A DNA stretch of 64,000 nt, taken from an uncultured Spirochaetales bacterium. GTDB taxonomy: Bacteria > Spirochaetota > Spirochaetia > Sphaerochaetales > Sphaerochaetaceae. The stretch spans positions 248,001-312,000 of the forward strand of contig CASFDW010000001.1 in NCBI GenBank assembly GCA_949293595.1, given 5' to 3'. The first letter of the stretch is position 1. Each line of letters starts with the position of its first letter. The translations under genes were made by a program, and so were the position numbers. This document shows positions 1-64,000 of the stretch, piece after piece. The notes beneath the pieces were generated by a model. The model was not told the origin of the DNA, did not search any database, and saw nothing but the letters and a program-made list of their open reading frames with translations.

Positions 1-735
1 TGCTGCAACCAGATAGAACGGAACGGAGATGCCTCCGTAGCGTGCCGCCCGGTCCTGTGCTCCCGCGGCCCTCATCTTGAAGCCTATCGTGGTCTTCCAC
101 ATGAGGATGAAGATGATGACGGCAAGAACGACCGCTATCACAAGCCCGTAGTGCAGACGTCCCGAAATCCTTCCAAGCCATGCGTTCCCGCTCAGCCTCA
201 TCGACTGCGGGGTGCCTCCCCCGCTCATCTTTTCAGCCGGATCCATCATGACGACGCGCAGGCAGAACGTGTAGAACTGTGCCGCAATATAATTGAGCAT
301 CACTGTCGACAGGAGTTCCGACACCTTCAGTTTTGCCTTGAGTATTCCAGGGATGAACCCCCATGCCGCACCTCCGAGCACCGATGCAAAAAGCGCGAGC
401 GGAAGCAGAAGCGGACGCGGAAGATCCGGAGCGGCGAGCGCAACAGCGGTGAAGGAAAGGATTCCCATCGCCATCTGGCCCTCTGCCCCGATGTTTATTA
501 TCCCGCTGCGGTATGCGACCGAGATTCCGATTGCGATTATGCAGAGCGGAATCGCTCTGATCAGGACCTCGGTGATATGCAGGCTCCGCGTGAGCGGAAG
601 TATGCAGATCGTATAGAAGGTTTTGCCTATATCCGCTCCGATGACAAGCAGTATCACACAGCTCAAAGCCATGGCCGCGAGGGCGGACAGTATGATTATC
701 GCTATCTTATAGCCGATTTTGAAACCTTTAGTCAT
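1..735 (-). CDS. BMP-type (nucleoside/riboflavin-like) ABC transporter permease, 3' part cut by window edge
   Basis: Translating the minus strand from the ATG at 735 gives 245 codons that run off base 1 with no stop. The start MTKGFKIGYKIAIIILSA is followed by several hydrophobic helices and the segment SGIINIGAEGQMAMG, which is typical of inner-membrane permeases of the BmpC/NupP/RfuC type (same superfamily as RbsC). It overlaps the upstream ATPase gene by 8 nt, so the two are translationally coupled. A second permease probably follows outside the window. The substrate cannot be read from the sequence: nucleosides or riboflavin are the known options for this family in spirochaetes. Confidence 0.85.
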   Translation of the reverse strand, partial: MTKGFKIGYKIAIIILSALAAMALSCVILLVIGADIGKTFYTICILPLTRSLHITEVLIRAIPLCIIAIGISVAYRSGIINIGAEGQMAMGILSFTAVALAAPDLPRPLLLPLALFASVLGGAAWGFIPGILKAKLKVSELLSTVMLNYIAAQFYTFCLRVVMMDPAEKMSGGGTPQSMRLSGNAWLGRISGRLHYGLVIAVVLAVIIFILMWKTTIGFKMRAAGAQDRAARYGGISVPFYLVAA

Positions 736-2251
736 CTTGAGCTACTCCTGCCATTAGAATACCCAGGGTACGCCTGTTGGCTTCCTCTCTGGGAAGAACC
801 TTCTGGATGCGGCCCTTGTAAATGACCGCGACGCGGTCGGAAAGATTGATGATCTCGTCCAATTCCTCGCTTATCAGGAGTATGCCCACCCCTTCCCTCC
901 TTTTTTGGAGCAGCTGCTGGTGGATGAACTCCACCGCGCCGAGATCTAGTCCCCTGGTGGGATAGACGGCGATCAGGAACCTGGCCCCACGGGTCAGCTC
1001 CCTTGCGAGGATTACCTTCTGGATGTTTCCTCCGGAAAGGGAACCACCGGCCGTGTTGATCCCGGGGCTTCTTATGTCGAAATCATTCCTGAGATCGGTC
1101 GCGTTCTTATCGATTGATTTCTTCTTCAAAAGCCTTTTGATAGAGAAGGGCTTTTTCTCGACATCCTTCAAAACAAGATTTTCCCTGATCGAAAAGGCCG
1201 GCACTATCCCCTCTATGTTCCTTTCTTCGGGGATGTAACCCATACCGTTTTCAATGACCTGGTTCGGATTGAGGTTCGAGATATCCTTGCCGTAGAACAT
1301 TATGGACCCCGATTCGACCGCCCTGATGCCGTTTATGGCCTCGGCGAGCTCCCTCTGTCCGTTGCCGCTCACTCCGGCAAGTCCGATGATCTCCCCGCTC
1401 CGCACCTGGAGCGAGAGATGGTCGAGCGCCAGATTCCCCCTGTCTCCATTCACACAGAGGTCCCTGACGTCGAGCACGACCCCGCCATGCATGTCCGGTT
1501 CCTCGTTTTTTGGAAGCTCGACCTCATGACCGGTCATCTTCGCCGCTATCTCGCTGGGGGAATAGTCGTCCGTGTTCCCACTGAACACAACCCTGCCGTG
1601 GCGGAGTATGGTGACCTTGTTCGAAAGAGCCTTGACCTCCTGGAGTTTGTGGGAGATGAATATTATCGAAAGCTCCCTGGACATGTTCTTCAACAGGACT
1701 ATCAGCTCGTCCGTCTCCTGCGGGGTCAGCGCACTTGTGGGCTCGTCGAGGATTAGGAACTTAGCACCGAGGCTGAGCGTCTTCACAAGCTCGACCCTCT
1801 GCTGCTCGCCAACGCTGAGCTGCCATATGTACGCATCGGGATTCACGGCCAGACCGTATCTCGTACTTACCTCCACCACCCTCTCGCGCACCATTTTCAA
1901 ATCGAGGATGCCATGCTTCCAGGCCTTCTTGTAGCCCAGCGCGACATTCTCCGTAACTGTCATGTTCTGAACAAGCATGTACTGCTGATGAACCATTCCG
2001 AGACCTGCATTGAAAGCATCCTCCGGACCGCGGAACCTGACCTCGTTGCCGTTGATCAGTATCCTTCCCTCGTCCTGCTGGTAGATGCCCATGAGTATGT
2101 TCATCAGAGTGGTCTTTCCGGCGCCGTTCTCACCAACCAGGGCAAGAACCTCGCCTTCTCCGACGCTGATTGAAATATCGTCGGCGGCAAGGACACCGGG
2201 AAACCGCTTGGTTATGTGTTCCATCTTGAGGCTTGTTATTCTGTTGTCCAT
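728..2251 (-). CDS. BMP-type ABC transporter ATP-binding protein with two fused ATPase domains
   Basis: 507 residues, the normal size for the tandem-ATPase subunit of ribose/nucleoside-type importers (YufO, NupO, RfuB). Domain 1 carries Walker A GENGAGKTT near residue 40, signature LSVGEQQRVE and Walker B FLILDEPTSAL. Domain 2 has a degenerate Walker A (GVSGNGQRE), signature LSGGNIQK and a changed Walker B (FLIAVYPTRGLD). One competent and one degenerate site is usual in this family. It works at the inner face of the membrane with the permease that overlaps its 3' end and the binding protein encoded just upstream. Confidence 0.92.
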   Translation of the reverse strand: MDNRITSLKMEHITKRFPGVLAADDISISVGEGEVLALVGENGAGKTTLMNILMGIYQQDEGRILINGNEVRFRGPEDAFNAGLGMVHQQYMLVQNMTVTENVALGYKKAWKHGILDLKMVRERVVEVSTRYGLAVNPDAYIWQLSVGEQQRVELVKTLSLGAKFLILDEPTSALTPQETDELIVLLKNMSRELSIIFISHKLQEVKALSNKVTILRHGRVVFSGNTDDYSPSEIAAKMTGHEVELPKNEEPDMHGGVVLDVRDLCVNGDRGNLALDHLSLQVRSGEIIGLAGVSGNGQRELAEAINGIRAVESGSIMFYGKDISNLNPNQVIENGMGYIPEERNIEGIVPAFSIRENLVLKDVEKKPFSIKRLLKKKSIDKNATDLRNDFDIRSPGINTAGGSLSGGNIQKVILARELTRGARFLIAVYPTRGLDLGAVEFIHQQLLQKRREGVGILLISEELDEIINLSDRVAVIYKGRIQKVLPREEANRRTLGILMAGVAQDD

Positions 2252-2291
2252 AAATGTAAAAAGCTACCGTATCCGGTTGGAATAAAGGAAT

Positions 2292-2315
2292 ACCGGGGGA
2301 CGGACGCCCCCCGGT
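2292..2315 (-). promoter_or_regulatory. GC-rich intercistronic hairpin between binding protein and ATPase genes
   Basis: The arms 2292-2299 and 2308-2315 form a perfect 8-bp stem (ACCGGGGG / CCCCCGGT) in the 70-nt gap after the binding-protein stop. No long U-run follows at once. It probably stabilises the upstream mRNA 3' end or partly stops transcription, giving more binding protein than ATPase. Confidence 0.6.
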
Positions 2316-2321
2316 CTGGAA

Positions 2322-3344
2322 TCAGAGGGTTGAATAATCAACGCTGGACCAGTTGGCGAGCACGCCGGCACTGGCTTCGAACGACGCGAGGGCCTCATCG
2401 ACAGCCGCCTTGGCTTCCGCCGACACCTTGTCCTCGAGGGCCGGATTGTATTCAAACACGAATCCGCCGTTGTTGAAATTCATCGGGATGCACTCGCCGC
2501 CCTTGACTCCGGCCTCAAGCTTTTCCACGAGACCTACGATCACGGCCGCATAGTTGTAGGAGGATGCCGCAAGACACTTTGCCTTTCCCTCCTCGGTCGT
2601 CAGCTGCGCGAGATCCTGTCCGAGCCAGAGCGCCGTCGGACTTTCAGCGGTCGCCCTGAGGGCTCCGATGGCCTGCTGGGAGGAGCCGGTGAGCACGTCC
2701 GCACCGTTCTGGATCTGGCTTGTCGCGATTTCTCCCGCCTTCACGTAATCGGAGAACGAACCGGAATGGGTCACAAGGATCTTCGCGGATGGGTTCACCT
2801 TCTGCACACCGAGCACGAAGCCCCTGTTGTACCTTGCCGCATCACCACCGTCGACAGGTCCGACGAGACCGACGATGCCAGACTTCGTTGTAAGGCCTGC
2901 AATGAGTCCGGAAAGATATCCTGTCTCCTCGCTCTCCGGCATGTATGTGAACACGTTCGCAGGTCCGATCTCGCTGCTCGTTCCAAATGCGAACGATACA
3001 TCGGGATATTCCTCGGCAAGTTCAAGAATGATGTTCTTGTACTGCGCGCCGTGGCCGATTATGAGGTCGTAACCATCCGCCACATACTGCCTTGCTATGG
3101 ATCCCGCATCGACGACGGCCATCTTCTCGGAATAGCTGTAGTCGATCTTTCCTGGCAGCTGCTCCATTGCGGACATGATACCGTCATGCATGGCCTGGCA
3201 CCATCCCTTGTCGTCGATCGTGTTCTCGATTATGAGAGCGATCTTGATCGTGTCGTCGGACGACTCCTTTGTCTCCTGGGCGCCGCCGGCGAATACGCTC
3301 GTTGCAAGCAACAGGACGAGGGCGAAAACTAAAAACTTCTTCAT
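2322..3344 (-). CDS. BMP family ABC transporter substrate-binding protein (RfuA/PnrA-like)
   Basis: 340 residues. The signal peptide MKKFLVFALVLLLATSVFA is followed by mature GGAQETKE. There is no lipobox cysteine, so this is a signal-peptidase-I export signal, unlike the lipoproteins of Treponema. The body has BMP-family features: KIALIIENTIDDKGW at the start of domain 1, YDLIIGHGAQYK, and a GLVGPVDGGDAARYNRGFVLG segment in the ligand cleft. It captures the ligand in the periplasm for the ATPase and permease encoded downstream. The family includes nucleoside and riboflavin binders, and I cannot decide between them. Its leader carries an elaborate RNA structure and an extended -10 promoter. 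Confidence 0.9.
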   Translation of the reverse strand: MKKFLVFALVLLLATSVFAGGAQETKESSDDTIKIALIIENTIDDKGWCQAMHDGIMSAMEQLPGKIDYSYSEKMAVVDAGSIARQYVADGYDLIIGHGAQYKNIILELAEEYPDVSFAFGTSSEIGPANVFTYMPESEETGYLSGLIAGLTTKSGIVGLVGPVDGGDAARYNRGFVLGVQKVNPSAKILVTHSGSFSDYVKAGEIATSQIQNGADVLTGSSQQAIGALRATAESPTALWLGQDLAQLTTEEGKAKCLAASSYNYAAVIVGLVEKLEAGVKGGECIPMNFNNGGFVFEYNPALEDKVSAEAKAAVDEALASFEASAGVLANWSSVDYSTL

Positions 3345-3357
3345 AGCAAACCGCCTT

Positions 3358-3480
3358 GTTTACGGAAATAAGAGCGAACCCGTAAACGAGGTCTCTCCTT
3401 TAAAAGATTGAGAAGCACAGGCTTCTTATTCATCAGGTGGGGATTTGCACCCCTTGAGACTTGATCCCTGACAATCTCTT
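3358..3480 (-). promoter_or_regulatory. Structured 5' leader of the BMP operon, candidate riboswitch of unassigned class
   Basis: On the minus strand a 9-bp closing helix P1 (3472-3480 with 3402-3410, one G-U) encloses two arms. P2 pairs 3467-3471 with 3433-3437 and is extended by a GGGG/CCCC hairpin (3450-3453 with 3439-3442). P3 is a 6-bp hairpin (3421-3426 with 3411-3416). J1/2 and J3/1 are closed up and J2/3 is 6 nt. A second hairpin (3380-3387 with 3358-3365, 8 bp) lies just before the ribosome binding site and could be the expression platform. It lacks the conserved bases of the FMN, purine, TPP and cobalamin aptamers as I know them. Confidence 0.55.
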
Positions 3481-3493
3481 CATCTATTCATTG

Positions 3494-3502
3494 ATTATAC
3501 CA
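3494..3502 (-). promoter_or_regulatory. Extended -10 promoter of the BMP operon
   Basis: Minus-strand TGGTATAAT is a perfect -10 box with the TGn extension. The -35 region is weak. The predicted start near 3487 lies 7 nt before the P1 helix of the leader. The rest of the gap up to about 3745 is AT-rich and I see no gene in it. Confidence 0.65.
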
Positions 3503-3746
3503 TCAAACAAAAGCCAATTGGAATTATTTTGACGGGGTTTCCAAGCCGAATACTACAAAATATTCCGTTTTTCCCAAATTTGCATCATAAGAAAATGCAT
3601 GAAACCACAAAATGCAACAGCATGTATCACGGATGCAGGTTACATGCTACATAAAGACAACAAAAAAAAGTGCGGCATCCGAAGGACCAATAGATAAAAT
3701 CATATCGATATTTTTTTATAAATATCTATATTACAATAAATTATTT

Positions 3747-3775
3747 TGCTTTTGGCTTTTTTGTATGTTATCATT
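3747..3775 (+). promoter_or_regulatory. Sigma70-type promoter of the 3799 methyltransferase
   Basis: TTGCTT, a 17-nt spacer and TATCAT, followed by an AAGGAGG ribosome site 7 nt before the ATG. Confidence 0.5.
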
Positions 3776-3798
3776 TACCAAACAAAGGAGGATAAAAG

Positions 3799-4386
3799 AT
3801 GATTGAAGCCATTTATGATACGAACGCCAGCCTGTTCATAGACTCCTGGCTCACGGCAGACATGCAGGAACAGTACGGGGAGTTTGAAAAACATCTCAGA
3901 CCAGGTGCGAAAATCCTGGACGGCGGCTGCGGAAGCGGAAGGGACACACTCTATTTTCTGCAGAAAGGTTACGATGTGAAGGCGTTCGATCCCTCCAAGG
4001 AGATGATCAAGTACGCATCCGAATTCACCGGCATAAAAATAAGCGAGGGCAAATGGGAGACACTCGACGCGAAGGAAGCCTACGACGGAATATGGGCGAG
4101 CGCATCGCTTTATCATGTCTCAAGAGCGGATATGGCGCCTACATTCAAAAGGATTTCCGACGCGCTGAAAAGCAAGGGCATCCTATTTGCTTCATTCAGA
4201 GACCGTCCGGATGATTTCGTCGACAGCGAAGGAAGGGCCCTGACCAGCTTCGACAAGGTGACATTCACGGACTTCCTGTCCACGCTCGGACTGTTCGACA
4301 TCCTCAAGCTCGAGGAAAGGGTCGACACGAGGAAGGACAAGAAAAACGAGAAGTGGCTCTTCGCATTCCTCCAGAAGAAGATCTAG
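3799..4386 (+). CDS. Class I SAM-dependent methyltransferase
   Basis: 195 residues. SAM-binding motif I is ILDGGCGSGRDT (residues about 35-46), followed by the acidic end of strand 2 in VKAFDPSKEM and motif DGIWASASLYHV. It resembles the small cytosolic methyltransferases often annotated TehB-like or UbiE-like. The substrate is not evident. The start is well supported by AAGGAGG. It converges on azlD, with the 3' ends overlapping by 4 nt. Confidence 0.85.
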   Translation: MIEAIYDTNASLFIDSWLTADMQEQYGEFEKHLRPGAKILDGGCGSGRDTLYFLQKGYDVKAFDPSKEMIKYASEFTGIKISEGKWETLDAKEAYDGIWASASLYHVSRADMAPTFKRISDALKSKGILFASFRDRPDDFVDSEGRALTSFDKVTFTDFLSTLGLFDILKLEERVDTRKDKKNEKWLFAFLQKKI

Positions 4387-4682
4387 ACAAGAAGCAGCAG
4401 TGTCGTTGCGGCGAGCGCGAAAAGGATCGATACGATCATAGGCTTTTTGAGGAAGCTGGAAACGAACGCCGCGACTATCCCCCCCAGCCCGGCATACCAT
4501 TGGATACCGAAATCCGTCAGGGCGAGGGGGAATATCAATGCCCCGAGCGATGCTATGGGAAGAAGAAGCATGCATTTCTTCATAAACCGGGGCATGTTGT
4601 CCAGCCCCCTTACGAAAAGAGGCACCATCCTCGGCAGCATCGTCGCAACCGAGCATAGCAGGATCATCAGATACTTATTCAT
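4383..4682 (-). CDS. azlD: AzlD-type branched-chain amino acid exporter, small subunit
   Basis: 99 residues with three or four hydrophobic helices and the typical AzlD stretch ATMLPRMVPLFVRG near the N-terminus. With AzlC it forms a membrane exporter for branched-chain amino acids or their analogues. It begins inside the 3' end of azlC (8-nt overlap), so the two are co-translated. No regulator gene is adjacent. Confidence 0.85.
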   Translation of the reverse strand: MNKYLMILLCSVATMLPRMVPLFVRGLDNMPRFMKKCMLLLPIASLGALIFPLALTDFGIQWYAGLGGIVAAFVSSFLKKPMIVSILFALAATTLLLLV

Positions 4683-5379
4683 CTCCCAGCACCTCCTCGT
4701 CAGTATAGATCAAAGCCGCAAAAAGCATTGCAGCGACCATGGAGATGATGAACGAAAGCCCGGTGGAAAGACCGAAGACCAATATGAAAAGCGAATTCAG
4801 GGCCGCTGATACGAAAAGGACCGCAAAGACCTTCCAGTTGTTTTTCGCCTCCCCTCCCAAAAGCGAGGCGAACATCGCGTAGACGGTTATCACCGCAGCC
4901 TTCTGTACCACATCGGGAAGGAAGTTCCCGGCCAGAAAGCCCACGGCGGTCCCTGACACCCAGCCGGAATAGGATGTGAATATCAGACCGCAGATATACC
5001 TGAAGGGAAGCTTCCTGCCTTTGAACGACGCAACGGCGAAATTCTCGTCGGTGACACCGAAGCCCGTGACAAGCCTGCGCCAGACGCTCTTTTTATCCTC
5101 CAGATGCGGATAAAGGCTTGTGGACATGAAGATGTAGCGGGTGTTGATGAAGAACACCGAAATGAGTATCTCCATGAGAAACGAACCGGCGTTGTACAGG
5201 TTCATCATCAGGAACTGCCCGCTTCCAGAATAATTCGTAAGGCTTATGAGGACGGACTGGACGAAATCGAGACCGCTAGTCCTTGTGAGCAGCCCGAAGG
5301 CTATCGCAGTGGTGAAATACCCGAGGAATATCGGAAGACCGTCCCTGATCCCCTCTTTCGCCGTCAAAGAAGATTCCAT
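4675..5379 (-). CDS. azlC: AzlC family amino acid exporter, large subunit
   Basis: 234 residues from the ATG at 5379. A longer frame from a TTG at 5415 has no ribosome site and adds residues absent from typical AzlC. The family start is visible (KEGIRDGLPIFLGYF), followed by multiple transmembrane helices. AzlC is the main pore subunit of the AzlCD exporter, known from Bacillus azaleucine resistance. It is paired with azlD downstream and divergent from the ABC-F gene. Confidence 0.88.
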   Translation of the reverse strand: MESSLTAKEGIRDGLPIFLGYFTTAIAFGLLTRTSGLDFVQSVLISLTNYSGSGQFLMMNLYNAGSFLMEILISVFFINTRYIFMSTSLYPHLEDKKSVWRRLVTGFGVTDENFAVASFKGRKLPFRYICGLIFTSYSGWVSGTAVGFLAGNFLPDVVQKAAVITVYAMFASLLGGEAKNNWKVFAVLFVSAALNSLFILVFGLSTGLSFIISMVAAMLFAALIYTDEEVLGDE

Positions 5380-5459
5380 GCGCACTATCTTAGCCACAAG
5401 GGCCGACACTTTCAAGAACGCCGGCTTTTCTTAAATGCGATTCTTGTTTATCATCTCTG

Positions 5460-7328
5460 ATGATGAATCTCTTAAGCGTGGAAAACCTTGAAAAGACAGT
5501 GAAGGACGAACCTCTTTTCTCCAATCTCACATTCGGCTTGGAGGAAAGGGACAAGGTCGGCATTGTCGGCAAAAACGGAGCCGGAAAGTCAACTCTTCTG
5601 AAAATCCTAGCAGGACGCATGCGTGCGGACGAAGGAAAGATAAGCATGAAAAACGGCACAGTGGTGTCGTTTCTGGAGCAGAACGTCACATATGCCCCGG
5701 AAGAGACGGTCGGCTCGTATTTCCTCAAGGCGGACAGTCCATACCTTGACAAGCTGAAAAAATATGACGAGGCTATCGCATCCGGAGACGAAAAGACATA
5801 CACAAGGCTCTACGATGAGATTGAAAAGGAAAACCTCTGGGATATGGAAAGGTCCTACCAGGCGCTTCTCGAAGAGTTTGCCGCCGGATGCGGACCGGAC
5901 GACCTTGTTGAAAACCTTTCTGGCGGGCAGCGAAAGAAGATGGCCCTGGCAAGGGCGCTCTCCCTACGTGCCGACCTGCTGCTGCTTGACGAACCGACGA
6001 ACCATCTGGACATAAAAACGATCGAGAAGCTTGAGGACATGCTTACAAAGACCGACAAGACCGTCATGATCGTCACGCACGACAGGCACATCCTCAATAC
6101 CGTCTGCTCGGTGATCTTCGAGCTCGACAGGGCCTCCTTCTTCATCCATCCGGGTTCGTTCCAGTCCTATCTCGAGCGCAGGAGCGAAAGGATATCGATG
6201 CTCCAGAAGGAGCAGGACAGGATCAAGAAGATACTTGAAAGGGAGCTGAAGTGGCTTTCGCGCGGTCCGAAGGCCCGTACCGGGAAGGACAAGAACCGCA
6301 AGGACAGGATCGATTCGATGCTCGGCATGAGGCAGGACGTGCAGGATGAAAGGCAGAAGGAATTCTCCAGCCTTTCCCGCAGGCTCGGAAAGAAGATCCT
6401 CGAGATAGACGGCATAAGCAAGGCATACGATGGAAAAAAACTGTTCTCCGACTTCTCGTTCTCGTTCGTCAAAGGAATGAGGATAGGTCTTGTCGGTGAC
6501 AACGGGAGCGGCAAGTCCACATTGCTGGACATAATGACAGGAAACCTCGCCCCGGACGAAGGATCCGTAGACATAGGAGTCAATACGGTATTCGGCTATT
6601 ACGATCAGGCGGGACGGGAGCTGAGCGGGGAAAAGACCGTTATGGAATACATACTGGACATCGCGGAGAAGATATGTCTTGCAGACGGGGAAATCGTCTC
6701 CGCCGCACGCTTTCTTGAGTTGTTCGGCTTTCCCCAGAACATGCACAGGTCTCCAATAAACCTTTTATCCGGAGGGGAAAGAAGAAGGCTGTATCTTATC
6801 TCAATGCTTGTGAGGAACCCCAATTTCCTGGTGCTTGACGAGCCGACAAACGATCTGGACCTCGCAACAATGGAAAATCTGGAGGAGTATTGCACCTCAT
6901 TCCAGGGTTGTCTTGTCATATGTTCGCACGACAGGACGTTCTTGGACATCACCACCGACATGCTTTTCGTAATCGAGGATGGCAAGGTCCTGCTCTACCC
7001 CGGACATTTCAGCGAATGGAAGGAATGGAGGAAGGAGAAGGAAGAGGAGGAAAAGCGGCTCCAGACCCCGTACAAGGAGAAAAAGGACAGTCGTCCGGCA
7101 AAAGAGAAAAAAGGTCTGAGCTACAAGGAAAAGAAAGAAAAGGAATCACTTGAGCTGGAAATAGCCGCACTCGAGGAAGAGAAGGCGGCGCTGGAGGCTT
7201 CTTTCTCCACGATGGCCCCGGATGATTTCAAGACTCTCAACGAAAACACGCTCCGCTACGACGAGGTCGGCCGGCTCATAGACGAAAAAACCTCCAGATG
7301 GCTGTATCTGGAGGACATGGACAACTAA
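5460..7328 (+). CDS. ABC-F family ATPase, Uup-like
   Basis: 622 residues with two ABC domains and no membrane segment. Domain 1 has GKNGAGKSTLL, LSGGQRKKMALARAL and LLLDEPTNHLD. Domain 2 has GDNGSGKSTLL, LSGGERRRLYLISML and LVLDEPTNDLD. A charged linker joins them, and residues from about 520 form a Lys/Glu-rich coiled coil like the C-terminal domain of Uup. ABC-F proteins act on ribosomes, and Uup is also linked to branched DNA intermediates. There is no Shine-Dalgarno before the tandem ATG ATG. A TATCAT box ends 5 nt before the first ATG, so the mRNA may be leaderless. Confidence 0.92.
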   Translation: MMNLLSVENLEKTVKDEPLFSNLTFGLEERDKVGIVGKNGAGKSTLLKILAGRMRADEGKISMKNGTVVSFLEQNVTYAPEETVGSYFLKADSPYLDKLKKYDEAIASGDEKTYTRLYDEIEKENLWDMERSYQALLEEFAAGCGPDDLVENLSGGQRKKMALARALSLRADLLLLDEPTNHLDIKTIEKLEDMLTKTDKTVMIVTHDRHILNTVCSVIFELDRASFFIHPGSFQSYLERRSERISMLQKEQDRIKKILERELKWLSRGPKARTGKDKNRKDRIDSMLGMRQDVQDERQKEFSSLSRRLGKKILEIDGISKAYDGKKLFSDFSFSFVKGMRIGLVGDNGSGKSTLLDIMTGNLAPDEGSVDIGVNTVFGYYDQAGRELSGEKTVMEYILDIAEKICLADGEIVSAARFLELFGFPQNMHRSPINLLSGGERRRLYLISMLVRNPNFLVLDEPTNDLDLATMENLEEYCTSFQGCLVICSHDRTFLDITTDMLFVIEDGKVLLYPGHFSEWKEWRKEKEEEEKRLQTPYKEKKDSRPAKEKKGLSYKEKKEKESLELEIAALEEEKAALEASFSTMAPDDFKTLNENTLRYDEVGRLIDEKTSRWLYLEDMDN

Positions 7329-7792
7329 AACCTGTCGGAATCGTCGGAGATGAGCTCGACGTCGTTGGATTTCACCGACACATGCTTTCTTAAAAACGGA
7401 TTCAGACCGAGGAAGGTCTTCTTGAACTCCTCCTCGCTGTCCTTGAGCGCGGCCTGCCATACGGGCCCGAACCCCGGGCTGTTCATAGTAAGGCGCTCGG
7501 CCGCAGTCTGGTACACCTCCAGCCTCTGCATCTCCTTCCTTCCCGGCTTCTGGCTCATGGTCTGGAGCGAAACACGGAGGTTCTCGTTCTGCTTCTTCAG
7601 CTCCTCGTTCTCGCTCTTGAGCTTCGTGAGCCCCTCGCTCTCGAGCTCCATCCTGTCGGTGAGCATCTTCTTAAGACGAGCTATCTCATCCTTCGATGCC
7701 TTCTTCGCACTGGCGTTCCTGGCCGCCAGAACTATCGCAAGGACCACCGCGACGGCAAGTCCCACTATCAACCCTGTAAGAAAATCGTTCAT
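7325..7792 (-). CDS. Hypothetical protein with N-terminal membrane anchor and coiled coil
   Basis: 155 residues. Residues 1-24 form one transmembrane helix (DFLTGLIVGLAVAVVLAIVL). Residues about 30-85 are a heptad-rich coiled coil (ELESEGLTKLKSENEELKK). The C-terminal 60 residues are mixed and end DDSDRF. The arrangement recalls YhcB/DUF1043-type envelope proteins, but I do not recognise the family. Its 3' end overlaps the ABC-F stop by 4 nt on the opposite strand. No clear ribosome site precedes the ATG. Confidence 0.65.
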   Translation of the reverse strand: MNDFLTGLIVGLAVAVVLAIVLAARNASAKKASKDEIARLKKMLTDRMELESEGLTKLKSENEELKKQNENLRVSLQTMSQKPGRKEMQRLEVYQTAAERLTMNSPGFGPVWQAALKDSEEEFKKTFLGLNPFLRKHVSVKSNDVELISDDSDRF

Positions 7793-7902
7793 AAGACAAG
7801 TTTAAGCCAATCGGGACAAAAAAGAAATACTTGTCATCCACAGGTTGGATTCATAATATGACTTCACATTTTCACCAAATCAATTTAATATGGGGTCATA
7901 TC

Positions 7903-7985
7903 GCCCGGGTGGTGGAATGGTAGACACAAAGGACTTAAAATCCTTTGACCTCACGGTCGTACGGGTCCGAGTCCCGTCCCGGGCA
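7903..7985 (+). tRNA. tRNA-Leu (anticodon UAA)
   Basis: Acceptor arms GCCCGGG and CCCGGGC pair fully, with A73 at 7985. The anticodon stem AAGGA/TCCTT holds the loop CTTAAAA, giving UAA. There is a long variable arm and a T-arm with the loop TCCGAGT. 83 nt, as expected for a class II tRNA. CCA is not encoded. Confidence 0.95.
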
Positions 7986-8115
7986 TAAAAACAGTATGAT
8001 ACAAAACAATGACCCGGCCTGAAAAATCGTTTTATTTACGCACCAAGAAAAAAAAGGGTCACGTGTCCGCTTCCCAACACATTGTGAGACTGTGCCGGAG
8101 ACAGGAAGAATAATT

Positions 8116-9786
8116 TTAAAACAGTCCGCTTATGACCCCATCATCCGATATGTCGATACCCATTGCAGCCGGAACCTTCGGAAGTCCCGGCATGGTCATG
8201 ATATCCCCTGCATAGGCGATGATGAAGCCGGCCCCGGCATTCACCTTCACATCACGGATCGTTATTTTGAATCCATCGGGAGCTCCGATTTTCTTCGGAT
8301 CGTCGCTGAACGAATACTGGGTCTTGGCCATGCACACAGGGTATCCTCCATATCCTTCGGTCTCGGCCTTCCTTATCTTTGAAAGGACTCCGGGAGAGAA
8401 TACGACACCGTCCGCATGATAGATCCTGCGTGCCACGGTACGGATCTTGTCGGCGATGGACATGTCGTCGGGATACGTGAAGGCCCTGGCATTGGGATCG
8501 CATTTCTCCATTGCATCGAGCACCTTGCCGGCAAGATCGAGACCGCCGGCTCCCCCCTTCTCCCAGACTTCGCAGAGAGCGACATCCACACCTGTTTTTC
8601 CACAGAAGGTCCTGACATCGTCCAATTCCTCTTCTGTATCGGATGAGAAACGGTTCAATGCAACGACGACGGGCAGGTGCCAGACATCCCGGATGTTGAG
8701 CATGTGCCTTTCAAGATTCGCAAGCCCCTTTTTCAATGCGTTCCTGTTTTCGATGACCAAATCCTCCTTTGCAACCCCGCCATGGCTTTTCAAGGCCCGG
8801 ACAGAAGCAACGAGCACGACGGCGCTGGGCATCATCGATGCAAGACGGCACTTTATGTCTATGAACTTCTCTGCGCCGAGATCTGCACCGAAACCGGCCT
8901 CGGTCACGACTATGTCAGCCAGCTTCAGGGCCGTGCGGGTGGCTATCACGCTGTTGCATCCGTGGGCGATGTTTGCAAACGGACCTCCATGAACAAGGGC
9001 CGGAGTCCCTTCCAAAGTCTGAACAAGATTCGGCTTGACCGCATCCTTCAAAAGAGCGCATGCGGCTCCCTCTCCTTTAAGGTCGCCGAGCGTCACTATG
9101 CCATCGTCGTACGTTCGTGCGACAATGAGTCCCGCAAGCCGCTTTTTCAGATCGGCAAGATCGAGGGCAAGACAGAATGCGGCCATAACCTGGCTTGCGG
9201 TCGTGATCTCGAAACCGTCCTCGCGCGGAACACCGTTGCTTTTTCCTCCCAGACCGGAAATCATGAACCTGAGCTGTCTGTCGTTCATGTCCAGGCATCG
9301 TTTCCACAACACCCGTCTGGGATCTATCCCGAGCACGTTGCCCTGCTGGATCGAATTATCCACAAGAGCCGCAATAAGATTGTTCGCTGCACCGATGGCA
9401 TGGAAATCACCGGTGAAATGAAGGTTTATGTCCTCCATCGGGACAAGCTGGGCGTATCCGCCGCCGGCAGCGCCGCCCTTGAGGCCGAACACAGGACCTA
9501 GGGATGGCTCGCGCAATGCAAGACAAACATCCCTGCCCTTCCTCCGCAGGGCATCGGCGAGACCTATCGAAACAGTAGTCTTTCCCTCTCCTGCCGGAGT
9601 CGGATTGATTGCGGTGACAAGAACAAGCCGTCCCTTCTTGCCGATGGTTTTGAGACTCTTGTAATCCACCTTGGCCTTGTATCGGCCGTAATAATCCAAA
9701 AGGTCCTCCGGTATCGACAGTTCCGCAGCGACATCCCTTATGTGCCTCATCCTGCAACCTTGGGCAATCTCAATATCCGACAGCAT
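8116..9786 (-). CDS. fhs: Formate--tetrahydrofolate ligase
   Basis: 556 residues from the ATG at 9786, which has GGAGG seven nt upstream; the longer GTG frame would start inside that site. The ATP loop [18 protein letters not shown] lies near residue 60, and [14 protein letters not shown] and [11 protein letters not shown] are family hallmarks. The cytosolic enzyme makes 10-formyl-THF from formate, THF and ATP, which suits an anaerobe without much serine-derived one-carbon supply. It diverges from a CofE-like ligase gene across a 302-nt gap. Confidence 0.97.
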
Positions 9787-10088
9787 CGCATCATCCTCCA
9801 CGACAAAGCAGAATGCTAGAGGATGATTGAAAAAAATTCAACATGAGGAACATCTTCCGCATACCGGCAAGAGTTGCAGGAAGTATCTTGAAGCACACGA
9901 AACCATCACCCGCACAACACGATGTGCGCAAGCCTGATCTCATCAATGCACCGGACAGGGCAGGTAAGCTGGGAAACGACACGGACAAAGCATCTTGACC
10001 ATCAGGAAAAAAATTCCATAATTAATGCCGGGCTATATGTTTTCGAAGGAAAATCATATATCATTCTCATTAATAAGGAAGGTCGATC
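9787..10088. promoter_or_regulatory. Divergent control region between fhs and the CofE-like gene
   Basis: Rightward promoter: TTGACC at 9995-10000 and CATAAT at 10017-10022 (16-nt spacer). In the leader an inverted repeat pairs 10034-10044 with 10049-10060 (one bulge), close before an AAGGAAGG ribosome site. For fhs, a small inverted repeat around an A/T run lies at about 9822-9844. I looked for THF and ZTP aptamer motifs here and found none. Confidence 0.5.
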
Positions 10089-11285
10089 ATGTCTAGAACA
10101 CTCGGTGTAGTTTCTCGTGGCGTAAGGGCCCCCATCATCAGGGAAGGGGACGATCTTGCGAAAATCGTTACCGACAGCGTAATGGCTGCCGTCAGGGAAG
10201 AGAACATAACAGTTCACGACAGGGACATCGTAGGTGTCACCGAAGCAGTGCTTGCAAGGAGCCAGGGCAACTACTGCTCATGCGACGACATAGCCATGGA
10301 TGTGAAGGAGAAATTCGCGGACTCCACCGTCGGACTGATCTTCCCGATTCTTTCCAGGAACAGGTTCTCGTTGATCCTGAAGGGAATAGCGAGAGGAGCG
10401 AAGAAAATCGTGCTCATGCTCAGCTATCCAAGCGACGAGGTCGGCAACCACCTCGTTTCGCTCGACCAGGTCGATGCCGAAGGCATAAATCCGTACAGCG
10501 ACGTGCTCACAGAAGAGGAATACAGGAAGCATTTCGGATTCCAGAAGCATGAGTTCACAGGCGTCGACTACGTGGAGTTCTACAAGGAGCTCATAACCGC
10601 GGAGAACTGCGGATGTGAGATCATTTTTGCGAACAACGCAACAAAGATACTTGCATATACCGATGCGGTCATATGCGCAGACATCCACACCAGGGCAAGG
10701 AGCAAGAGACTTCTGAAGGCCGCAGGGGCAAGGCTCGTCTACGGACTCGATGATCTTATGACAAAGCCAGTGGACGGCTCGGGATACAACAGCGAATACG
10801 GGCTGCTCGGAAGCAACAAGGCTACAGAAAACACATTGAAGCTCTTCCCGCGTGACAGCCAGGCATTCGCAGAAAAGCTTTCCGCCATGCTCAGCAAAGA
10901 GACAGGAAAGAAGATCGAGGCGCTTGTCTATGGAGACGGTGCGTTCAAGGATCCCCAGGGCAAGATCTGGGAGCTTGCCGATCCCGTGGTCTCCCCCGGC
11001 TATACCGAAGGTCTTTCCGGTCTGCCGAACGAAGTAAAGCTGAAATATCTGGCTGACAACGATTTTGCAGACCTCAAGGGAGACGAGCTCAAGGCCGCGA
11101 TGAAGGATTTCATCGCACACAAGAACAAGGATCTCAAGGGACAGATGGTCAGCCAGGGCACGACCCCAAGGAAGATCACAGACCTCATCGGATCGCTCTG
11201 CGACCTGACAAGCGGAAGCGGAGACAAGGGTACCCCGATCATATTCATCCAGGGGTATTTCGATACCTACGCGGACGAGTATTGA
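10089..11285 (+). CDS. CofE-like (coenzyme F420:L-glutamate ligase family) protein
   Basis: 398 residues. The N-terminal part matches the F420_ligase fold family: start LGVVSRGVRAPIIREGDD, then HDRDIVGVTEAVLARSQGNY. The C-terminal part contains SGYNSEYGLLGSNK and GKIWELADPVVSPG. CofE adds glutamate to F420-0 with GTP, but members of this family also occur in bacteria that do not make F420, and in Chlamydia a relative (FolC2) works as folylpolyglutamate synthase. The divergent neighbour fhs uses polyglutamylated folate, so a folate role is plausible. That is inference. Confidence 0.8.
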   Translation: MSRTLGVVSRGVRAPIIREGDDLAKIVTDSVMAAVREENITVHDRDIVGVTEAVLARSQGNYCSCDDIAMDVKEKFADSTVGLIFPILSRNRFSLILKGIARGAKKIVLMLSYPSDEVGNHLVSLDQVDAEGINPYSDVLTEEEYRKHFGFQKHEFTGVDYVEFYKELITAENCGCEIIFANNATKILAYTDAVICADIHTRARSKRLLKAAGARLVYGLDDLMTKPVDGSGYNSEYGLLGSNKATENTLKLFPRDSQAFAEKLSAMLSKETGKKIEALVYGDGAFKDPQGKIWELADPVVSPGYTEGLSGLPNEVKLKYLADNDFADLKGDELKAAMKDFIAHKNKDLKGQMVSQGTTPRKITDLIGSLCDLTSGSGDKGTPIIFIQGYFDTYADEY

Positions 11286-11339
11286 TTCGAAAGGCGATGC
11301 TCCGTGCCAAAGATTACGGCACGGGGCATATCCAGACAG

Positions 11340-11825
11340 ATGGTGGTAAGAGACGTCAGAAAAGAGGATGCAAAAGCAATCCTCGCAATTTATTCATATT
11401 ATGTCGAGCATACGGCGGTTACATTCGAGCTCGCAGTCCCCACCCTTCAGGAGATGGAGGAAAGGATATCGTCATTCTCCTCAGCCTACCCCTACCTCGT
11501 CGCCGAAGAGGATGGGAAGGTGGCAGGTTATTGCTATGCCCATGCGCTCAACCCGAGGGCGGCATACAAAAAAAGCGTGGAGCTGTCCATCTATGTCGAC
11601 AAGGATGCCCATGGAAGGGGGATCGGTACCGCCCTTTATTCAAAGCTCGAGGAGCAATTGCGGGAAAACGGCTTTACCGCGCTCTACGCCATCGTCACAT
11701 CCCCGGACAGCGGTTCCGTCGCATTCCATCTCAAAGCCGGATTCAGCACGGTCGGAAAGCTTACAGACTGCGGGGAGAAATTCGGAAGGAAATGGTCTGT
11801 GCTCTACATGGAAAAGCACATCTGA
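11340..11825 (+). CDS. GNAT family N-acetyltransferase (phosphinothricin-acetyltransferase-like)
   Basis: 161 residues from the ATG at 11340. The start MVVRDVRKEDAKAILAIY fits the family better than the longer GTG frame from 11304. The acetyl-CoA loop is HGRGIGTAL, followed by GFTALYAIVTSPDSGSVAFH, typical of the PAT/MnaT group that acetylates phosphinothricin, methionine sulfoximine or similar amino compounds in the cytosol. It lies about 50 nt after the CofE-like gene and may share its transcript. The true substrate is unknown. Confidence 0.88.
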   Translation: MVVRDVRKEDAKAILAIYSYYVEHTAVTFELAVPTLQEMEERISSFSSAYPYLVAEEDGKVAGYCYAHALNPRAAYKKSVELSIYVDKDAHGRGIGTALYSKLEEQLRENGFTALYAIVTSPDSGSVAFHLKAGFSTVGKLTDCGEKFGRKWSVLYMEKHI

Positions 11826-11972
11826 AAGCCCTGCATGCTCCGTGACATGTCAAACCGGTAATTCATATTTTTCATCGAAAAACAATACATTTTATGCTAT
11901 TTGAATACAATCTGATGCACGCTTCAGACGATTTATGATATTGTTAGCATTCATTACTTTAATGTATGCCAG

Positions 11973-12281
11973 CTAAAACTCTATGTTTCCCCTTATGGTG
12001 AAATCCGTATCGTCAATCAGGTTCGAGGGATCGTCGATCCACGACTTGACCGCATCGAGCGAGACCGGTCCGGTATATGTCGGGTATGCTATTATCCCGA
12101 CCTCGACCTCGCTCTCGCCTTCCTCTCCGATCGACATATCCTCGAAGTCCACAGACTTTTCCGGCTCGACCTCTGGTGCCGGTATCGGACTCCGTCTTAC
12201 ACTGAAAATCATGAACAGCACCATCAGGATGCAAAGCGCGAGGAATATGGCCAATCCGGTCAGGAACATCCTTTTTCTCAT
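11973..12281 (-). CDS. Small membrane-anchored hypothetical protein
   Basis: 102 residues. It has a basic N-terminus and one transmembrane helix (residues about 6-27), then a Pro/Glu-rich acidic linker (IPAPEVEPEKSVDFEDMS) and a short outside domain ending IRGNIEF. A good ribosome site (GAGGGG) precedes the ATG. It follows the MATE gene by 49 nt on the same strand and is probably in its operon. No family recognised. Confidence 0.65.
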   Translation of the reverse strand: MRKRMFLTGLAIFLALCILMVLFMIFSVRRSPIPAPEVEPEKSVDFEDMSIGEEGESEVEVGIIAYPTYTGPVSLDAVKSWIDDPSNLIDDTDFTIRGNIEF

Positions 12282-12330
12282 CTTTTCCCCTCACAACAGA
12301 AACTATTCATAAAACCGCCGCAAGGCAAAC

Positions 12331-13683
12331 TCAGATCCTGTTTTCAGATCTCATGAGCCTTTTCTCGTAATGTCCGCTCCTGTAGTAGAGGAAGGACAGA
12401 ATTGTTCCGGCACCCCAGCCGACAGGCCAGCTGAGCCAGATTCCGACGGATCCGAGGAAGGATGAGAACAGATATGCCAGGCATACCCTGAGTATCAGAT
12501 CGGAGAACGTCGAATACATGAACGGCCGCATGTCGCCAGATCCCCGTAGCACCGCATCCGAGATCAGCTTCACGGAGACAACGAGATAGAACGGGGATAC
12601 GATCCGCAAGAACAGCATCGCCGCTGAAAGCGCCTCGGTGCTTGTCTTGTCCAGGAAAAGCATCAGGACTATGTTTCCGAACACAGAGAACAGGATTATG
12701 ACCGGAACACAAAATATCCAGGCTATTCCCAGGCCGCATCTCCAACCGGATCTCACACGCTCGAAATCACCCGCTCCGATGTTCTGCGCACTGAAGGCGC
12801 TCACCGCGTTTGCAAGCGTGGTGATGCTCGTGATTATCAGGTTGTTCAGCTTTATCGCCGCACTATAGCCGGCAATCACGGAATATCCGAACCCGTTGAT
12901 GAGGCTCTGAAGGATTATGTTTCCCACGCTTACAAAGCTCTGCTGGAGGATGGATGGCACCGCGACGGAGACGAAACGCCTGAATATGTGGAAATCGAAG
13001 ACGTCGCGTCCAAGCCGCGGTATGTTCAGGCGGGCCAACCTTTTTGCAAGTGCCAGATTCGCGACGATACAGCTGACTCCCTGGCAGATGAACGTGGCCC
13101 AGGCCACACCGTCGACCCCCATGCCGAACACGGTCACGAACAATATGTCCGCGAAAATGTTTGCGGTGCTGCTGACCGCAAGGAAAACAAAGGGCGTACG
13201 GCTATCGCCCATTGCGGAAAAAATCCCGGTCGCAAGATTATAGAAAAACAGGAAAACGAGCCCGAAGACATAGATGTCCAGATAGAGCGCGCTGTCGGCC
13301 ATTATCTCCTGCGGGGTGTTGATCAGGCTCAGAAGCGGATCGGTAAACGCGATTCCTCCGACAGTGAGGACCGCACAGAGCACGAACGTCGATATATAGC
13401 TCGTGCTCACGGCCTTCTTCATGTCGTAGTATCTTCTTGCCCCGAAATACTGGCTCACGATCACCGACGCACCCATGTTGCAACCGAATGCGAACGCTAT
13501 GAAGATGAGGGTTATCTCATACGAATTCCCGACAGCCGCAAGCGCCTGTTCACCCAGAAATTTTCCGGCAACCAGGCTGTCCGCGATGTTGTACAGCTGC
13601 TGGAACACCATCGATAGAAGGAGGGGGACCGCGAAAGTCGTCAGCACCCTCCTGACATTTCCTACTGTTAGATCTCTGTTCAT
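12331..13683 (-). CDS. MATE family efflux transporter
   Basis: 450 residues with about 12 hydrophobic helices. The typical N-terminal segment is PLLLSMVFQQLYNIADSLVA, followed by LAAVGNSYEITLIF and a second half that repeats the pattern. Transporters of this group use Na+ or H+ gradients to export drugs or metabolites across the inner membrane. The specificity cannot be read. Divergent from tatD, with 50 nt between the two start codons. Confidence 0.92.
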   Translation of the reverse strand: MNRDLTVGNVRRVLTTFAVPLLLSMVFQQLYNIADSLVAGKFLGEQALAAVGNSYEITLIFIAFAFGCNMGASVIVSQYFGARRYYDMKKAVSTSYISTFVLCAVLTVGGIAFTDPLLSLINTPQEIMADSALYLDIYVFGLVFLFFYNLATGIFSAMGDSRTPFVFLAVSSTANIFADILFVTVFGMGVDGVAWATFICQGVSCIVANLALAKRLARLNIPRLGRDVFDFHIFRRFVSVAVPSILQQSFVSVGNIILQSLINGFGYSVIAGYSAAIKLNNLIITSITTLANAVSAFSAQNIGAGDFERVRSGWRCGLGIAWIFCVPVIILFSVFGNIVLMLFLDKTSTEALSAAMLFLRIVSPFYLVVSVKLISDAVLRGSGDMRPFMYSTFSDLILRVCLAYLFSSFLGSVGIWLSWPVGWGAGTILSFLYYRSGHYEKRLMRSENRI

Positions 13684-13733
13684 TTCCGGTTTTCTCTTTT
13701 AAACCTTTTCCACGGGTTGGTAAAGAAGGAAAA

Positions 13734-14528
13734 ATGTGCCATATTCTCCATATGGCCGTTTTCGATTCACATTTTCACCTCCTGTCCATGAAAAGAAAAG
13801 GTCTGGACATGCATCTGGACGAGGAGATAACCGGCATAGACGTCGGTACCGACCTTCACGACATAGAGGAGCGCAAGCATCTGATCGCCCCTTACAAGAG
13901 GCTTCAGTACAGCCAGGGGATCGGGCCGTGGGCCCTTGCGGATTCCAGCTTTCCCGGCGAGGACCGGGCTTCTGCCATGCTTGCGGATGATTTGAAAAGG
14001 CATGGGGGCGCCTTCATCGGCGAATGCGGGCTGGACTACCACTGGATGTACGGGACGAAGGAGGCGCAGATCGGGCTTTTCAAGGCGCAGATCGCTCTAT
14101 CCGGTTCGCTCGGTCTTCCGATAATCATACATGCGAGGGATGCCGACGACGACATGGAAACAATCATCGCAGGAATGGATTTCCCGTACGGCGGGATAAT
14201 GCACTGCTTCTCTTCCGGCTGGTCACTTGCCAGGACCGCGCTGGACAAGGGGCTTATGATTTCCTTCTCCGGCAACGTCACCTACAAGGCCAACGCCGAA
14301 ATACGCGAGAGTGCCAAAAAAGTCCCCCCAGACAGGATACTCTATGAAACGGACAGCCCTTACCTTGCTCCGGTCCCGTACAGGGGCAGGCCGGCCACGC
14401 CCGCAATGACCGAACAAACCTCGGCTTTTCTCGCATCGCTCAGGAATATGGACGTCGAGGACTTCAGACGCCAGGTGCTCGGTAATTTCAATCTGCTGCT
14501 TTCCCTTTCCTCAAACAGGAAAGAATGA
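13734..14528 (+). CDS. TatD family metal-dependent hydrolase
   Basis: 264 residues. Metal ligands of the TIM-barrel amidohydrolase fold are visible: DSHFHLL near the start, GECGLDYHW, IIHARDAD, IMHCFSSG and YETDSPYLAP. TatD enzymes are DNases or related phosphohydrolases. The start at 13734 has AAGGA 5 nt upstream; an internal ATG at 13752 would give the more usual start MAVFDSHFH. The 3' end overlaps the next, opposite gene by 41 nt. Confidence 0.92.
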   Translation: MCHILHMAVFDSHFHLLSMKRKGLDMHLDEEITGIDVGTDLHDIEERKHLIAPYKRLQYSQGIGPWALADSSFPGEDRASAMLADDLKRHGGAFIGECGLDYHWMYGTKEAQIGLFKAQIALSGSLGLPIIIHARDADDDMETIIAGMDFPYGGIMHCFSSGWSLARTALDKGLMISFSGNVTYKANAEIRESAKKVPPDRILYETDSPYLAPVPYRGRPATPAMTEQTSAFLASLRNMDVEDFRRQVLGNFNLLLSLSSNRKE

Positions 14529-15153
14529 TTCCGTCCCAGTCCGGGACGGCGACAGCCTCAGGTTCAAGCACGGTCATCGCGGCTGCATCAAGATAGTCAA
14601 CGATGAAGCGCGGTTTGCCCAGATACCTGAGGAAACCAGCGGTGGCCTCAGCATCAAGGACGACAAGAACGTCGTCCTCCCCTATTGTGGCGCCGTTGAC
14701 TGCGTAATCTACCTTCTGCATCGAACCATCGTAGGCGATCGTCCTTGTTCCGGGATGTCCGGCCGACATCTGTGCGGCGAACCCGGTTTCGGCCTCGTCC
14801 CGCCTGTCGTAGAGGATCACGAGGTCCTCCGGGTCGTATGCGGACATCGTGTCGCGGAAAACGGTTTCTGTGTCATATCGCACATCGTATATATCGCATG
14901 GATATTCTATTCCGAGTCCGGTATGGTTTATTATTAATTTTATATTATCATAATTATCAAGGTCATCAACCCCGACATACACTGTCCTGTAATGCATGGT
15001 CAGGGCCTTTGGCTTGTCAAGCTGCTTTAAATATTGTTTTCCTACATCGGGAAATACGAACGCCACGACGGGACGCGTGAAATAAAAGACGCCGGATGCC
15101 GCGGCGAGGACGGCCAATGCTGGAAACAGGGCCGCAAACAACTTTTTCCTCAT
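14488..15153 (-). CDS. Hypothetical membrane-anchored periplasmic protein
   Basis: 221 residues from the ATG at 15153; a GTG at 15204 gives a longer frame with no ribosome site. An N-terminal helix (LFAALFPALAVLAAASGVFY) is a signal or anchor. The body includes DPEDLVILYDRRDEAE and EDDVLVVLDAEATAGFL. Alternating Rossmann-like strands suggest a binding-protein-like fold, but I do not recognise it. The promoter of the aldolase gene lies just upstream and points the other way. Confidence 0.6.
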   Translation of the reverse strand: MRKKLFAALFPALAVLAAASGVFYFTRPVVAFVFPDVGKQYLKQLDKPKALTMHYRTVYVGVDDLDNYDNIKLIINHTGLGIEYPCDIYDVRYDTETVFRDTMSAYDPEDLVILYDRRDEAETGFAAQMSAGHPGTRTIAYDGSMQKVDYAVNGATIGEDDVLVVLDAEATAGFLRYLGKPRFIVDYLDAAAMTVLEPEAVAVPDWDGIILSCLRKGKAAD

Positions 15154-15196
15154 GCAGAAAGGATGCACCACAGCCAAGGAAAAATCAACAAGCTTG

Positions 15197-15226
15197 TTGA
15201 CCACGCATGATAGAAAAAGGTAAAAT
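15197..15226 (+). promoter_or_regulatory. Sigma70-type promoter of fba
   Basis: TTGACC, 18-nt spacer, TAAAAT. A GGAGG ribosome site follows before the ATG at 15261. Confidence 0.7.
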
Positions 15227-15260
15227 ATTATCGATTGATTCAGTATTAGGAGGCTTTTCT

Positions 15261-16259
15261 ATGATCAGCTACAAAGAATTAGGTCTTGTGAATACAAGAG
15301 ACATGTTTGCAAAGGCTGTAAAAGGTGGCTATGCCATCGGTGCTTACAACTTCAACAACATGGAACAGATGCAGGCCATCGTCCAGGCATGCGTTGCGAC
15401 GAAGGCACCGGTCATCCTTCAGGTTTCCAAGGGTGCAAGGGACTATGCGAACATCAACCTTCTGCGCAACATGGCACGCGGTGTGGTCGAATATGCCCAT
15501 GAGCTCGGATGCGACATCCCTATAGTGCTCCACCTCGACCACGGCGATTCCTTCGAGACATGCAAGAGCTGCATCGACAACGGATTCTCATCTGTCATGA
15601 TCGACGGATCACACCTGCCCTATGATGAAAACGTCGCACTCACCAAGAAGGTCGTAGATTATGCCCACCAGTTCGACGTGACGGTCGAAGGAGAACTCGG
15701 GGTGCTTTCAGGAATAGAGGACGAGGTGTCCAGCGCCGTCACACACTACACGAAGCCCGAGGAGGTCGAGGACTTTGTTTCCAAGACCGGAGTCGACTCG
15801 CTTGCAATCAGCGTAGGAACAAGTCACGGCGCATACAAGTTCACGCCGGAGCAGTGCACAAGGAATGCCGACGGCATCCTCGTCCCGCCAGAGCTCAGGT
15901 TCGACATACTCGCTGAGATTGAAAAGAAGCTTCCCGGCTTCCCGATCGTCCTCCATGGCTCCTCCAGCGTTCCGCAGGAATACGTGAAGATGATCAACGA
16001 GCATGGAGGAAAGCTCAAGGACAGCGTCGGAATCCCGGAGGAGCAGCTCAGAAGGGCTGCAAAGTCGGCTGTCTGCAAGATCAACATCGACAGCGACGGA
16101 AGGCTTGCAATGACCGGCACCATCAGAAGGATCTTCGACGAGAAGCCTGCGGAGTTCGACCCCAGAAAATACCTCGGACCCGCAAGGGATGCTCTCAAGG
16201 AAATGTACATGCACAAGAACATCGACGTTCTTGGTTCCGCAGGTCATGCGCTTGACTGA
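15261..16259 (+). CDS. fba: Class II fructose-bisphosphate aldolase
   Basis: 332 residues from the ATG preceded by TTAGGAGG; the in-frame TTG/ATG codons further up lack a ribosome site. Zinc ligands and active-site motifs are visible: LHLDHGDSFE, GELGVLSGIED, SVGTSHGAYKF and VLHGSSSVP. It splits fructose 1,6-bisphosphate in glycolysis and gluconeogenesis in the cytosol. It has its own promoter and a strong terminator, so it is monocistronic and probably highly expressed. Confidence 0.96.
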   Translation: MISYKELGLVNTRDMFAKAVKGGYAIGAYNFNNMEQMQAIVQACVATKAPVILQVSKGARDYANINLLRNMARGVVEYAHELGCDIPIVLHLDHGDSFETCKSCIDNGFSSVMIDGSHLPYDENVALTKKVVDYAHQFDVTVEGELGVLSGIEDEVSSAVTHYTKPEEVEDFVSKTGVDSLAISVGTSHGAYKFTPEQCTRNADGILVPPELRFDILAEIEKKLPGFPIVLHGSSSVPQEYVKMINEHGGKLKDSVGIPEEQLRRAAKSAVCKINIDSDGRLAMTGTIRRIFDEKPAEFDPRKYLGPARDALKEMYMHKNIDVLGSAGHALD

Positions 16260-16267
16260 ACAGCTTG

Positions 16268-16293
16268 AAGGAGGGTCGTACGGCCCTCCTTTT
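16268..16293 (+). terminator. Rho-independent terminator of fba
   Basis: GGAGGG and CCCTCC arms around an 8-nt loop, then TTTT. Confidence 0.85.
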
Positions 16294-16344
16294 CCATGCA
16301 ACGTGTTAAGTGCATAATATTTTTAAAAATAGCAGGTGGATATT

Positions 16345-16373
16345 TTGACAATCCGGTCCACTTATGCTAATAT
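16345..16373 (+). promoter_or_regulatory. Strong promoter of the infC-rpmI-rplT operon
   Basis: Perfect TTGACA, 17-nt spacer, TAATAT, fitting a translation-factor operon. Confidence 0.85.
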
Positions 16374-16380
16374 TCAATTT

Positions 16381-16441
16381 CGTGTGTTGAAAACACGCGA
16401 CAAACTGAGCGAATGAAAAGGTGGACGACCTTTTTAAGGAG
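16381..16441 (+). promoter_or_regulatory. infC leader with two hairpins, the second U-rich and next to the ribosome site
   Basis: Hairpin 1: CGTGTGTT with AACACGCG (16381-16399). Hairpin 2: AAAAGGT with ACCTTTT (16416-16434), a terminator-like stem ending just before the Shine-Dalgarno AAGGAG at 16436-16441. In other bacteria this operon is repressed by L20 or controlled by transcription attenuation. This leader could do either. Confidence 0.55.
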
Positions 16442-16446
16442 TATTC

Positions 16447-16977
16447 TTGGCTACAAAAGATTTGAGGATCAACCGTCAGATCAGGGCACGTGAGGTGTTC
16501 GTGATCGATGAGAACGGTATGCAGAAGGGAGTGATGGATGTGCACAGCGCATGCATGCTTGCGGAAGAGGCTGGTCTCGACCTGGTGGAGGTGAGTCCGA
16601 ATGCGAATCCCCCCGTCTGCAAAATACTGGATTTCGGGAAATACCGTTATGAGATGGAAAAGAAAACCAGGGAGGCCAAGAAGAACCAGGTTGTTGTGAA
16701 GATCAAGGAGATACGCATGCAGCCCAAGATCGAGAAGCACGACCTGGAGACGAAGAGCAAGGCAATCACCGAATTCCTCGAGGAAGGGAACAAGGTGAAG
16801 GTCTCGATCAGGTTCAGGGGAAGGGAGCTCGCCCACCCCGAGCTCGGAAAGGCTGTCCTGGACAGGATTCTGGAGACGCTTACGGCAAACGGCGTGCTCT
16901 ATAATCTGGACAAGGGCGCGCTTCTGGAAGGGAAGATGATGAGCATGACTCTTTCCCCACAGAAGAAAAAAATGTGA
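16447..16977 (+). CDS. infC: Translation initiation factor IF-3
   Basis: 176 residues, the usual length. The start codon is TTG, five nt after AAGGAG. Family motifs are LRINRQIRAREVFVID at the N-terminus, NPPVCKILDFGKYRYE at the domain junction and KEIRMQPKIEKHDLETK. IF-3 binds the 30S subunit and checks the initiator codon. Its own unusual start codon is the classical basis of infC self-regulation (AUU in E. coli), here replaced by UUG. First gene of the operon with rpmI and rplT. Confidence 0.97.
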   Translation: MATKDLRINRQIRAREVFVIDENGMQKGVMDVHSACMLAEEAGLDLVEVSPNANPPVCKILDFGKYRYEMEKKTREAKKNQVVVKIKEIRMQPKIEKHDLETKSKAITEFLEEGNKVKVSIRFRGRELAHPELGKAVLDRILETLTANGVLYNLDKGALLEGKMMSMTLSPQKKKM

Positions 16978-17058
16978 ACAGCTCCGCACGGAGATGTTAA
17001 TATGATGTCGTCAGGGGGGTTCTTGTTTCCCTGCGGCACTGAAGGAAGGTAAAGAAAA

Positions 17059-17256
17059 ATGCCTAAGATGAAAACAAGAAAGTCCGCGGCCAAGAGGTTC
17101 AAGGTGACCGCCAGCGGAAAGGTAATCGTCAAGAAGATGGGTCTCCGCCATATTCTCACCAAGAAGACCTCCAAGCGTAAGATGAATCTCAGACACGCAG
17201 GAGTTCTTTGCGACGTTGAAGCCAAGAGAGCAAAATCGATGCTCCCTTACGGTTAA
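17059..17256 (+). CDS. rpmI: 50S ribosomal protein L35
   Basis: 65 residues with the hallmark PKMKTRKSAAKRFKVTASGK and LRHILTKKTSKRK. Very basic, standard length. It sits between infC and rplT in the universal order. Preceded by AGGAAGGTAAAG-type ribosome site. Confidence 0.97.
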   Translation: MPKMKTRKSAAKRFKVTASGKVIVKKMGLRHILTKKTSKRKMNLRHAGVLCDVEAKRAKSMLPYG

Positions 17257-17273
17257 GATAGGAGTGGGAAGAA

Positions 17274-17630
17274 ATGCCAAGAGCAGTTGACGGAACCAAA
17301 AGGAAAGACAGAAGGAAGAAGATTCTCGACCAGGCCAAGGGCTACTATGGTCGCAGAAGCACCAACAACCGCATAGCCAAGGACGCTGTCGCAAAAGCAG
17401 GACAGTATGCTTATCGCGGCAGGAAGGAAAGGAAAAGGGATTTCAGAAAGCTCTGGATCGCAAGAATCAGTGCTGCCGTACAGGCTGAGGGTCTCAATTA
17501 CTCGCAGTTCATGCACGGTTTGAAAATTGCCAACATCGGACTCAACAGAAAGGCCATCAGCAACATGGCAATCGAGGACAAGACCGCATTTGCGGCCCTT
17601 GTTGCAGAGGTCAAGAAGGCTCTCGCTTAA
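17274..17630 (+). CDS. rplT: 50S ribosomal protein L20
   Basis: 118 residues. Typical L20 sequence: RKKILDQAKGYYGRRSTNNR, then RDFRKLWIARISAAVQAEG. L20 binds 23S rRNA early in 50S assembly and in several bacteria represses its own operon through the leader mRNA. It follows rpmI by 17 nt. Confidence 0.97.
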   Translation: MPRAVDGTKRKDRRKKILDQAKGYYGRRSTNNRIAKDAVAKAGQYAYRGRKERKRDFRKLWIARISAAVQAEGLNYSQFMHGLKIANIGLNRKAISNMAIEDKTAFAALVAEVKKALA

Positions 17631-17658
17631 TCTGAAAAAAAACAAGGAGGCGGATAAA

Positions 17659-17997
17659 ATGACTCAGGTAGAAGAAACCAGACTGCATGCGATGCGCATC
17701 CAGAAAGCAATGACACTCATCGGTCACCTCAGGGATTCCTACAGGGAACTTGAATCAAGGTATCGCATGGTTGAGACACACAACCTCGAACTTCAGGAGC
17801 TTTTGGACAAGGTGAGCGCTGACCAGCAAGTGGTTGAGGAGGCCATCGAATCCGCACTCGAAAGTCTCGAGGCGATCGGAGAACTCGACAGCTTCGGAAC
17901 AATGGATCTTTCAGAACTCGAGGATGCCGAGCAGTACACCATCGACGGTGCTTCCTCGGAAGAGGAGCTCGACACGTTCGAGAGCGAAAATCTCTAA
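17659..17997 (+). CDS. Small acidic coiled-coil protein, last gene of the infC operon
   Basis: 112 residues from the ATG that has AAGGAGG upstream. Residues about 10-60 form a helical coiled coil (HLRDSYRELESRYRMVETHN), and the C-terminal third is strongly acidic (SSEEELDTFESE). ZapB-like or GrpE-like coiled coils come to mind but nothing specific matches. It is 28 nt after rplT and before the operon terminators, so it is expressed with ribosomal proteins. Function unknown. Confidence 0.75.
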   Translation: MTQVEETRLHAMRIQKAMTLIGHLRDSYRELESRYRMVETHNLELQELLDKVSADQQVVEEAIESALESLEAIGELDSFGTMDLSELEDAEQYTIDGASSEEELDTFESENL

Positions 17998-18015
17998 GAA
18001 GTTTTCCTTCAGAAA

Positions 18016-18090
18016 ACATGTGTCCGGATTATATTATCCGACTCCGGACGCATGTCTTTACGGGTTGTCTCATGGCAACCCATTTTTATT
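18016..18090 (+). terminator. Double hairpin terminator of the infC operon
   Basis: First a 13-bp stem (18016-18028 with 18043-18055). Then GGGTTG/CAACCC (18062-18067 with 18076-18081) followed by ATTTTTATT, a standard intrinsic terminator. Confidence 0.8.
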
Positions 18091-18103
18091 GCCCCGATAA
18101 CTG

Positions 18104-18132
18104 TTTACTATAAATAATCTATATGGTAAAAT
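18104..18132 (+). promoter_or_regulatory. Promoter of the 6S-like RNA
   Basis: TTTACT, 17-nt spacer, TAAAAT. The predicted start is near 18139, at the base of the RNA's closing stem. Confidence 0.6.
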
Positions 18133-18138
18133 TTGATC

Positions 18139-18317
18139 AGCCCATGAAAATCGGCTACCTCAAGCCTCTTGGAGCAAACCATATTATTGGACTGTGGAAT
18201 AGCATGACTGCATTGATCCTACCCGCAAGGGTTGAAAGGAACAGAACGTCAAGGCCCAACCAGCGGTCCCCCTTGAACCTTAGTTCAAGAGCACGTAGCT
18301 TGCCGATTTTTTATGGG
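18139..18317 (+). ncRNA. ssrS: 6S RNA-like regulatory RNA
   Basis: About 175 nt that fold end to end. The 5' end CCCATGAAAATCGGC pairs with the 3' end GCCGATTTTTTATGGG, then CTAC with GTAG, then CTCTTGGA with TTCAAGAG. Next comes an open bubble of about 15 by 14 nt, then a 9-bp helix GGACTGTGG/CCAGCGGTCC (one bulged A), and an apical ACCC-GCAA-GGGT hairpin. Closing stem, central bubble and long terminal arm are the 6S RNA plan, which mimics an open promoter and binds RNA polymerase. A U-run in the closing stem doubles as terminator. A 70-codon frame inside it looks non-coding. Confidence 0.7.
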
Positions 18318-18339
18318 TGTTATATTTTTATTTGAAGCT

Positions 18340-19743
18340 ATGAAAGAAGAAAAACTCAAAACCATTTCCTTTATCAACGTGCCTTCCGATCTGAAGATGG
18401 ATTTCGGAAGCTTCCGTCTGGATCCGTCCATCAAGCTCCCCGTGCAGAAGCCAGAGGGTGCCAGGATGCTGAGCGACAAGGACATCACGATGGAGGCGAT
18501 CATAGCGGGAATGCTGACAATCATCGCCTATGATGAGAAGAACGCCGCTTTCTCCTACTACAGGGATTTCGTAAATGCCGTGCAGCCAAACACCGCCGAG
18601 GAGCTCAACAAGGCCGCGATAGCCAAGCAGCAGCAGAAGGACTACGACTTCGCCGAGGAACTTTTTTTGGCGGTATACCACATGCTCCCACAGCCCGCAT
18701 CATGCATCAACCTTGCGACGCTGTATTCGTACATGAGCGTGCACGAGGAAGAGGAGAACAAGGACCTGGACAAGGCGGACGAAATGCTCAACAAGGCCAA
18801 GCTCACGCTTCTCGACGGACTGAAGCGTTTCGGGGAAAACCAGTACATTCTTTCCGAGCTGTCATCCTTTGAGGGCTTTTTAGGCAATCTCGATCTTGCG
18901 AAGGACTATGCCGAACGCTATCTGAAAGTCGCCGACGAGGGTGAGAGGAAGGAGGAGATGAAGAAATTCCTCAAGCAGGTCGACGCACGCCTGGATGCCG
19001 ACAACTCCTTCAAGGAGGCATATGACTACATAATGCTTGACATGCCGGATAAGGCTTTGGAAGTCATAGACAAGTTCATAAAGGAGAACGGCAGCCTCTG
19101 GAACGGACACTTCCTGAAAGCATGGGCGCTCAGGAAGGCTTCCCGCTACAAGGAGGCAAAGGAGTCCCTTCTGAAATGTCTTGAGCTCGGCGAGAGCAAC
19201 AGCGACATATACAACGAGCTTTCGATCTGTGAGCTCGAGGAGGGCGACAGGGAGCTTGCAAAGACCTACCTGAACACGGCGGTGGACCTCGACGAGGGCA
19301 ATCTCACCGCTGTGAGCAATCTTGCATACCTCCATCTGACGGATGGTGAATTCGACGATGCGAGATACTATCTGGAGAAAGCAAGAAAACTGGCATCCGA
19401 TGATTCGATCCTCTCGACGCTCATCAGGGCATACGAGGAGAAGACCGGGGAAAAACTGGGTGACAACATCACTGAAGAAATAATCGAGGAAGAGGATGAT
19501 TCCATTGAAGGAGACATAAAGATGAAGGACGATCACGAACACTGCTGCTGCCACGAGCACGGAAAAGAGAAGAACGACGGACATTGCTGCCACGAGCACG
19601 GATATGAGGACGGGCACTGCCATCACGACCACGAAGGGGACGGACACTGCCACCACGGACATGATGGAGGACACGGTGGATGCTGCCACAACCATGAGCC
19701 CGGACACGGCGGCGGATGCTGCCACGGCGGTAAAAAGGATTGA
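18340..19743 (+). CDS. TPR-repeat protein with His/Cys-rich metal-binding tail
   Basis: 467 residues from the ATG at 18340; an upstream ATG at 18313 lies inside the 6S-like RNA. Residues about 85-370 contain helical TPR-type repeats (for example ESLLKCLELGESNSDIYNEL and AVSNLAYLHLTDGEFDDARY). After an acidic linker (EEIIEEEDDSIEGDIK) the last 73 residues hold 20 His and 11 Cys in HEHG, CCH and GHCHH runs. Such tails bind Ni, Zn, Co or Cu in proteins like SlyD or HypB. No signal peptide, so cytosolic. Next gene is tsaE. The function is not known; metal storage or delivery is inference. Confidence 0.8.
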   Translation: MKEEKLKTISFINVPSDLKMDFGSFRLDPSIKLPVQKPEGARMLSDKDITMEAIIAGMLTIIAYDEKNAAFSYYRDFVNAVQPNTAEELNKAAIAKQQQKDYDFAEELFLAVYHMLPQPASCINLATLYSYMSVHEEEENKDLDKADEMLNKAKLTLLDGLKRFGENQYILSELSSFEGFLGNLDLAKDYAERYLKVADEGERKEEMKKFLKQVDARLDADNSFKEAYDYIMLDMPDKALEVIDKFIKENGSLWNGHFLKAWALRKASRYKEAKESLLKCLELGESNSDIYNELSICELEEGDRELAKTYLNTAVDLDEGNLTAVSNLAYLHLTDGEFDDARYYLEKARKLASDDSILSTLIRAYEEKTGEKLGDNITEEIIEEEDDSIEGDIKMKDDHEHCCCHEHGKEKNDGHCCHEHGYEDGHCHHDHEGDGHCHHGHDGGHGGCCHNHEPGHGGGCCHGGKKD

Positions 19744-19757
19744 CGGTGGGTTTGTCT

Positions 19758-20192
19758 ATGGAATATCTGTCTGAGACGGCCGGAGATACGGAAAAAGCCG
19801 GAAGGGAATTCGCTCGCCACCTGCGGAAAGGCGATGTCGTCAGCCTCAGGGGCAGCCTCGGGGCGGGCAAGACCGTTTTCGCAAAAGGAATCGCAAGGGG
19901 GCTTGGAATAACGGAAGCCATCGTCTCCCCCACCTTCACTCTGGTCCAGGAATACGACGGGACGATGAAACTGTTCCATCTCGACCTCTACAGGTTGAGC
20001 GGAGAGGATGAATTCGAATCCATGGGCGGGGAGGACTTCTTGTATCCGGACGGCATCTCTCTGATCGAATGGTCGGAAAAGATAGAGGACATGCTGCCGG
20101 AATCAACGATCTTCGTCGACATCACGATCCGCGACGACCAGGCAAGGATCATAAGGGTGGAAGGAGGAAACCATGAATATTCTCTGTCTTGA
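19758..20192 (+). CDS. tsaE: tRNA t6A synthesis ATPase TsaE
   Basis: 144 residues from the ATG at 19758; a TTG at 19740 overlaps the previous stop. The Walker A is GSLGAGKTVFAKGIARGLG, then SPTFTLVQEY and FHLDLYRLSGEDEF, all typical of TsaE/YjeE. It powers the TsaBDE complex that makes threonylcarbamoyl-adenosine 37 in tRNAs reading ANN codons. Overlaps tsaB by 20 nt. TsaD is not in the window. Confidence 0.95.
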   Translation: MEYLSETAGDTEKAGREFARHLRKGDVVSLRGSLGAGKTVFAKGIARGLGITEAIVSPTFTLVQEYDGTMKLFHLDLYRLSGEDEFESMGGEDFLYPDGISLIEWSEKIEDMLPESTIFVDITIRDDQARIIRVEGGNHEYSLS

Positions 20193-20874
20193 CACCTCCA
20201 CGGAGGTTCTTTCCATAGGTCTGAAGACCGACACATGCTATGAGGAACGGCTCATCGACGGGAATTTCAGCCATTCGGAGAACCTGCTTGCGGAAATCAC
20301 GTCCATCCTTGCACGGGCCGGCCTGGAGCTGGGAGACCTGGACCTGCTTGTCGCCACGAAGGGGCCAGGGTCGTTCACAGGACTCAGGGTGGGACTGGCC
20401 ACGCTCAAGGGAATAAGGAGCGCCTCCGGCGCCCGGCTTGTCTCTGTGCCCACGCTCGACGTGATGATCGAGAGCTGCCGCCACCGCGGATGCGCGGACA
20501 TCGCGGTGATCGATGCGAAGAAGCAGAGGTTCTACATACGGGTCGAAAAGGACGGCAGGGTGCTGTGCGACACGATAGACGGGAACCCAGCCGACATAAT
20601 GGACATCCTCAACGGAGAAAAGGAGGTGTTCGTGACAGGCAGGGATGCCCGCAAGTTTGCGGACAAGGCCCTGTCCGAAGGTGCGTCATGCAGCTTCGCG
20701 ATAGACTCCTTTGCCCCCCGGAATCTCTCAAGGGCGCTGATACGACTGGGGCTGGAGCAACTGGACCGTTACGGGGAGGACGAGATCGGTGCCGGACCGA
20801 TGTACATAAGACGCAGCGATGCCGAGGAGGCGTTGCTGAGGAAGATGAAGGAAAGATCAGATGAAAAAAATTGA
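20173..20874 (+). CDS. tsaB: tRNA t6A synthesis protein TsaB
   Basis: 233 residues. The ASKHA-type start MNILCLDTSTEVLSIGL and the segment KGPGSFTGLRVGLATLKGI are diagnostic of TsaB/YeaZ. It is the scaffold partner of TsaD in t6A formation. The start has GGAAGGAGG upstream within tsaE. It overlaps trxB by 14 nt, so tsaE-tsaB-trxB is one operon. Confidence 0.95.
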   Translation: MNILCLDTSTEVLSIGLKTDTCYEERLIDGNFSHSENLLAEITSILARAGLELGDLDLLVATKGPGSFTGLRVGLATLKGIRSASGARLVSVPTLDVMIESCRHRGCADIAVIDAKKQRFYIRVEKDGRVLCDTIDGNPADIMDILNGEKEVFVTGRDARKFADKALSEGASCSFAIDSFAPRNLSRALIRLGLEQLDRYGEDEIGAGPMYIRRSDAEEALLRKMKERSDEKN

Positions 20875-21772
20875 CATAGCGGTCATCGGGGCGGGACCTG
20901 CCGGGCTTTCCGCTGCCGGATATGCCGCACGGGCCGGATACGGAGTCACCTGTTTCGACCAGCTCGCGCCCGGAGGACAGCTTCTGCTGATTGACGAGAT
21001 TGAAAACTATCCGGGATACGGGCTTGCAAAGGGTTTCCAGCTTGCGGAGCAGATGGAGAACCAAGCCACCGGCTTCGGCGTGGACATAGAATATGCGAAG
21101 GTTCTTTCCATAAGAAAGGAAGAAAATGTGTTCATCCTCGATACAGAGGAAGGACAGATGGAGGCAAAGAGCGTCATAGCCGCCACGGGAGCGACGCACC
21201 GCCACCTTGGAGCAAAGGGCGAGGAGGAATTCCAGGGAAGGGGCGTAAGCTACTGCGCCACCTGCGATGGTCCGTTCTTCAAGGGTAAGGACATAGTCGT
21301 CGTTGGAGGCGGGGATACGGCTCTCACGGACGCCCTGTATCTCGCAAAGCTCGCCAATACGGTCACCATAGTCCACCGCAGGAACGAGTTCAGGGGACAG
21401 AAGGTTCTTTCGGACAGGGTCAGGGCGGCCTCCAACATCAGGCTCGCACTGAGCAGACAGGTAGTGGAGATCGCATCCGACGACGGCAGCAAGGTTTCCA
21501 GGGCCGTGCTGGACGACGGAAGCTCGATAGCCTGCGATGCGGTGTTCATCTTTGTCGGAATAACCCCGAACAGCGGGATCTTCGAAGGTTTCTGCGAGCT
21601 CGACAAAAACGGGTTCATAGTAACGGATGGAAGGATGGAAACATCCGTTCCGGGCTTTTTTGCAGCCGGTGATGTAAGAAACACGTCCTTCCGACAGGTC
21701 GTGACGGCCGCAGGGGACGGGGCAATGGCCGCGCACATGGCCGACGAGTATTTGTCATCTCTTTCAAAATGA
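20861..21772 (+). CDS. trxB: Thioredoxin-disulfide reductase
   Basis: 303 residues. FAD motif IGAGPAGLSAAGYAARAG at the N-terminus, redox pair Cys132-Ala-Thr-Cys135 in YCATCDGPFF, NADPH motif VVGGGDTALTDALYLAK, and the C-terminal GFFAAGDVRNTSFRQVVTAA. It reduces thioredoxin with NADPH in the cytosol. Last gene before a strong terminator. Confidence 0.95.
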   Translation: MKKIDIAVIGAGPAGLSAAGYAARAGYGVTCFDQLAPGGQLLLIDEIENYPGYGLAKGFQLAEQMENQATGFGVDIEYAKVLSIRKEENVFILDTEEGQMEAKSVIAATGATHRHLGAKGEEEFQGRGVSYCATCDGPFFKGKDIVVVGGGDTALTDALYLAKLANTVTIVHRRNEFRGQKVLSDRVRAASNIRLALSRQVVEIASDDGSKVSRAVLDDGSSIACDAVFIFVGITPNSGIFEGFCELDKNGFIVTDGRMETSVPGFFAAGDVRNTSFRQVVTAAGDGAMAAHMADEYLSSLSK

Positions 21773-21778
21773 CCCTGA

Positions 21779-21806
21779 GGGCACTGGAAACAGTGCCTTT
21801 TTTTTA
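21779..21806 (+). terminator. Intrinsic terminator after trxB
   Basis: GGGCACTG-GAAA-CAGTGCC followed by eight T. Confidence 0.9.
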
Positions 21807-21895
21807 TTTTGCACCCCCCTGCCCGGCCTATTTTGCATGCACGTGAAAAAAAGTTAAAAAAGTTGTTTCAAACGTCCCCGGCACCCTATTTTTTC

Positions 21896-21924
21896 TTGAC
21901 TGTGGGCATCAGTTGGGTTGTAAT
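21896..21924 (+). promoter_or_regulatory. glgA promoter abutting the start codon
   Basis: TTGACT, 17-nt spacer, TGTAAT. The -10 ends 6 nt before the ATG at 21931 and no Shine-Dalgarno is present, so the transcript probably starts at the AUG. Confidence 0.55.
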
Positions 21925-21930
21925 TAGAAT

Positions 21931-23394
21931 ATGAATGTTTTGATGGTATCCCCGGAAACGGTCCCCTTTTCGAAATCTGGGGGGCTTGCTGATGTCATAG
22001 GAGCGCTTTCGGAGGCGCTTGCAAAAACAGGAGCCGAAGTAAGGATCCTGATGCCGATGTATTCCTTCATCGACAGCAAGGGATTCAGGAAGGGTGAAAG
22101 GTTTTCCGTGGACATGATGGGAGGCCCGGTCGAGGTGTCGACAATGGTCAAAACCGTCAAAAAAGTCAAATATGTAGGACTTGTGCATCCCTACTTCACG
22201 GAAAGGAAGGGAATATACGGGGACACCTCGTTCGCCCCATACCAGGACAATGCGGAGAGGTTCACGCTTTTCAGCAAGGCCGTGATTCCATACATGAAGG
22301 CCAGCGGGGTCAGATTCGACATCGTGCACGCGCACGACTGGGCCACGGGTCTTGTGCCATATCTTCTGAAAAAGGAGAAATCGAAGGCGAAATCCGTCTA
22401 CACCATACACAATCTGGCATACCAGGGTGAGTTCAGCCGCTACGACGCTATACTCGGCGGGTTCCCGCTTGAGGACGACCTCTTTGCCGGCCGCGTTTTC
22501 GACAAGCGTCTGAACATGATGAAGGCAGGCATAAGGTACGCCGACAAGATCACCACTGTCAGCCCGACCTATGCACAGGAGATATGCGGCAAGGAGCAGG
22601 GATGCAACCTGGACTGGCTGCTCAGACAGCGCAAGGACGATCTGGAAGGCATCATAAACGGTATCGACTACCGGGATTGGAACCCCAGGACCGACGAATA
22701 CCTCGCTCACCACTACTCCAGCTCCAACCTCGCGGGGAAGGCGGAGATCAAGAAGGAGGTGCAGAAGGAGTTCGGACTTGCCGATGATCCGGAAACGCCG
22801 CTGTTTTCGATGATCAGCAGGCTTGCGGACCAGAAGGGTTTCAGCGAACTTCTCTCAGGAAGCCCTTCGGCGCTCGAGGAGATACTATCCGGTGTCAGAT
22901 GCCAGTTCATAGTGATAGGAACCGGAGATTCAAGGTTCGAGGAAAAGCTGAAGGACCTCGATGCGAAATATCCCAACCTGTCGGTGAGGATAGTCTTCAG
23001 CAACAGGATCGCACATATGGTCGAGGCCGCATCCGATTTCTTCCTCATGCCGTCCAGGTACGAGCCATGCGGCTTGAACCAGCTTTACAGCCTGCATTAC
23101 GGCACGATTCCGGTCGCACACCGCACGGGAGGGCTTGCGGACACCATAGTGGATCTCGGAACCGATCCGGAGAACGGCGACGGATTTTTGTTCGACCGTC
23201 TCACCCCGGATGAGATCGTTTCCACGGTGAAGAAGGCCGTCGGTTTCTATTTCGACGGAGGCAAGGCCCTGACGTCTGCACGCATAAGGGGGATGAGAGC
23301 GGATTTCACCTGGGAGAAATCGGCTTTGTCATACATAAACCTGTACAACACTTTGGCCACACAAGGGAGGAGGCAAAATGAAGAAAGGCAATAA
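21931..23394 (+). CDS. glgA: Glycogen synthase (ADP-glucose type)
   Basis: 487 residues. The N-terminal ADP-glucose loop appears as PFSKSGGLADVIGALSEAL. Later come HAHDWATGLVPYLL, YTIHNLAYQGEF, SRLADQKGF and the C-terminal catalytic SRYEPCGLNQLYSLHYGT. Cytosolic GT5 enzyme that elongates alpha-1,4-glucan. Overlaps glgC by 17 nt, so both steps of glycogen building are co-translated. Confidence 0.96.
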   Translation: MNVLMVSPETVPFSKSGGLADVIGALSEALAKTGAEVRILMPMYSFIDSKGFRKGERFSVDMMGGPVEVSTMVKTVKKVKYVGLVHPYFTERKGIYGDTSFAPYQDNAERFTLFSKAVIPYMKASGVRFDIVHAHDWATGLVPYLLKKEKSKAKSVYTIHNLAYQGEFSRYDAILGGFPLEDDLFAGRVFDKRLNMMKAGIRYADKITTVSPTYAQEICGKEQGCNLDWLLRQRKDDLEGIINGIDYRDWNPRTDEYLAHHYSSSNLAGKAEIKKEVQKEFGLADDPETPLFSMISRLADQKGFSELLSGSPSALEEILSGVRCQFIVIGTGDSRFEEKLKDLDAKYPNLSVRIVFSNRIAHMVEAASDFFLMPSRYEPCGLNQLYSLHYGTIPVAHRTGGLADTIVDLGTDPENGDGFLFDRLTPDEIVSTVKKAVGFYFDGGKALTSARIRGMRADFTWEKSALSYINLYNTLATQGRRQNEERQ

Positions 23395-24673
23395 AATAGT
23401 TGCCATCGTTCTCGGAGGGGGAAGAGGAACACGTCTTTACCCGTTGACAATGGACAGAAGCAAGCCTGCAGTACCGTTCGCAGGCAAATATCGCTTGGTC
23501 GATATTCCTATCTCTAACTGCATCAACAGCGATATGAAGCAGATCTACGTCTTGACACAGTTCAATTCCGCCAGCCTGCACAACCATATCTCCAGCACAT
23601 ATCAGTTCGACCAGTTCTCCGGCGGATTCGTCGAGATCCTCGCCGCGGAGCAGACATATGCGTCCGAAAGCTGGTACCAGGGTACCGCGGACGCCGTGAG
23701 AAAGAACCTGAAGCACTTCTCTGACCAGGATCCCGATTACTATGTGATCCTCTCAGGGGACCAGCTATACAGGATGGACTTCAGGGAAATGCTCGACTGC
23801 CACATCAGGACAGGAGCGGAGCTCACCATCGCCGCAAAGCCGATCAGCCGCGCGGAGGCCACGGGACTCGGGATCATCGGGGCCGATGAGAACGGCATGA
23901 TCAAGAATTTCTATGAGAAGCCGGCTCCGGACATGGACATCTCCGACTACAAGGTTCCTGCAAAGCTCATGAAGCAGCAGCTCGGCAAGGATGTTGACAA
24001 GTCCAACGAATATCTTGCCAGCATGGGCATCTACATCTTCACCGCAAAGACTATGGAGCAGGCCCTCAACAACGACAAGACGGACTTCGGAAAGGAGATA
24101 ATCCCCGAGATCATCAAGACACGCCCGGTCGCGACATACCTGTTCGACGGATTCTGGGAAGACATCGGAACGATCAAGGCCTTCTACGAGACAAACCTCA
24201 ACCTTGCATCCGAGAAGCCCGCGTTCAACTTCTATGACGAAGAGATGCCGATCTACACCCACAGAAGGCACCTTCCGGCCACGAAGGCGAATTTCTGCAA
24301 CATCTCCTGCTCGCTGACAAGCGAAGGAAGCATCATTACAAACGCCTACATCGTCAACTCGATCATCGGTGTCAGAACGTTCATCGAATCGGGAGCATCC
24401 CTCGACGGAGTCTACTGCATGGGTGCCAGCCACTATGAGACCGAGGAAGAGAAGGCCGAGAACGCAAAGCGGGGAATACCGAACATCGGAATCGGAAAGG
24501 CGACAATCATCAAGAAGGCCATAATCGACCAGAACGCGAGAATCGGCTCCAACTGCAGGATCGGAATCGACAACATCGACCGTCCGGAGGGAGACTACGA
24601 GATGTACAGCATCCACGACGGGATCATCGTAATCAACAAGAATGCGATAATCCCCGACGGGACAGTCATGTGA
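23378..24673 (+). CDS. glgC: Glucose-1-phosphate adenylyltransferase
   Basis: 431 residues. Nucleotide loop GGGRGTRLYPLTMDRSKPAV, substrate segments YQGTADAVRKNL, ILSGDQLYRMDF and FEKP-like NFYEKPAP, then a C-terminal left-handed beta-helix with NSIIGVRTFIESG. It makes ADP-glucose from Glc-1-P and ATP, the committed step of glycogen synthesis. Starts inside glgA with AGGGAGGAGG upstream. Confidence 0.96.
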   Translation: MKKGNKIVAIVLGGGRGTRLYPLTMDRSKPAVPFAGKYRLVDIPISNCINSDMKQIYVLTQFNSASLHNHISSTYQFDQFSGGFVEILAAEQTYASESWYQGTADAVRKNLKHFSDQDPDYYVILSGDQLYRMDFREMLDCHIRTGAELTIAAKPISRAEATGLGIIGADENGMIKNFYEKPAPDMDISDYKVPAKLMKQQLGKDVDKSNEYLASMGIYIFTAKTMEQALNNDKTDFGKEIIPEIIKTRPVATYLFDGFWEDIGTIKAFYETNLNLASEKPAFNFYDEEMPIYTHRRHLPATKANFCNISCSLTSEGSIITNAYIVNSIIGVRTFIESGASLDGVYCMGASHYETEEEKAENAKRGIPNIGIGKATIIKKAIIDQNARIGSNCRIGIDNIDRPEGDYEMYSIHDGIIVINKNAIIPDGTVM

Positions 24674-24732
24674 CGAGAGGACCGACTACGGGCAGGAGCC
24701 CGTATCGTCGGACATTGAATGATTCCTTACGA

Positions 24733-24775
24733 CTGCTTGTTTCCTGAATCACAACGGGGGACAAGCAGTTTTTTT
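24733..24775 (+). terminator. Terminator after glgC
   Basis: CTGCTTGT and ACAAGCAG arms (loop 20 nt) followed by seven T. A second perfect stem without T-run lies at about 24683-24712. Confidence 0.75.
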
Positions 24776-24939
24776 CACTCCGCATTGCCAGGACGGTCCT
24801 CCTTGTGGAACATGCCCTTCCACATGCCGTCCGCATTCGGAAGACCATCATATGAGGCCAGGAGGAGTGCCGTTCCTTTTCTTCCCACAAACAAAGGAAG
24901 CCGAAGAGAACCCTCTTCGGCTTCGACTTGGTCTGCCAC
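24775..24939 (-). CDS. Candidate small protein in the glgC-ilvE gap
   Basis: A 54-codon frame from a GTG at 24939 (66 codons from a TTG at 24975) ends GMFHKEDRPGNAE. A strong minus-strand promoter lies 10 to 50 nt upstream. The frame has coding-like composition in an otherwise AT-rich gap, and GGAAAGG stands 3 nt before the GTG. Against it: a perfect 12-bp inverted repeat (24899-24910 with 24915-24926, loop AACC) falls in the frame, so the transcript may instead be a structured RNA. No family recognised. Confidence 0.35.
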   Translation of the reverse strand: MADQVEAEEGSLRLPLFVGRKGTALLLASYDGLPNADGMWKGMFHKEDRPGNAE

Positions 24940-24986
24940 TACCCTTTCCAATATCACATTTCCGTGATCGTCCAACCACGATACTG

Positions 24987-25015
24987 ACTATATATCAACA
25001 ACAACTTCTTGTCAA
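24987..25015 (-). promoter_or_regulatory. Strong promoter pointing left into the glgC-ilvE gap
   Basis: Perfect TTGACA (25010-25015), 17-nt spacer, TATAGT (24987-24992) on the minus strand. It faces away from ilvE, so it serves a separate short transcript. I see no gene in 25016-25243. Confidence 0.65.
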
Positions 25016-25243
25016 TATTAATTACTAATAAATATCTGTTTTTATTTTATACAAAAACAGTCCTGTCAAGTTCCTGAAAGATTTCGCTTCTGAAGTATCA
25101 AGGACTAAAATGTCATCGCCCGGACAGGACGTGACACGAACCTGCATGGGTATCAGGATATTTTCAAATGATGTCGCACAATGCTTTCTGCTTGGCGGAC
25201 GCCGACGGAAAGCCCGGCAGGAACGCCGACAAGCATTTCATGC

Positions 25244-25282
25244 AAAAAAAAGCTGTCCCTGACCTGAAGGTCCCGGGACAGC
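25244..25282 (-). terminator. Intrinsic terminator of ilvE
   Basis: Minus strand: GCTGTCCC and GGGACAGC arms followed by eight T. Confidence 0.88.
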
Positions 25283-25307
25283 CCGTGCATTAAATGATGA
25301 CCGATGA

Positions 25308-26333
25308 TCAGCAGATCTCCCTGATCCAGCCTTCAGGAGCCTCCACCTCGCCCATCTGGATGCCGGTGAGAACCTCCCTGAGCTTCGCGCACACAGGTCC
25401 CATCTCATCCATTCCTGAAGCGAATTCGATCGTTCCGTCCGGGGTATCCACGGCACCGACGGGGGAGATGACGGCTGCCGTCCCGCAGAGCCCGCATTCC
25501 TTGAAATCCTTGAGCTCGCAATAGTCCACGGGACGCTCCTCCACCTCCAGACCCAGATAGTGCTCGGCCACATAAACGAGCGAACGTCTCGTGATCGACG
25601 GGAGTATCGTATCGCTCTTCGGGGTAACGATCCTGTTGTCCTTTGTAACGAACAGGAAGTTGGCCCCGCCCGTTTCCTCGACATGGGTCCTGGTCGCCGC
25701 ATCGAGATACATGTTCTCCGCATAGCCCTGATGCTTGGCGACATATCCGGGATAAAGGCTCATCGCATAATTGAGCCCCGCCTTGATGTGTCCGGTCCCG
25801 TGCGGGGCAGCCCTGTCGTACTGGCTGAGAAGAAGCCTGAGCGGCTTTATCCCTCCCTTGAAATACGGACCTACGGGAGTCACGAACATTCTGAACTCAT
25901 ACTCCGGTGCGGGAGCAACCCCGATGACGGGACCGCAACCGAAGAGGAACGGCCTGACATACAATGTGGCGCCGGTACCGTAGGGAGGCACCCATGCGGC
26001 ATTGGCCTTGACGACCTCGTCCAGGGCGCGGAGGAACATCTCCGTGGACACCTGCGGTATGAGGAGGCGGTCGGCGCTGTCCTGGAGCCTCTTTGCATTG
26101 AGGTCAGGCCGGAAAGTGACGATCCTGCCGTCCTTGGTGGTGTAGGCCTTGAGGCCTTCGAAACATGTCTGTGCGTACTGGAGCACGCCTGCAGACTCGC
26201 TCATGGTGCAGCTGGCGTCCTTGACAAGTCCGCCCTCATCCCAGGAGCCGTCCTTGTAATGGGCGACGAAGCGGTAATCGGTCGGCATGTATGCAAAGCT
26301 GAGCGACGACCAGTCGATATTCTTCTTTTCCAT
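25308..26333 (-). CDS. ilvE: Branched-chain amino acid aminotransferase
   Basis: 341 residues from the ATG preceded by TTGGAGG; the frame extends upstream without a better start. Fold-type IV PLP enzyme: YAQTCFEGLKAY near the N-terminus, LYVRPFLFG, the PLP lysine region in HIKAGLNYAMSL, and ETGGANFLFV. It catalyses the last step of Leu, Ile and Val synthesis or their first breakdown step. Alone on its strand with its own terminator. Confidence 0.95.
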   Translation of the reverse strand: MEKKNIDWSSLSFAYMPTDYRFVAHYKDGSWDEGGLVKDASCTMSESAGVLQYAQTCFEGLKAYTTKDGRIVTFRPDLNAKRLQDSADRLLIPQVSTEMFLRALDEVVKANAAWVPPYGTGATLYVRPFLFGCGPVIGVAPAPEYEFRMFVTPVGPYFKGGIKPLRLLLSQYDRAAPHGTGHIKAGLNYAMSLYPGYVAKHQGYAENMYLDAATRTHVEETGGANFLFVTKDNRIVTPKSDTILPSITRRSLVYVAEHYLGLEVEERPVDYCELKDFKECGLCGTAAVISPVGAVDTPDGTIEFASGMDEMGPVCAKLREVLTGIQMGEVEAPEGWIREIC

Positions 26334-26414
26334 TTCAGTTCCTCCAAGATTATGGAAAATGATAAAACTCGCAAAGGATATTTTCAATCACATCGACCCC
26401 ATGGAAAGGAAAAA

Positions 26415-26807
26415 TCAGACATATTTGCCGTCGATGAGGAACTTTCTTATCCTGTCGTCGGATCCTCCCATGTCAAGAAGCGCCAGCTCCTTTCCATCAA
26501 CCATAGCAACCGATGTATGGAAGACCGTATCCACGCCACCGGAAACGAAGATGCGAAGGCATACAAGATGGTAAAGGACGTCCTTGTTGACAAAATCGAA
26601 CGAAAGCAGCTCCTCCCCCGTCTCGACATCGGCATCCAGCTCCTCCCTCCATTCCCTTCTCAGCGTATCCCCTGCGCTCTCGCCCCACCGGTTCTTGCCT
26701 CCGGGGAACTCCCATTTGCCAGACAATGCACCGCCATGTGGCCTTTTTGCAACAAGGACCTTTCCTTCGCTAAGGAACACTCCGGCCGTGGTGATACGCT
26801 CGATCAT
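26415..26807 (-). CDS. Nudix hydrolase, MutT-like
   Basis: 130 residues. The Nudix box is visible: GGKNRWGESAGDTLRREW followed by REELDA, after SGKWEFPGGK. This is the layout of 8-oxo-dGTP diphosphatase (MutT), which cleans the nucleotide pool. Substrate is not certain. A GGGAGGTG ribosome site precedes the ATG. Confidence 0.9.
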   Translation of the reverse strand: MIERITTAGVFLSEGKVLVAKRPHGGALSGKWEFPGGKNRWGESAGDTLRREWREELDADVETGEELLSFDFVNKDVLYHLVCLRIFVSGGVDTVFHTSVAMVDGKELALLDMGGSDDRIRKFLIDGKYV

Positions 26808-26826
26808 GGAACACCTCCCTGTCTTC

Positions 26827-27231
26827 TCATATTATTACAAACGTCGGAAAAACCAGATGCAGGATTGCCACGGCAGCCATGGTCCAGGCCCTGGCCCTCC
26901 ATCCGCCTGCATCCCTGCCGCCTCTGTCAATGCCGTCCTTATCCCTCTTGTCCTCCTTTTCACCATCCATAAGGGCAAACGATGAGAAAAACAGGGCTGC
27001 GGCCACCGCAAGATCGCCAAGGAACGGCGGTCCCGGCTGGATCGGGAAAATGAGGCACAGAAGAGAAAGGACAATTCCAAAACAGAGATACAGACGGCTT
27101 CTGAACGGGCTCGCGGACAGATACAGCCTGAAATCCCGGACAGCCTTGAACGTCCCCGGTCCGGCAAGCGAGAAATAGATCAATGAAGAGAGCGCGAGAT
27201 ATGCGACCGAAAGCGGATATGCCTGCATCAT
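26827..27231 (-). CDS. Small multi-pass membrane protein of unknown function
   Basis: 134 residues from the ATG that overlaps the nnr stop (ATGATG over TGA). It has three or four hydrophobic helices, one reading LYLCFGIVLSLLCLIFPIQP. Between helices 3 and 4 lies a highly charged loop (DGEKEDKRDKDGIDRGGRD), probably cytosolic. No family recognised. Translational coupling to nnr suggests co-expression, not necessarily a shared role. Confidence 0.65.
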   Translation of the reverse strand: MMQAYPLSVAYLALSSLIYFSLAGPGTFKAVRDFRLYLSASPFRSRLYLCFGIVLSLLCLIFPIQPGPPFLGDLAVAAALFFSSFALMDGEKEDKRDKDGIDRGGRDAGGWRARAWTMAAVAILHLVFPTFVII

Positions 27232-28568
27232 CTTAGTCTTCCAACCTCCTTGACCAGCTCCAGCGAATCGTAGAACCCCAGCTTGTCCCGGCATGCGCGA
27301 CCGCATTTCTGATGCAGGATGACTCCATTAAGCGCAGCCTCCAGCACATCCTGTCCGGAAGCCAGGAAAGCACCTATGATTCCGGAAAGCACATCACCGC
27401 TGCCCGCAACCCCAAGGGATGCATTCATGCCGTCGCATATGAAACGCTTCGAGGAAAAGGCTACCTCGGTGACATGGGATTTCAGGACCACCACCGCATC
27501 GAGCGCCTCCGACACGGCAAGCGCATCCTCCTCCAGGCCCAGATTCGAGCAAAGTCTCCTGAACTCGCCTACATGCGGGGTGATGACCGCAAGGCCTGAA
27601 AAACGGTCGCCCTTCCTTATCAGCTTGATTGCATCGGCATCCAGAACCTTCTTCTTCGGCAGGAAAAAGGCATCCCTGCTCCCCTCGTCGCCCCAGCCGG
27701 GGCCAAGTACGAGGCTGTCGTAACCCTCGTCACAAAATCCACCGCACCTCACGATGGCCGGAAGATATGACGACACGGCAAGACAAGCATCCGGAGAGGT
27801 ATAAATGCTCACAAGTCCGGCCCCGGCATGAAACGCGGCCTTCGCGCTCAGCCTCGGGGCGCCGGTGTACCTGCCGCTGCCTCCGAGGACCGCCACATGG
27901 CCGCGTCTGTTCTTGAAGGATGCGTCCGGAATCCGTCCCGTGCCGTAGTCCCCGTCCTCGAGCAGCATGACATCGCTTACGACTCCATCAAGCTCCGCTT
28001 CGGGGAAACCCGGGTTCGACAGGACTATCCTTCCGCAGCACTCCCTGTTGCCGATCGTGTACTGCTCCCTCTTGAGGACAGAGAACGTGACGCACAGGTC
28101 GGCCTTGAAAAGATATGCGGATGGCACGTCCAGGCTTATCCTGTAGGCATCCATCGCATTGACCTTGTCAATGACGGACAAAACATCCCCGTCCACCGGA
28201 GGATGGAATGCACAGCCGAAAATCCCGTCCACCACGACATCGCATCCGACGACATCGGAAACGGTCTCAAGGCCTGCCTCCCGGCACCTGCTCCGGAGAC
28301 ACGAGTTCAAGGCATTGGCGGTCCCCGGGCAGAACCACAGGAATATGCGGCACATATTCTTGGCCAGGAGGGCATAGCTCAACGCGTCGGAGCCGTTGTT
28401 CCCCCGGCCCACAAGGACAAGCACGCGCTTTCCCTGTATACGATCCCTCGTGAGAGCCAGGACGTTGCCGGCCGCACGGGAAACAAGATCTGAGGAGTCC
28501 AGATGGTATCTTGCACGGAGTTCTCCGTCCAAGGCGTTTACTTTTTCCGCAGTCAAAAGAGGTAGCAT
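27228..28568 (-). CDS. nnr: Bifunctional NAD(P)H-hydrate repair enzyme (epimerase plus dehydratase)
   Basis: 446 residues. The N-terminal NnrE epimerase domain has VLVGRGNNGSDALSYALL and VVDGIFGCAF. The C-terminal NnrD dehydratase domain, ribokinase-like, has GHVAVLGGSGRYTGAPRLSA, SLVLGPGWGDEG, ITPHVGEFRRLC and LGVAGSGDVLSGIIGAFLAS. Together they restore damaged NAD(P)HX to NAD(P)H. Common in bacteria as a fused protein. Confidence 0.93.
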   Translation of the reverse strand: MLPLLTAEKVNALDGELRARYHLDSSDLVSRAAGNVLALTRDRIQGKRVLVLVGRGNNGSDALSYALLAKNMCRIFLWFCPGTANALNSCLRSRCREAGLETVSDVVGCDVVVDGIFGCAFHPPVDGDVLSVIDKVNAMDAYRISLDVPSAYLFKADLCVTFSVLKREQYTIGNRECCGRIVLSNPGFPEAELDGVVSDVMLLEDGDYGTGRIPDASFKNRRGHVAVLGGSGRYTGAPRLSAKAAFHAGAGLVSIYTSPDACLAVSSYLPAIVRCGGFCDEGYDSLVLGPGWGDEGSRDAFFLPKKKVLDADAIKLIRKGDRFSGLAVITPHVGEFRRLCSNLGLEEDALAVSEALDAVVVLKSHVTEVAFSSKRFICDGMNASLGVAGSGDVLSGIIGAFLASGQDVLEAALNGVILHQKCGRACRDKLGFYDSLELVKEVGRLR

Positions 28569-28615
28569 ATCTGAATATTAATGCCAAACAGGTGGTCTGC
28601 ACAATTATAATCGGC

Positions 28616-28644
28616 TTGACCAGCTCGTTCATTGCGTCTATTGT
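28616..28644 (+). promoter_or_regulatory. Promoter of the thiBPQ operon
   Basis: TTGACC, 17-nt spacer, TATTGT. The predicted start is at the 5' edge of the TPP aptamer. Confidence 0.65.
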
Positions 28645-28649
28645 AATCA

Positions 28650-28720
28650 TGTCTAGGGGTGGCTTTCAGCCTGAGATCATACCCGTCAACCTGATCTGGA
28701 CAATGCCAGCGTAGGGAGCG
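28650..28720 (+). promoter_or_regulatory. TPP riboswitch
   Basis: Conserved thi-box bases are present in order: GGGGTGG, CAGCCTGAGATCATACCCG, AACCTGATCTGGACAATG and CCAGCGTAGGGA. Thiamine pyrophosphate binding would turn off the transporter genes that follow. The expression platform lies between 28720 and the GGAGG of thiB. Confidence 0.95.
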
Positions 28721-28774
28721 ACAACGCGTATACTTTCATCCCCGGACAGAATCAATTTCAAGGAGGACAAAAAA

Positions 28775-29797
28775 ATGAAAAGAATTGTCTCTTTCAGCCT
28801 GGTTCTCGTCCTAGCAGTCCTTTCAATTGCGGCACAGGGTGCCAAGGAGGACGGTACAGAGGAGAGGACCCTCACGGTCTATGCCTACGACTCGTTCTAC
28901 TCGGAGTGGGGTCCGGGACCGGAGCTCATCCCGCTCTTCGAGGAGAAGACCGGCATCAAGGTGGATCTCATAGGGGCCGGGGATGCAAACGAAATGCTCA
29001 GCCGCGTCATCCTGGAGGGTGACGGATGCCCTGCCGACGTAGTCATCGGCATTACGGACGACATGGCATACAAGGCATACGATGCAAATCTTTTCGAACC
29101 GTTCGAGAGCCCGTTGCTTGAGAACATCGACGAACATCTGTTCTTCGATCCCGAGCACAGGCTCATCCCGTTCGATTACGGCGTATTCTCGTTCGTCATC
29201 GACAGCGAAAGCGGAACAAGGGTTCCGGAGAGCCTGATGGATCTCACCGATCCGTATTACAAGGACAAGGTCGTGCTGATCGATCCCAGGACGAGCTCAG
29301 TTGGCTTGGGACTTCTGATGTGGACATACAACGTGCTTGGAGACGACTATCTTTCATGGTGGGAAGGCATGAAGGACAACATGCTGACAATGGCTGACGG
29401 ATGGTCGACGGCCTACGGACTCTTCACGGAAGGCGAGGCGCCTCTGGTGATAAGCTACACCACCAGCCCGGTATACCACGTTCTCAACGGAGAAGGAACA
29501 CGTTACCAGGCGGTCATCTTTGACGAGGGCCACCAGGAAACAATAGAGGCCATGGGCATCATGAAGAACTCCAGGCACAAGGACGAGGCAAGGCAGTTCA
29601 TGGAGTTCATCCTAACGGACGGACAGGCGGACATAGCCATCCTGAACTCCATGTACCCCGTGAACAACGCCACAGAGCTTCCCGATGCCTACCAGTGGGC
29701 ACCGAAACCGGAAAAGCTCTACAAAACTGATACCAATGTCGTCGAATTTGGTTTAGATGATATGATGGATGATTGGATAGAGGTGATGACGAAATGA
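28775..29797 (+). CDS. thiB: Thiamine ABC transporter substrate-binding protein
   Basis: 340 residues. Signal peptide MKRIVSFSLVLVLAVLSIAA; mature end QGAKEDG. ThiB/TbpA motifs: LTVYAYDSFYSEWGPGPEL, ADVVIGITDDM, IPFDYGVFSFV and GWSTAYGLFTEGEAPLV. It binds thiamine (or TPP) in the periplasm. The TPP riboswitch directly upstream confirms the assignment. It overlaps thiP by 4 nt (ATGA). Confidence 0.94.
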   Translation: MKRIVSFSLVLVLAVLSIAAQGAKEDGTEERTLTVYAYDSFYSEWGPGPELIPLFEEKTGIKVDLIGAGDANEMLSRVILEGDGCPADVVIGITDDMAYKAYDANLFEPFESPLLENIDEHLFFDPEHRLIPFDYGVFSFVIDSESGTRVPESLMDLTDPYYKDKVVLIDPRTSSVGLGLLMWTYNVLGDDYLSWWEGMKDNMLTMADGWSTAYGLFTEGEAPLVISYTTSPVYHVLNGEGTRYQAVIFDEGHQETIEAMGIMKNSRHKDEARQFMEFILTDGQADIAILNSMYPVNNATELPDAYQWAPKPEKLYKTDTNVVEFGLDDMMDDWIEVMTK

Positions 29798-31440
29798 AAA
29801 CAAGGAGTGTGAAGAAATTCTATCTGGGGCTGTCCGCCCCTTCATTGGCGGTGCTGCTCCTTCTCTTTGCACTCCCGCTTTCGTTCACCCTTGCAAAAGC
29901 ATTCTCAAACAGGGCGGAGGCGGTACGGGAGGTATTCGCATCCCCATACACATACCGCCTTCTCCTGTTCACATTGGAGCAGAGCCTTCTCAGTGCCGCC
30001 GTCTCGGTGGTCATTGCCCTGCCCTTCTCATATTATTTCGCATCCTTCAGGTTCAAGGGAAGGAACACGATCCTGGCGCTCTCGGCACTGTCGTTCACGA
30101 TTCCGTCCATACTTGTCGTGCTGGGCTTCGTCATCTTCTACGGCAACAGCGGAATATTGAACAAGGCCCTGCAGAGCCTGTTCGACCTCTCGGAGCCACC
30201 GGTGAAGGTGCTCTACTCATTTTTTGCAATCATACTCGCACATGTCTACCTGAACCTTCCGGTGGCCTTCAACCTGATAACGAACGGATGGGCCGCCCTG
30301 CCATGCAACGAGGAGATGGCCTCGCTGACGTTGAGAAAAAGCAGGCGAGTCACATTTTTCAGAATCACGCTGCCAAAGCTCCGCGGTGTTATAGCGAACG
30401 CGTTCATAATAATATTCCTCTTCTGCTTCTCGTCATTCGCGATAGTGATGGTGCTCGGAGGCAACCCTGCCTATTCGACGCTTGAAAGCGAGATATACCG
30501 CAAGGCCAACATAATGCTCGACCCGGCTGGCGCGGCAGCACTCGCGCTGTTCGGCTTCCTGGTGACGGGCGCAATCCTCCTGATGACCACGACAGGCAGG
30601 AGGAGGGAGAGGATCGAAAGGGCGGAGGCGAGGAACCGAAGACTGCGCAGGAAGGATGCTGTCGTGGTCTTTTTCCTCGTGCTTCTGCTCCTCCTGTTCA
30701 TCCTGCCGCCCATGCTCTCGATATTCTACCGTTCATTCTTCACGAAAGGCGGACTGTTCAGCCTGCACGAGTGGATGAAGGTCTTCGAAAAGGGTAATTT
30801 TCTTGAAGCGATCATCAACAGCCTTGCGATAGCTACCGTTTCGGCGCTCCTTTCAACCGCGCTCTCCGAGCCGCTGGCCGTCTATTCCGCAAAGACCTCC
30901 AGCCGCATTGTCCCCCTGCTTGCGACGCTTCCCCTTGCCACAGGAAGCGTCATGCTCGGACTCGGGTATAATTTCGTTGCGGCCAGGACCGGTTCGCACG
31001 GCATGGTGGCAGGATATGTGATGATACTGGCAACCCATATGGTCATATCCCTTCCGTTCGCCCTCAGGACGATGCTTCCCGGGGCAAAGGAGATACCCGA
31101 ACGGGTGAGCCAGGCCAGCTACACCCTCGGGAAGGGACGGCTGATGACTTATCTTGGTACGGAACGGCCGCTCCTGAAGAACTACAGGAGGAAGGCCTTC
31201 ATATTCGCGTTCGCGCTCTCCCTGGGCGAGGTGAACGCCACTCTCACCCTTTCAGGAGGAAGGATAACCACCCTTCCCATTCAGATCTACAGGTTGATCG
31301 GCAGCTACAGCTACCAGGGGGCATCGGCCCTCGGAAGCGTGCTTCTGGTGCTTGCATTCATGGTTTTTTTGATCGGGGAGAACATAGGCAGGAGGAAAGA
31401 TGGAGTTTCTGGAAATAAGCAGCCTAAGAAAAAAGTATGA
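29794..31440 (+). CDS. thiP: Thiamine ABC transporter permease
   Basis: 548 residues with about 12 transmembrane helices and two permease modules, as in ThiP. Each module carries an EAA-like cytosolic loop, such as EEMASLTLRKSRRVTFFRIT, that docks on ThiQ. The start is the ATG in the ATGA overlap with thiB, with GAGGTG upstream. Inner membrane. The 3' end overlaps thiQ by 41 nt. Confidence 0.93.
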   Translation: MKTRSVKKFYLGLSAPSLAVLLLLFALPLSFTLAKAFSNRAEAVREVFASPYTYRLLLFTLEQSLLSAAVSVVIALPFSYYFASFRFKGRNTILALSALSFTIPSILVVLGFVIFYGNSGILNKALQSLFDLSEPPVKVLYSFFAIILAHVYLNLPVAFNLITNGWAALPCNEEMASLTLRKSRRVTFFRITLPKLRGVIANAFIIIFLFCFSSFAIVMVLGGNPAYSTLESEIYRKANIMLDPAGAAALALFGFLVTGAILLMTTTGRRRERIERAEARNRRLRRKDAVVVFFLVLLLLLFILPPMLSIFYRSFFTKGGLFSLHEWMKVFEKGNFLEAIINSLAIATVSALLSTALSEPLAVYSAKTSSRIVPLLATLPLATGSVMLGLGYNFVAARTGSHGMVAGYVMILATHMVISLPFALRTMLPGAKEIPERVSQASYTLGKGRLMTYLGTERPLLKNYRRKAFIFAFALSLGEVNATLTLSGGRITTLPIQIYRLIGSYSYQGASALGSVLLVLAFMVFLIGENIGRRKDGVSGNKQPKKKV

Positions 31441-32383
31441 CGATTTTCAGCTGGATGTGACGTTCAACGTCAGGGAAGGCGAATTCTTGAGCATCATAGG
31501 ACCATCGGGCAGCGGAAAGAGCACCGTGCTGGGTCTCATCACCGGGCTCGAGGAGGCCGATGAGGGGATGATCGTCCTCGACGGGGAGGATGTCTCAAAG
31601 AAAAGCATACAGGAACGCGGCATCGGACTTGTGTTCCAGGACTACTGCCTGTTCAACAACATGAACGTCGAGAAGAACATCCAGTACGGGATGGACAAGA
31701 AGCATAAAAGCTCCAAGGAGATCAGGGAGCAGACAGGACTGCTGCTGGAGTACGTGGGGCTCAGCGGTTATGAGAAGAGGAAGGTCACAACCCTTTCAGG
31801 AGGCGAGGCCCAGCGCGTGGCACTTGCGCGCAGCCTTGCAAGCGAGCCCAAGGTGCTTCTTTTGGACGAACCTCTCTCGGCACTCGACGCACCGCTGAGA
31901 AAAAGGCTGAGGACCGTGATACGCGACATACACAACAGAACCGGCATCACCATGATCTACGTCACCCACGACAGGGAGGAGGCCTTCGCCATCTCCGACC
32001 GCATCATGATCATGAGGGACGGGCACATAGTCGCCTCCGGAAGCCCCGAGGAGCTGTATACAAGGCCGAACAGCGCGTTCACCGCATCGTTCACGGGTGA
32101 CGGGACGCTGCTGCCGGCATCCCTGTTCTTCGAGGGACAGCAGGGAAGCATATTCGTGCGGCCCGAAAGCGTGATAATCTCGGACGAGGCGGTCAATCCG
32201 GAGATGAACCCGTCGTACGTCGTCATAAACAACGTGGAGATAAAGAGCGTGGAATACACAGGATCCCACTATCTGCTCTGCATGGACTACAACGGCCACT
32301 ACGTTCTCGCCCTGAGCCTCGTGAAGCCCACAAGGCAGCTCGTATCCCTTCTTATCAACAGGGAAAGCGTGACAAGACTGTGA
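31400..32383 (+). CDS. thiQ: Thiamine ABC transporter ATP-binding protein
   Basis: 327 residues. Walker A GPSGSGKSTVLGLITGL, signature LSGGEAQRVALARSL, Walker B LLLDEPLSALD, then the H-loop in VTHDREEAFA. Classical ThiQ is about 230 residues. The extra 90 here (from about residue 235, with IFVRPESVIISDE) look like the TOBE-type regulatory domain of FbpC or PotA. GGAGG precedes the ATG inside thiP. Confidence 0.92.
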   Translation: MEFLEISSLRKKYDDFQLDVTFNVREGEFLSIIGPSGSGKSTVLGLITGLEEADEGMIVLDGEDVSKKSIQERGIGLVFQDYCLFNNMNVEKNIQYGMDKKHKSSKEIREQTGLLLEYVGLSGYEKRKVTTLSGGEAQRVALARSLASEPKVLLLDEPLSALDAPLRKRLRTVIRDIHNRTGITMIYVTHDREEAFAISDRIMIMRDGHIVASGSPEELYTRPNSAFTASFTGDGTLLPASLFFEGQQGSIFVRPESVIISDEAVNPEMNPSYVVINNVEIKSVEYTGSHYLLCMDYNGHYVLALSLVKPTRQLVSLLINRESVTRL

Positions 32384-32414
32384 GTTTTGTGGATTATAAT
32401 AGTCAGGAGATCCC

Positions 32415-32939
32415 ATGAAGAAGACACTGCTCCTGATACTGATGCTGGCCTTCATACCGGCATGCGCCATGTCTGCCGGCTATGATCCGGGCCTGACGCT
32501 GCGGGCCGTACCGAAATTCTCATTTTCCGAGGGCGATGTCGCGCGCACCCAGCTCGAGATCAAGACCGACATTGACATTCTTGCGCTTCGGATTGGAAGG
32601 GGTACGGTCAGTCTGCCTCTTTCAATATCATACACATCGAAGAGCCCGGTGTACGGGGGACTCAGACTCAACAGCTATGCCTCCTTCGCGGCGGGGCTGG
32701 CCTACAGGCACCGTTTCACGAAGCTGTTCTCAATGAGGTTCTCGGCCTATGCGGCACTGAGGTATTTCAATGAAATCAATGCCGCGACAGGAATCGTCGG
32801 ACTGTCCGCATCCCCGATGATCGCCCCCCTCAGCTCCTTTGCAGTATCCATTCCTCTGGAAGTGGAGTTCAACGCCAAGCAGACCGATTTCAGCGCCGGG
32901 GTGGCGTTCTCATTCTTCTTTTCGGGAGGTACCAGATGA
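32415..32939 (+). CDS. Outer-membrane beta-barrel-like exported protein
   Basis: 174 residues. Signal peptide to about residue 20 (LLLILMLAFIPACAMSAGY). The rest alternates polar and apolar residues in about eight strands (LRLNSYASFAAGLAYRHRF, FSMRFSAYAALRYF) and ends with an aromatic strand FSAGVAFSFFF, typical of small outer-membrane barrels. A TATAAT at 32395-32400 and an AGGAGA site precede it. It overlaps the caspase-like gene by 4 nt. Function unknown. Confidence 0.7.
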   Translation: MKKTLLLILMLAFIPACAMSAGYDPGLTLRAVPKFSFSEGDVARTQLEIKTDIDILALRIGRGTVSLPLSISYTSKSPVYGGLRLNSYASFAAGLAYRHRFTKLFSMRFSAYAALRYFNEINAATGIVGLSASPMIAPLSSFAVSIPLEVEFNAKQTDFSAGVAFSFFFSGGTR

Positions 32940-33985
32940 GAAAGGAACGTATTCTTTTAACAATCGTGCTTGCCATTTTCCTCATCGCAACCTCCTGCGA
33001 GTTCTTCTACCCGGATACAAACGACAACAAGACAGTCCATATCATCACGATGGGCTTCGCCTATCCGATGCTAAAAGAAGAAAACGTGCTGGCAAACACC
33101 CTCCGCGACCAACACGGAATCACAGGGCAGCTCGTGGCGCTCGCGGAGAGCTGCGGTTACGGCTACGAGGTTCTTGAATTCAATGACGGACAATACGGCA
33201 ACGGATGGACCTACCCTGCCAAAGGCTTGGAAAAGAACATAGTCTGGGGTAAGACCCGATACAGGCACTATACCGGAGATACCCCTGCGGAAGCCGCATA
33301 CACAACGATAGCAAAGACTGGAGGACGGACCATCGCGGAGATGGTGGCTACAATAATAAATGATACCATCGAAGTCTGCAAGGACGATATCCTGATCTTC
33401 CATTATTCGGGACATGGAAACGAACACGGACTGCTGATACCTGATCAGGATGGCAGCGGGTACGAGGTTCTATCCCCCGGGATGCTGCTTGCCGCACTGG
33501 ATTCCCTAGACTGCAGGCAGATGCTCATCCTTGACTGCTGTTACAGCGGCATATTTCTGGAGGACGGAGATCTGGAAAGCACTCTGGCATACAGACCATC
33601 GGGAGAGACGGACAGGCAAACCATGGGCAATCCATTCAACACGATCGGAGAGGCATTTGCAAACGGGTTCGGGAAAAGCGGGGGTGCATCACCTCCTTCC
33701 CGATTCATCATCAGTGCGGCTTCGGACCGGCAGGAAAGTTGGGACGACGACAGGCTTGCAGCCCATGAATACGCGCCCTACTACGGCGCCTTCACGATCT
33801 GGGTGCTCGATTATCTCGGATATGATTTTGAAAACCTGTCGGGAACGTACAGGATGGACGACGGAATCCTCACGGCAGCGGAGCTGTACAACCATGCCTA
33901 CAGCCATCTGAGGGATGCGACCAGGATCACCGCCACGCCGAACATCACCGCCTCGAGGTATGATTTGGTCCTCTTCGAGCTCTAG
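32936..33985 (+). CDS. Caspase-like (peptidase C14) lipoprotein
   Basis: 349 residues. A lipoprotein signal ends IATSC, lipidated Cys21. The caspase dyad is visible: His160 in FHYSGHGNEHG and Cys202 in LILDCCYSG, with a strand before each. The downstream insert ends with FIISAASDRQESWDD, which in the family forms substrate-pocket loops. It would be a cysteine protease fixed to the outer or inner membrane facing the periplasm. It is translationally coupled to the barrel-like protein upstream. Substrates unknown. Confidence 0.85.
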   Translation: MRKERILLTIVLAIFLIATSCEFFYPDTNDNKTVHIITMGFAYPMLKEENVLANTLRDQHGITGQLVALAESCGYGYEVLEFNDGQYGNGWTYPAKGLEKNIVWGKTRYRHYTGDTPAEAAYTTIAKTGGRTIAEMVATIINDTIEVCKDDILIFHYSGHGNEHGLLIPDQDGSGYEVLSPGMLLAALDSLDCRQMLILDCCYSGIFLEDGDLESTLAYRPSGETDRQTMGNPFNTIGEAFANGFGKSGGASPPSRFIISAASDRQESWDDDRLAAHEYAPYYGAFTIWVLDYLGYDFENLSGTYRMDDGILTAAELYNHAYSHLRDATRITATPNITASRYDLVLFEL

Positions 33986-36000
33986 GTCCCGGCCTTGTAT
34001 TTGGCGATCTCGTCCCTGACGACCGCGGCCTTCTCGAATTCCAGATTCTTTGCGTACTCCAGCATCTGCCTCTCGAGGTCGCGGACATACTTCTTCCTGT
34101 CCTTGTCAACAAGCAGGTTGTAATTGGAGCGGAATATCCTCATGTCCTCCTTGGCGATCTCCTCGTTCTCCGTCTGGTCGCGCTCTATTATGTCCTCGAT
34201 CTCCTTGCGTATGGTCTTCGGCGTGATTCCGTGCTCGGCATTGTAGGCCATCTGGACCTCGCGACGGTGCTCGGTCTCACCGATCGCCTCGGCCATCGCC
34301 GGGGAAATCCTGTCCGCATACATTATCACCCGTCCGTCCGCGTTCCTTGCGACACGCCCTATTGTCTGGATGAGGCTCGTGGCGCTTCTCAGGAAGCCTA
34401 TCTTGTCGGCATCGAGTATGGCGCAGAGCGACACCTCGGGCAGATCGAGTCCCTCCCTGAGGAGGTTTATGCCTATGAGCACGTCGTACACGCCCTTCCT
34501 GAGATCACGAAGGATCTCGACCCTCTCGATGGTGTCCACCTCGGAATGCAGGTACTGCACCTTCAGCCCGAGGGAGGCAAGATAGTCGGTGAGGTCCTCG
34601 CTCATCTTCTTGGTGAGCGTGGTGACTATGACCCTCTCACCCTTCTCAATCGTGGCGCGTATCTCACCATAGAGGTCCTCCATCTGGCCCTCGGTGCTCC
34701 TGACCTCGATCTTGGGATCGAGAAGTCCCGTGGGCCGTATGAGCTGCTCGACTATCCGGGAGGACTCGTTCCGCTCCCTCTCTCCGGGGGTGGCCGAGAC
34801 GTATATCCTCTGTCCGACCTTGGCATCGAACTCATCATACTTCAGAGGCCTGTTGTCAAGTGCGGATGGAAGGCGGAAACCGTAGTTGACCAGGTTGAGC
34901 TTCCTGGACCTGTCACCCTCGTACATCGCACCTATCTGCGGGAGCGTGACATGCGATTCGTCGATGAACGTCACGAAATCGTCAGGGAAATAATCCAGAA
35001 GCACGGCGGGACGTTCGCCTGGAGCCCGGCCTGAAAGAGGACGCGAATAATTCTCTATGCCGGGACAGTGCCCGACCTCCTGGAGCATCTCGAGGTCGTA
35101 CTCGACCCTGGCCTTGATCCTCTCGGCCTCGACCAGCTTGCCAAGGCTCTTGAAATACTCCACCCTCTCCTCTTTCTCGGCATTGATCCTCTCTATGCCC
35201 TTCTTTATGTAGCTGTCTGGCAGGACGAACTGTTTTGCAGGATAGAGGGTCACGGAATCCATCGATTCATATTTCTCGCCGGAAACCGGGTCGAACCATG
35301 TTATGCTCGCAATCTCGTCCCAGTCCAAGGTGAGACGGAATGCGGAGGAAAGGTACGCGGGGTATATCTCCACCACATCCCCCCTGCTTCTGAACGTTCC
35401 TCTCTCGAGGGCATAGTCATTACGTTCGTAAAGCATCCTTGCAAGGTGTGCGAACTCCTTCTTATGGTCGAAAACATCGCCGGTGTTGTAGGTGTGCACC
35501 ATGTCCGAGAGCGCCACAGGGTTGCCGAGGCCGTAGATGCAGCTGACCGTGGCCACGACGATGACATCACGGCGTTCCATGAGAGCAAACGAAGCGGCAA
35601 GGCGCAGACGGTCGATCTCGTCGTTGATATCGGTCTCCTTTTCTATGTACAGATCCTTTCCAGGAACATACGCCTCCGGCTGGTAGTAGTCGTATGTGGA
35701 CACGAAATACTCGACGGCGTTTTCGGGAAAGAATGTCTTGAACTCCTTGTAAAGCTGCGCTGAAAGAGTCTTGTTGTGGCTCAGGACCAAGGTCGGCTTC
35801 TGTATCCTTTCTATCAGCTTGGCCATGGTGAAAGTCTTGCCGCTGCCCGTGACCCCCTTCAGCGTCTGGCACCTGTCACCGTTCAGATAGCCCGCATAGA
35901 GCTTGTCGACGGCATCCTGCTGATCCCCGGCCATGCCGAACGGGGACACCACCTTGAAAGGCCGGCTTCTGCCGGTCTGGAAGTTGAGCTCATCCCTCAT
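33982..36000 (-). CDS. uvrB: Excinuclease ABC subunit B
   Basis: 672 residues from the ATG at 36000 (GAGGTGG upstream); a GTG at 36012 is in frame too. Walker A GVTGSGKTFTMAKL, the beta-hairpin YDYYQPEAYVPGKD, helicase motif GINLLREGLDLPEV and QTIGRVARNADG, and a C-terminal UvrC/UvrA-binding coil (LERQMLEYAKNLEFEKAA). It verifies DNA lesions in nucleotide excision repair. Its start overlaps the htrA stop by 4 nt. Confidence 0.97.
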   Translation of the reverse strand: MRDELNFQTGRSRPFKVVSPFGMAGDQQDAVDKLYAGYLNGDRCQTLKGVTGSGKTFTMAKLIERIQKPTLVLSHNKTLSAQLYKEFKTFFPENAVEYFVSTYDYYQPEAYVPGKDLYIEKETDINDEIDRLRLAASFALMERRDVIVVATVSCIYGLGNPVALSDMVHTYNTGDVFDHKKEFAHLARMLYERNDYALERGTFRSRGDVVEIYPAYLSSAFRLTLDWDEIASITWFDPVSGEKYESMDSVTLYPAKQFVLPDSYIKKGIERINAEKEERVEYFKSLGKLVEAERIKARVEYDLEMLQEVGHCPGIENYSRPLSGRAPGERPAVLLDYFPDDFVTFIDESHVTLPQIGAMYEGDRSRKLNLVNYGFRLPSALDNRPLKYDEFDAKVGQRIYVSATPGERERNESSRIVEQLIRPTGLLDPKIEVRSTEGQMEDLYGEIRATIEKGERVIVTTLTKKMSEDLTDYLASLGLKVQYLHSEVDTIERVEILRDLRKGVYDVLIGINLLREGLDLPEVSLCAILDADKIGFLRSATSLIQTIGRVARNADGRVIMYADRISPAMAEAIGETEHRREVQMAYNAEHGITPKTIRKEIEDIIERDQTENEEIAKEDMRIFRSNYNLLVDKDRKKYVRDLERQMLEYAKNLEFEKAAVVRDEIAKYKAGT

Positions 36001-37238
36001 CTCAGTATCCACCTCACATTCTCTTCGGTCTGTTCGACAAGCGGGACCTCGAGAACCACCTGCTTGTCCCCCCTCTGCACGACGACCTCGACCACATCCC
36101 CGCCTGACGTGCCGAACAGGGCTGCGAAATAATCGGCATATCCGTATATGTCCACTCCGTTCACGCGCACGATGACATCCCCTCCCAGATAGATTACGGA
36201 CGATCCGTACTGGGCCCTGTCCTTGCCTCCCCTGATGCCGGCCTTGTCCGCAAGCCCTCCGGCGACGGTCTGGCTGACAAGCAGGCCATGATCCACGGGA
36301 AGCGAGGAGTACTCGACGATCTGGGGATTGAGATCCACGGTGAAAACGTCTATCCAGCCGCGGGAGACCCGGCCTTCCCTTATCAGCTGTTCGGCCACCC
36401 TTCCGACGGTTTCGGAAGGAAGTGCGAAGGATATGCCCTCGGCCGATCCGCTCGACGAATATATGCTGCTCACGAGCCCCAGCATGTCACCACGGCTGTC
36501 GATGAGGGGGCCTCCGCTGTTTCCGGGGTTGATCAGTGCATCGGTCTGTATCATGCCTGGTACAACTCCGCCGTCATCCAGATAAATCGTCCTGCCCGTC
36601 CCCGAGACTATGCCCTTCGAAAAGCTCCAGGTATACCCGTACGGATGACCGAGGGCGAACGCAGTCTGCCCCACCACGGGTGACGAGGATGAAAGGAACA
36701 TCGGCTCAAGGCCATCCACATCGGCCTTCAGCACCGCGATGTCCGTGAGGCTGTCCGATCCCACGAGCACCGCAGGAACGGTGGTCCCGTCGTAGAAATT
36801 GACACTGAAGGTCTCCCCATCCGCAACGACATGCCGGTTGGTGAGTATGTAACCGTCGGAGGAAAGGAGCACGCCCGCCCCCTGCCCCCTGTCGGAGAGC
36901 ATGCTCTGGCTTATTATCTGTACAACCTTGTCCCTGCAGTCCTCGAATACCGCGATGACACCAAGCTCATCGTCCGAATACGTCCATGCCCCGCGCTCCG
37001 AGGGATAGAGGGAGGCTCCCGAATACTCGAGCTGCCCCACGGGTATTCCCGCGAGCTCGAACACACCCTTCTCCCCGCGTTCCGAAAGAACCAGCTCGAG
37101 TGCCGTCCTGAGCTCGTCCTGCTTCTTTGCGACATATATCCTCGATGTGAGATATCCCAGAAGGGACAGCATCAGTATTCCGGCCACCGCGGCCGCCACG
37201 ATCCTGGCTATCCGGCCGAACCTTTCCTTGTCATCCAT
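35997..37238 (-). CDS. HtrA/DegP-type serine protease with one PDZ domain
   Basis: 413 residues. An N-terminal anchor (residues about 10-32) is followed by an inserted region with no obvious family. The trypsin-like triad is His in ILTNRHVVADG, Asp in LTDIAVLKAD and Ser in NPGNSGGPLIDS. The C-terminal PDZ domain has GLADKAGIRGG and GGDVIVRVNG. It degrades misfolded envelope proteins. Coupled to uvrB by an ATGA overlap, which is unusual company. Confidence 0.92.
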   Translation of the reverse strand: MDDKERFGRIARIVAAAVAGILMLSLLGYLTSRIYVAKKQDELRTALELVLSERGEKGVFELAGIPVGQLEYSGASLYPSERGAWTYSDDELGVIAVFEDCRDKVVQIISQSMLSDRGQGAGVLLSSDGYILTNRHVVADGETFSVNFYDGTTVPAVLVGSDSLTDIAVLKADVDGLEPMFLSSSSPVVGQTAFALGHPYGYTWSFSKGIVSGTGRTIYLDDGGVVPGMIQTDALINPGNSGGPLIDSRGDMLGLVSSIYSSSGSAEGISFALPSETVGRVAEQLIREGRVSRGWIDVFTVDLNPQIVEYSSLPVDHGLLVSQTVAGGLADKAGIRGGKDRAQYGSSVIYLGGDVIVRVNGVDIYGYADYFAALFGTSGGDVVEVVVQRGDKQVVLEVPLVEQTEENVRWILR

Positions 37239-37335
37239 ATGATAAAAGTTAATCCACCATCATAAACTGGTCAATGCATGCACGGTCATATTCCGGGCCC
37301 TCCGCAAAAACAGCGCACCGGCTGAAGACAATTTG

Positions 37336-37363
37336 TTGAAAGTTTGCCGGATGGAAATATAAT
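37336..37363 (+). promoter_or_regulatory. Promoter abutting the 37370 methyltransferase start
   Basis: TTGAAA, 16-nt spacer, perfect TATAAT ending 6 nt before the ATG. No Shine-Dalgarno: probable leaderless mRNA. Confidence 0.65.
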
Positions 37364-37369
37364 TGACTT

Positions 37370-38167
37370 ATGGATGAAGCAAAATACAACAGCATCGCCT
37401 GGGACGAAGAGGTAAGGAGAAACAATTACTGGACCCGCATAGCGAGACAGGAGGATGTCGAGGACGCCAGAGACGGCAAGATCCGGATCAGGATCACTCC
37501 GTCGGCGTTCGTGCCGTTGGGATGGCTCGACGGACTCAAGGGCAGGAAGGTCCTCAACCTTGCTGGGGCAGGAGGGCAGCAGACCGTGCTGCTGAGTGCC
37601 TTCGGCGCCTCCGTGGTCACGGTGGACATATCGGGCAAGCAGATAGCCCAGGACGAAAAAGGGCTGAAGCTCTACGGTCTTGGGGCGGAGCTGCACAACA
37701 GGGACATGAGGGACCTGTCGTTCCTGGACGACGGCTCGTTCGATGCGGCGCTTTGCCCGCATTCGATCAATTTCATCCCCTCCCCGCTCCAGTTCTACAG
37801 GGAGGTCTACAAGAAACTGAAAAAAAACGGCGTATTCATGTTCGGAACGGCAAATCCGGTGTTGTACATGTTCGACGAGAAAAAGGAGGAGAAGGAGAGG
37901 AAACTCAAGGTAAGATATACCATCCCCTACAGCGACGAGGGCTCGCTTTCAAAAAAGGAGATAGCCAGGATGCTCGGGGAAAAAGATACGTTCGAATACT
38001 CCCACACACTCTCCTCGATCATCGGGGACCTGCTGAGAACGGGCTTCTCAATCCGTGACTTCTATTCGGACGAGGCGGGATCGGAACCCGTCGATTCCTT
38101 TGTGTACGACAGTTTTCTCGCATTCTACTGCATCAAGGAAGACGGATGCATCGTCCGTCGGTCGTGA
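37370..38167 (+). CDS. Class I SAM-dependent methyltransferase
   Basis: 265 residues. SAM motif I is VLNLAGAGGQQTVLL (residues about 60-74), with strand-2 acid in VVTVDISGKQ and motif DAALCPHSINFIPSP. The preceding block SIAWDEEVRRNNYWTRIA is typical of the small-molecule methyltransferase group often placed near YcgJ-like proteins. Substrate unknown. The last 35 nt overlap the convergent apbE gene. Confidence 0.85.
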   Translation: MDEAKYNSIAWDEEVRRNNYWTRIARQEDVEDARDGKIRIRITPSAFVPLGWLDGLKGRKVLNLAGAGGQQTVLLSAFGASVVTVDISGKQIAQDEKGLKLYGLGAELHNRDMRDLSFLDDGSFDAALCPHSINFIPSPLQFYREVYKKLKKNGVFMFGTANPVLYMFDEKKEEKERKLKVRYTIPYSDEGSLSKKEIARMLGEKDTFEYSHTLSSIIGDLLRTGFSIRDFYSDEAGSEPVDSFVYDSFLAFYCIKEDGCIVRRS

Positions 38168-39095
38168 GGAATACGGCTTCGAGATCCTCGGCGCGGCAGA
38201 GCTCGACAGCCCTCTCAAGGCCGAGGGCGAAGCAGGCCGTCGCATAGGCATCGGCCTTGGCCGCATCCGGGCTGATAATGCTCACCGACGAAAGGTCGGT
38301 TTCCACGGGACGGCCTGAGGACGACGAAAGGATGTGGGAATACCTCCTTCCCTCCCCGTCCTCGATGAAGCGCTCGTAGGCGCCGCTCGTCACCACCGCG
38401 CAGTCGGACACCCTGACGGTTGTGAAATATCCTCCTCGGTCGGACGATGGGTCCTGCAGGCCTATCGTCCAATCCTCGCCGGCTGATTTCCTTCCAATGA
38501 CGTAGACGTTTCCTCCAAGATTGACGATCGCCCTTCCAACCCCCCTTTCCTCGAGGAAGGAGGCAACGGCACGGCTGATCCACCCCTTGGCGATCCCTCC
38601 GAGGTCGATCTCCATCCCCTCGGTGAGGAATAAGACGCTCCTCTCGTTTTCATCCAACACTATGTCGTTCCAATCCAAAAGGCCGAGGACGGAGGCTATC
38701 TCCTCGTCGGATGGTATCCTTGCATCCGCGGTGCCTATCCCCCAGAGGCTTACAAGAGGTCCTATGGCATAATTGAACGCCCCATCCGTGGCCTCGGTAT
38801 ACGCCCGGGCCGATTCAAGGATGCCGAAAAGCTCGTCCGAGACCACGACAGGATGGTCGTAGGCGTTCTTGTTGACACCATACAGCTCACCATCCTCGTC
38901 GTAGCGTGAAAAGACCTTCTCATAATGCGCTATGAGGTCAAAGGCCTCGAGGGACACCTCGTGGTCCCTGTCATCGAACGTGGTTATCGTACATATGGTC
39001 GAAAGCAGCAGCTCGTTCTCGACATACTGTTTCCGGCTGCAGGAAGAAAAGAGCAGCAAAAGTACGCATGCGGGGAAAAACAGCTTTTTCATCAT
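38133..39095 (-). CDS. apbE: FAD:protein FMN transferase lipoprotein
   Basis: 320 residues. Lipobox LLFSSC gives lipidated Cys19. ApbE motifs: AFNYAIGPLVSLWG, GGIAKGWISRAV, AIVNLGGNVYVIG, the Mg/FAD region SSSSGRPVETDLSSVSII and DAAKADAYATACF. It attaches FMN to threonine of Rnf/Nqr subunits outside the membrane. Those partners are not in this window. Starts in an overlap with the PfkB-like gene. Confidence 0.94.
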   Translation of the reverse strand: MMKKLFFPACVLLLLFSSCSRKQYVENELLLSTICTITTFDDRDHEVSLEAFDLIAHYEKVFSRYDEDGELYGVNKNAYDHPVVVSDELFGILESARAYTEATDGAFNYAIGPLVSLWGIGTADARIPSDEEIASVLGLLDWNDIVLDENERSVLFLTEGMEIDLGGIAKGWISRAVASFLEERGVGRAIVNLGGNVYVIGRKSAGEDWTIGLQDPSSDRGGYFTTVRVSDCAVVTSGAYERFIEDGEGRRYSHILSSSSGRPVETDLSSVSIISPDAAKADAYATACFALGLERAVELCRAEDLEAVFLTTDGRCIRLP

Positions 39096-39883
39096 CTCTT
39101 GTATGACGAAAGAATGCGGGCAAGCATCCCGGCTCCGGGGTCGAAACAGGTGATTCCGACACCGTCCTCCTGGAAGAACCCCTCCTTCTCAAGGGATGCG
39201 AGCAGATATGCCGTCAGCCCTGGATCGTCACCGACGAGTCCCGGTATGTCGACACTGCAGACCCTGCTGCCCTTCTCATATATGTCGACAGCACCGTTCC
39301 TGCCCAGGAAGGCGAGCCTCGCGCCCTCCAGATAAGCCTCGGTTTCACTGCTGCATCTCAAGACATGGGCTATGGCCGCAGCCTCGGCGGCATGTCTTGA
39401 AAACACCGGGCCATCGAAGCATTCGGTCAGGTCGGCGAAGATGAACGGCCTTGGTTCCAGGAATGAAGCCAGGTCCAGATAAGATGAGCCGACGGGATTG
39501 AAGGAAAGGGAAAGCGACGAGAGATGGATGCATTTGATGTTCGAGTGCACGGACAGTGCATCCGCAAGCTTCTGCTCGTCCACCGCGGTCATGGCCGTGG
39601 ACGAAAGGAATTGCACCGCAGCACCATCCCCCTCCACCCTTATCGCGCTGTTGAAGGGGAGAAGACATAGATCGGGATCGAACATGATCTCCCTTTCCAC
39701 CATGTCAGAAACCACGAACGACCCGACCGGATCGCGGCCCAGGCCGCATATGAAATCGGGGTACGAGCCGAAACGGCGCAAAGCGCATGCGACCTCGTAC
39801 GAATAGCTTCCTATCTCCTCATGATACCTGCCGTCGTCGTCACGGACGAAGTTTACGACGGCATCTCCGAATACTGTTATCAT
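39092..39883 (-). CDS. PfkB/ribokinase-like protein with degenerate catalytic motif
   Basis: 263 residues from the ATG at 39883. The N-terminus ITVFGDAVVNFV and FICGLGRDPVGSFVV follows the ribokinase pattern, and PFIFADLTECFDGPVFSRHA the middle. At the C-terminal position where the family has GAGD with the catalytic Asp, this protein reads DIPGLVGDDPGLTAYLLASL. The anion-hole glycines are altered, although an Asp is nearby. It may be a binding protein or weak kinase. Operon with apbE (4-nt overlap). Confidence 0.75.
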   Translation of the reverse strand: MITVFGDAVVNFVRDDDGRYHEEIGSYSYEVACALRRFGSYPDFICGLGRDPVGSFVVSDMVEREIMFDPDLCLLPFNSAIRVEGDGAAVQFLSSTAMTAVDEQKLADALSVHSNIKCIHLSSLSLSFNPVGSSYLDLASFLEPRPFIFADLTECFDGPVFSRHAAEAAAIAHVLRCSSETEAYLEGARLAFLGRNGAVDIYEKGSRVCSVDIPGLVGDDPGLTAYLLASLEKEGFFQEDGVGITCFDPGAGMLARILSSYKR

Positions 39884-39933
39884 GCCTTGATGATAGCTTG
39901 AAGTGCATGCCGGGCACAAGGTATAATCCTACC
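39884..39933. promoter_or_regulatory. 50-bp divergent region with two overlapping promoters for leaderless genes
   Basis: Right: TTGAAG (39898-39903), 18 nt, TATAAT (39922-39927), 6 nt, ATG. Left: TTGTGC (39914-39919), 18 nt, TATCAT (39890-39895), 6 nt, ATG. Neither gene has a proper Shine-Dalgarno. Confidence 0.65.
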
Positions 39934-40347
39934 ATGCAGATCAAGAAAGTCGATTGGATAAACCGGCCCTCCAGGGTCGGCATCACCGCCCATACGCTAT
40001 CCTTCACATCCTCCGGTGAGCACAAGGCGCTTTACACGCTCGGTACGGACGGGGATCTCGTCCTCTCATACGAGGGGGACGGAATCGGTTTTCTCATGCT
40101 GCACACACCTGCAGACTGGATTGTGTTTTGTCCCGGAAGGATCCACGGCATCCTGTTCGGACTGTCGTTCGATATTCCGGCGGAAATCCCACATGCCTTG
40201 GAAATCCACAAGGAAGGGGAAAGAATCAGGTTCGTCTCGGCAGGAAGGATCGTGCTGGACATATCCAATCCCGCGTTCCAGGACAGCGCGAGTTTCGGCT
40301 TCATCACGGGAAAAGACACCAAAGAGGCCGTACTGAGCTTTTTTTAG
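39934..40347 (+). CDS. Hypothetical protein
   Basis: 137 residues from the ATG at 39934; upstream in-frame codons belong to the opposite gene. Mostly beta strands: HKALYTLGTDGDLVLSYEG, GIGFLMLHTPADWIVF, HALEIHKEGERIRFVSAG. No signal peptide, cysteine cluster or known motif. The TATAAT ends 6 nt before the ATG. Function not recognised. Confidence 0.65.
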   Translation: MQIKKVDWINRPSRVGITAHTLSFTSSGEHKALYTLGTDGDLVLSYEGDGIGFLMLHTPADWIVFCPGRIHGILFGLSFDIPAEIPHALEIHKEGERIRFVSAGRIVLDISNPAFQDSASFGFITGKDTKEAVLSFF

Positions 40348-40422
40348 TCTGTAACAAATCATCCGTTCGTGTTAAAGTGATACAAAATCTAAAGACCCTT
40401 TGGAAGGTCCAAGGAGAAGCAT

Positions 40423-42120
40423 ATGGAAAATGAAAAAAACGAGGCGCGCCCGCTCAACTTCCTGGAAAAGATAATCGAGGACGACCTCAAAAACGGCAGG
40501 GTGCCGGATGACAAGATCGTCACCCGTTTCCCACCCGAGCCCAACGGATACCTGCACATCGGACACATCAAGAGCATCTGCATCAACTTCGGGCTTGCAC
40601 TGAAATATGGTGGCAGATGTCATCTGCGCCTTGATGACACGAACCCGGCAAAAGAGGAGACCGAGTACATCGACTCGATAAAGGAGGACATCAAGTGGCT
40701 TGGCTTCGACTGGGGTAAGTATGAATTCTATGCATCCGACTATTACGACCAGCTCTATGAGATCGCGGTCCGCCTGATAAAGGATGGCAAGGCATATGTC
40801 GACGAGCTCAGCGCCGAAGAGATGAAGGAATACCGCGGCAGCCTGACGGAGCCGGGCAGGAACAGCCCGTGGCGCGACAGGAGCATCGAGGAGAACCTGA
40901 GACTCTTCGAAGAGATGAAGGCCGGAAAATATCCGGAGGGAACTTTGACGCTGAGGGCGAAGATAGACATGTCGAGCCCCAACATCAACATGAGGGATCC
41001 CGCGCTCTACAGGATCAAGTACGCCCACCATCCCAGGACCGGGGACAAATGGTGCATCTATCCGATGTACGATTTCACCCACCCCATCAGCGACGCCATC
41101 GAGGGGATCACGCACAGCATCTGCACCCTTGAGTTCGAGGACCACCGTCCGGCATACGACTGGGCATGCTCGATCGACGGGATCGAACATACGCCGCACC
41201 AGTACGAATTCGCCAGACTCAACATAAACTACCTGCTCATGAGCAAGAGGAAGCTGCTCTACCTTGTCAACAACCATCTTGTCTCAGGCTGGGACGACCC
41301 CAGGATGCCGACAATAAGCGGAGTCAGGAGAAGGGGCTATTCACCCGAGGCCATGAAGGACTTCGTATCGCGCGTCGGAGTTGCGAAGGTCGAGGGTGTC
41401 GTGGATTACTCGCTCATGGAGTTCTGTGTCCGCGAGGATCTCAACAAACGTGCAAAAAGGCTCATGGCCGTGCTCGATCCGATAAAAATCGTCATAGACA
41501 ACTATCCGGATGGAAAGGTGGAATATTTCGAGGCCGAGGACAATCCGGAGGACGAGAACACGTCAAAGCACAGGATCGCATTCTCCAAGAACCTCTACAT
41601 AGAAAGGGAGGATTTCATGGAGACTCCTGTCAAGGGCTACCACAGGCTCTACCCTGGAAACGAGATAAGGCTCAAATACGCCTACTACATAACCGCAACA
41701 GGTGTCGAGAAGGACGGCGAAGGCAACATAACGGCCGTGCACTGCACATATGATCCAGAAAGCCGTGGAGGCACGACCGCGGACGGCAGGAAGGTCAAGG
41801 GCACCAGCCACTGGGTCTCGGCCGACCATGCCCTGGTCGCGGAGGTGCGGCAGTACGACAAGCTCTTCAGCGCAGAATGCCCGGGAGCGGCGACAGGAAA
41901 CTATCTCGACGATCTCAACCCGGATTCGCTCAAGATCATCCCGGCTGCCTACATCGAGGAGGAAGCGGGAAAAGCCAAGGTCGGCGACTACCTGCAGTTC
42001 ATCCGGAACGGCTACTACTGCGTCGATTCCAGGGACAGCAGCCCGGAGCACATGGTCTTCAACAGGACCTGTACGCTCAAGGACAGCTGGGCTAAGCAGA
42101 AGGCGAAGATGGGATTATGA
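40423..42120 (+). CDS. glnS: Glutamine--tRNA ligase
   Basis: 565 residues. HIGH motif in PPEPNGYLHIGHIKS and the KMSKS counterpart LMSKRKL; LRLDDTNPAKEETEY and the C-terminal beta-barrel ending LKDSWAKQKAKMGL are typical of GlnRS. It charges tRNA-Gln directly. Presence suggests the cell does not need the GatCAB route for Gln, at least not alone. AAGGAGAAGC precedes the ATG. Confidence 0.96.
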   Translation: MENEKNEARPLNFLEKIIEDDLKNGRVPDDKIVTRFPPEPNGYLHIGHIKSICINFGLALKYGGRCHLRLDDTNPAKEETEYIDSIKEDIKWLGFDWGKYEFYASDYYDQLYEIAVRLIKDGKAYVDELSAEEMKEYRGSLTEPGRNSPWRDRSIEENLRLFEEMKAGKYPEGTLTLRAKIDMSSPNINMRDPALYRIKYAHHPRTGDKWCIYPMYDFTHPISDAIEGITHSICTLEFEDHRPAYDWACSIDGIEHTPHQYEFARLNINYLLMSKRKLLYLVNNHLVSGWDDPRMPTISGVRRRGYSPEAMKDFVSRVGVAKVEGVVDYSLMEFCVREDLNKRAKRLMAVLDPIKIVIDNYPDGKVEYFEAEDNPEDENTSKHRIAFSKNLYIEREDFMETPVKGYHRLYPGNEIRLKYAYYITATGVEKDGEGNITAVHCTYDPESRGGTTADGRKVKGTSHWVSADHALVAEVRQYDKLFSAECPGAATGNYLDDLNPDSLKIIPAAYIEEEAGKAKVGDYLQFIRNGYYCVDSRDSSPEHMVFNRTCTLKDSWAKQKAKMGL

Positions 42121-42135
42121 CCATGAGGCGTGGTG

Positions 42136-43014
42136 CTAGGCATCACGCCATTTCTTTTCAATCCGGATCTGCGATAAAAGGACGGCGGAAAACACAAGGA
42201 TGCATCCTGCAATCTCCCTTGCGCTCATACGTTCGGCAAGGATCACGGCCCCGCCGACCGCGGCCCATACGCTTTCAAGTGAGAGTGCGAGGGTCGCAGG
42301 GGTCGGCTTGACATATTTCTGCCCCACCGTCTGCAGCGTATAGGCTATACCACAGGAGAACGCGCCGGCATAGAAGATCGGGATCCAGGATTTTTCCAAT
42401 GCGCCGATATCCGGATCCTCGAAGAGCAGCATGCCCATGAGGCAGACGACGGCCGCTGTGAAGAACTGGACCATGGAAAGATCAATCCCTTCCAGATCCT
42501 TCGAATAATGGTCTATGGCCATGATGTGGAAGGCAAAAAGAACCGAGCATGCGAAGAGGTACGCATCACCCTTTGACAATCTGAATGACGACGAATCCAG
42601 GCAGAGAAGATACATCCCGGCGATTGCGATTGCGGCACAAAGCCAGATCTTTCCACCGACTCTCTGATGAAAAAAAAGAGAGAGGATCGGAACTATGATT
42701 ATGTATATCGAAGTAATGAATCCAGCCTTGCCTGCTGTGGAGCCTGCGACTCCTATCTGCTGGGTCATCGACGCGGCGGCGAGGAAGAGGCCGCAGACCA
42801 CGCCTGATTTCAAAAGCTTGCTCAGATAAGCTCCATCGCGACCTGCAAGTCTTTTCAAGGAGAAAGGTATCAGGACCAGTGCGCCGATGAGCATTCTGAT
42901 TCCGTTGAAGGTGAACGGTCCCACGAGATCGGAGGAGACCGACTGGGCCACAAAGCTCAACCCCCAGATGAACGAGGTGAGCAGCAACAACAACAATGCG
43001 TTTCTTTCTTTCAC
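42136..43014 (-). CDS. DMT superfamily (EamA-type) transporter
   Basis: 292 residues with ten hydrophobic helices in two EamA repeats. Typical pieces are FIWGLSFVAQSVSSDLVGPF at the start and LSLESVWAAVGGAVILAERM near the end. Probably exports an amino acid or metabolite at the inner membrane. Start codon is GTG. A TACAAT box (43022-43027) ends 7 nt before it with no Shine-Dalgarno. Confidence 0.88.
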   Translation of the reverse strand: MKERNALLLLLLTSFIWGLSFVAQSVSSDLVGPFTFNGIRMLIGALVLIPFSLKRLAGRDGAYLSKLLKSGVVCGLFLAAASMTQQIGVAGSTAGKAGFITSIYIIIVPILSLFFHQRVGGKIWLCAAIAIAGMYLLCLDSSSFRLSKGDAYLFACSVLFAFHIMAIDHYSKDLEGIDLSMVQFFTAAVVCLMGMLLFEDPDIGALEKSWIPIFYAGAFSCGIAYTLQTVGQKYVKPTPATLALSLESVWAAVGGAVILAERMSAREIAGCILVFSAVLLSQIRIEKKWRDA

Positions 43015-43106
43015 GAACGCTATTGTAATTACTGTACGCGGGTTGTTCCATATGCATCCGCATAAAAAACCATGGAAAAAACAACATAACCGCTTTACCT
43101 GCGCCC

Positions 43107-43739
43107 ATGTTTGGATTTAAAACATGCGCTATGGAAAACATCGTGAATGCGATAGCCCTTCTCAAGGGGCTTCACAGCGGAGAAATCATCGCAAGGATGG
43201 ACGAACTTTACAAAAAATGCGACGGGAAGCTGGAGAGATTCGTCAGTCTGACAGGGACTTCCTGTCCGGAAGGGTGCGGTGAATGCTGCATGCACTACAA
43301 TCCCTTCGTCACAACGGCCGAGGCGCTTTACGTGGCGGCCTACATGCTTTTTTCGGAAGAAAGCGACACGCTCATCGGACTATTGGAAAGAAACAGGGCC
43401 GGAGGAATGTCCGGATGCCCCCTCTACGATGGGGAAAACCCGCACCACTGCAGGATATACCCGGCACGTCCCCTCACCTGCCGCCTGTTCGGCTCCTGCT
43501 GCTACAGCGGCAAGGACGGGATGCCGGCCCCGTCCAGATGCCGTTTCAATGAAAACAAGAAAACGGTGGACCAGGGATGGCTGGAGTCACACGGAAGAAA
43601 CATCCCGCAGATGGAATTCTACGGAAGGATGCTCGGACAGATCGATCCGGAGGTGGGGGATGAAACAATCTCCGAAGCCGTGCTGAAAGCACTTGACAGA
43701 CTGCGCTTCGAGGAGAGCCTGCTGGGAAACGGCGCATGA
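43107..43739 (+). CDS. YkgJ family cysteine-cluster protein
   Basis: 210 residues (202 if the ATG at 43131 is used). Cysteine motifs for a zinc or Fe-S site: CPEGCGECC, then SGCPLY, HHCRIYPARPLTCRLFGSC and SRCRF. This is the Pfam CxxCxxCC family of unknown function. Neither start has a clear ribosome site. Confidence 0.85.
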   Translation: MFGFKTCAMENIVNAIALLKGLHSGEIIARMDELYKKCDGKLERFVSLTGTSCPEGCGECCMHYNPFVTTAEALYVAAYMLFSEESDTLIGLLERNRAGGMSGCPLYDGENPHHCRIYPARPLTCRLFGSCCYSGKDGMPAPSRCRFNENKKTVDQGWLESHGRNIPQMEFYGRMLGQIDPEVGDETISEAVLKALDRLRFEESLLGNGA

Positions 43740-43753
43740 AGGCGCAATGATAT

Positions 43754-43778
43754 GAAAAAGCCCTGCCGTGCGGCAGGG
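43754..43778 (-). terminator. Terminator of the RlmI-like gene
   Basis: Minus strand CCCTGCCG-CACGGCAGGG then CTTTTTC. Confidence 0.8.
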
Positions 43779-43802
43779 TCATTGTTCCGGTACGGGGCGG
43801 AC

Positions 43803-45428
43803 TCAGCGGTCCTTGTCCTCGTCTCCTCTCTTGGATTTCTTGAAAGTATCGTATCCGTACGGTACAGGGGCCTTCCTCACCCGGGGCCTGCGCTCCCTTG
43901 CGTCCTCTTCCGAAAACCTTTTACCATCATCATGTCCGAAATAACGTTTCGGCCTTTCAGGGCGCTCAGGCCTTCCGTAATCACGGCCAGGTCGTCCATC
44001 CCTGTCACGATATCCGGAACGGTCGTCGTAATCCCTTTCATGTCTCTTGTACGAATCACGGCCCTCGTCGTCCCTGTGATGGCTTCTGCGTCCTTCCATG
44101 CGGTCGTCGGAATATCTTCTCCTATCCTCATCATGACGGCGGGGACGGTCAAAATCGCGTCCGGGCCTCTCATCAGAGTAGCCGGTGTAATACCTCCGCT
44201 CCCTTTCGTAATACGGACGTCCGGACCTCCCGTCACGGTCATGCTCCCTTCCGGGCCGCTCCTCGCCATAGTACTCCCTTCTCGGGCGCTCATCACCGCG
44301 TCCTGGACGGAAATCCTTCCTGTCCCTTGAAGAAAAACCGCGTCCCGGCCTTCTGTCGAACCTGCGTCCCTCGTCCTTTCTCTCTTCCCTTCCGTCTCTC
44401 TTCTCTTCCCTTTCATCGTCAAAGGAAAGGCTCAGCCTCTCAAGGCTGTCGTCATCACTGATTCTTTTCATCTCTTCACCTGTTGTTTCTCTTACTTTTT
44501 CCAGAACCCAAACCCTCAGGTTCATCCTCTTCCTTGTAAAACCCACGTTACGGATCTCGTCCGTTATCTCCCTGATCTTGAACCATGCCTTTAAACGGTT
44601 CTTTGCAAAACTGAACGAAGCGAGGTTCTCGCTGAAAACGATACTGCCATTATCACGCAAAAGCCTGTTAAGCTCAATAAGGTAGGAAAAATAATCCTTC
44701 TTGACATCGAAGTCCCCGGCCTTGTGGCTGTTGCTGAACGAAGGCGGATCGAATATTATCAGATCCCATTTCCTCTTCTCCTCCAGGCTCCTCCTTATGA
44801 AGGCGGCGGCATCGTCGCACACGACGGGATATTTCCCCTGGTCCAGAAAGCCGTTGGCCCTGAGGTTGTCGGCCGCCCATTTCGTGTATACGTTGCTCAG
44901 ATCGACGCTCGTGACGCTTGCGGCCCCTCCTGCCGCGGCATATACGCTGAACGAGCCCGTATAAGAGAAAAGATTCAGCACGTCGAGCCCCATGCTGTTG
45001 TCCCTCACGACGGAACGTGTGAGGCACTGGTCCAAAAACAGCCCCGTATCAACATATTTCTCAAGCTCCACCCGGAATGACAATCCGTTCTCGGTGACAT
45101 CCACGGCCAGGCTATCAAGGCCCGAGGCATGCTGCTGCCGGCCTTCCCTCTTCTTCCTCTCCTTGTAGATTATCTTGCCTCCCTCTATATAAAGATAGCG
45201 GGAAACGAGGTCCTTGATGATTGCGACATCCTCCTCGGCAAGTCCCTCTTCCGAATAATCGAGTATCCTGGCATACGGTCCGTAGAGGTCCACAGTGACG
45301 GGGACCCCATCAAGGTTGCGGTCATACACCCGGGCACATGACGAGGCTGTCTCCCTCATCCATCTATGGGCATCGACACCGCCCCTTTTGAGGTGCTTGG
45401 CGAAATCTTTTTTCTCAAATTCTTCCAT
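43803..45428 (-). CDS. RlmI-like 23S rRNA cytosine-C5 methyltransferase with long Arg/Asp/Gly-rich tail
   Basis: 541 residues. The first about 335 match the RlmI/RlmK-type fold: VLNLFSYTGSFSVYAAAGG (SAM site), CDDAAAFIRRSLEEKRKWD, catalytic IIFDPPSFSNSH. Residues about 335-541 are low-complexity, built from RPGRGD, RPGREHDRDGRSGRP and similar units rich in Arg, Asp, Gly, Tyr. Such RGG-like tails bind RNA (as in DEAD-box helicases). Usual family length is near 400. A TATAAC lies 6 nt before the ATG. Confidence 0.88.
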   Translation of the reverse strand: MEEFEKKDFAKHLKRGGVDAHRWMRETASSCARVYDRNLDGVPVTVDLYGPYARILDYSEEGLAEEDVAIIKDLVSRYLYIEGGKIIYKERKKREGRQQHASGLDSLAVDVTENGLSFRVELEKYVDTGLFLDQCLTRSVVRDNSMGLDVLNLFSYTGSFSVYAAAGGAASVTSVDLSNVYTKWAADNLRANGFLDQGKYPVVCDDAAAFIRRSLEEKRKWDLIIFDPPSFSNSHKAGDFDVKKDYFSYLIELNRLLRDNGSIVFSENLASFSFAKNRLKAWFKIREITDEIRNVGFTRKRMNLRVWVLEKVRETTGEEMKRISDDDSLERLSLSFDDEREEKRDGREERKDEGRRFDRRPGRGFSSRDRKDFRPGRGDERPRREYYGEERPGREHDRDGRSGRPYYERERRYYTGYSDERPGRDFDRPRRHDEDRRRYSDDRMEGRRSHHRDDEGRDSYKRHERDYDDRSGYRDRDGRPGRDYGRPERPERPKRYFGHDDGKRFSEEDARERRPRVRKAPVPYGYDTFKKSKRGDEDKDR

Positions 45429-45478
45429 ATCTGTGTTATAGTATATTATCCTTTGAAAAAAGGATAGATAATAAACAT
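45429..45478. promoter_or_regulatory. 50-bp divergent region with -10 boxes abutting both start codons
   Basis: Left: TATAAC ends 6 nt before the 45428 ATG. Right: GATAAT ends 6 nt before the 45479 ATG. The -35 boxes are weak. Same 50-bp spacing as at 39884-39933. Confidence 0.45.
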
Positions 45479-45940
45479 ATGGAAAACGACGACGACACCC
45501 TGGCGTTCCTCAAGCAGAGGGAGGAGAGACTCGGTGCAGGGATCACATACAGGACCTACGCGCTTTTCTACGGTTCCAGCTCGGGAGAGAGACGGGATCA
45601 CGGGGTTTTTCTGTACACCGACGGGCAGACCTTCATCTTCGAGGATTTCGAAAGACCGGTCAGGATCCTCGGCGTGGAGATCAGGACAAAGCGCAAGCAA
45701 GCCTATGTAAAGCTGGAGCATTCGTTCAGCCGTCACGACGTCGTCTCAACCGCAATCGTCTCCAGGTCAAGCGCGCTCGACGTGGTTGGATCGAAACGGA
45801 ATGAGGCGCATCCGGTCGGAAGGATAGGAAGGTTTTTCAGAAAGACGGTTTTGGAATTGGGCCTCAAGGACGGCACAAGATACTATTTCGAGCTGATGGA
45901 TCCCGAAGGGTTCCGGAAGCTGATTTCAGGAGAAGGATGA
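45479..45940 (+). CDS. Hypothetical protein
   Basis: 153 residues, no signal or membrane segment. Beta-rich with charged turns: GITYRTYALFYGSSSGERRD, GVFLYTDGQTFIFEDFERP, and near the end LGLKDGTRYYFELMDPEGF. Could be a PH-like or lipocalin-type small fold, but I do not recognise it. Overlaps the phosphohexomutase start by 4 nt, so co-translated with it. Confidence 0.65.
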   Translation: MENDDDTLAFLKQREERLGAGITYRTYALFYGSSSGERRDHGVFLYTDGQTFIFEDFERPVRILGVEIRTKRKQAYVKLEHSFSRHDVVSTAIVSRSSALDVVGSKRNEAHPVGRIGRFFRKTVLELGLKDGTRYYFELMDPEGFRKLISGEG

Positions 45941-47289
45941 TGGGAGCGTTCAAGGCATACGACATCAGAGGGATTTGGAAGAAGGATTTTGACGAGCAGA
46001 CGGTCTACAAGGTCGGCTATTTCCTGCCGGGGCTGCTGAAGACCGACCATGTGGTCGTGGGCCGCGACGTAAGGACAAGCAGTCCGGCAATCTGGGAGAA
46101 TCTGACAAAGGGCATCACGGACAGCGGTGCGGATGTATGGGACCTGGGGCTTGCGACGACACCGATGGTGTATTTCTCCACGGTGTTTCTCAAGGCCGGC
46201 TGCTCGGTGCAGATCACTGCAAGCCACAATCCGAGGGAATACAACGGACTCAAGATTTCCAGGACTGATGCCATCCCCGTCGGTGGGGATTCCGGCCTGA
46301 AGGATCTGGAAAGGCTCGTGGACACAGGCACGGTCGTTCCTGCGGAAAGGAAGGGGACCGTCAAGGACTACTCCCGCGTGAAGGACGAATATGTGGCATA
46401 TCTGTCAGGTTTTGCTCCCGACCTCGACGGGCTCGACATATCCGTGGACTGCTCCAACGGCATGGCCAACCTGATCATCAAGGACATACTCAAGGGAGGC
46501 AGGCAGCATTACATCTACGACTATTTCGACGGGACATTCCCGTTCCACGAGCCCAATCCTCTGGAGGAGAAGAACTGCGCGGACATAAAGAGGGAGGTTC
46601 TGAAGAACGGCAGCGACTGCGGCGTCATCTACGACGGGGATGCCGACAGGGTCATGTTCATCGATGAGAAGGGTTGCTTCATCCAGCCCGATTACATAAC
46701 CGCGGTGCTCGGCCTTTACTACAGCAGGATCGGTGCCGTCGGAAACGCGATACAGGACATAAGAACCAGCAGGAGCACCACAGAATACCTTGAAAGCCTC
46801 GGCTTCAAGGTCACGACATGGAAGGTCGGGCATGCCTTTGCCAAGATGAAGCTGCGCGAGATCGATGCAATCTTCGGAGGGGAACTTGCAGGACACTATT
46901 ATTTCAGAAGGGACTTCTTCAACTGCGACAGCGGTATTCTGGCATCGCTGCTGGTTCTTTCCGTCGTAAAGGAACTGAAGAAGGAAGGACGCACGCTTTC
47001 ATCCCTGATCGGCCAGATAGTCAGATACGAGAACAGCGGAGAGACAAATTTCAAGCTCGAGGACAAGGACGGAGCAATAAACGAGCTCTACAATACCTAT
47101 GTCACGAACGCATCCCCCACCCGCGTGCTGGACTTCGACGGATACAGGATCGAATTCCCCACATGGTGGTTCAACGTCCGCAAGAGCAACACGGAGCCGT
47201 ATCTGAGAATCGTCGCGGAGGCCTCGACGAAGGAGGAGCTTGAGAAGCGCATGGGCGAGATCCGCAGGATAATCGGAAAGCATGCATGA
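45937..47289 (+). CDS. Phosphomannomutase/phosphoglucomutase
   Basis: 450 residues. Active-site serine loop ITASHNPREYNG, metal loop YDGDADRVMF, sugar-specificity loop GGELAGHYYF and phosphate-binding loop RKSNTEPYLRIV, in the order of the alpha-D-phosphohexomutase family (ManB/AlgC type). Starts with FKAYDIRG. It moves phosphate between C1 and C6 of mannose or glucose, feeding polysaccharide or glycogen synthesis. Confidence 0.94.
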   Translation: MMGAFKAYDIRGIWKKDFDEQTVYKVGYFLPGLLKTDHVVVGRDVRTSSPAIWENLTKGITDSGADVWDLGLATTPMVYFSTVFLKAGCSVQITASHNPREYNGLKISRTDAIPVGGDSGLKDLERLVDTGTVVPAERKGTVKDYSRVKDEYVAYLSGFAPDLDGLDISVDCSNGMANLIIKDILKGGRQHYIYDYFDGTFPFHEPNPLEEKNCADIKREVLKNGSDCGVIYDGDADRVMFIDEKGCFIQPDYITAVLGLYYSRIGAVGNAIQDIRTSRSTTEYLESLGFKVTTWKVGHAFAKMKLREIDAIFGGELAGHYYFRRDFFNCDSGILASLLVLSVVKELKKEGRTLSSLIGQIVRYENSGETNFKLEDKDGAINELYNTYVTNASPTRVLDFDGYRIEFPTWWFNVRKSNTEPYLRIVAEASTKEELEKRMGEIRRIIGKHA

Positions 47290-47501
47290 GCGCATCCGCA
47301 TATCCCGGGAAGTGCCTGAGGGCACAGCCCGGGACTTTATGCCCATGCACTCGCCGGTGAGGCCTGGTTCAATTGCTTGTATTGATTTTTCCTAAAAATA
47401 TATTTGTATAAATTGAGGTTTCACGCAATTCTTTTCTTTTGCATTTTTGAACATTGAAAATTTCTTAAATAAAACTATAATGACAGCCGAGGATAGTGAA
47501 A

Positions 47502-48743
47502 ATGGACAACAACACCAGGGATTTCGATTACATCGTAAGAACAAAGAAAAAGGATTTCTCAAAGGCCGAGGAGCTTTTCAACGTCGGATGCGCCAGGGCG
47601 GCCAGGGCCTTCCACAGACAGATACCAGGCTACAGGATGACGCCACTGAGGAGCCTTCCCAACCTTGCCCACATGCTGGGGCTCGGAGGCATATATGTGA
47701 AGGACGAGGCCCAGCGGCTCGAGCTTAACTCCTTCAAGGTGATGGGGGGCTCGTTCGCCCTCTACCGCTTCATACAAAAGAAGCTGGGCATGAGCGACAA
47801 GGAGCTCACATACGAATATCTGATCAGCAAGGAATGCCACGACAAGCTCGGTGACATCACATTCGCCTCCGCAACCGACGGCAACCACGGCAGAGGTATT
47901 GCGTGGGCCAGCATGAAGCTCGGGCACAAATGCGTGATCTACGTGCACAAGGACACGTCGAAGCCGAGGATCGACGCCATAAGAAGCTATGGTGCCAAGG
48001 TCGTGGTCGTCAACGGCAACTACGACGACGCCGTCCGCCAGGTCGCGGCAGATGCGAAGAAGAACAACTGGCAGATAATAAGCGATACGTCTTGGGAAGG
48101 ATACACGGAGATTCCGTCGTGGATCATGCAGGGATACACCACGATAATGCTGGAGGCCCAGGAACAGTTTGCCGGAATCGGCATCTCGAAGCCCTCCCAC
48201 GTGTTCATCCAGGCGGGGGTTGGCGCGCTTGCGGCTGCGACAATAGGTTTCTATGCGGCGCTTTTCAAGGACGACCCTCCCAAATTCGTCGTGGTGGAGC
48301 CGGACAGGGCGGCCTGTGTATTCGAGACGGCAAAATACAATGACGGGGAACTGCATTCAATCAAGGGCGATCTGGATACGATAATGGCCGGTCTCGCCTG
48401 CGGGGACCCCTCCCCCATCGGCTGGCAGGTGCTGGACGGAACGGCGGACGTCTTCATGAAGGTGCCCGACTACACCGCAGCACGCGGAATGAGGATACTC
48501 GCGGTCCCGCTCAAGGGTGACCCCTTCGTGATCTCCGGTGAATCCGGTGCGGTCACGCTCGGCGCGCTCTATTCGATGATGACGGAACCCGGAAGCGAGG
48601 GGCTCGTGCACGTGCTCGGTCTTGACGAGAACTCCGACATACTTCTCATCAACACGGAAGGCAACACCGATCCGACGCATTTCCGCCAGATCATATGGGA
48701 TGGCGTGGACGGGGTGCCGAAGGACTACCTCACAAGGAAATGA
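47502..48743 (+). CDS. dpaL: Diaminopropionate ammonia-lyase
   Basis: 413 residues from the ATG with GAGG upstream. Fold-type II PLP enzyme: PLP lysine in LNSFKVMGGSFALYRF, then SATDGNHGRGIAWAS, VFIQAGVGALAAATIGFY, GLACGDPSPIGWQVL. This exact set marks diaminopropionate ammonia-lyase (YgeX), which turns 2,3-diaminopropionate into pyruvate and ammonia. Monocistronic with its own terminator. The AT-rich 210 nt before it hold its promoter region. Confidence 0.92.
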   Translation: MDNNTRDFDYIVRTKKKDFSKAEELFNVGCARAARAFHRQIPGYRMTPLRSLPNLAHMLGLGGIYVKDEAQRLELNSFKVMGGSFALYRFIQKKLGMSDKELTYEYLISKECHDKLGDITFASATDGNHGRGIAWASMKLGHKCVIYVHKDTSKPRIDAIRSYGAKVVVVNGNYDDAVRQVAADAKKNNWQIISDTSWEGYTEIPSWIMQGYTTIMLEAQEQFAGIGISKPSHVFIQAGVGALAAATIGFYAALFKDDPPKFVVVEPDRAACVFETAKYNDGELHSIKGDLDTIMAGLACGDPSPIGWQVLDGTADVFMKVPDYTAARGMRILAVPLKGDPFVISGESGAVTLGALYSMMTEPGSEGLVHVLGLDENSDILLINTEGNTDPTHFRQIIWDGVDGVPKDYLTRK

Positions 48744-48748
48744 AAACC

Positions 48749-48775
48749 GCTCCCGGAAACGGGAGCTTTGTTTTT
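48749..48775 (+). terminator. Terminator of the ammonia-lyase gene
   Basis: GCTCCCG-GAAA-CGGGAGC then TTTGTTTTT. Confidence 0.88.
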
Positions 48776-48797
48776 AGAAAAATAATATGAAACCTTG

Positions 48798-48827
48798 TTG
48801 ACATCATCCGGTGTTTTCTAGTAGTAT
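48798..48827 (+). promoter_or_regulatory. tRNA-Asn promoter
   Basis: Perfect TTGACA, 18-nt spacer, TAGTAT. Confidence 0.7.
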
Positions 48828-48844
48828 CAATGAGGTTAAGAAAT

Positions 48845-48917
<73 letters not shown>

Positions 48918-48924
48918 CGACCAA

Positions 48925-48952
48925 ACTCCTTGCAAGTCAAGGAGTTTTTTTT
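48925..48952 (+). terminator. Terminator of tRNA-Asn
   Basis: ACTCCTTG and CAAGGAGT arms followed by eight T. Confidence 0.88.
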
Positions 48953-48959
48953 ATGCCTT

Positions 48960-50495
48960 TCAGAAAGGATCAGGACCTTCAACATGTTTTCCCGTCAGAA
49001 GCCTGAAATCGGTTGCCTCCGGCCTTACTACCACATCCCTTTTCTCAAACTCGTTGATTATCACATCCTGCACATCCTCTCCGAACCTTTTTTCCGGTAC
49101 AAGCCTTCCGTATATCCCGTATCCGCCTGTTCCGGACGCCCTGTAGCTGTTGACGCATACGTTCAGGACGAATCCGTCGTCCTCGAGCAGGTCCCGTCCT
49201 TTGAACACCATCCTCACCACCCTGCTTCCGACAGGTCGCGAAATATCGAAGGAGTATGAAAGGCCCCGGTAATAGTCGTAATTGTAATGCTCTACCTTCG
49301 GGTTTGTGAAGCTTTCCGATATGGTTGCATTCCCGTTTCCATCGAGAGAGAAATAAGCCGCGGAACGCTCCATGGCCTCCTTCAGCTCCGATGCCTTCAT
49401 CCGGAACATCACGATCGTGTTGCTGAACGGGTAGAGTGCAAGCAGATCGGACATGGTCACATCAGGCCCTATGGACACCGCATCGTTCGGAAGGGATGCA
49501 GCGGACACATCCGCCCCGCTCAGGGACAGCTGGACATCGTTTATGAAATCGGCCAATACGCACCCCGAAACAGCACTTTGGAGCTTTCCCTCGTCGCGGA
49601 ACACCCCTTCCGTCCTGCCTACCACCCGGGAAAGATATTCCCTGACTCCCGCAAAGACGGGATCGTTCTCCACCACCGCTTCCATCCTCGGATCGAGCGG
49701 GGATGACAGGTCGGCGTCGAACAGGCACGCATGCACCGAGCCTCCTCCCGGTTCAAGCTCGATCCTGGCGCCCTTGAAAGCCTTGGCCCCGACCTGCATG
49801 GTTAGGGTTTTGTCCACGACATGGGGCTCCACCACCGAATGCTGATGCGCCTGCAGGAGCACGTCGTAGCCAAGAGCCGCAAGCTCGCCTCCCCTGTTCT
49901 CTATCAAAGGCGGGCGGGAGGAGGACTCGGATCCGAATCCACCGTGATATACCAGCACGGTATAATCGGGGTTCAGCTTCCGGGCTTCCGCAAGCGCCTT
50001 TTCCGCCGCCATCACGGAATCAGTCACCCTGAGATGACGGAGGTTGCGCTCATCCTCCCACACGTTGACGTAATCCGTGACAACCCCGGATATGAACACC
50101 CTCACACCATCTGCGGCAATCTTAAGCACATATGGTTTGACATCCAGCTCTCCTTTGAGATCCACAAGATTCGCACATACAAAATCACATCCGAGTTCGG
50201 ATGTGAAATCCTTGAGTACATCATAACCGAAATTGAAATCATGGTTTCCGGGAACATATACATCTATTCCCGCGGCCCTGTAGCACAAGGAAGAGAAAAA
50301 CGGACGTATGTCGTTCCTTATCTCGTATCGGACAACAGGGGATCCCTGCAGAACATCCCCTCCGTCTATTATGATCGCATCCTTGTCGAAGGAGGACGAG
50401 AGCCTGATGTAACCCATGGGAAGCTTTCCGGGGGAGACGTAATCCGTGGGATACATGTAGCTGTGCGTATCCGCCGTATAGCATATCACCGCCAT
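48960..50495 (-). CDS. Cytosolic 5'-nucleotidase/metallophosphatase, last gene of a phosphonate-type operon
   Basis: 511 residues. It has the UshA-type metal motifs YTADTHSYM, DGGDVLQGSP, VPGNHDFNFG and a C-terminal domain with the LYPFSNTIV and ASGTGGYGIYG stretches of 5'-nucleotidases. There is no signal peptide: the first strand MAVICYTADTHS is the metal site itself. So it acts inside the cell on phosphoesters or nucleotides brought in. It starts 1 nt after the phnE stop, so it is part of the lacI-phnDCEE operon. Confidence 0.88.
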   Translation of the reverse strand: MAVICYTADTHSYMYPTDYVSPGKLPMGYIRLSSSFDKDAIIIDGGDVLQGSPVVRYEIRNDIRPFFSSLCYRAAGIDVYVPGNHDFNFGYDVLKDFTSELGCDFVCANLVDLKGELDVKPYVLKIAADGVRVFISGVVTDYVNVWEDERNLRHLRVTDSVMAAEKALAEARKLNPDYTVLVYHGGFGSESSSRPPLIENRGGELAALGYDVLLQAHQHSVVEPHVVDKTLTMQVGAKAFKGARIELEPGGGSVHACLFDADLSSPLDPRMEAVVENDPVFAGVREYLSRVVGRTEGVFRDEGKLQSAVSGCVLADFINDVQLSLSGADVSAASLPNDAVSIGPDVTMSDLLALYPFSNTIVMFRMKASELKEAMERSAAYFSLDGNGNATISESFTNPKVEHYNYDYYRGLSYSFDISRPVGSRVVRMVFKGRDLLEDDGFVLNVCVNSYRASGTGGYGIYGRLVPEKRFGEDVQDVIINEFEKRDVVVRPEATDFRLLTGKHVEGPDPF

Positions 50496-50496
50496 G

Positions 50497-51306
50497 CTAT
50501 CCCCTCATCAGCTTTGTCCGCAGTTTGTTGCTTATCCATTCGACCACCAATACGAGGATGATCAAACCAAGCAATATGGCTCCCACATCGTTCCAACGGT
50601 AGCTGCTCATGGCAAAGATCAGCGGTGCGCCTATGCCGCCGGCACCAACAAGCCCAAGTACCGTGGCATCCCTGAGATTCATGTCGAACCTGTAGATCAG
50701 GGTCGAGGAGAACGAGGGCATCAGCTGCGGGATTATTCCGTAGCGTATCTTTTCCATAAGATTGCAACCGGAGGCATCGAGCGACTCGAGTATCCCCTTG
50801 TCCAACTCCTCGATAGCCTCGACAAACATCTTCGCAAGCATTCCAACGGAGCATACGCTCATTGTAAGGAGTCCGGCGAAGGCACCAGGTCCGGTGACCA
50901 TTATGAACATCAGTCCGTAGACGAATGCGGGTATCGTCCTGACGGCCATGACAAAGACACGGCAAAGCACGGCAAATGGCTTGGGAACGATGTTCGAGGC
51001 CGCAAGGAACGAGATCGGTACGGCAAGCACGGCCCCCACAAGCGTTCCCAGGAATGCTATGCACATTGTTTCAAGCAGAAGATATGCCACACCGTTTGTT
51101 CCGAAAGAAAACAGAAGGCTCTTCGTGGGATGGAGTATGCCCAGAACGATGTTCTTTGCAACAATGAGTCCGGAACCTTCGGTCTCGTTGACATCGAGCG
51201 CGCTTGCGCTCCAGGCAAGCGCCATCACCGTGGCAAGGACGACAAGGAGTACGATATGCCATTTCCTCGGCTCCCTGCAAAGCATCTCCGAACATGTCAG
51301 CTTCAT
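50497..51306 (-). CDS. phnE: Phosphonate-type ABC transporter permease
   Basis: 269 residues, about six transmembrane helices. The family loop GVAYLLLETMCIAFLGTLVG and the cytosolic motif EELDKGILESLDASGCNLME with GGIGAPLIF are typical of PhnE. Paired with the second permease upstream. GGGAGG precedes the ATG. Confidence 0.9.
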   Translation of the reverse strand: MKLTCSEMLCREPRKWHIVLLVVLATVMALAWSASALDVNETEGSGLIVAKNIVLGILHPTKSLLFSFGTNGVAYLLLETMCIAFLGTLVGAVLAVPISFLAASNIVPKPFAVLCRVFVMAVRTIPAFVYGLMFIMVTGPGAFAGLLTMSVCSVGMLAKMFVEAIEELDKGILESLDASGCNLMEKIRYGIIPQLMPSFSSTLIYRFDMNLRDATVLGLVGAGGIGAPLIFAMSSYRWNDVGAILLGLIILVLVVEWISNKLRTKLMRG

Positions 51307-51319
51307 ACAACCCTCCCTC

Positions 51320-52141
51320 TTACTTGAGCCTGCTTCTGAGATACGAGCTCAGGCTCTCGATCACGACAACCGCGGCGAATAGCGCTATGAGGATCATGCC
51401 CACGCGGGAATATTCCCTCCAGCCGATCTTCTCGTTCAGTATGATGCCCAGGCCTCCGGCGCCGACGTAACCAAGGATCGAGGCATACCTCACGTTTCCC
51501 TCGAAGCAGAACAGAACTGTCGACAGGAAGCCTGGCAGGACCTGAGGCCATATCGAATACCGTATCGCATCGAGGCGCGAGGCTCCCAGTGCCTCCATCG
51601 CCTCGTACGGCCCCATCTCCGCCGTCTCGATCTGTTCGTACAGTATCTTGCCGCAGTAGGCGAATGTGAACACTGCGATCGCCACGGTTCCTGCCAAAGT
51701 CCCGAGTCCGAAGACATATGTGGCGATCAGGGCAGTGACGAGGGTCGGAAGGGTTCTGACAACGGAGAAGAAGAATTTGAAGAATCCGGTTGCAACCTTG
51801 TTCCTGACAAGATTGGTGGAGGAAAGGATTGAAAACGGTATGCACAGCACCCCGCCGATCACGGAACCGAGCAGGCTCATCTTTATCGTATCCCACAACG
51901 GCTGCCATACCTTTGACATGTAGTTCCAATCTGGAGGGAACATGTCCGACAGCATGACGAAGAAATAATCGATCCTGGTGACAAGGACGGAAAGCTTGAA
52001 ACCGGTCATCCTCACGCTCAGCGCGGTCATCGCGGCAAGGATCAGGAGGACGAGCGGAATCCGGGATTTCTTCTCGTATACGACCTTCCCGTTTTTCAAC
52101 GTATGCACATCGGGTTTGAAAATCCTGTCATACAGCTTCAT
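51320..52141 (-). CDS. phnE: Phosphonate-type ABC transporter permease
   Basis: 273 residues from the ATG at 52141 (GGAG 9 nt upstream, within the phnC tail). Six helices, with PLWDTIKMSLLGSVIGGVLC and the EAA-like loop YEAMEALGASRLDAIRYSIW and YVGAGGLGIILNEKIGW. Together with its paralogue it makes the membrane channel. 14-nt overlap with phnC. Confidence 0.9.
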   Translation of the reverse strand: MKLYDRIFKPDVHTLKNGKVVYEKKSRIPLVLLILAAMTALSVRMTGFKLSVLVTRIDYFFVMLSDMFPPDWNYMSKVWQPLWDTIKMSLLGSVIGGVLCIPFSILSSTNLVRNKVATGFFKFFFSVVRTLPTLVTALIATYVFGLGTLAGTVAIAVFTFAYCGKILYEQIETAEMGPYEAMEALGASRLDAIRYSIWPQVLPGFLSTVLFCFEGNVRYASILGYVGAGGLGIILNEKIGWREYSRVGMILIALFAAVVVIESLSSYLRSRLK

Positions 52142-52880
52142 CGCCTTTTTCTCCATATATTGTTTTCATCACCGACTCGTCAACCTCATCGGCCCGGCCG
52201 TCGAAAACGATGCGTCCGGCCCTCACCCCGATGACTCTGTCGCAATACTCCAGGGCAAGCTCCACGTGGTGGATGTTGATTATCACGGTTATGCCCATGT
52301 TCCTGTTTATGTTCCTGAAATCCTCCATGACGACACGGGCCATCACAGGATCCAAGGATGCAACAGGCTCGTCCGCAAGAATAAGGGACGGGTTCTGCGC
52401 CAATGTCCTGGCAAGAGCCACCCTCTGCATCTGTCCTCCGGAAAGCTCGTCACAGCGCGAGAACGCCTTCTCGAGTATCCCCACCTTGTCGAGGCACTCC
52501 AGGGCCTTGAGCTTCATATCCTTCGGAAAAATGCCAAGAAAGGATCTCCAGAACGGAAGATCGGGAACAAACGCGGTAAGGACGTTCCTTATGACCGTCG
52601 TCCTTGTGACAAGATTGAACGACTGGAAGATCATGCCGATCCTACGCCTCAGCCTTCTCAGGCTCTTACCCTCAAGCGTGGAAACATCCACATCATCCAC
52701 CAGAAGTCTTCCCCCGGTGATCCTGTGCATCCTGTTTATCGACCTGATGAGCGTGCTCTTTCCCGCTCCCGACAAACCGATCACGGCAACAAACTCGCCA
52801 TCCCCGATGGTCAGATCGACATCCTTCAACCCGACCGTCCCGTTCGGATAGACTTTCTCCACATTCTCGAAAACAATCAT
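52128..52880 (-). CDS. phnC: Phosphonate-type ABC transporter ATP-binding protein
   Basis: 250 residues from the ATG with GAGG 5 nt upstream. Walker A GLSGAGKSTLIRSINRM, signature LSGGQMQRVALARTL, Walker B LILADEPVASLDP, which is the PhnC form. Energises uptake in the cytosol. Separated from phnD by a strong hairpin. Confidence 0.92.
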   Translation of the reverse strand: MIVFENVEKVYPNGTVGLKDVDLTIGDGEFVAVIGLSGAGKSTLIRSINRMHRITGGRLLVDDVDVSTLEGKSLRRLRRRIGMIFQSFNLVTRTTVIRNVLTAFVPDLPFWRSFLGIFPKDMKLKALECLDKVGILEKAFSRCDELSGGQMQRVALARTLAQNPSLILADEPVASLDPVMARVVMEDFRNINRNMGITVIINIHHVELALEYCDRVIGVRAGRIVFDGRADEVDESVMKTIYGEKGDEAV

Positions 52881-52893
52881 GATCACCTCTATT

Positions 52894-52917
52894 GAAAAAC
52901 AGGGGGCTGCCGCCCCC
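52894..52917 (-). terminator. Intercistronic attenuator-like hairpin between phnD and phnC
   Basis: Minus strand GGGGGC-GGCA-GCCCCC followed by TGTTTTTC. Partial stop here would leave phnD more abundant than the membrane genes. Confidence 0.65.
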
Positions 52918-52923
52918 TTGGAT

Positions 52924-53958
52924 TCAGTTGCCGGCCTGGCGGATAAGTTCCTGGGCCTTTCTCTCGTTGTCGTAGTCGCTGCTGACGGCCTTCTGGTATC
53001 CGGTGTGGCTGTAGATCGCGATGACCCTCTTGCCTTCTTCCGTCTCGTTGAGGCGCATGAAAGCGTTCTGCAGGGCCTCTATGAACTCCGGAGTCATTAT
53101 CGCGCTTGTCTTGCTGACGCTGACCGTGTCGTTGTAGATCATCGGTGTCACACCGATCACGTCTGTTTCAGCCCAGATGTCCGCCGTGCGGCCGTAGCTT
53201 GTCGTCCAGTCGTCCTCATAATCCCTTCTCGCGTCGGCATATGTGACAAGGATGTCTATCTGTCCGCTTGCAAGGCGTGCGAACGCAGATCCGTAGCTGT
53301 CGGCCTGGACGGTATGCGCAAGATCGGCAATCGTCTTTCCATCATAGTTGTCCATCAGCCAGATTGTCGGATAAACATATCCGGCAGGGCTCGTCGAGCT
53401 CATCACAGCCCAGTTGGCGCTGTTGAGATCGTCCCACGAAAGCTTCTCCCCTGCATTTACCTTGGCCCTTATAGCCTGTGCCTTCTCCGATGGACCTGCA
53501 ATCATGAGAGCCCTGTATCCAACAGCCTGCACGTCGCTTGCGGTGATCGGCTCGTTGTTGTTCCAATCCCTGGGATCGTCGCTGTCGACGCTCAGGCCAT
53601 CACGCGTAGCGGTGAGGATCACATCGCATCCGTCGTCATACAGCAGATATGTGTTTGCTGGAATGAGTCCGACATCCGCTGTCCCTGCACTCAGGGCGAC
53701 ACCCACAGCCTCATAGCTGGTTCCTACCTGGATCTCGACATTGTTCACGGTGTACCCTTCCTTTGCGAGCTCCGTCTTCAACAGTTCCTTCAGAGGTGCG
53801 GTCTCCGTGATTATTTCGGAAGGCTCGCGGCTTGGAACGTAATAGACCCTGAGATTGTCGATGACCTTGCTTTCCGCCGCAGATTCCTTGGTTCCGTTGG
53901 CAAAAAGCGTTGCGGCGCAGATGATCGCCAAAAGCAAAACAAAAGCTGTCCTTTTCAT
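52924..53958 (-). CDS. phnD: Phosphonate-type ABC transporter substrate-binding protein
   Basis: 344 residues. Signal peptide MKRTAFVLLLAIICAATLFA then NGTKES. PhnD features: RVYYVPSREPSEIITETAP, VEIQVGTSYEAVGVALSAGTADVG, SSTSPAGYVYPTIWL and SGQIDILVTYADARRDY. It binds phosphonate, phosphite or a similar ligand in the periplasm. No C-P lyase genes are near, so the ligand may not be a phosphonate. Confidence 0.9.
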   Translation of the reverse strand: MKRTAFVLLLAIICAATLFANGTKESAAESKVIDNLRVYYVPSREPSEIITETAPLKELLKTELAKEGYTVNNVEIQVGTSYEAVGVALSAGTADVGLIPANTYLLYDDGCDVILTATRDGLSVDSDDPRDWNNNEPITASDVQAVGYRALMIAGPSEKAQAIRAKVNAGEKLSWDDLNSANWAVMSSTSPAGYVYPTIWLMDNYDGKTIADLAHTVQADSYGSAFARLASGQIDILVTYADARRDYEDDWTTSYGRTADIWAETDVIGVTPMIYNDTVSVSKTSAIMTPEFIEALQNAFMRLNETEEGKRVIAIYSHTGYQKAVSSDYDNERKAQELIRQAGN

Positions 53959-54893
53959 TTCGATTCTCCTTCTTCTGCATTATTTTCAAGCTTGGCAGGG
54001 CAATAGATGCAAAAGCACTGATCCCTTTCAAGATTGATTCGTTCGATCAGCATCCTGATGGCGGTCGACCATACCGTATCGGTGAATATGACCATCGAAT
54101 AATCGCATCCGCAGTCACGTCCTTCCCCGAAGTTGTCATAGCATACGGTGACAGGATGTTCACCGCGCTCCTTCAAAGCCCTCATGCCTCCACGTGCATA
54201 CTCCGGATCCCCGAAGAAAATCGCAGACGGCACCGTCCTTGATTCCATGACATCGCGGTATCCTGACTCCTCGTCCATGCCGGATATCTTGAAAAACTCC
54301 TCGTTGAACAGACCGTCTTCCTCAAGCAGTTTCCGGAACATCGCCGAGCGATGGCGTCCGATGACCGTGCCGGATCTCTCGAGGTATCCGCCGAAATATC
54401 CTATCCTCTCCAGTCCAAGCCCCTTGAAAAAAGACAAAACCTGCTTCTCGCTGTTCGAATAGTCCATCATTATGCTGTCATAGAGATAGTCGGAGCCAAG
54501 ATTGTTTATCAGAATTATGTTCTTGGTGTATCTGCTGTAGAAGCTTATCTCCTCGGGACTGAACTCGCCGAGGATTATCATCCCCGAGATATCCCTGCTT
54601 TCAAGGGAGAAGTACTCCATCTCCACGTTGAGCGGCAAAGCCACCTTCCTCAGCTTGGCAAGCACGACGGCCTCGAATCCGGGACGGTCGATCTCCGCGG
54701 AAAGGAATGCGATCCTGGTCTTCCTCGACTGCTTCCTCTGCCTCGGGGTCTTGTATCCAATCTCGCGGGCGCACTCCACCACCGCATTCCTCACATCATC
54801 GGAAACCGAAAGGCTGGCGTCACCGTTCAGAACTCTTGACACCGTGGTGTTGGATACATTGCATCTCTCAGCTATTTCCTTTATTCCTGCCAT
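53955..54893 (-). CDS. LacI family transcriptional regulator
   Basis: 312 residues from the ATG with GGTGAG upstream. Helix-turn-helix IKEIAERCNVSNTTVSRVLN at residues about 3-22, then a periplasmic-binding-like effector domain with RIAFLSAEIDRPGFEAVV and IGYFGGYLERSGTV. First gene of the operon (ATGA overlap with phnD), so it probably represses its own transporter. LacI control of a Phn-type transporter is unusual; PhoB or PhnF is the rule. Confidence 0.9.
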   Translation of the reverse strand: MAGIKEIAERCNVSNTTVSRVLNGDASLSVSDDVRNAVVECAREIGYKTPRQRKQSRKTRIAFLSAEIDRPGFEAVVLAKLRKVALPLNVEMEYFSLESRDISGMIILGEFSPEEISFYSRYTKNIILINNLGSDYLYDSIMMDYSNSEKQVLSFFKGLGLERIGYFGGYLERSGTVIGRHRSAMFRKLLEEDGLFNEEFFKISGMDEESGYRDVMESRTVPSAIFFGDPEYARGGMRALKERGEHPVTVCYDNFGEGRDCGCDYSMVIFTDTVWSTAIRMLIERINLERDQCFCIYCPAKLENNAEEGESK

Positions 54894-55202
54894 CTTCTCA
54901 CCTGCCTCCATTATCACATCGGGAATCGCATCCGTCAATTAAAATAGTAAAATTTAGTAAAAAATTAACAAATAATCAGCAATCCCTTAACATGGGAAAT
55001 CCGCAGAAGCATTTCCAGTTCCCAATCAAAACCGCAACGGCGTCACCGGCATCCATGAAAAAGCAATCAAGACGTGATGCGGGCTCATAGGACGAGCACG
55101 GGCCAGATGCAAGTATGACACTTGTCCAGGGACAAAATCCTTCCTGCCCTCACCCAATCCGCTCAACGAGGGAAAATGCTGGCCGGCTTACTTTGTTTAC
55201 GT
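54894..55202. other. Intergenic region upstream of the lacI-phn operon
   Basis: 310 nt. An AT-rich block (54945-54985) holds two AGTAAAA direct repeats 10 bp apart, a possible regulator or polymerase site. I see no gene elsewhere in it. Confidence 0.4.
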
Positions 55203-55232
55203 GATAAAAAAAAGGGCCTCCGAAGAGGCCCT
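55203..55232 (-). terminator. Terminator of the lipoprotein 5'-nucleotidase
   Basis: Minus strand AGGGCCTC-TTCG-GAGGCCCT followed by eight T. Confidence 0.9.
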
Positions 55233-55247
55233 GACGGAGCTTGAAGC

Positions 55248-57050
55248 TCAGTTCTGTGGCGGATAATGCTTTGCAAGATAATCTGCGAACACCTCGTTGA
55301 GCACCCTGCCCTCCTGTGTGACACGACCGAACATCGTATATCCGTCGCCGCCGGCGGCCATGAAGTCGTTGGTTGCGACGAGATAGGTCTTATCCTTGTC
55401 GATGAGCTCTCCGTTGAGCAGAACCCTCTTGATCCTGTTGCCCGGTTCGCTGAACTTGGAATATACGACCTGGAGATCGGTCTGGGAGAACGCACCATTG
55501 GTCTCGGGGAGCATCGAATATCCATGCTCGAGAGCTTCGTAGACCTCGGCGCCTGTGATTTCGCAAACCGCGATGGTGTTTGTGAACGGGAGCACGCTGT
55601 TGATGTCACCGAGCGTCACATCACCCTTCTTGAGGCTGGCCCTGATGCCACCACCGTTGGTGATCGTGAAGTCCGCGCCGGTCTCTTCCGTCATCGCGGC
55701 ACATACGAGGGCTGAAAGATTTGTCTTCTTTGTCCTGACGCTTTCCCTCTCGCCATCGAGGTTTGATGGAATCGTCGCGACAACGACATCGAGCTTGTCT
55801 TCCAAAGCCTGTTCGACGGATGCTATGTATGCATCGATTTCGGGATCGTCGGGAACAGCGATGATTCCGTAGGCCTTTGCAAGTTCGCTGTTGGCCGGAT
55901 CAAGGACATCGGATGCCTTGATGAGGAACGCATCGGTCCATTCGGCCTTGCCGTCCTTGACATGGATCTGCACGACCCCAACGTTCTTCATGTACTCGCC
56001 TGCGGAAACAAGGAGGGTTCCGTTCACGTAATTGTCGCCCGTAAGCTCGCTGTGGCTGTGTCCGTCGACAAAGAGGTCGATTCCGTCTATGTTCTCGAGG
56101 ACATATGTGCTCGTGACGCCGGTACTGCCGTCGTCGACGATTCCGAGATGTCCGAGAACGATGACATAATCGCAGTACTCATGGGCAAGATCGATCGCTG
56201 TCTGGGCGTTTGCGATGATTGCGTCGTTCATGAACTCAACACCTTCGGTATACTTGGGATGGGCCTTCGTCTTCGTGTCGGGCGTCGTGAGTCCGAAAAC
56301 TGCAACCTTGAAGCCGTTGAAATCGTAAATCTGATAGGGCTGGAAAAGCAGATAGCCGTCTTCATCGGTGATGTTGGCGGAAAGCACCTTCAGAGTGGAA
56401 TTCTCCTCGGCGGATTTTGCAAGGTTCTCCAGATTCTCAACACCATAGTTGAAATCGTGGTTGCCTGGAGCGACCGCATCATAGCCGCACATGATGAGAA
56501 GCTGTCCGATGGTCTCGCCGTTGAAGAAGTTGGCGAAATTCGTTCCATGGGTGACATCGCCTGCGTCGAGAACAAGGATGTTGTCCGTGATGGAGCGTGC
56601 GGTCTTCAGCATCGTGGAAAGCTTTGCATAACCGATGGAGCCGTCCTCTCCGGCATGAACGCGTGCATGCACATCGTTGGTGTGTACGACAAAGAGGTCG
56701 AATTCGCTGTCTCCCTGTGTGTTCTTTACGATCGGTGTGACGCCGAACGGATATTCAATAGCTTCTTCCACAACTGCGGCTGGAGCGGTCTGGACCGGTG
56801 CTGCAGGCTCTGCCGCAACAGTGGCCTTCTCTTCTACGGCTGCTTCAGCAACAGGAGTCGAAGCCGGTGCTGGGGATGGGGAAGGAGCTGGTGCCGGTGC
56901 GGGCGCCGGAGCTGGAGCCGCTTCGGCAGCGGTCGGAAGTATGATCTCCGGTGCCGATTCAACTTTTTCCGTCGTCGCACAGCCTACAAACGAAAAAGCA
57001 AGAAGCACTGCCAAGAGTGCTATCGAAAGTGTTTTTGAAAAACGCTTCAC
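55248..57050 (-). CDS. 5'-nucleotidase lipoprotein (UshA-like) with Ala/Pro-rich stalk
   Basis: 600 residues, GTG start with AGGAGG upstream. Lipobox SFVGC gives lipidated Cys24. Residues about 40-100 are an Ala/Pro/Glu stalk of AP repeats that would lift the enzyme off the membrane. Catalytic motifs: VVHTNDVHARVH, DAGDVTHGTNF, VAPGNHDFNYG, VDGHSHSELTG, then the C-terminal nucleotide domain with ITNGGGIRASLKKGD and FMAAGGDGYTMF. Removes phosphate from nucleotides outside the inner membrane. Confidence 0.94.
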   Translation of the reverse strand: MKRFSKTLSIALLAVLLAFSFVGCATTEKVESAPEIILPTAAEAAPAPAPAPAPAPSPSPAPASTPVAEAAVEEKATVAAEPAAPVQTAPAAVVEEAIEYPFGVTPIVKNTQGDSEFDLFVVHTNDVHARVHAGEDGSIGYAKLSTMLKTARSITDNILVLDAGDVTHGTNFANFFNGETIGQLLIMCGYDAVAPGNHDFNYGVENLENLAKSAEENSTLKVLSANITDEDGYLLFQPYQIYDFNGFKVAVFGLTTPDTKTKAHPKYTEGVEFMNDAIIANAQTAIDLAHEYCDYVIVLGHLGIVDDGSTGVTSTYVLENIDGIDLFVDGHSHSELTGDNYVNGTLLVSAGEYMKNVGVVQIHVKDGKAEWTDAFLIKASDVLDPANSELAKAYGIIAVPDDPEIDAYIASVEQALEDKLDVVVATIPSNLDGERESVRTKKTNLSALVCAAMTEETGADFTITNGGGIRASLKKGDVTLGDINSVLPFTNTIAVCEITGAEVYEALEHGYSMLPETNGAFSQTDLQVVYSKFSEPGNRIKRVLLNGELIDKDKTYLVATNDFMAAGGDGYTMFGRVTQEGRVLNEVFADYLAKHYPPQN

Positions 57051-57171
57051 GTTGATCCTCCTGATGACATGAAAATGTCGAAATAATGGATACTATTACT
57101 ATAACACACCTTTGGGCAAAAAAAAGAGTAAAATAGCGCGTTCAAACTTGATTTTTCCCACTTTCACGAAT

Positions 57172-57201
57172 AAAAAAAACCAGTACCTGCACGGGTACTG
57201 G
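57172..57201 (-). terminator. Terminator of the 57226-57396 small gene
   Basis: Minus strand CCAGTACC-CGTGCA-GGTACTGG followed by eight T. Confidence 0.9.
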
Positions 57202-57225
57202 CTTCCACTCGGCCACTAAGGCTTC

Positions 57226-57396
57226 TCACATGAGGTCTTTGGGCTTACGTGCCGTATTGCCGGTTTTCTCGCAATAAGCAACGTGACGGAGCTTGCCGTT
57301 CTCGAAAACGCTCTTCATCTTGATAGCGCCGCCCCATCTGCTGGTCAAAACCTTTGCACCTTCACGGTGTGCGTTCTTTGATACGTTACCTGCCAT
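57226..57396 (-). CDS. 56-residue basic protein of unknown family
   Basis: Reading the minus strand gives MAGNVSKNAHREGAK, then TSRWGGAIKMKSVF, then YCEKTGNTARKPKDLM, 56 residues. Ribosome site GGAGG lies 9 nt before the ATG. A perfect -35 (TTGACA) with 17-nt spacer and TATCAT lies upstream, and a strong terminator follows, so it is a dedicated monocistronic gene. Basic and small like ribosome-associated proteins, but I cannot match it to any r-protein. Confidence 0.7.
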   Translation of the reverse strand: MAGNVSKNAHREGAKVLTSRWGGAIKMKSVFENGKLRHVAYCEKTGNTARKPKDLM

Positions 57397-57442
57397 ATAT
57401 ATGATCCTCCACGCGTAATATTTTTGGACAAATCCTCAAGCT

Positions 57443-57471
57443 ATGATACACAAGCGATGCAAAATTGTCAA
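57443..57471 (-). promoter_or_regulatory. Promoter of the 56-residue protein gene
   Basis: TTGACA (57466-57471), 17-nt spacer, TATCAT (57443-57448). The stretch 57472-57640 holds nothing recognisable. Confidence 0.75.
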
Positions 57472-57643
57472 ACAACTAATTCCTTATATCATCAAAATGC
57501 ATTTACGGCAATACCGCAGATGGAAATTAGATGACGGCGAGTCCTTTTTTTTACCGTACCACGCCTCTGATGGCGGATTTCCGACACTCCGGAGGAAATG
57601 GTGCGCAGCTCATCCGAATTATCGCATTTTTTTCCCTACCCTC

Positions 57644-57672
57644 TTGAAATTGTCTCTGATAACTGGTATTTT
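57644..57672 (+). promoter_or_regulatory. tRNA-Thr promoter
   Basis: TTGAAA, 17-nt spacer, TATTTT. Confidence 0.6.
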
Positions 57673-57692
57673 TTGCTAGCGGTGAAACGCTT

Positions 57693-57766
57693 GCCTCCTT
57701 AGCTCAGCTGGCCAGAGCACGTGATTTGTAATCTCGGGGTCGTTGGTTCGAATCCGACAGGGGGCT
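57693..57766 (+). tRNA. tRNA-Thr (anticodon UGU)
   Basis: Acceptor GCCTCCT pairs with AGGGGGC, discriminator T. Anticodon stem CGTGA/TCTCG (one T-T mismatch) with loop TTTGTAA, reading UGU. T-arm GTTGG-TTCGAAT-CCGAC. 74 nt, CCA not encoded. Confidence 0.92.
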
Positions 57767-57774
57767 TTCACGGA

Positions 57775-57797
57775 GGCTGTCGACGACAGCCTTTTTT
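57775..57797 (+). terminator. Terminator of tRNA-Thr
   Basis: GGCTGTC-GAC-GACAGCC then six T. Confidence 0.88.
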
Positions 57798-58918
57798 CAT
57801 TTCCTCTTGACATGCAATCCTGCGGAGAATAAAGCTGTGAGCGGTGTGACCGATATTATGCCGAAAGCACCGGTCACCGCCTGCACAAGCTCGGAGGCCA
57901 TCTGCTTGGATGTCAGTATGTTCGCTACAGGCGTCGCCTGGGCCATGAAAACCATCATCACCGTCAGATAGCTTCCCATATATGCGAGCAGAAGGGTTGT
58001 GGTCTGAGTACCCACTCCGGCCCTTCCCACCTCCATCGCAGAATCGAACAACGTCCTTCTTGACACATTTTCTACCTTGTCCCCCACTTCCCAGGCAGCA
58101 GCGGAAACATCGATCGACAAATCGGTTATGGCCCCTCCGGCAGCAAGCGTCACTATTCCGGAAAAGAGCCCTGTAAGATCAAGATGCACGAAGCCGCTGT
58201 ATAGAAGGGATTCGCTCATTTCAAGAACGGAACCGTGTATCATCAGAAACCAGGTGGAGAACATTGCAACCAGTATTGTCACAAGAATGGAGCAAAAAGC
58301 ACCGAGGAATGCGGCCAGGCTCCTTCTGTTGGTCCCCGAGACAAGGAAAAGGGTCACGGCGGAGATGACGACCGTCATAACCGAACATACCATTACCGGA
58401 TCGTATCCCTTGAGCATTGACGGGATTAGCAGCTTCCAGATGCAGAGAAAGGAGAAGACGAGCGACAGGATCATCCTGAGTCCGCGCCTGCCGGCAAAAA
58501 GCACAAGCGCGACGAAGAATGACGATACCAGCACCACTTCCCTTGAGAGGCGGTAATTGTCTACAGCATTGACGAAAACAGGGTCGCCGTCCCCATCCAT
58601 CTCGACGAGGGCCCAGGCCACGTCCCCCTTTTCGAACATCTTGTCCTGGGCAAGGCTTCCTGAGAGCATGTTGATCCCGTCGAGAATTTCTCCCTCATGT
58701 TTCCCGGACAGCATCATGAGCCCAACGCGCTGCTCGCCCTGTCTGAAAAGACCGGTATCGACTACTGTCGAATCATCTGTTTTTATCACTTTTGCCCTCG
58801 CTCCCTCGGCATTGACGTATATGTTGCGCTGAAAACCAGTCGGGAGGAAAATAAGAATGACCGACAAAACGAATGAAACGCATATGAATGCGCCATCCTT
58901 GCTTAATTTGTGAAACAT
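57797..58918 (-). CDS. YibE/F family membrane protein
   Basis: 373 residues from the ATG at 58918; the longer frame runs back into the phoA gene. An N-terminal helix, a soluble region (residues about 30-130 with GEILDGINMLSG), then about seven helices including MILSLVFSFLCIWKLLIP and GAITDLSIDVSAAAWEV, the YibE/F signature region. Function of the family is not established. Lies 49 nt after phoA with a hairpin in between. Confidence 0.85.
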   Translation of the reverse strand: MFHKLSKDGAFICVSFVLSVILIFLPTGFQRNIYVNAEGARAKVIKTDDSTVVDTGLFRQGEQRVGLMMLSGKHEGEILDGINMLSGSLAQDKMFEKGDVAWALVEMDGDGDPVFVNAVDNYRLSREVVLVSSFFVALVLFAGRRGLRMILSLVFSFLCIWKLLIPSMLKGYDPVMVCSVMTVVISAVTLFLVSGTNRRSLAAFLGAFCSILVTILVAMFSTWFLMIHGSVLEMSESLLYSGFVHLDLTGLFSGIVTLAAGGAITDLSIDVSAAAWEVGDKVENVSRRTLFDSAMEVGRAGVGTQTTTLLLAYMGSYLTVMMVFMAQATPVANILTSKQMASELVQAVTGAFGIISVTPLTALFSAGLHVKRK

Positions 58919-58929
58919 TTCCAGATACC

Positions 58930-58954
58930 GAAGAAAGGGGCGCGGATGCGCCCC
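58930..58954 (-). terminator. Terminator or attenuator between phoA and the YibE/F gene
   Basis: Minus strand GGGGCGC-ATCC-GCGCCCC followed by TTTCTTC. Confidence 0.6.
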
Positions 58955-58967
58955 CGTGTCCGTTTCC

Positions 58968-60434
58968 TCATACCCCGGTGAGGGCCATGAGCTTCTTTGC
59001 GACCTCGGTGTTCTCGTAGGAACCGCCGAACATCTCCGCCCCTGCGCCATAGGCATATACCGGCACAGGCAACCCTGTATGGGCATAGCTTGTCCAGCCT
59101 ATTCCTGCCTTGTTGTTGATGATGTGCGTGAGGGTTACGGAAATCGGATTGTATCCACCATACAGCAGGCTCTCCTCATATCCGTCGACATTTCCGGAAA
59201 TGGCATCCTCATATGCCTTCTCAAGCTTGTCAAGCTCGTAGCTGTTGAGAACAAGCGCCTTCGAGGCGGCTTCCTCTTCATTCCGGCCGAGTCCGAACCC
59301 GGAGGAAACCATCTTCATCAGATCGTCGAAGGAGAACGGGCCATCCATGGCAGCCTCGAGCTTTCCGTCGAAGGCCACGAACGAGAGCTTCTGTGCGGCA
59401 AGGATGTCGTAGGCGGTGTTGTACCCTGTTGCGGCATAACCGATCGTCATGCCTCCTGTCTCATGGTCGCCTGTGACAAGGATGAGCGTTTCCTCCGGAT
59501 GGTCGAAGGCAAAATCGAGGGCCACCTCGACAGCCTCATCCAGGGCGAGGGTGTCATATATGTTCGCCACTGCATCGTTGGCATGTCCGGCCCAGTCGAT
59601 CTTTCCGGATTCTATCATGAAGAAGAAACCATCCTCGTTGTAAAGCACGTCTATGCCCTTTCTCACGAAATCCTTGAGCTGGAGCTCGTCATCGCAGGCG
59701 TCTATCGCATACTTCATCGCGCCATCGTCCTGAAGCACGGGACTCTGTGCATAGACCTTTCCGCTGCCGGGCCCGAGGGAGAGGATCTCATCCCTGTCCG
59801 AGGTGACAAGATATCCCGCTTTTTCAAGCAGCGAATAGATCGACTCCCCGCCATCCTCTGCCTTGTTGATGGCTCCTCCGCCGAAATAATCAAAACCGCT
59901 GTCGACCATCTGAAGCCCGATGTCGTAGTAGTCGTTGCGGTTCGCCACGTGGGCGTAGTATGCCGCAGGTGTGGCATGGTTCAGCGTCACAGTGGACACG
60001 ATCCCGATCCTGAATCCCTTCTCCGCCTTGAGTTTCTCAGCGATGGTCACGCCTTCGGTCACCTTGTCGATGCCCATTCCGATGACTCCGCTGTGTGTTT
60101 TGAAACCTGAGGAAAGGCTGGTTGCGGTCGAGGCGGAATCAGGACAGAAGGATGTGGCATCCTGGGTGTACTGGAGCCCCACGACCGGGAACCTTGTGAA
60201 GGTGAGCTTGTCCAGCTCCACCTTCCCGCTATTGTTGTTTCCGCCTATGATCTGTGCAGAATTGATCTGCGGCGTGCTCATTCCATCGCCGATGAACATG
60301 AAAATGTACTTCGGGTCGGCGGTAGAGACATAGTTGTCGACGGCAGCCTGCGTCTCCCCCGTGCCTTGTGCGTTGAGGCACAGCACAGAAATGGAAAAAA
60401 CAAACAATACAAGCATTCTTTTGAGTGTTTTCAT
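58968..60434 (-). CDS. phoA: Alkaline phosphatase
   Basis: 488 residues. Signal peptide to about residue 22 (LFVFSISVLCLNAQG). PhoA motifs: KYIFMFIGDGMSTPQ, nucleophile Ser100 in CPDSASTATSL, MIESGKIDWAGHANDA, LVTGDHETGGMT and the metal ligand SYAHTGLPV. Releases phosphate from esters in the periplasm. GGAGGGG precedes the ATG. Fits the phosphorus-scavenging theme of its neighbours. Confidence 0.95.
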   Translation of the reverse strand: MKTLKRMLVLFVFSISVLCLNAQGTGETQAAVDNYVSTADPKYIFMFIGDGMSTPQINSAQIIGGNNNSGKVELDKLTFTRFPVVGLQYTQDATSFCPDSASTATSLSSGFKTHSGVIGMGIDKVTEGVTIAEKLKAEKGFRIGIVSTVTLNHATPAAYYAHVANRNDYYDIGLQMVDSGFDYFGGGAINKAEDGGESIYSLLEKAGYLVTSDRDEILSLGPGSGKVYAQSPVLQDDGAMKYAIDACDDELQLKDFVRKGIDVLYNEDGFFFMIESGKIDWAGHANDAVANIYDTLALDEAVEVALDFAFDHPEETLILVTGDHETGGMTIGYAATGYNTAYDILAAQKLSFVAFDGKLEAAMDGPFSFDDLMKMVSSGFGLGRNEEEAASKALVLNSYELDKLEKAYEDAISGNVDGYEESLLYGGYNPISVTLTHIINNKAGIGWTSYAHTGLPVPVYAYGAGAEMFGGSYENTEVAKKLMALTGV

Positions 60435-60542
60435 ATTCCCCTCCAGATTATGTTCGCTCGTACCCTGATTCTAAGAAAAAGGATGGATGGCTTTCCTCAA
60501 GGGAATGGAAAAGTATTGTAAATTAAAAGTTAAGTCCGGAGA

Positions 60543-60570
60543 GAAAAAAAGCGCCCCGTTCCAGGGGCGC
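60543..60570 (-). terminator. Terminator of the GntP gene
   Basis: Minus strand GCGCCCC and GGGGCGC arms followed by seven T. Confidence 0.9.
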
Positions 60571-60589
60571 CTGCAGGACTGTCGGACAA

Positions 60590-61963
60590 TCAGATGAGTA
60601 TGAGCGAGAGGATGAACGTGAAAACGATTCCAACGACACCCATTATTCCGGTCATGGCTGACTGTGTCTTGTAACCGTCCTCCATGTCGATCTCGCCGAA
60701 CTTCGTCACAACCCAGAAATAGGAGTCGTTCGCATGGGATACCGTCATGGCACCGGCGGCGATGGCCATTACGGTCAGCACACCTGCGAGCGGTGTGTTG
60801 AGCCCCAGGAGGTTCATCATCGAACCGCTGTCCATTATCGAGCCCATGATTCCTGCGGTAGTTGTCAGGGCGACGGTCGAAGAACCCTGCGCGGTCTTGA
60901 GGATTGCGGAGACTATGAACGGGAAGAATATTCCTACCTTCGCAAGGACCGCCGCATGCTGCTGCATGTAGCCTACGAATCCAGCCTCGGAGATTACCTT
61001 TCCTAGCACTCCTCCGGCAGCCGTGACGAAGAGTATCGGACCGACGGTCCTGAGCGTGTCGTCAACCAGCTTGTAGAAATCGCCCATGCCCTTCCTCATT
61101 GCCAAAAGGATGACTCCGAAGACCACGCCTATGGTAAGCGCTATGACAGGTGTGCCGATGAATGCGAGGAACGTTGCCACCGCTCCTGTCCATCCGGCCA
61201 TCGAGGAAATCGAACCCAGCGCCATCGCAAGGATTGGAAGAAGGATCGGAGCCAGGGCCCAGAATCCGCTGGGAAGATCGCCGAACGATTTGAGAAGCTT
61301 GTCGTATTCGTCACCATTGCCAACCGTCTCGTCCTCCACCGTCCTCACCTTCTTTCCGATGTACGAGGCATAGAAATAGGCCGCGATCAGACAAGGTATG
61401 GAAACAAGGGCGCCGATGCCCATGACCATGAGCAGATGCTCACCGACACCGATGGTGTTCGCAGCCGCAATCGGTCCCGGAGTCGGCGGTATGAACACAT
61501 GGGACGTGTAGAGTCCTGCGGAAAGCGCAACGGTGAGCGCGACCGAGGAGAACCTGGTCTTTTTCTGGAGGGCCCTCCTGATCGGATCGAGGATCACGAA
61601 TCCCGAATCACAGAAGACAGGGATCGAGACGACCCAGCCCATGAGCTCCACCGCGATGTCGGGATGCTTCTTTCCGACGAGGCGCACAACCATTTCGGCA
61701 AGCTTCAGAGCACCACCGGTCTTTTCAAGGATCGTGCCTATCAAGGCGCCGAGGATGATCACGATGCCTATCGAGCTGAACGTCCCGGAGAAACCGGCTC
61801 CGATCATCGTCGGTATGGAAGCAAGAGGAATCCCCACGACGATGGCAAGGATGAGTGAGATGCCCATGAGGGCAATGAACGGGTGAAGGTGGAATTTGCT
61901 GATCGCCACGATCATGACCACTATCGCAATTACAAAAGCTATTATCAAACCAATACCGGACAT
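60590..61963 (-). CDS. GntP family gluconate/organic acid permease
   Basis: 457 residues from the ATG preceded by AAGGAGG (the frame extends 14 residues further). About 12 to 14 helices. Family pieces: FHLHPFIALMGISLILAIVVG, PVFCDSGFVILDPIRRAL and SHVFIPPTPGPIAAANTIG. GntP proteins take up gluconate, glycerate or similar acids with protons. No matching kinase gene is adjacent, so the substrate stays open. Confidence 0.92.
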   Translation of the reverse strand: MSGIGLIIAFVIAIVVMIVAISKFHLHPFIALMGISLILAIVVGIPLASIPTMIGAGFSGTFSSIGIVIILGALIGTILEKTGGALKLAEMVVRLVGKKHPDIAVELMGWVVSIPVFCDSGFVILDPIRRALQKKTRFSSVALTVALSAGLYTSHVFIPPTPGPIAAANTIGVGEHLLMVMGIGALVSIPCLIAAYFYASYIGKKVRTVEDETVGNGDEYDKLLKSFGDLPSGFWALAPILLPILAMALGSISSMAGWTGAVATFLAFIGTPVIALTIGVVFGVILLAMRKGMGDFYKLVDDTLRTVGPILFVTAAGGVLGKVISEAGFVGYMQQHAAVLAKVGIFFPFIVSAILKTAQGSSTVALTTTAGIMGSIMDSGSMMNLLGLNTPLAGVLTVMAIAAGAMTVSHANDSYFWVVTKFGEIDMEDGYKTQSAMTGIMGVVGIVFTFILSLILI

Positions 61964-62058
61964 AGCTTCCTCCTTTTGTAATATTTTAGATATCGTGGAA
62001 ACCAAAAAACAATAAGAAAAATATTGAAAATGAAGACTGTTTGTAAAAAAAATCCATG

Positions 62059-62090
62059 AAAAACCCTCCCGGGGGAAATCCCCGGAAGGG
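62059..62090 (-). terminator. Terminator of the InlB-repeat protein gene
   Basis: Minus strand CCCTTCCGGGG and CCCCGGGAGGG arms followed by TTTTT. Confidence 0.8.
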
Positions 62091-62113
62091 AAACAGTCAA
62101 AAAGAGCGGTATA

Positions 62114-63286
62114 TCACTTGGCCATGAGGCTGAAAGTGCTTGTCCATACATCCCCGTCCGAATCCGTCATCGTGACGGTGAACGGGAGCTCCTCCCCGGA
62201 TACTGCGCCCGAGACCACGATCCTCGCACCTGAGACCTTCGCGGATCCGTCAGGCTTGAGCAACGACAGATGGTACGTGTCGTCTATGACGCTGACCTTT
62301 TCAGAGGATGAGGATATTTCGATACGCACATCCTCCACGCTCTCGTTCGCGGTGTTGCTGATCGTGAAGGAAAGCGGTACCTGCACGCCGGAGGGAACCG
62401 ACGAGTACGGCTGGACAGAGGGATCGACCACCTCGAGAGACTTATAGAGGGCCTCGAACGATGCCCCGTTGCCACGTACGGTGTACGTATCCTCCTCTGT
62501 TCCGATGTATTCTCCCGTCGTGGGATCATACCATCCGGAAAAGATTGCCGATCCGTTCTGTGGCTCCACTGCCGGAACAGGCACGCTATCCCCCTCCACG
62601 ACGTCGGTCGTGGACACATCCGTTCCCGAAATCTCGTCCTTGAACGTAACTGCGTTCTCCCATACTGCGAAAAGCGTCAGATCTGTGAGAGGCATCGGGA
62701 TCTCCTGGGACGGAAGATAATCGACCTGGCCGGGCACCAGCCCCCAGCCCACCAAACGGCCGAGCCTGTTCGTGTTGAAGCTCAGATCCTCCTGGGATGG
62801 AAGCACGACCGTCTGTCCCGGCCTGACCGAAATTGAATTCGAATAGTTGAAACTGTATCCGGATGACGAGGATGAGAAGCTAAGCTTGAGCACGGGCCTG
62901 TAGTACCGGCTGTTGTCGAAGAGCCATGCGGCATCCTCGAGAGCCTTGGCATCGTCCTCGTTCACGATCGCGGCAAGCAGGAGGTCGGTCTGATCCTTCG
63001 TTATGCCGTAGCTGCTCAATGTCCTGAGGTCGGTGACCGCCTCACGGTAGAGATCCCAGTTGTTTTTCTTATAAGCCTTGTCTATTGACTTTTTTGCCGT
63101 CTCACTTTCCTTCCCGACCCTCTGCATCAGGTCTGAATATGTCTCCATCGCAGACGATACATCGCCTTCGGAAGCATAGGATGAGAACTGCCGATATAAT
63201 TCCGATGCGTCAGCTGCGGCGAAAACCATCGCCGTCGAGAGAAGAAGCACAATCGGAAAAACGAATATTTTCTTGTTACCTGACAT
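62114..63286 (-). CDS. Exported protein with InlB-type repeats
   Basis: 390 residues. Signal peptide (FVFPIVLLLSTAMVFAAAD) and a helical N-terminal region (residues about 25-125). Then come Listeria/Bacteroides-type beta repeats: one is seen around LGRLVGWGLVPGQVDYLPS to LTLFAVWENAV, another around AIFSGWYDPTTGEYIG to FEALYKS. The C-terminal 110 residues look Ig-like (VEDVRIEISSSSEKVSV). AAGGAG precedes the ATG. Likely a surface or periplasmic interaction protein. Confidence 0.75.
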   Translation of the reverse strand: MSGNKKIFVFPIVLLLSTAMVFAAADASELYRQFSSYASEGDVSSAMETYSDLMQRVGKESETAKKSIDKAYKKNNWDLYREAVTDLRTLSSYGITKDQTDLLLAAIVNEDDAKALEDAAWLFDNSRYYRPVLKLSFSSSSSGYSFNYSNSISVRPGQTVVLPSQEDLSFNTNRLGRLVGWGLVPGQVDYLPSQEIPMPLTDLTLFAVWENAVTFKDEISGTDVSTTDVVEGDSVPVPAVEPQNGSAIFSGWYDPTTGEYIGTEEDTYTVRGNGASFEALYKSLEVVDPSVQPYSSVPSGVQVPLSFTISNTANESVEDVRIEISSSSEKVSVIDDTYHLSLLKPDGSAKVSGARIVVSGAVSGEELPFTVTMTDSDGDVWTSTFSLMAK

Positions 63287-63356
63287 ACCTCGTATCTCCT
63301 TTCATAAGAAAATATGTCCGAAAAAATTGAACATAGGATGAAAGGAATTTGTATTT

Positions 63357-64000
63357 TTAGTGAACCCTGCGTTTTAGCGGACCATGAAGGAGGAGGACGA
63401 GGGCCGTGACATCCGCCAGCGCCCACCCAATCGGAATGCTGATCCAGATGCCGGATACGCCGAGGAACGGGAGGGAGGAAAGAATGTATGCGAGCATCAC
63501 CCTGGAGCCAAGGCTGACCACGGTTAGCAGTAGCGACACCCCCGGGCGCCCCGACGCCCTGAAGTATCCGTAGAATAGGAAAAGATATCCGATGAGGATA
63601 TAAAAAGATCCTTCCATCAGAAGGTATCCGGAACCTATCCGCACTATACCGGCTCCGGAGGAGGCCGGTACGAAGAGACCCATCAGGAAGGACGAGAACA
63701 CGACAACGGTCAACGATACCGCCAGGCCTGCCACGCTTACGGCCAAAAACGAGATGCGGATTCCTTTTGAGACCCTGTCAGGCCTGTCCGCACCCCTGTT
63801 CTGGCTTATGAACACGGAAAAGGCGTTGCCGTAATCCTGCATCGGAAGATATGCGAGCCCGTCGATCTTCACGGCCGCGGAGAAAGCGGCCATGACAGCG
63901 GAGCCGAAGCTGTTCACAAGTCCCTGCACGAGCAGGATTCCGAAATTCATGACAGACTGCTGGGCTGCAGTGAACAGGGAAAGTCCCGCCAGCTCCCCCA
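63357..64000 (-). CDS. MATE family efflux transporter, 5' part cut by window edge
   Basis: The frame stays open past the ATG at 63950 to the window end (GELAGLSLFTAAQQSV), so the real start is outside. The visible 214 residues match the C-terminal half of MATE proteins: FGSAVMAAFSAAVKIDGLAY, AFSVFISQNRGADRPDRVSKG and GVSGIWISIPIGWALAD. Paralogue of the transporter at 12331. Substrate unknown. Confidence 0.88.
   Translation of the reverse strand, partial: GELAGLSLFTAAQQSVMNFGILLVQGLVNSFGSAVMAAFSAAVKIDGLAYLPMQDYGNAFSVFISQNRGADRPDRVSKGIRISFLAVSVAGLAVSLTVVVFSSFLMGLFVPASSGAGIVRIGSGYLLMEGSFYILIGYLFLFYGYFRASGRPGVSLLLTVVSLGSRVMLAYILSSLPFLGVSGIWISIPIGWALADVTALVLLLHGPLKRRVH

Follow-up and report, generated by a model that had tools for sequence, protein, structure and literature searches.

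On balance, we read the leader of a BMP transporter operon, located on the minus strand of the window (the whole 64,000-nt stretch of spirochaete DNA analysed here), as carrying a bacterial example of the split ribosome-binding sites seen in phage T4 genes 25 and 38. According to this reading, 30S subunits would bind a distal Shine-Dalgarno (SD) sequence, AAAGGAG, while a 38-nt hairpin between this site and the start codon stays folded. The working SD-AUG distance would thus be reduced from 50 to about 12 nt and the AUG would thereby reach the P site, as in T4 genes 25 and 38. We infer that the folded hairpin is accommodated by ribosomes and that initiation in the window's species uses the distal SD; a conserved 5′ domain farther upstream (3472-3411) may tune or regulate the initiation step. 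By analogy with T4, bridging appears to be the most likely role of the hairpin.

A conserved leader precedes the BMP operon

The first gene of the operon (2322-3344, minus strand) encodes a BMP-family (PF02608) substrate-binding protein, which Pfam assigns to the Bmp/PnrA-like family; the one matching NCBIfam model scored far under its cut-off. The gene is followed by that of a two-domain ABC ATPase (728-2251, minus strand) and by two permease genes, the second of which lies entirely beyond the window. An extended -10 element had been claimed upstream, and TGGTATAAT is indeed found at 3502-3494 on the minus strand, where its resemblance to the consensus makes it a predicted promoter element; both sister species have TGATATAAT at this site. 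No good -35 element was found for TGGTATAAT.

By blastn, the leader was detected in 3 of 100 genomes, namely the window's own and those of two sister species, L004 (G003) and L005 (G024), which together with the window's species are referred to as the window trio. From TCAGG to the AUG, the leader is identical at 113 of 127 positions (~89%) to each sister species. Because identity between the window and the sister species is only 40-44% at fourfold-degenerate sites of the BMP gene, we conclude that the leader is under strong selection; upstream of the promoter, identity is 72-73%. Close orthologues outside the trio (~73-82% protein identity) are preceded by short leaders of the ordinary kind, in which the 5′ domain is missing.

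An Rfam search of the leader (E ≤ 10) returned chance matches only, with best E-values of 4-9 and no family at gathering score. The leader had been proposed to be structured and to belong to none of the FMN, purine, TPP and cobalamin classes; the Rfam search agrees with the second statement, and a structured leader is likewise supported. The folding stability of the leader as a whole is unremarkable (z -0.93; 44 of 200 dinucleotide shuffles fold as well). It probably acts at the level of translation.

Two other regions were noted. The window contains a TPP riboswitch at 28645-28735 on the plus strand (RF00059, above the gathering score), and 40 nt past it lies an ORF (28775-29797) whose product resembles ABC binding proteins of the thiamine type; a permease-like ORF comes next. 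Outside the window, in L084, a gap of 416 nt (8278-8693) separates the last permease gene of the operon from a cluster for branched-chain amino acids (ilvN, ilvC, leuA, leuC-like); the gap has no Rfam match and is possibly an unassigned leader.

A hairpin separates the best Shine-Dalgarno sequence from the start codon

The best SD of the leader, AAAGGAG (3401-3395, minus strand), is located 50 nt before the AUG at 3344, is invariant in the three species and forms an anti-SD duplex of -8.0 kcal/mol, with the anti-SD being assumed because a search of the own assembly did not recover the 16S 3′-end pattern. The SD-AUG interval contains the hairpin CCT-c-GTTTACGG / CCGTAAAC-a-AGG (3391-3354, minus strand), consisting of 8 bp, a mismatch and a further 3 bp, which leaves 3 nt to the SD and 9 nt to the AUG in the window. 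The pair probability of the 8-bp core is ~0.99 in all three species. The original prediction had described GTTTACGG/CCGTAAAC as an 8-bp hairpin beside the ribosome site; the stem is present, but it lies between the SD at 3401-3395 and the AUG at 3344, and this splitting of the SD from the AUG, a layout common to the relatives described below, had been overlooked.

The geometry in the trio reads SD, 2-3 nt, a hairpin of 38-40 nt, 8-9 nt and AUG. When the hairpin is subtracted, the SD-AUG distance in the window is 12 nt, at or slightly above the 5-11 nt of T4. A scan of 464 kb of the own genome, conducted with no filter on a proximal SD, found the SD-hairpin-AUG layout at 2 of 2036 candidate ATGs near the beginnings of open frames, this site included.

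The trio also has a proximal SD-like sequence, AAGGCGG (3357-3351, minus strand), with an anti-SD duplex of -7.0 kcal/mol and a spacing of 5 nt to the AUG; its AGG is part of the 3′ arm of the hairpin. Because this sequence stands at ordinary spacing, unlike the situation in 13 relatives, the distal SD of the trio may be dispensable. The consensus fold of the three sequences, in which part of the distal SD is base-paired to the stretch immediately preceding the AUG, also counts against the split-site reading.

The 5′ domain is conserved in three species and is not closed by the proposed P1 helix

Within the 5′ domain, 59-60 of 70 positions are identical among the three species. The domain (3472-3411, minus strand) comprises a stem, GTCAGG/CCTGAT (3472-3467 with 3437-3432), a GGGG/CCCC hairpin with the loop TGCAAAT (3453-3439), and the hairpin AGAAGC-CTGT-GCTTCT (3426-3411), which had been named P3. 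The original prediction had placed these elements in a three-way junction closed by a helix P1 and had interpreted the whole as a metabolite aptamer. Its two-part P2 (TCAGG 3471-3467/CCTGA 3437-3433 plus GGGG 3453-3450/CCCC 3442-3439) and the 6 pairs of P3 (AGAAGC 3426-3421/GCTTCT 3416-3411) can be read from the sequence, as can the junction strands, with zero free bases at P1/P2 and P3/P1 and 6 at P2/P3. P1 is likewise paired in the window (AAGAGATTG 3480-3472 with CAATCTTTT 3410-3402; 9 pairs including one G-U), but it is not conserved, as both relatives have non-pairs at 2 of its 4 inner pair positions. In the consensus fold of the three sequences, P1 is absent, G3472 is paired with position 3432, and an extra 3-bp mini-hairpin with one compensatory change appears.

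The P2 and P3 pairs are kept yet nearly invariant in the three sequences, a variation that is too small to bear on an aptamer either way. With P1 failing in the relatives, the 5′ domain found in three sister species only and almost no covariation in P2 and P3, a P1-closed three-way-junction aptamer is not supported. The refuting outcome named in the original prediction, a lack of covariation or of conservation in relatives, was largely observed, and reading the 5′ domain as a metabolite aptamer is a guess. Generally, the neat fold of one sequence is weak evidence for a riboswitch. A model of the 5′ domain, run against 395 genomes of the class and 48 of the genus, gave weak matches only and no convincing member past the three known ones; the part of these matches that was compared with reading frames proved to be coding sequence, and one overlaps a tRNA. 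Phage records and viral contigs yielded nothing.

Two further candidates were set aside: the likeness of GGGGUGCAAAUCCCC to T-loop, cobalamin and FMN motifs, which is a likeness by eye only, and a pseudoknot formed by the UGCAAAU loop with GGUUUGC upstream of the AUG, the duplex energy of which lies in or near the shuffle range.

The 5′ domain might be a rare lineage-specific RNA that binds a ligand or a protein and melts or stabilises the bridging hairpin, so that a signal sets the SD-AUG distance, although we regard this as unlikely. If true, the leader would contain a regulated spacer in place of a masked SD.

Relatives share the layout with different hairpins

After the pattern was seen in the window, we surveyed the orthologous BMP gene in another 80 genomes from the family. 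In about 65 of these genomes, an ordinary SD is located 3-10 nt from the AUG, and in 2 the start is doubtful. In the remaining 13, the sole strong SD is 28-51 nt away from the start codon, a hairpin occupies the interval, and no SD lies close by. The geometry in these 13 relatives is 2-3 nt, a hairpin span of 19-37 nt, 8-12 nt and AUG, leaving 10-14 nt from SD to AUG when the hairpin is discounted. Their hairpins differ in sequence and length and have covarying arms, with inner pairs altered on both sides. When arms were swapped among the relatives, arms paired far better with their own partner than with the partners from other genomes, and this held with one sequence per lineage (-12.2 vs -8.0 kcal/mol, P about 1e-4). 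Searching with a model built for the element gave matches at E ≤ 5e-6 in 12 genomes, in each solely at the start of the BMP gene; the layout is almost confined to this gene. Upstream of the BMP gene, Sphaerochaeta-type leaders (L044, L046, L070, L072) have another small hairpin, for example GACCCAGTAAAACGGGTC, directly before an ordinary SD.

These relatives also bear on a different role for the hairpin of the window, which we consider possible though rather improbable: it could be a repressing stem that buries the AGG of AAGGCGG, with the 5′ domain binding a metabolite or protein and controlling its opening, as in a translational riboswitch or operator. The duplex of -7.0 kcal/mol at a 5-nt spacing, the AGG within the stem and the strong conservation of the 5′ domain would fit such a stem, and riboswitches are common at importer operons, such as the FMN riboswitch at the rfuABCD-like genes of Spirochaeta smaragdinae (PMC4418817). 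However, repression leaves unexplained both the perfect AAAGGAG at a fixed distance from the hairpin and the 13 relatives that lack a proximal SD. It is further weakened by the absence of an Rfam match, by the non-conserved P1 and the restriction to three species, and by the alternative pairings between the 5′ domain and the hairpin or start region, none of which clearly beats shuffles.

The layout changed repeatedly at one gene

On the BMP tree, the trio and a second lineage with the layout stand apart, ordinary-SD genes are closer to the trio, and at least 3 changes of state between split and unsplit are required. A single origin, modelled as a clade of exactly the split sequences, was rejected (p-AU 1e-50); a clade that additionally includes two unsplit sequences of the second lineage was borderline (p 0.047). 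We conclude from the tree that gain or loss of the layout occurred repeatedly at one gene. The hairpin sequence of the trio is unrelated to that of the second lineage while the geometry is shared, and because the sequences are unrelated and the branches separate, the two hairpins may differ in function. Within the second lineage, L048, L064 and G214 (L169) carry an ordinary SD, CAGGAGG, at a spacing of 6 nt and no hairpin, and represent a natural unsplit counterpart.

The inverted repeat could also serve a transcription factor as its operator in the DNA, or act as a 5′ stability hairpin, its placement between SD and AUG being incidental. In a DNA site, both arms would be conserved too, and GCAGG...CCTGC recurs as the outer sequence in the second lineage; nevertheless, the repeat span varies from 19 to 40 nt with pairing kept and near-fixed distances to SD and AUG, and the trio has the geometry in common but not the sequence, which makes this explanation very unlikely. 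Leader-peptide coupling, in which the distal SD would serve a short upstream frame whose end is coupled to the BMP start, is possible in 4 of the 13 relatives (an ATG 8-16 nt past the SD and a frame end ≤8 nt from the BMP AUG) but is very unlikely as an explanation, as the window and 9 of the 13 relatives have no such ATG frame and the TTG frames of L004 and L005 stop 18 nt short of the AUG and have been lost from the window. The leaders of G045 and G349 have neither an upstream ATG nor a proximal SD. The short ATG frames in the interval between SD and BMP AUG, found in G036, G002, G010 and G370 (L157, L158, L159, L168), comprise 5-8 codons. An N-terminal extension of the BMP protein was rejected, given an in-frame stop in the trio and spacer lengths that break the frame in relatives.

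Returning to the split-site reading, a layout that persists in many species while its sequences change, and that occurs in two distinct clades of one gene, provides natural replicates. With these, one can ask whether folded spacers are accommodated by ribosomes and whether the fold of a spacer is used by cells for control. In addition, predictors of start sites and SD sequences can misread such genes.

Comparison with known systems

Bridging by an SD-hairpin-AUG arrangement is best known from two genes of phage T4. In genes 25 and 38, the SD is remote and a hairpin reduces its spacing to the AUG to 11 and 5 nt, the reductions being from 22 to 5 nt and from 27 to 11 nt; mutations that destabilise the hairpin lower translation (PMC3014915). 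The leader described here resembles these genes in that a strong SD is too distant, a hairpin lies between it and the AUG, and the working distance would be shortened, here to about 12 nt. The phylogeny is patchy in both cases, as close T-even phages have the layout and distant ones do not (PMC3014915). Unlike T4 genes 25 and 38, the present case concerns a cellular operon, and has a larger hairpin span (19-40 nt) and an extra conserved 5′ domain; moreover, an additional SD-like sequence is found close to the AUG in the trio.

With the spirochaete rfuABCD genes and their FMN riboswitch (PMC4418817), the operon shares a structured leader followed by genes for a BMP-type binding protein, an ATPase and permeases. 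It differs from them in having neither an FMN nor another Rfam match, no sign of riboflavin and a 5′ domain confined to three species.

Among the open-access papers that we searched, the precedents found were the T4 genes and Escherichia coli thrS; other bacterial cases may exist. The thrS leader also has a split ribosome-binding site, and a deletion from A-14 to U-48 removes the hairpin upstream of its SD (PMC3936740). Like the BMP leader, thrS is a cellular mRNA, and a folded hairpin is accommodated there within the ribosome-binding site. Unlike in thrS, where the hairpin is positioned upstream of the SD with a single-stranded region farther 5′ (PMC3936740), the hairpin of the BMP leader occupies the interval between the SD and the AUG.
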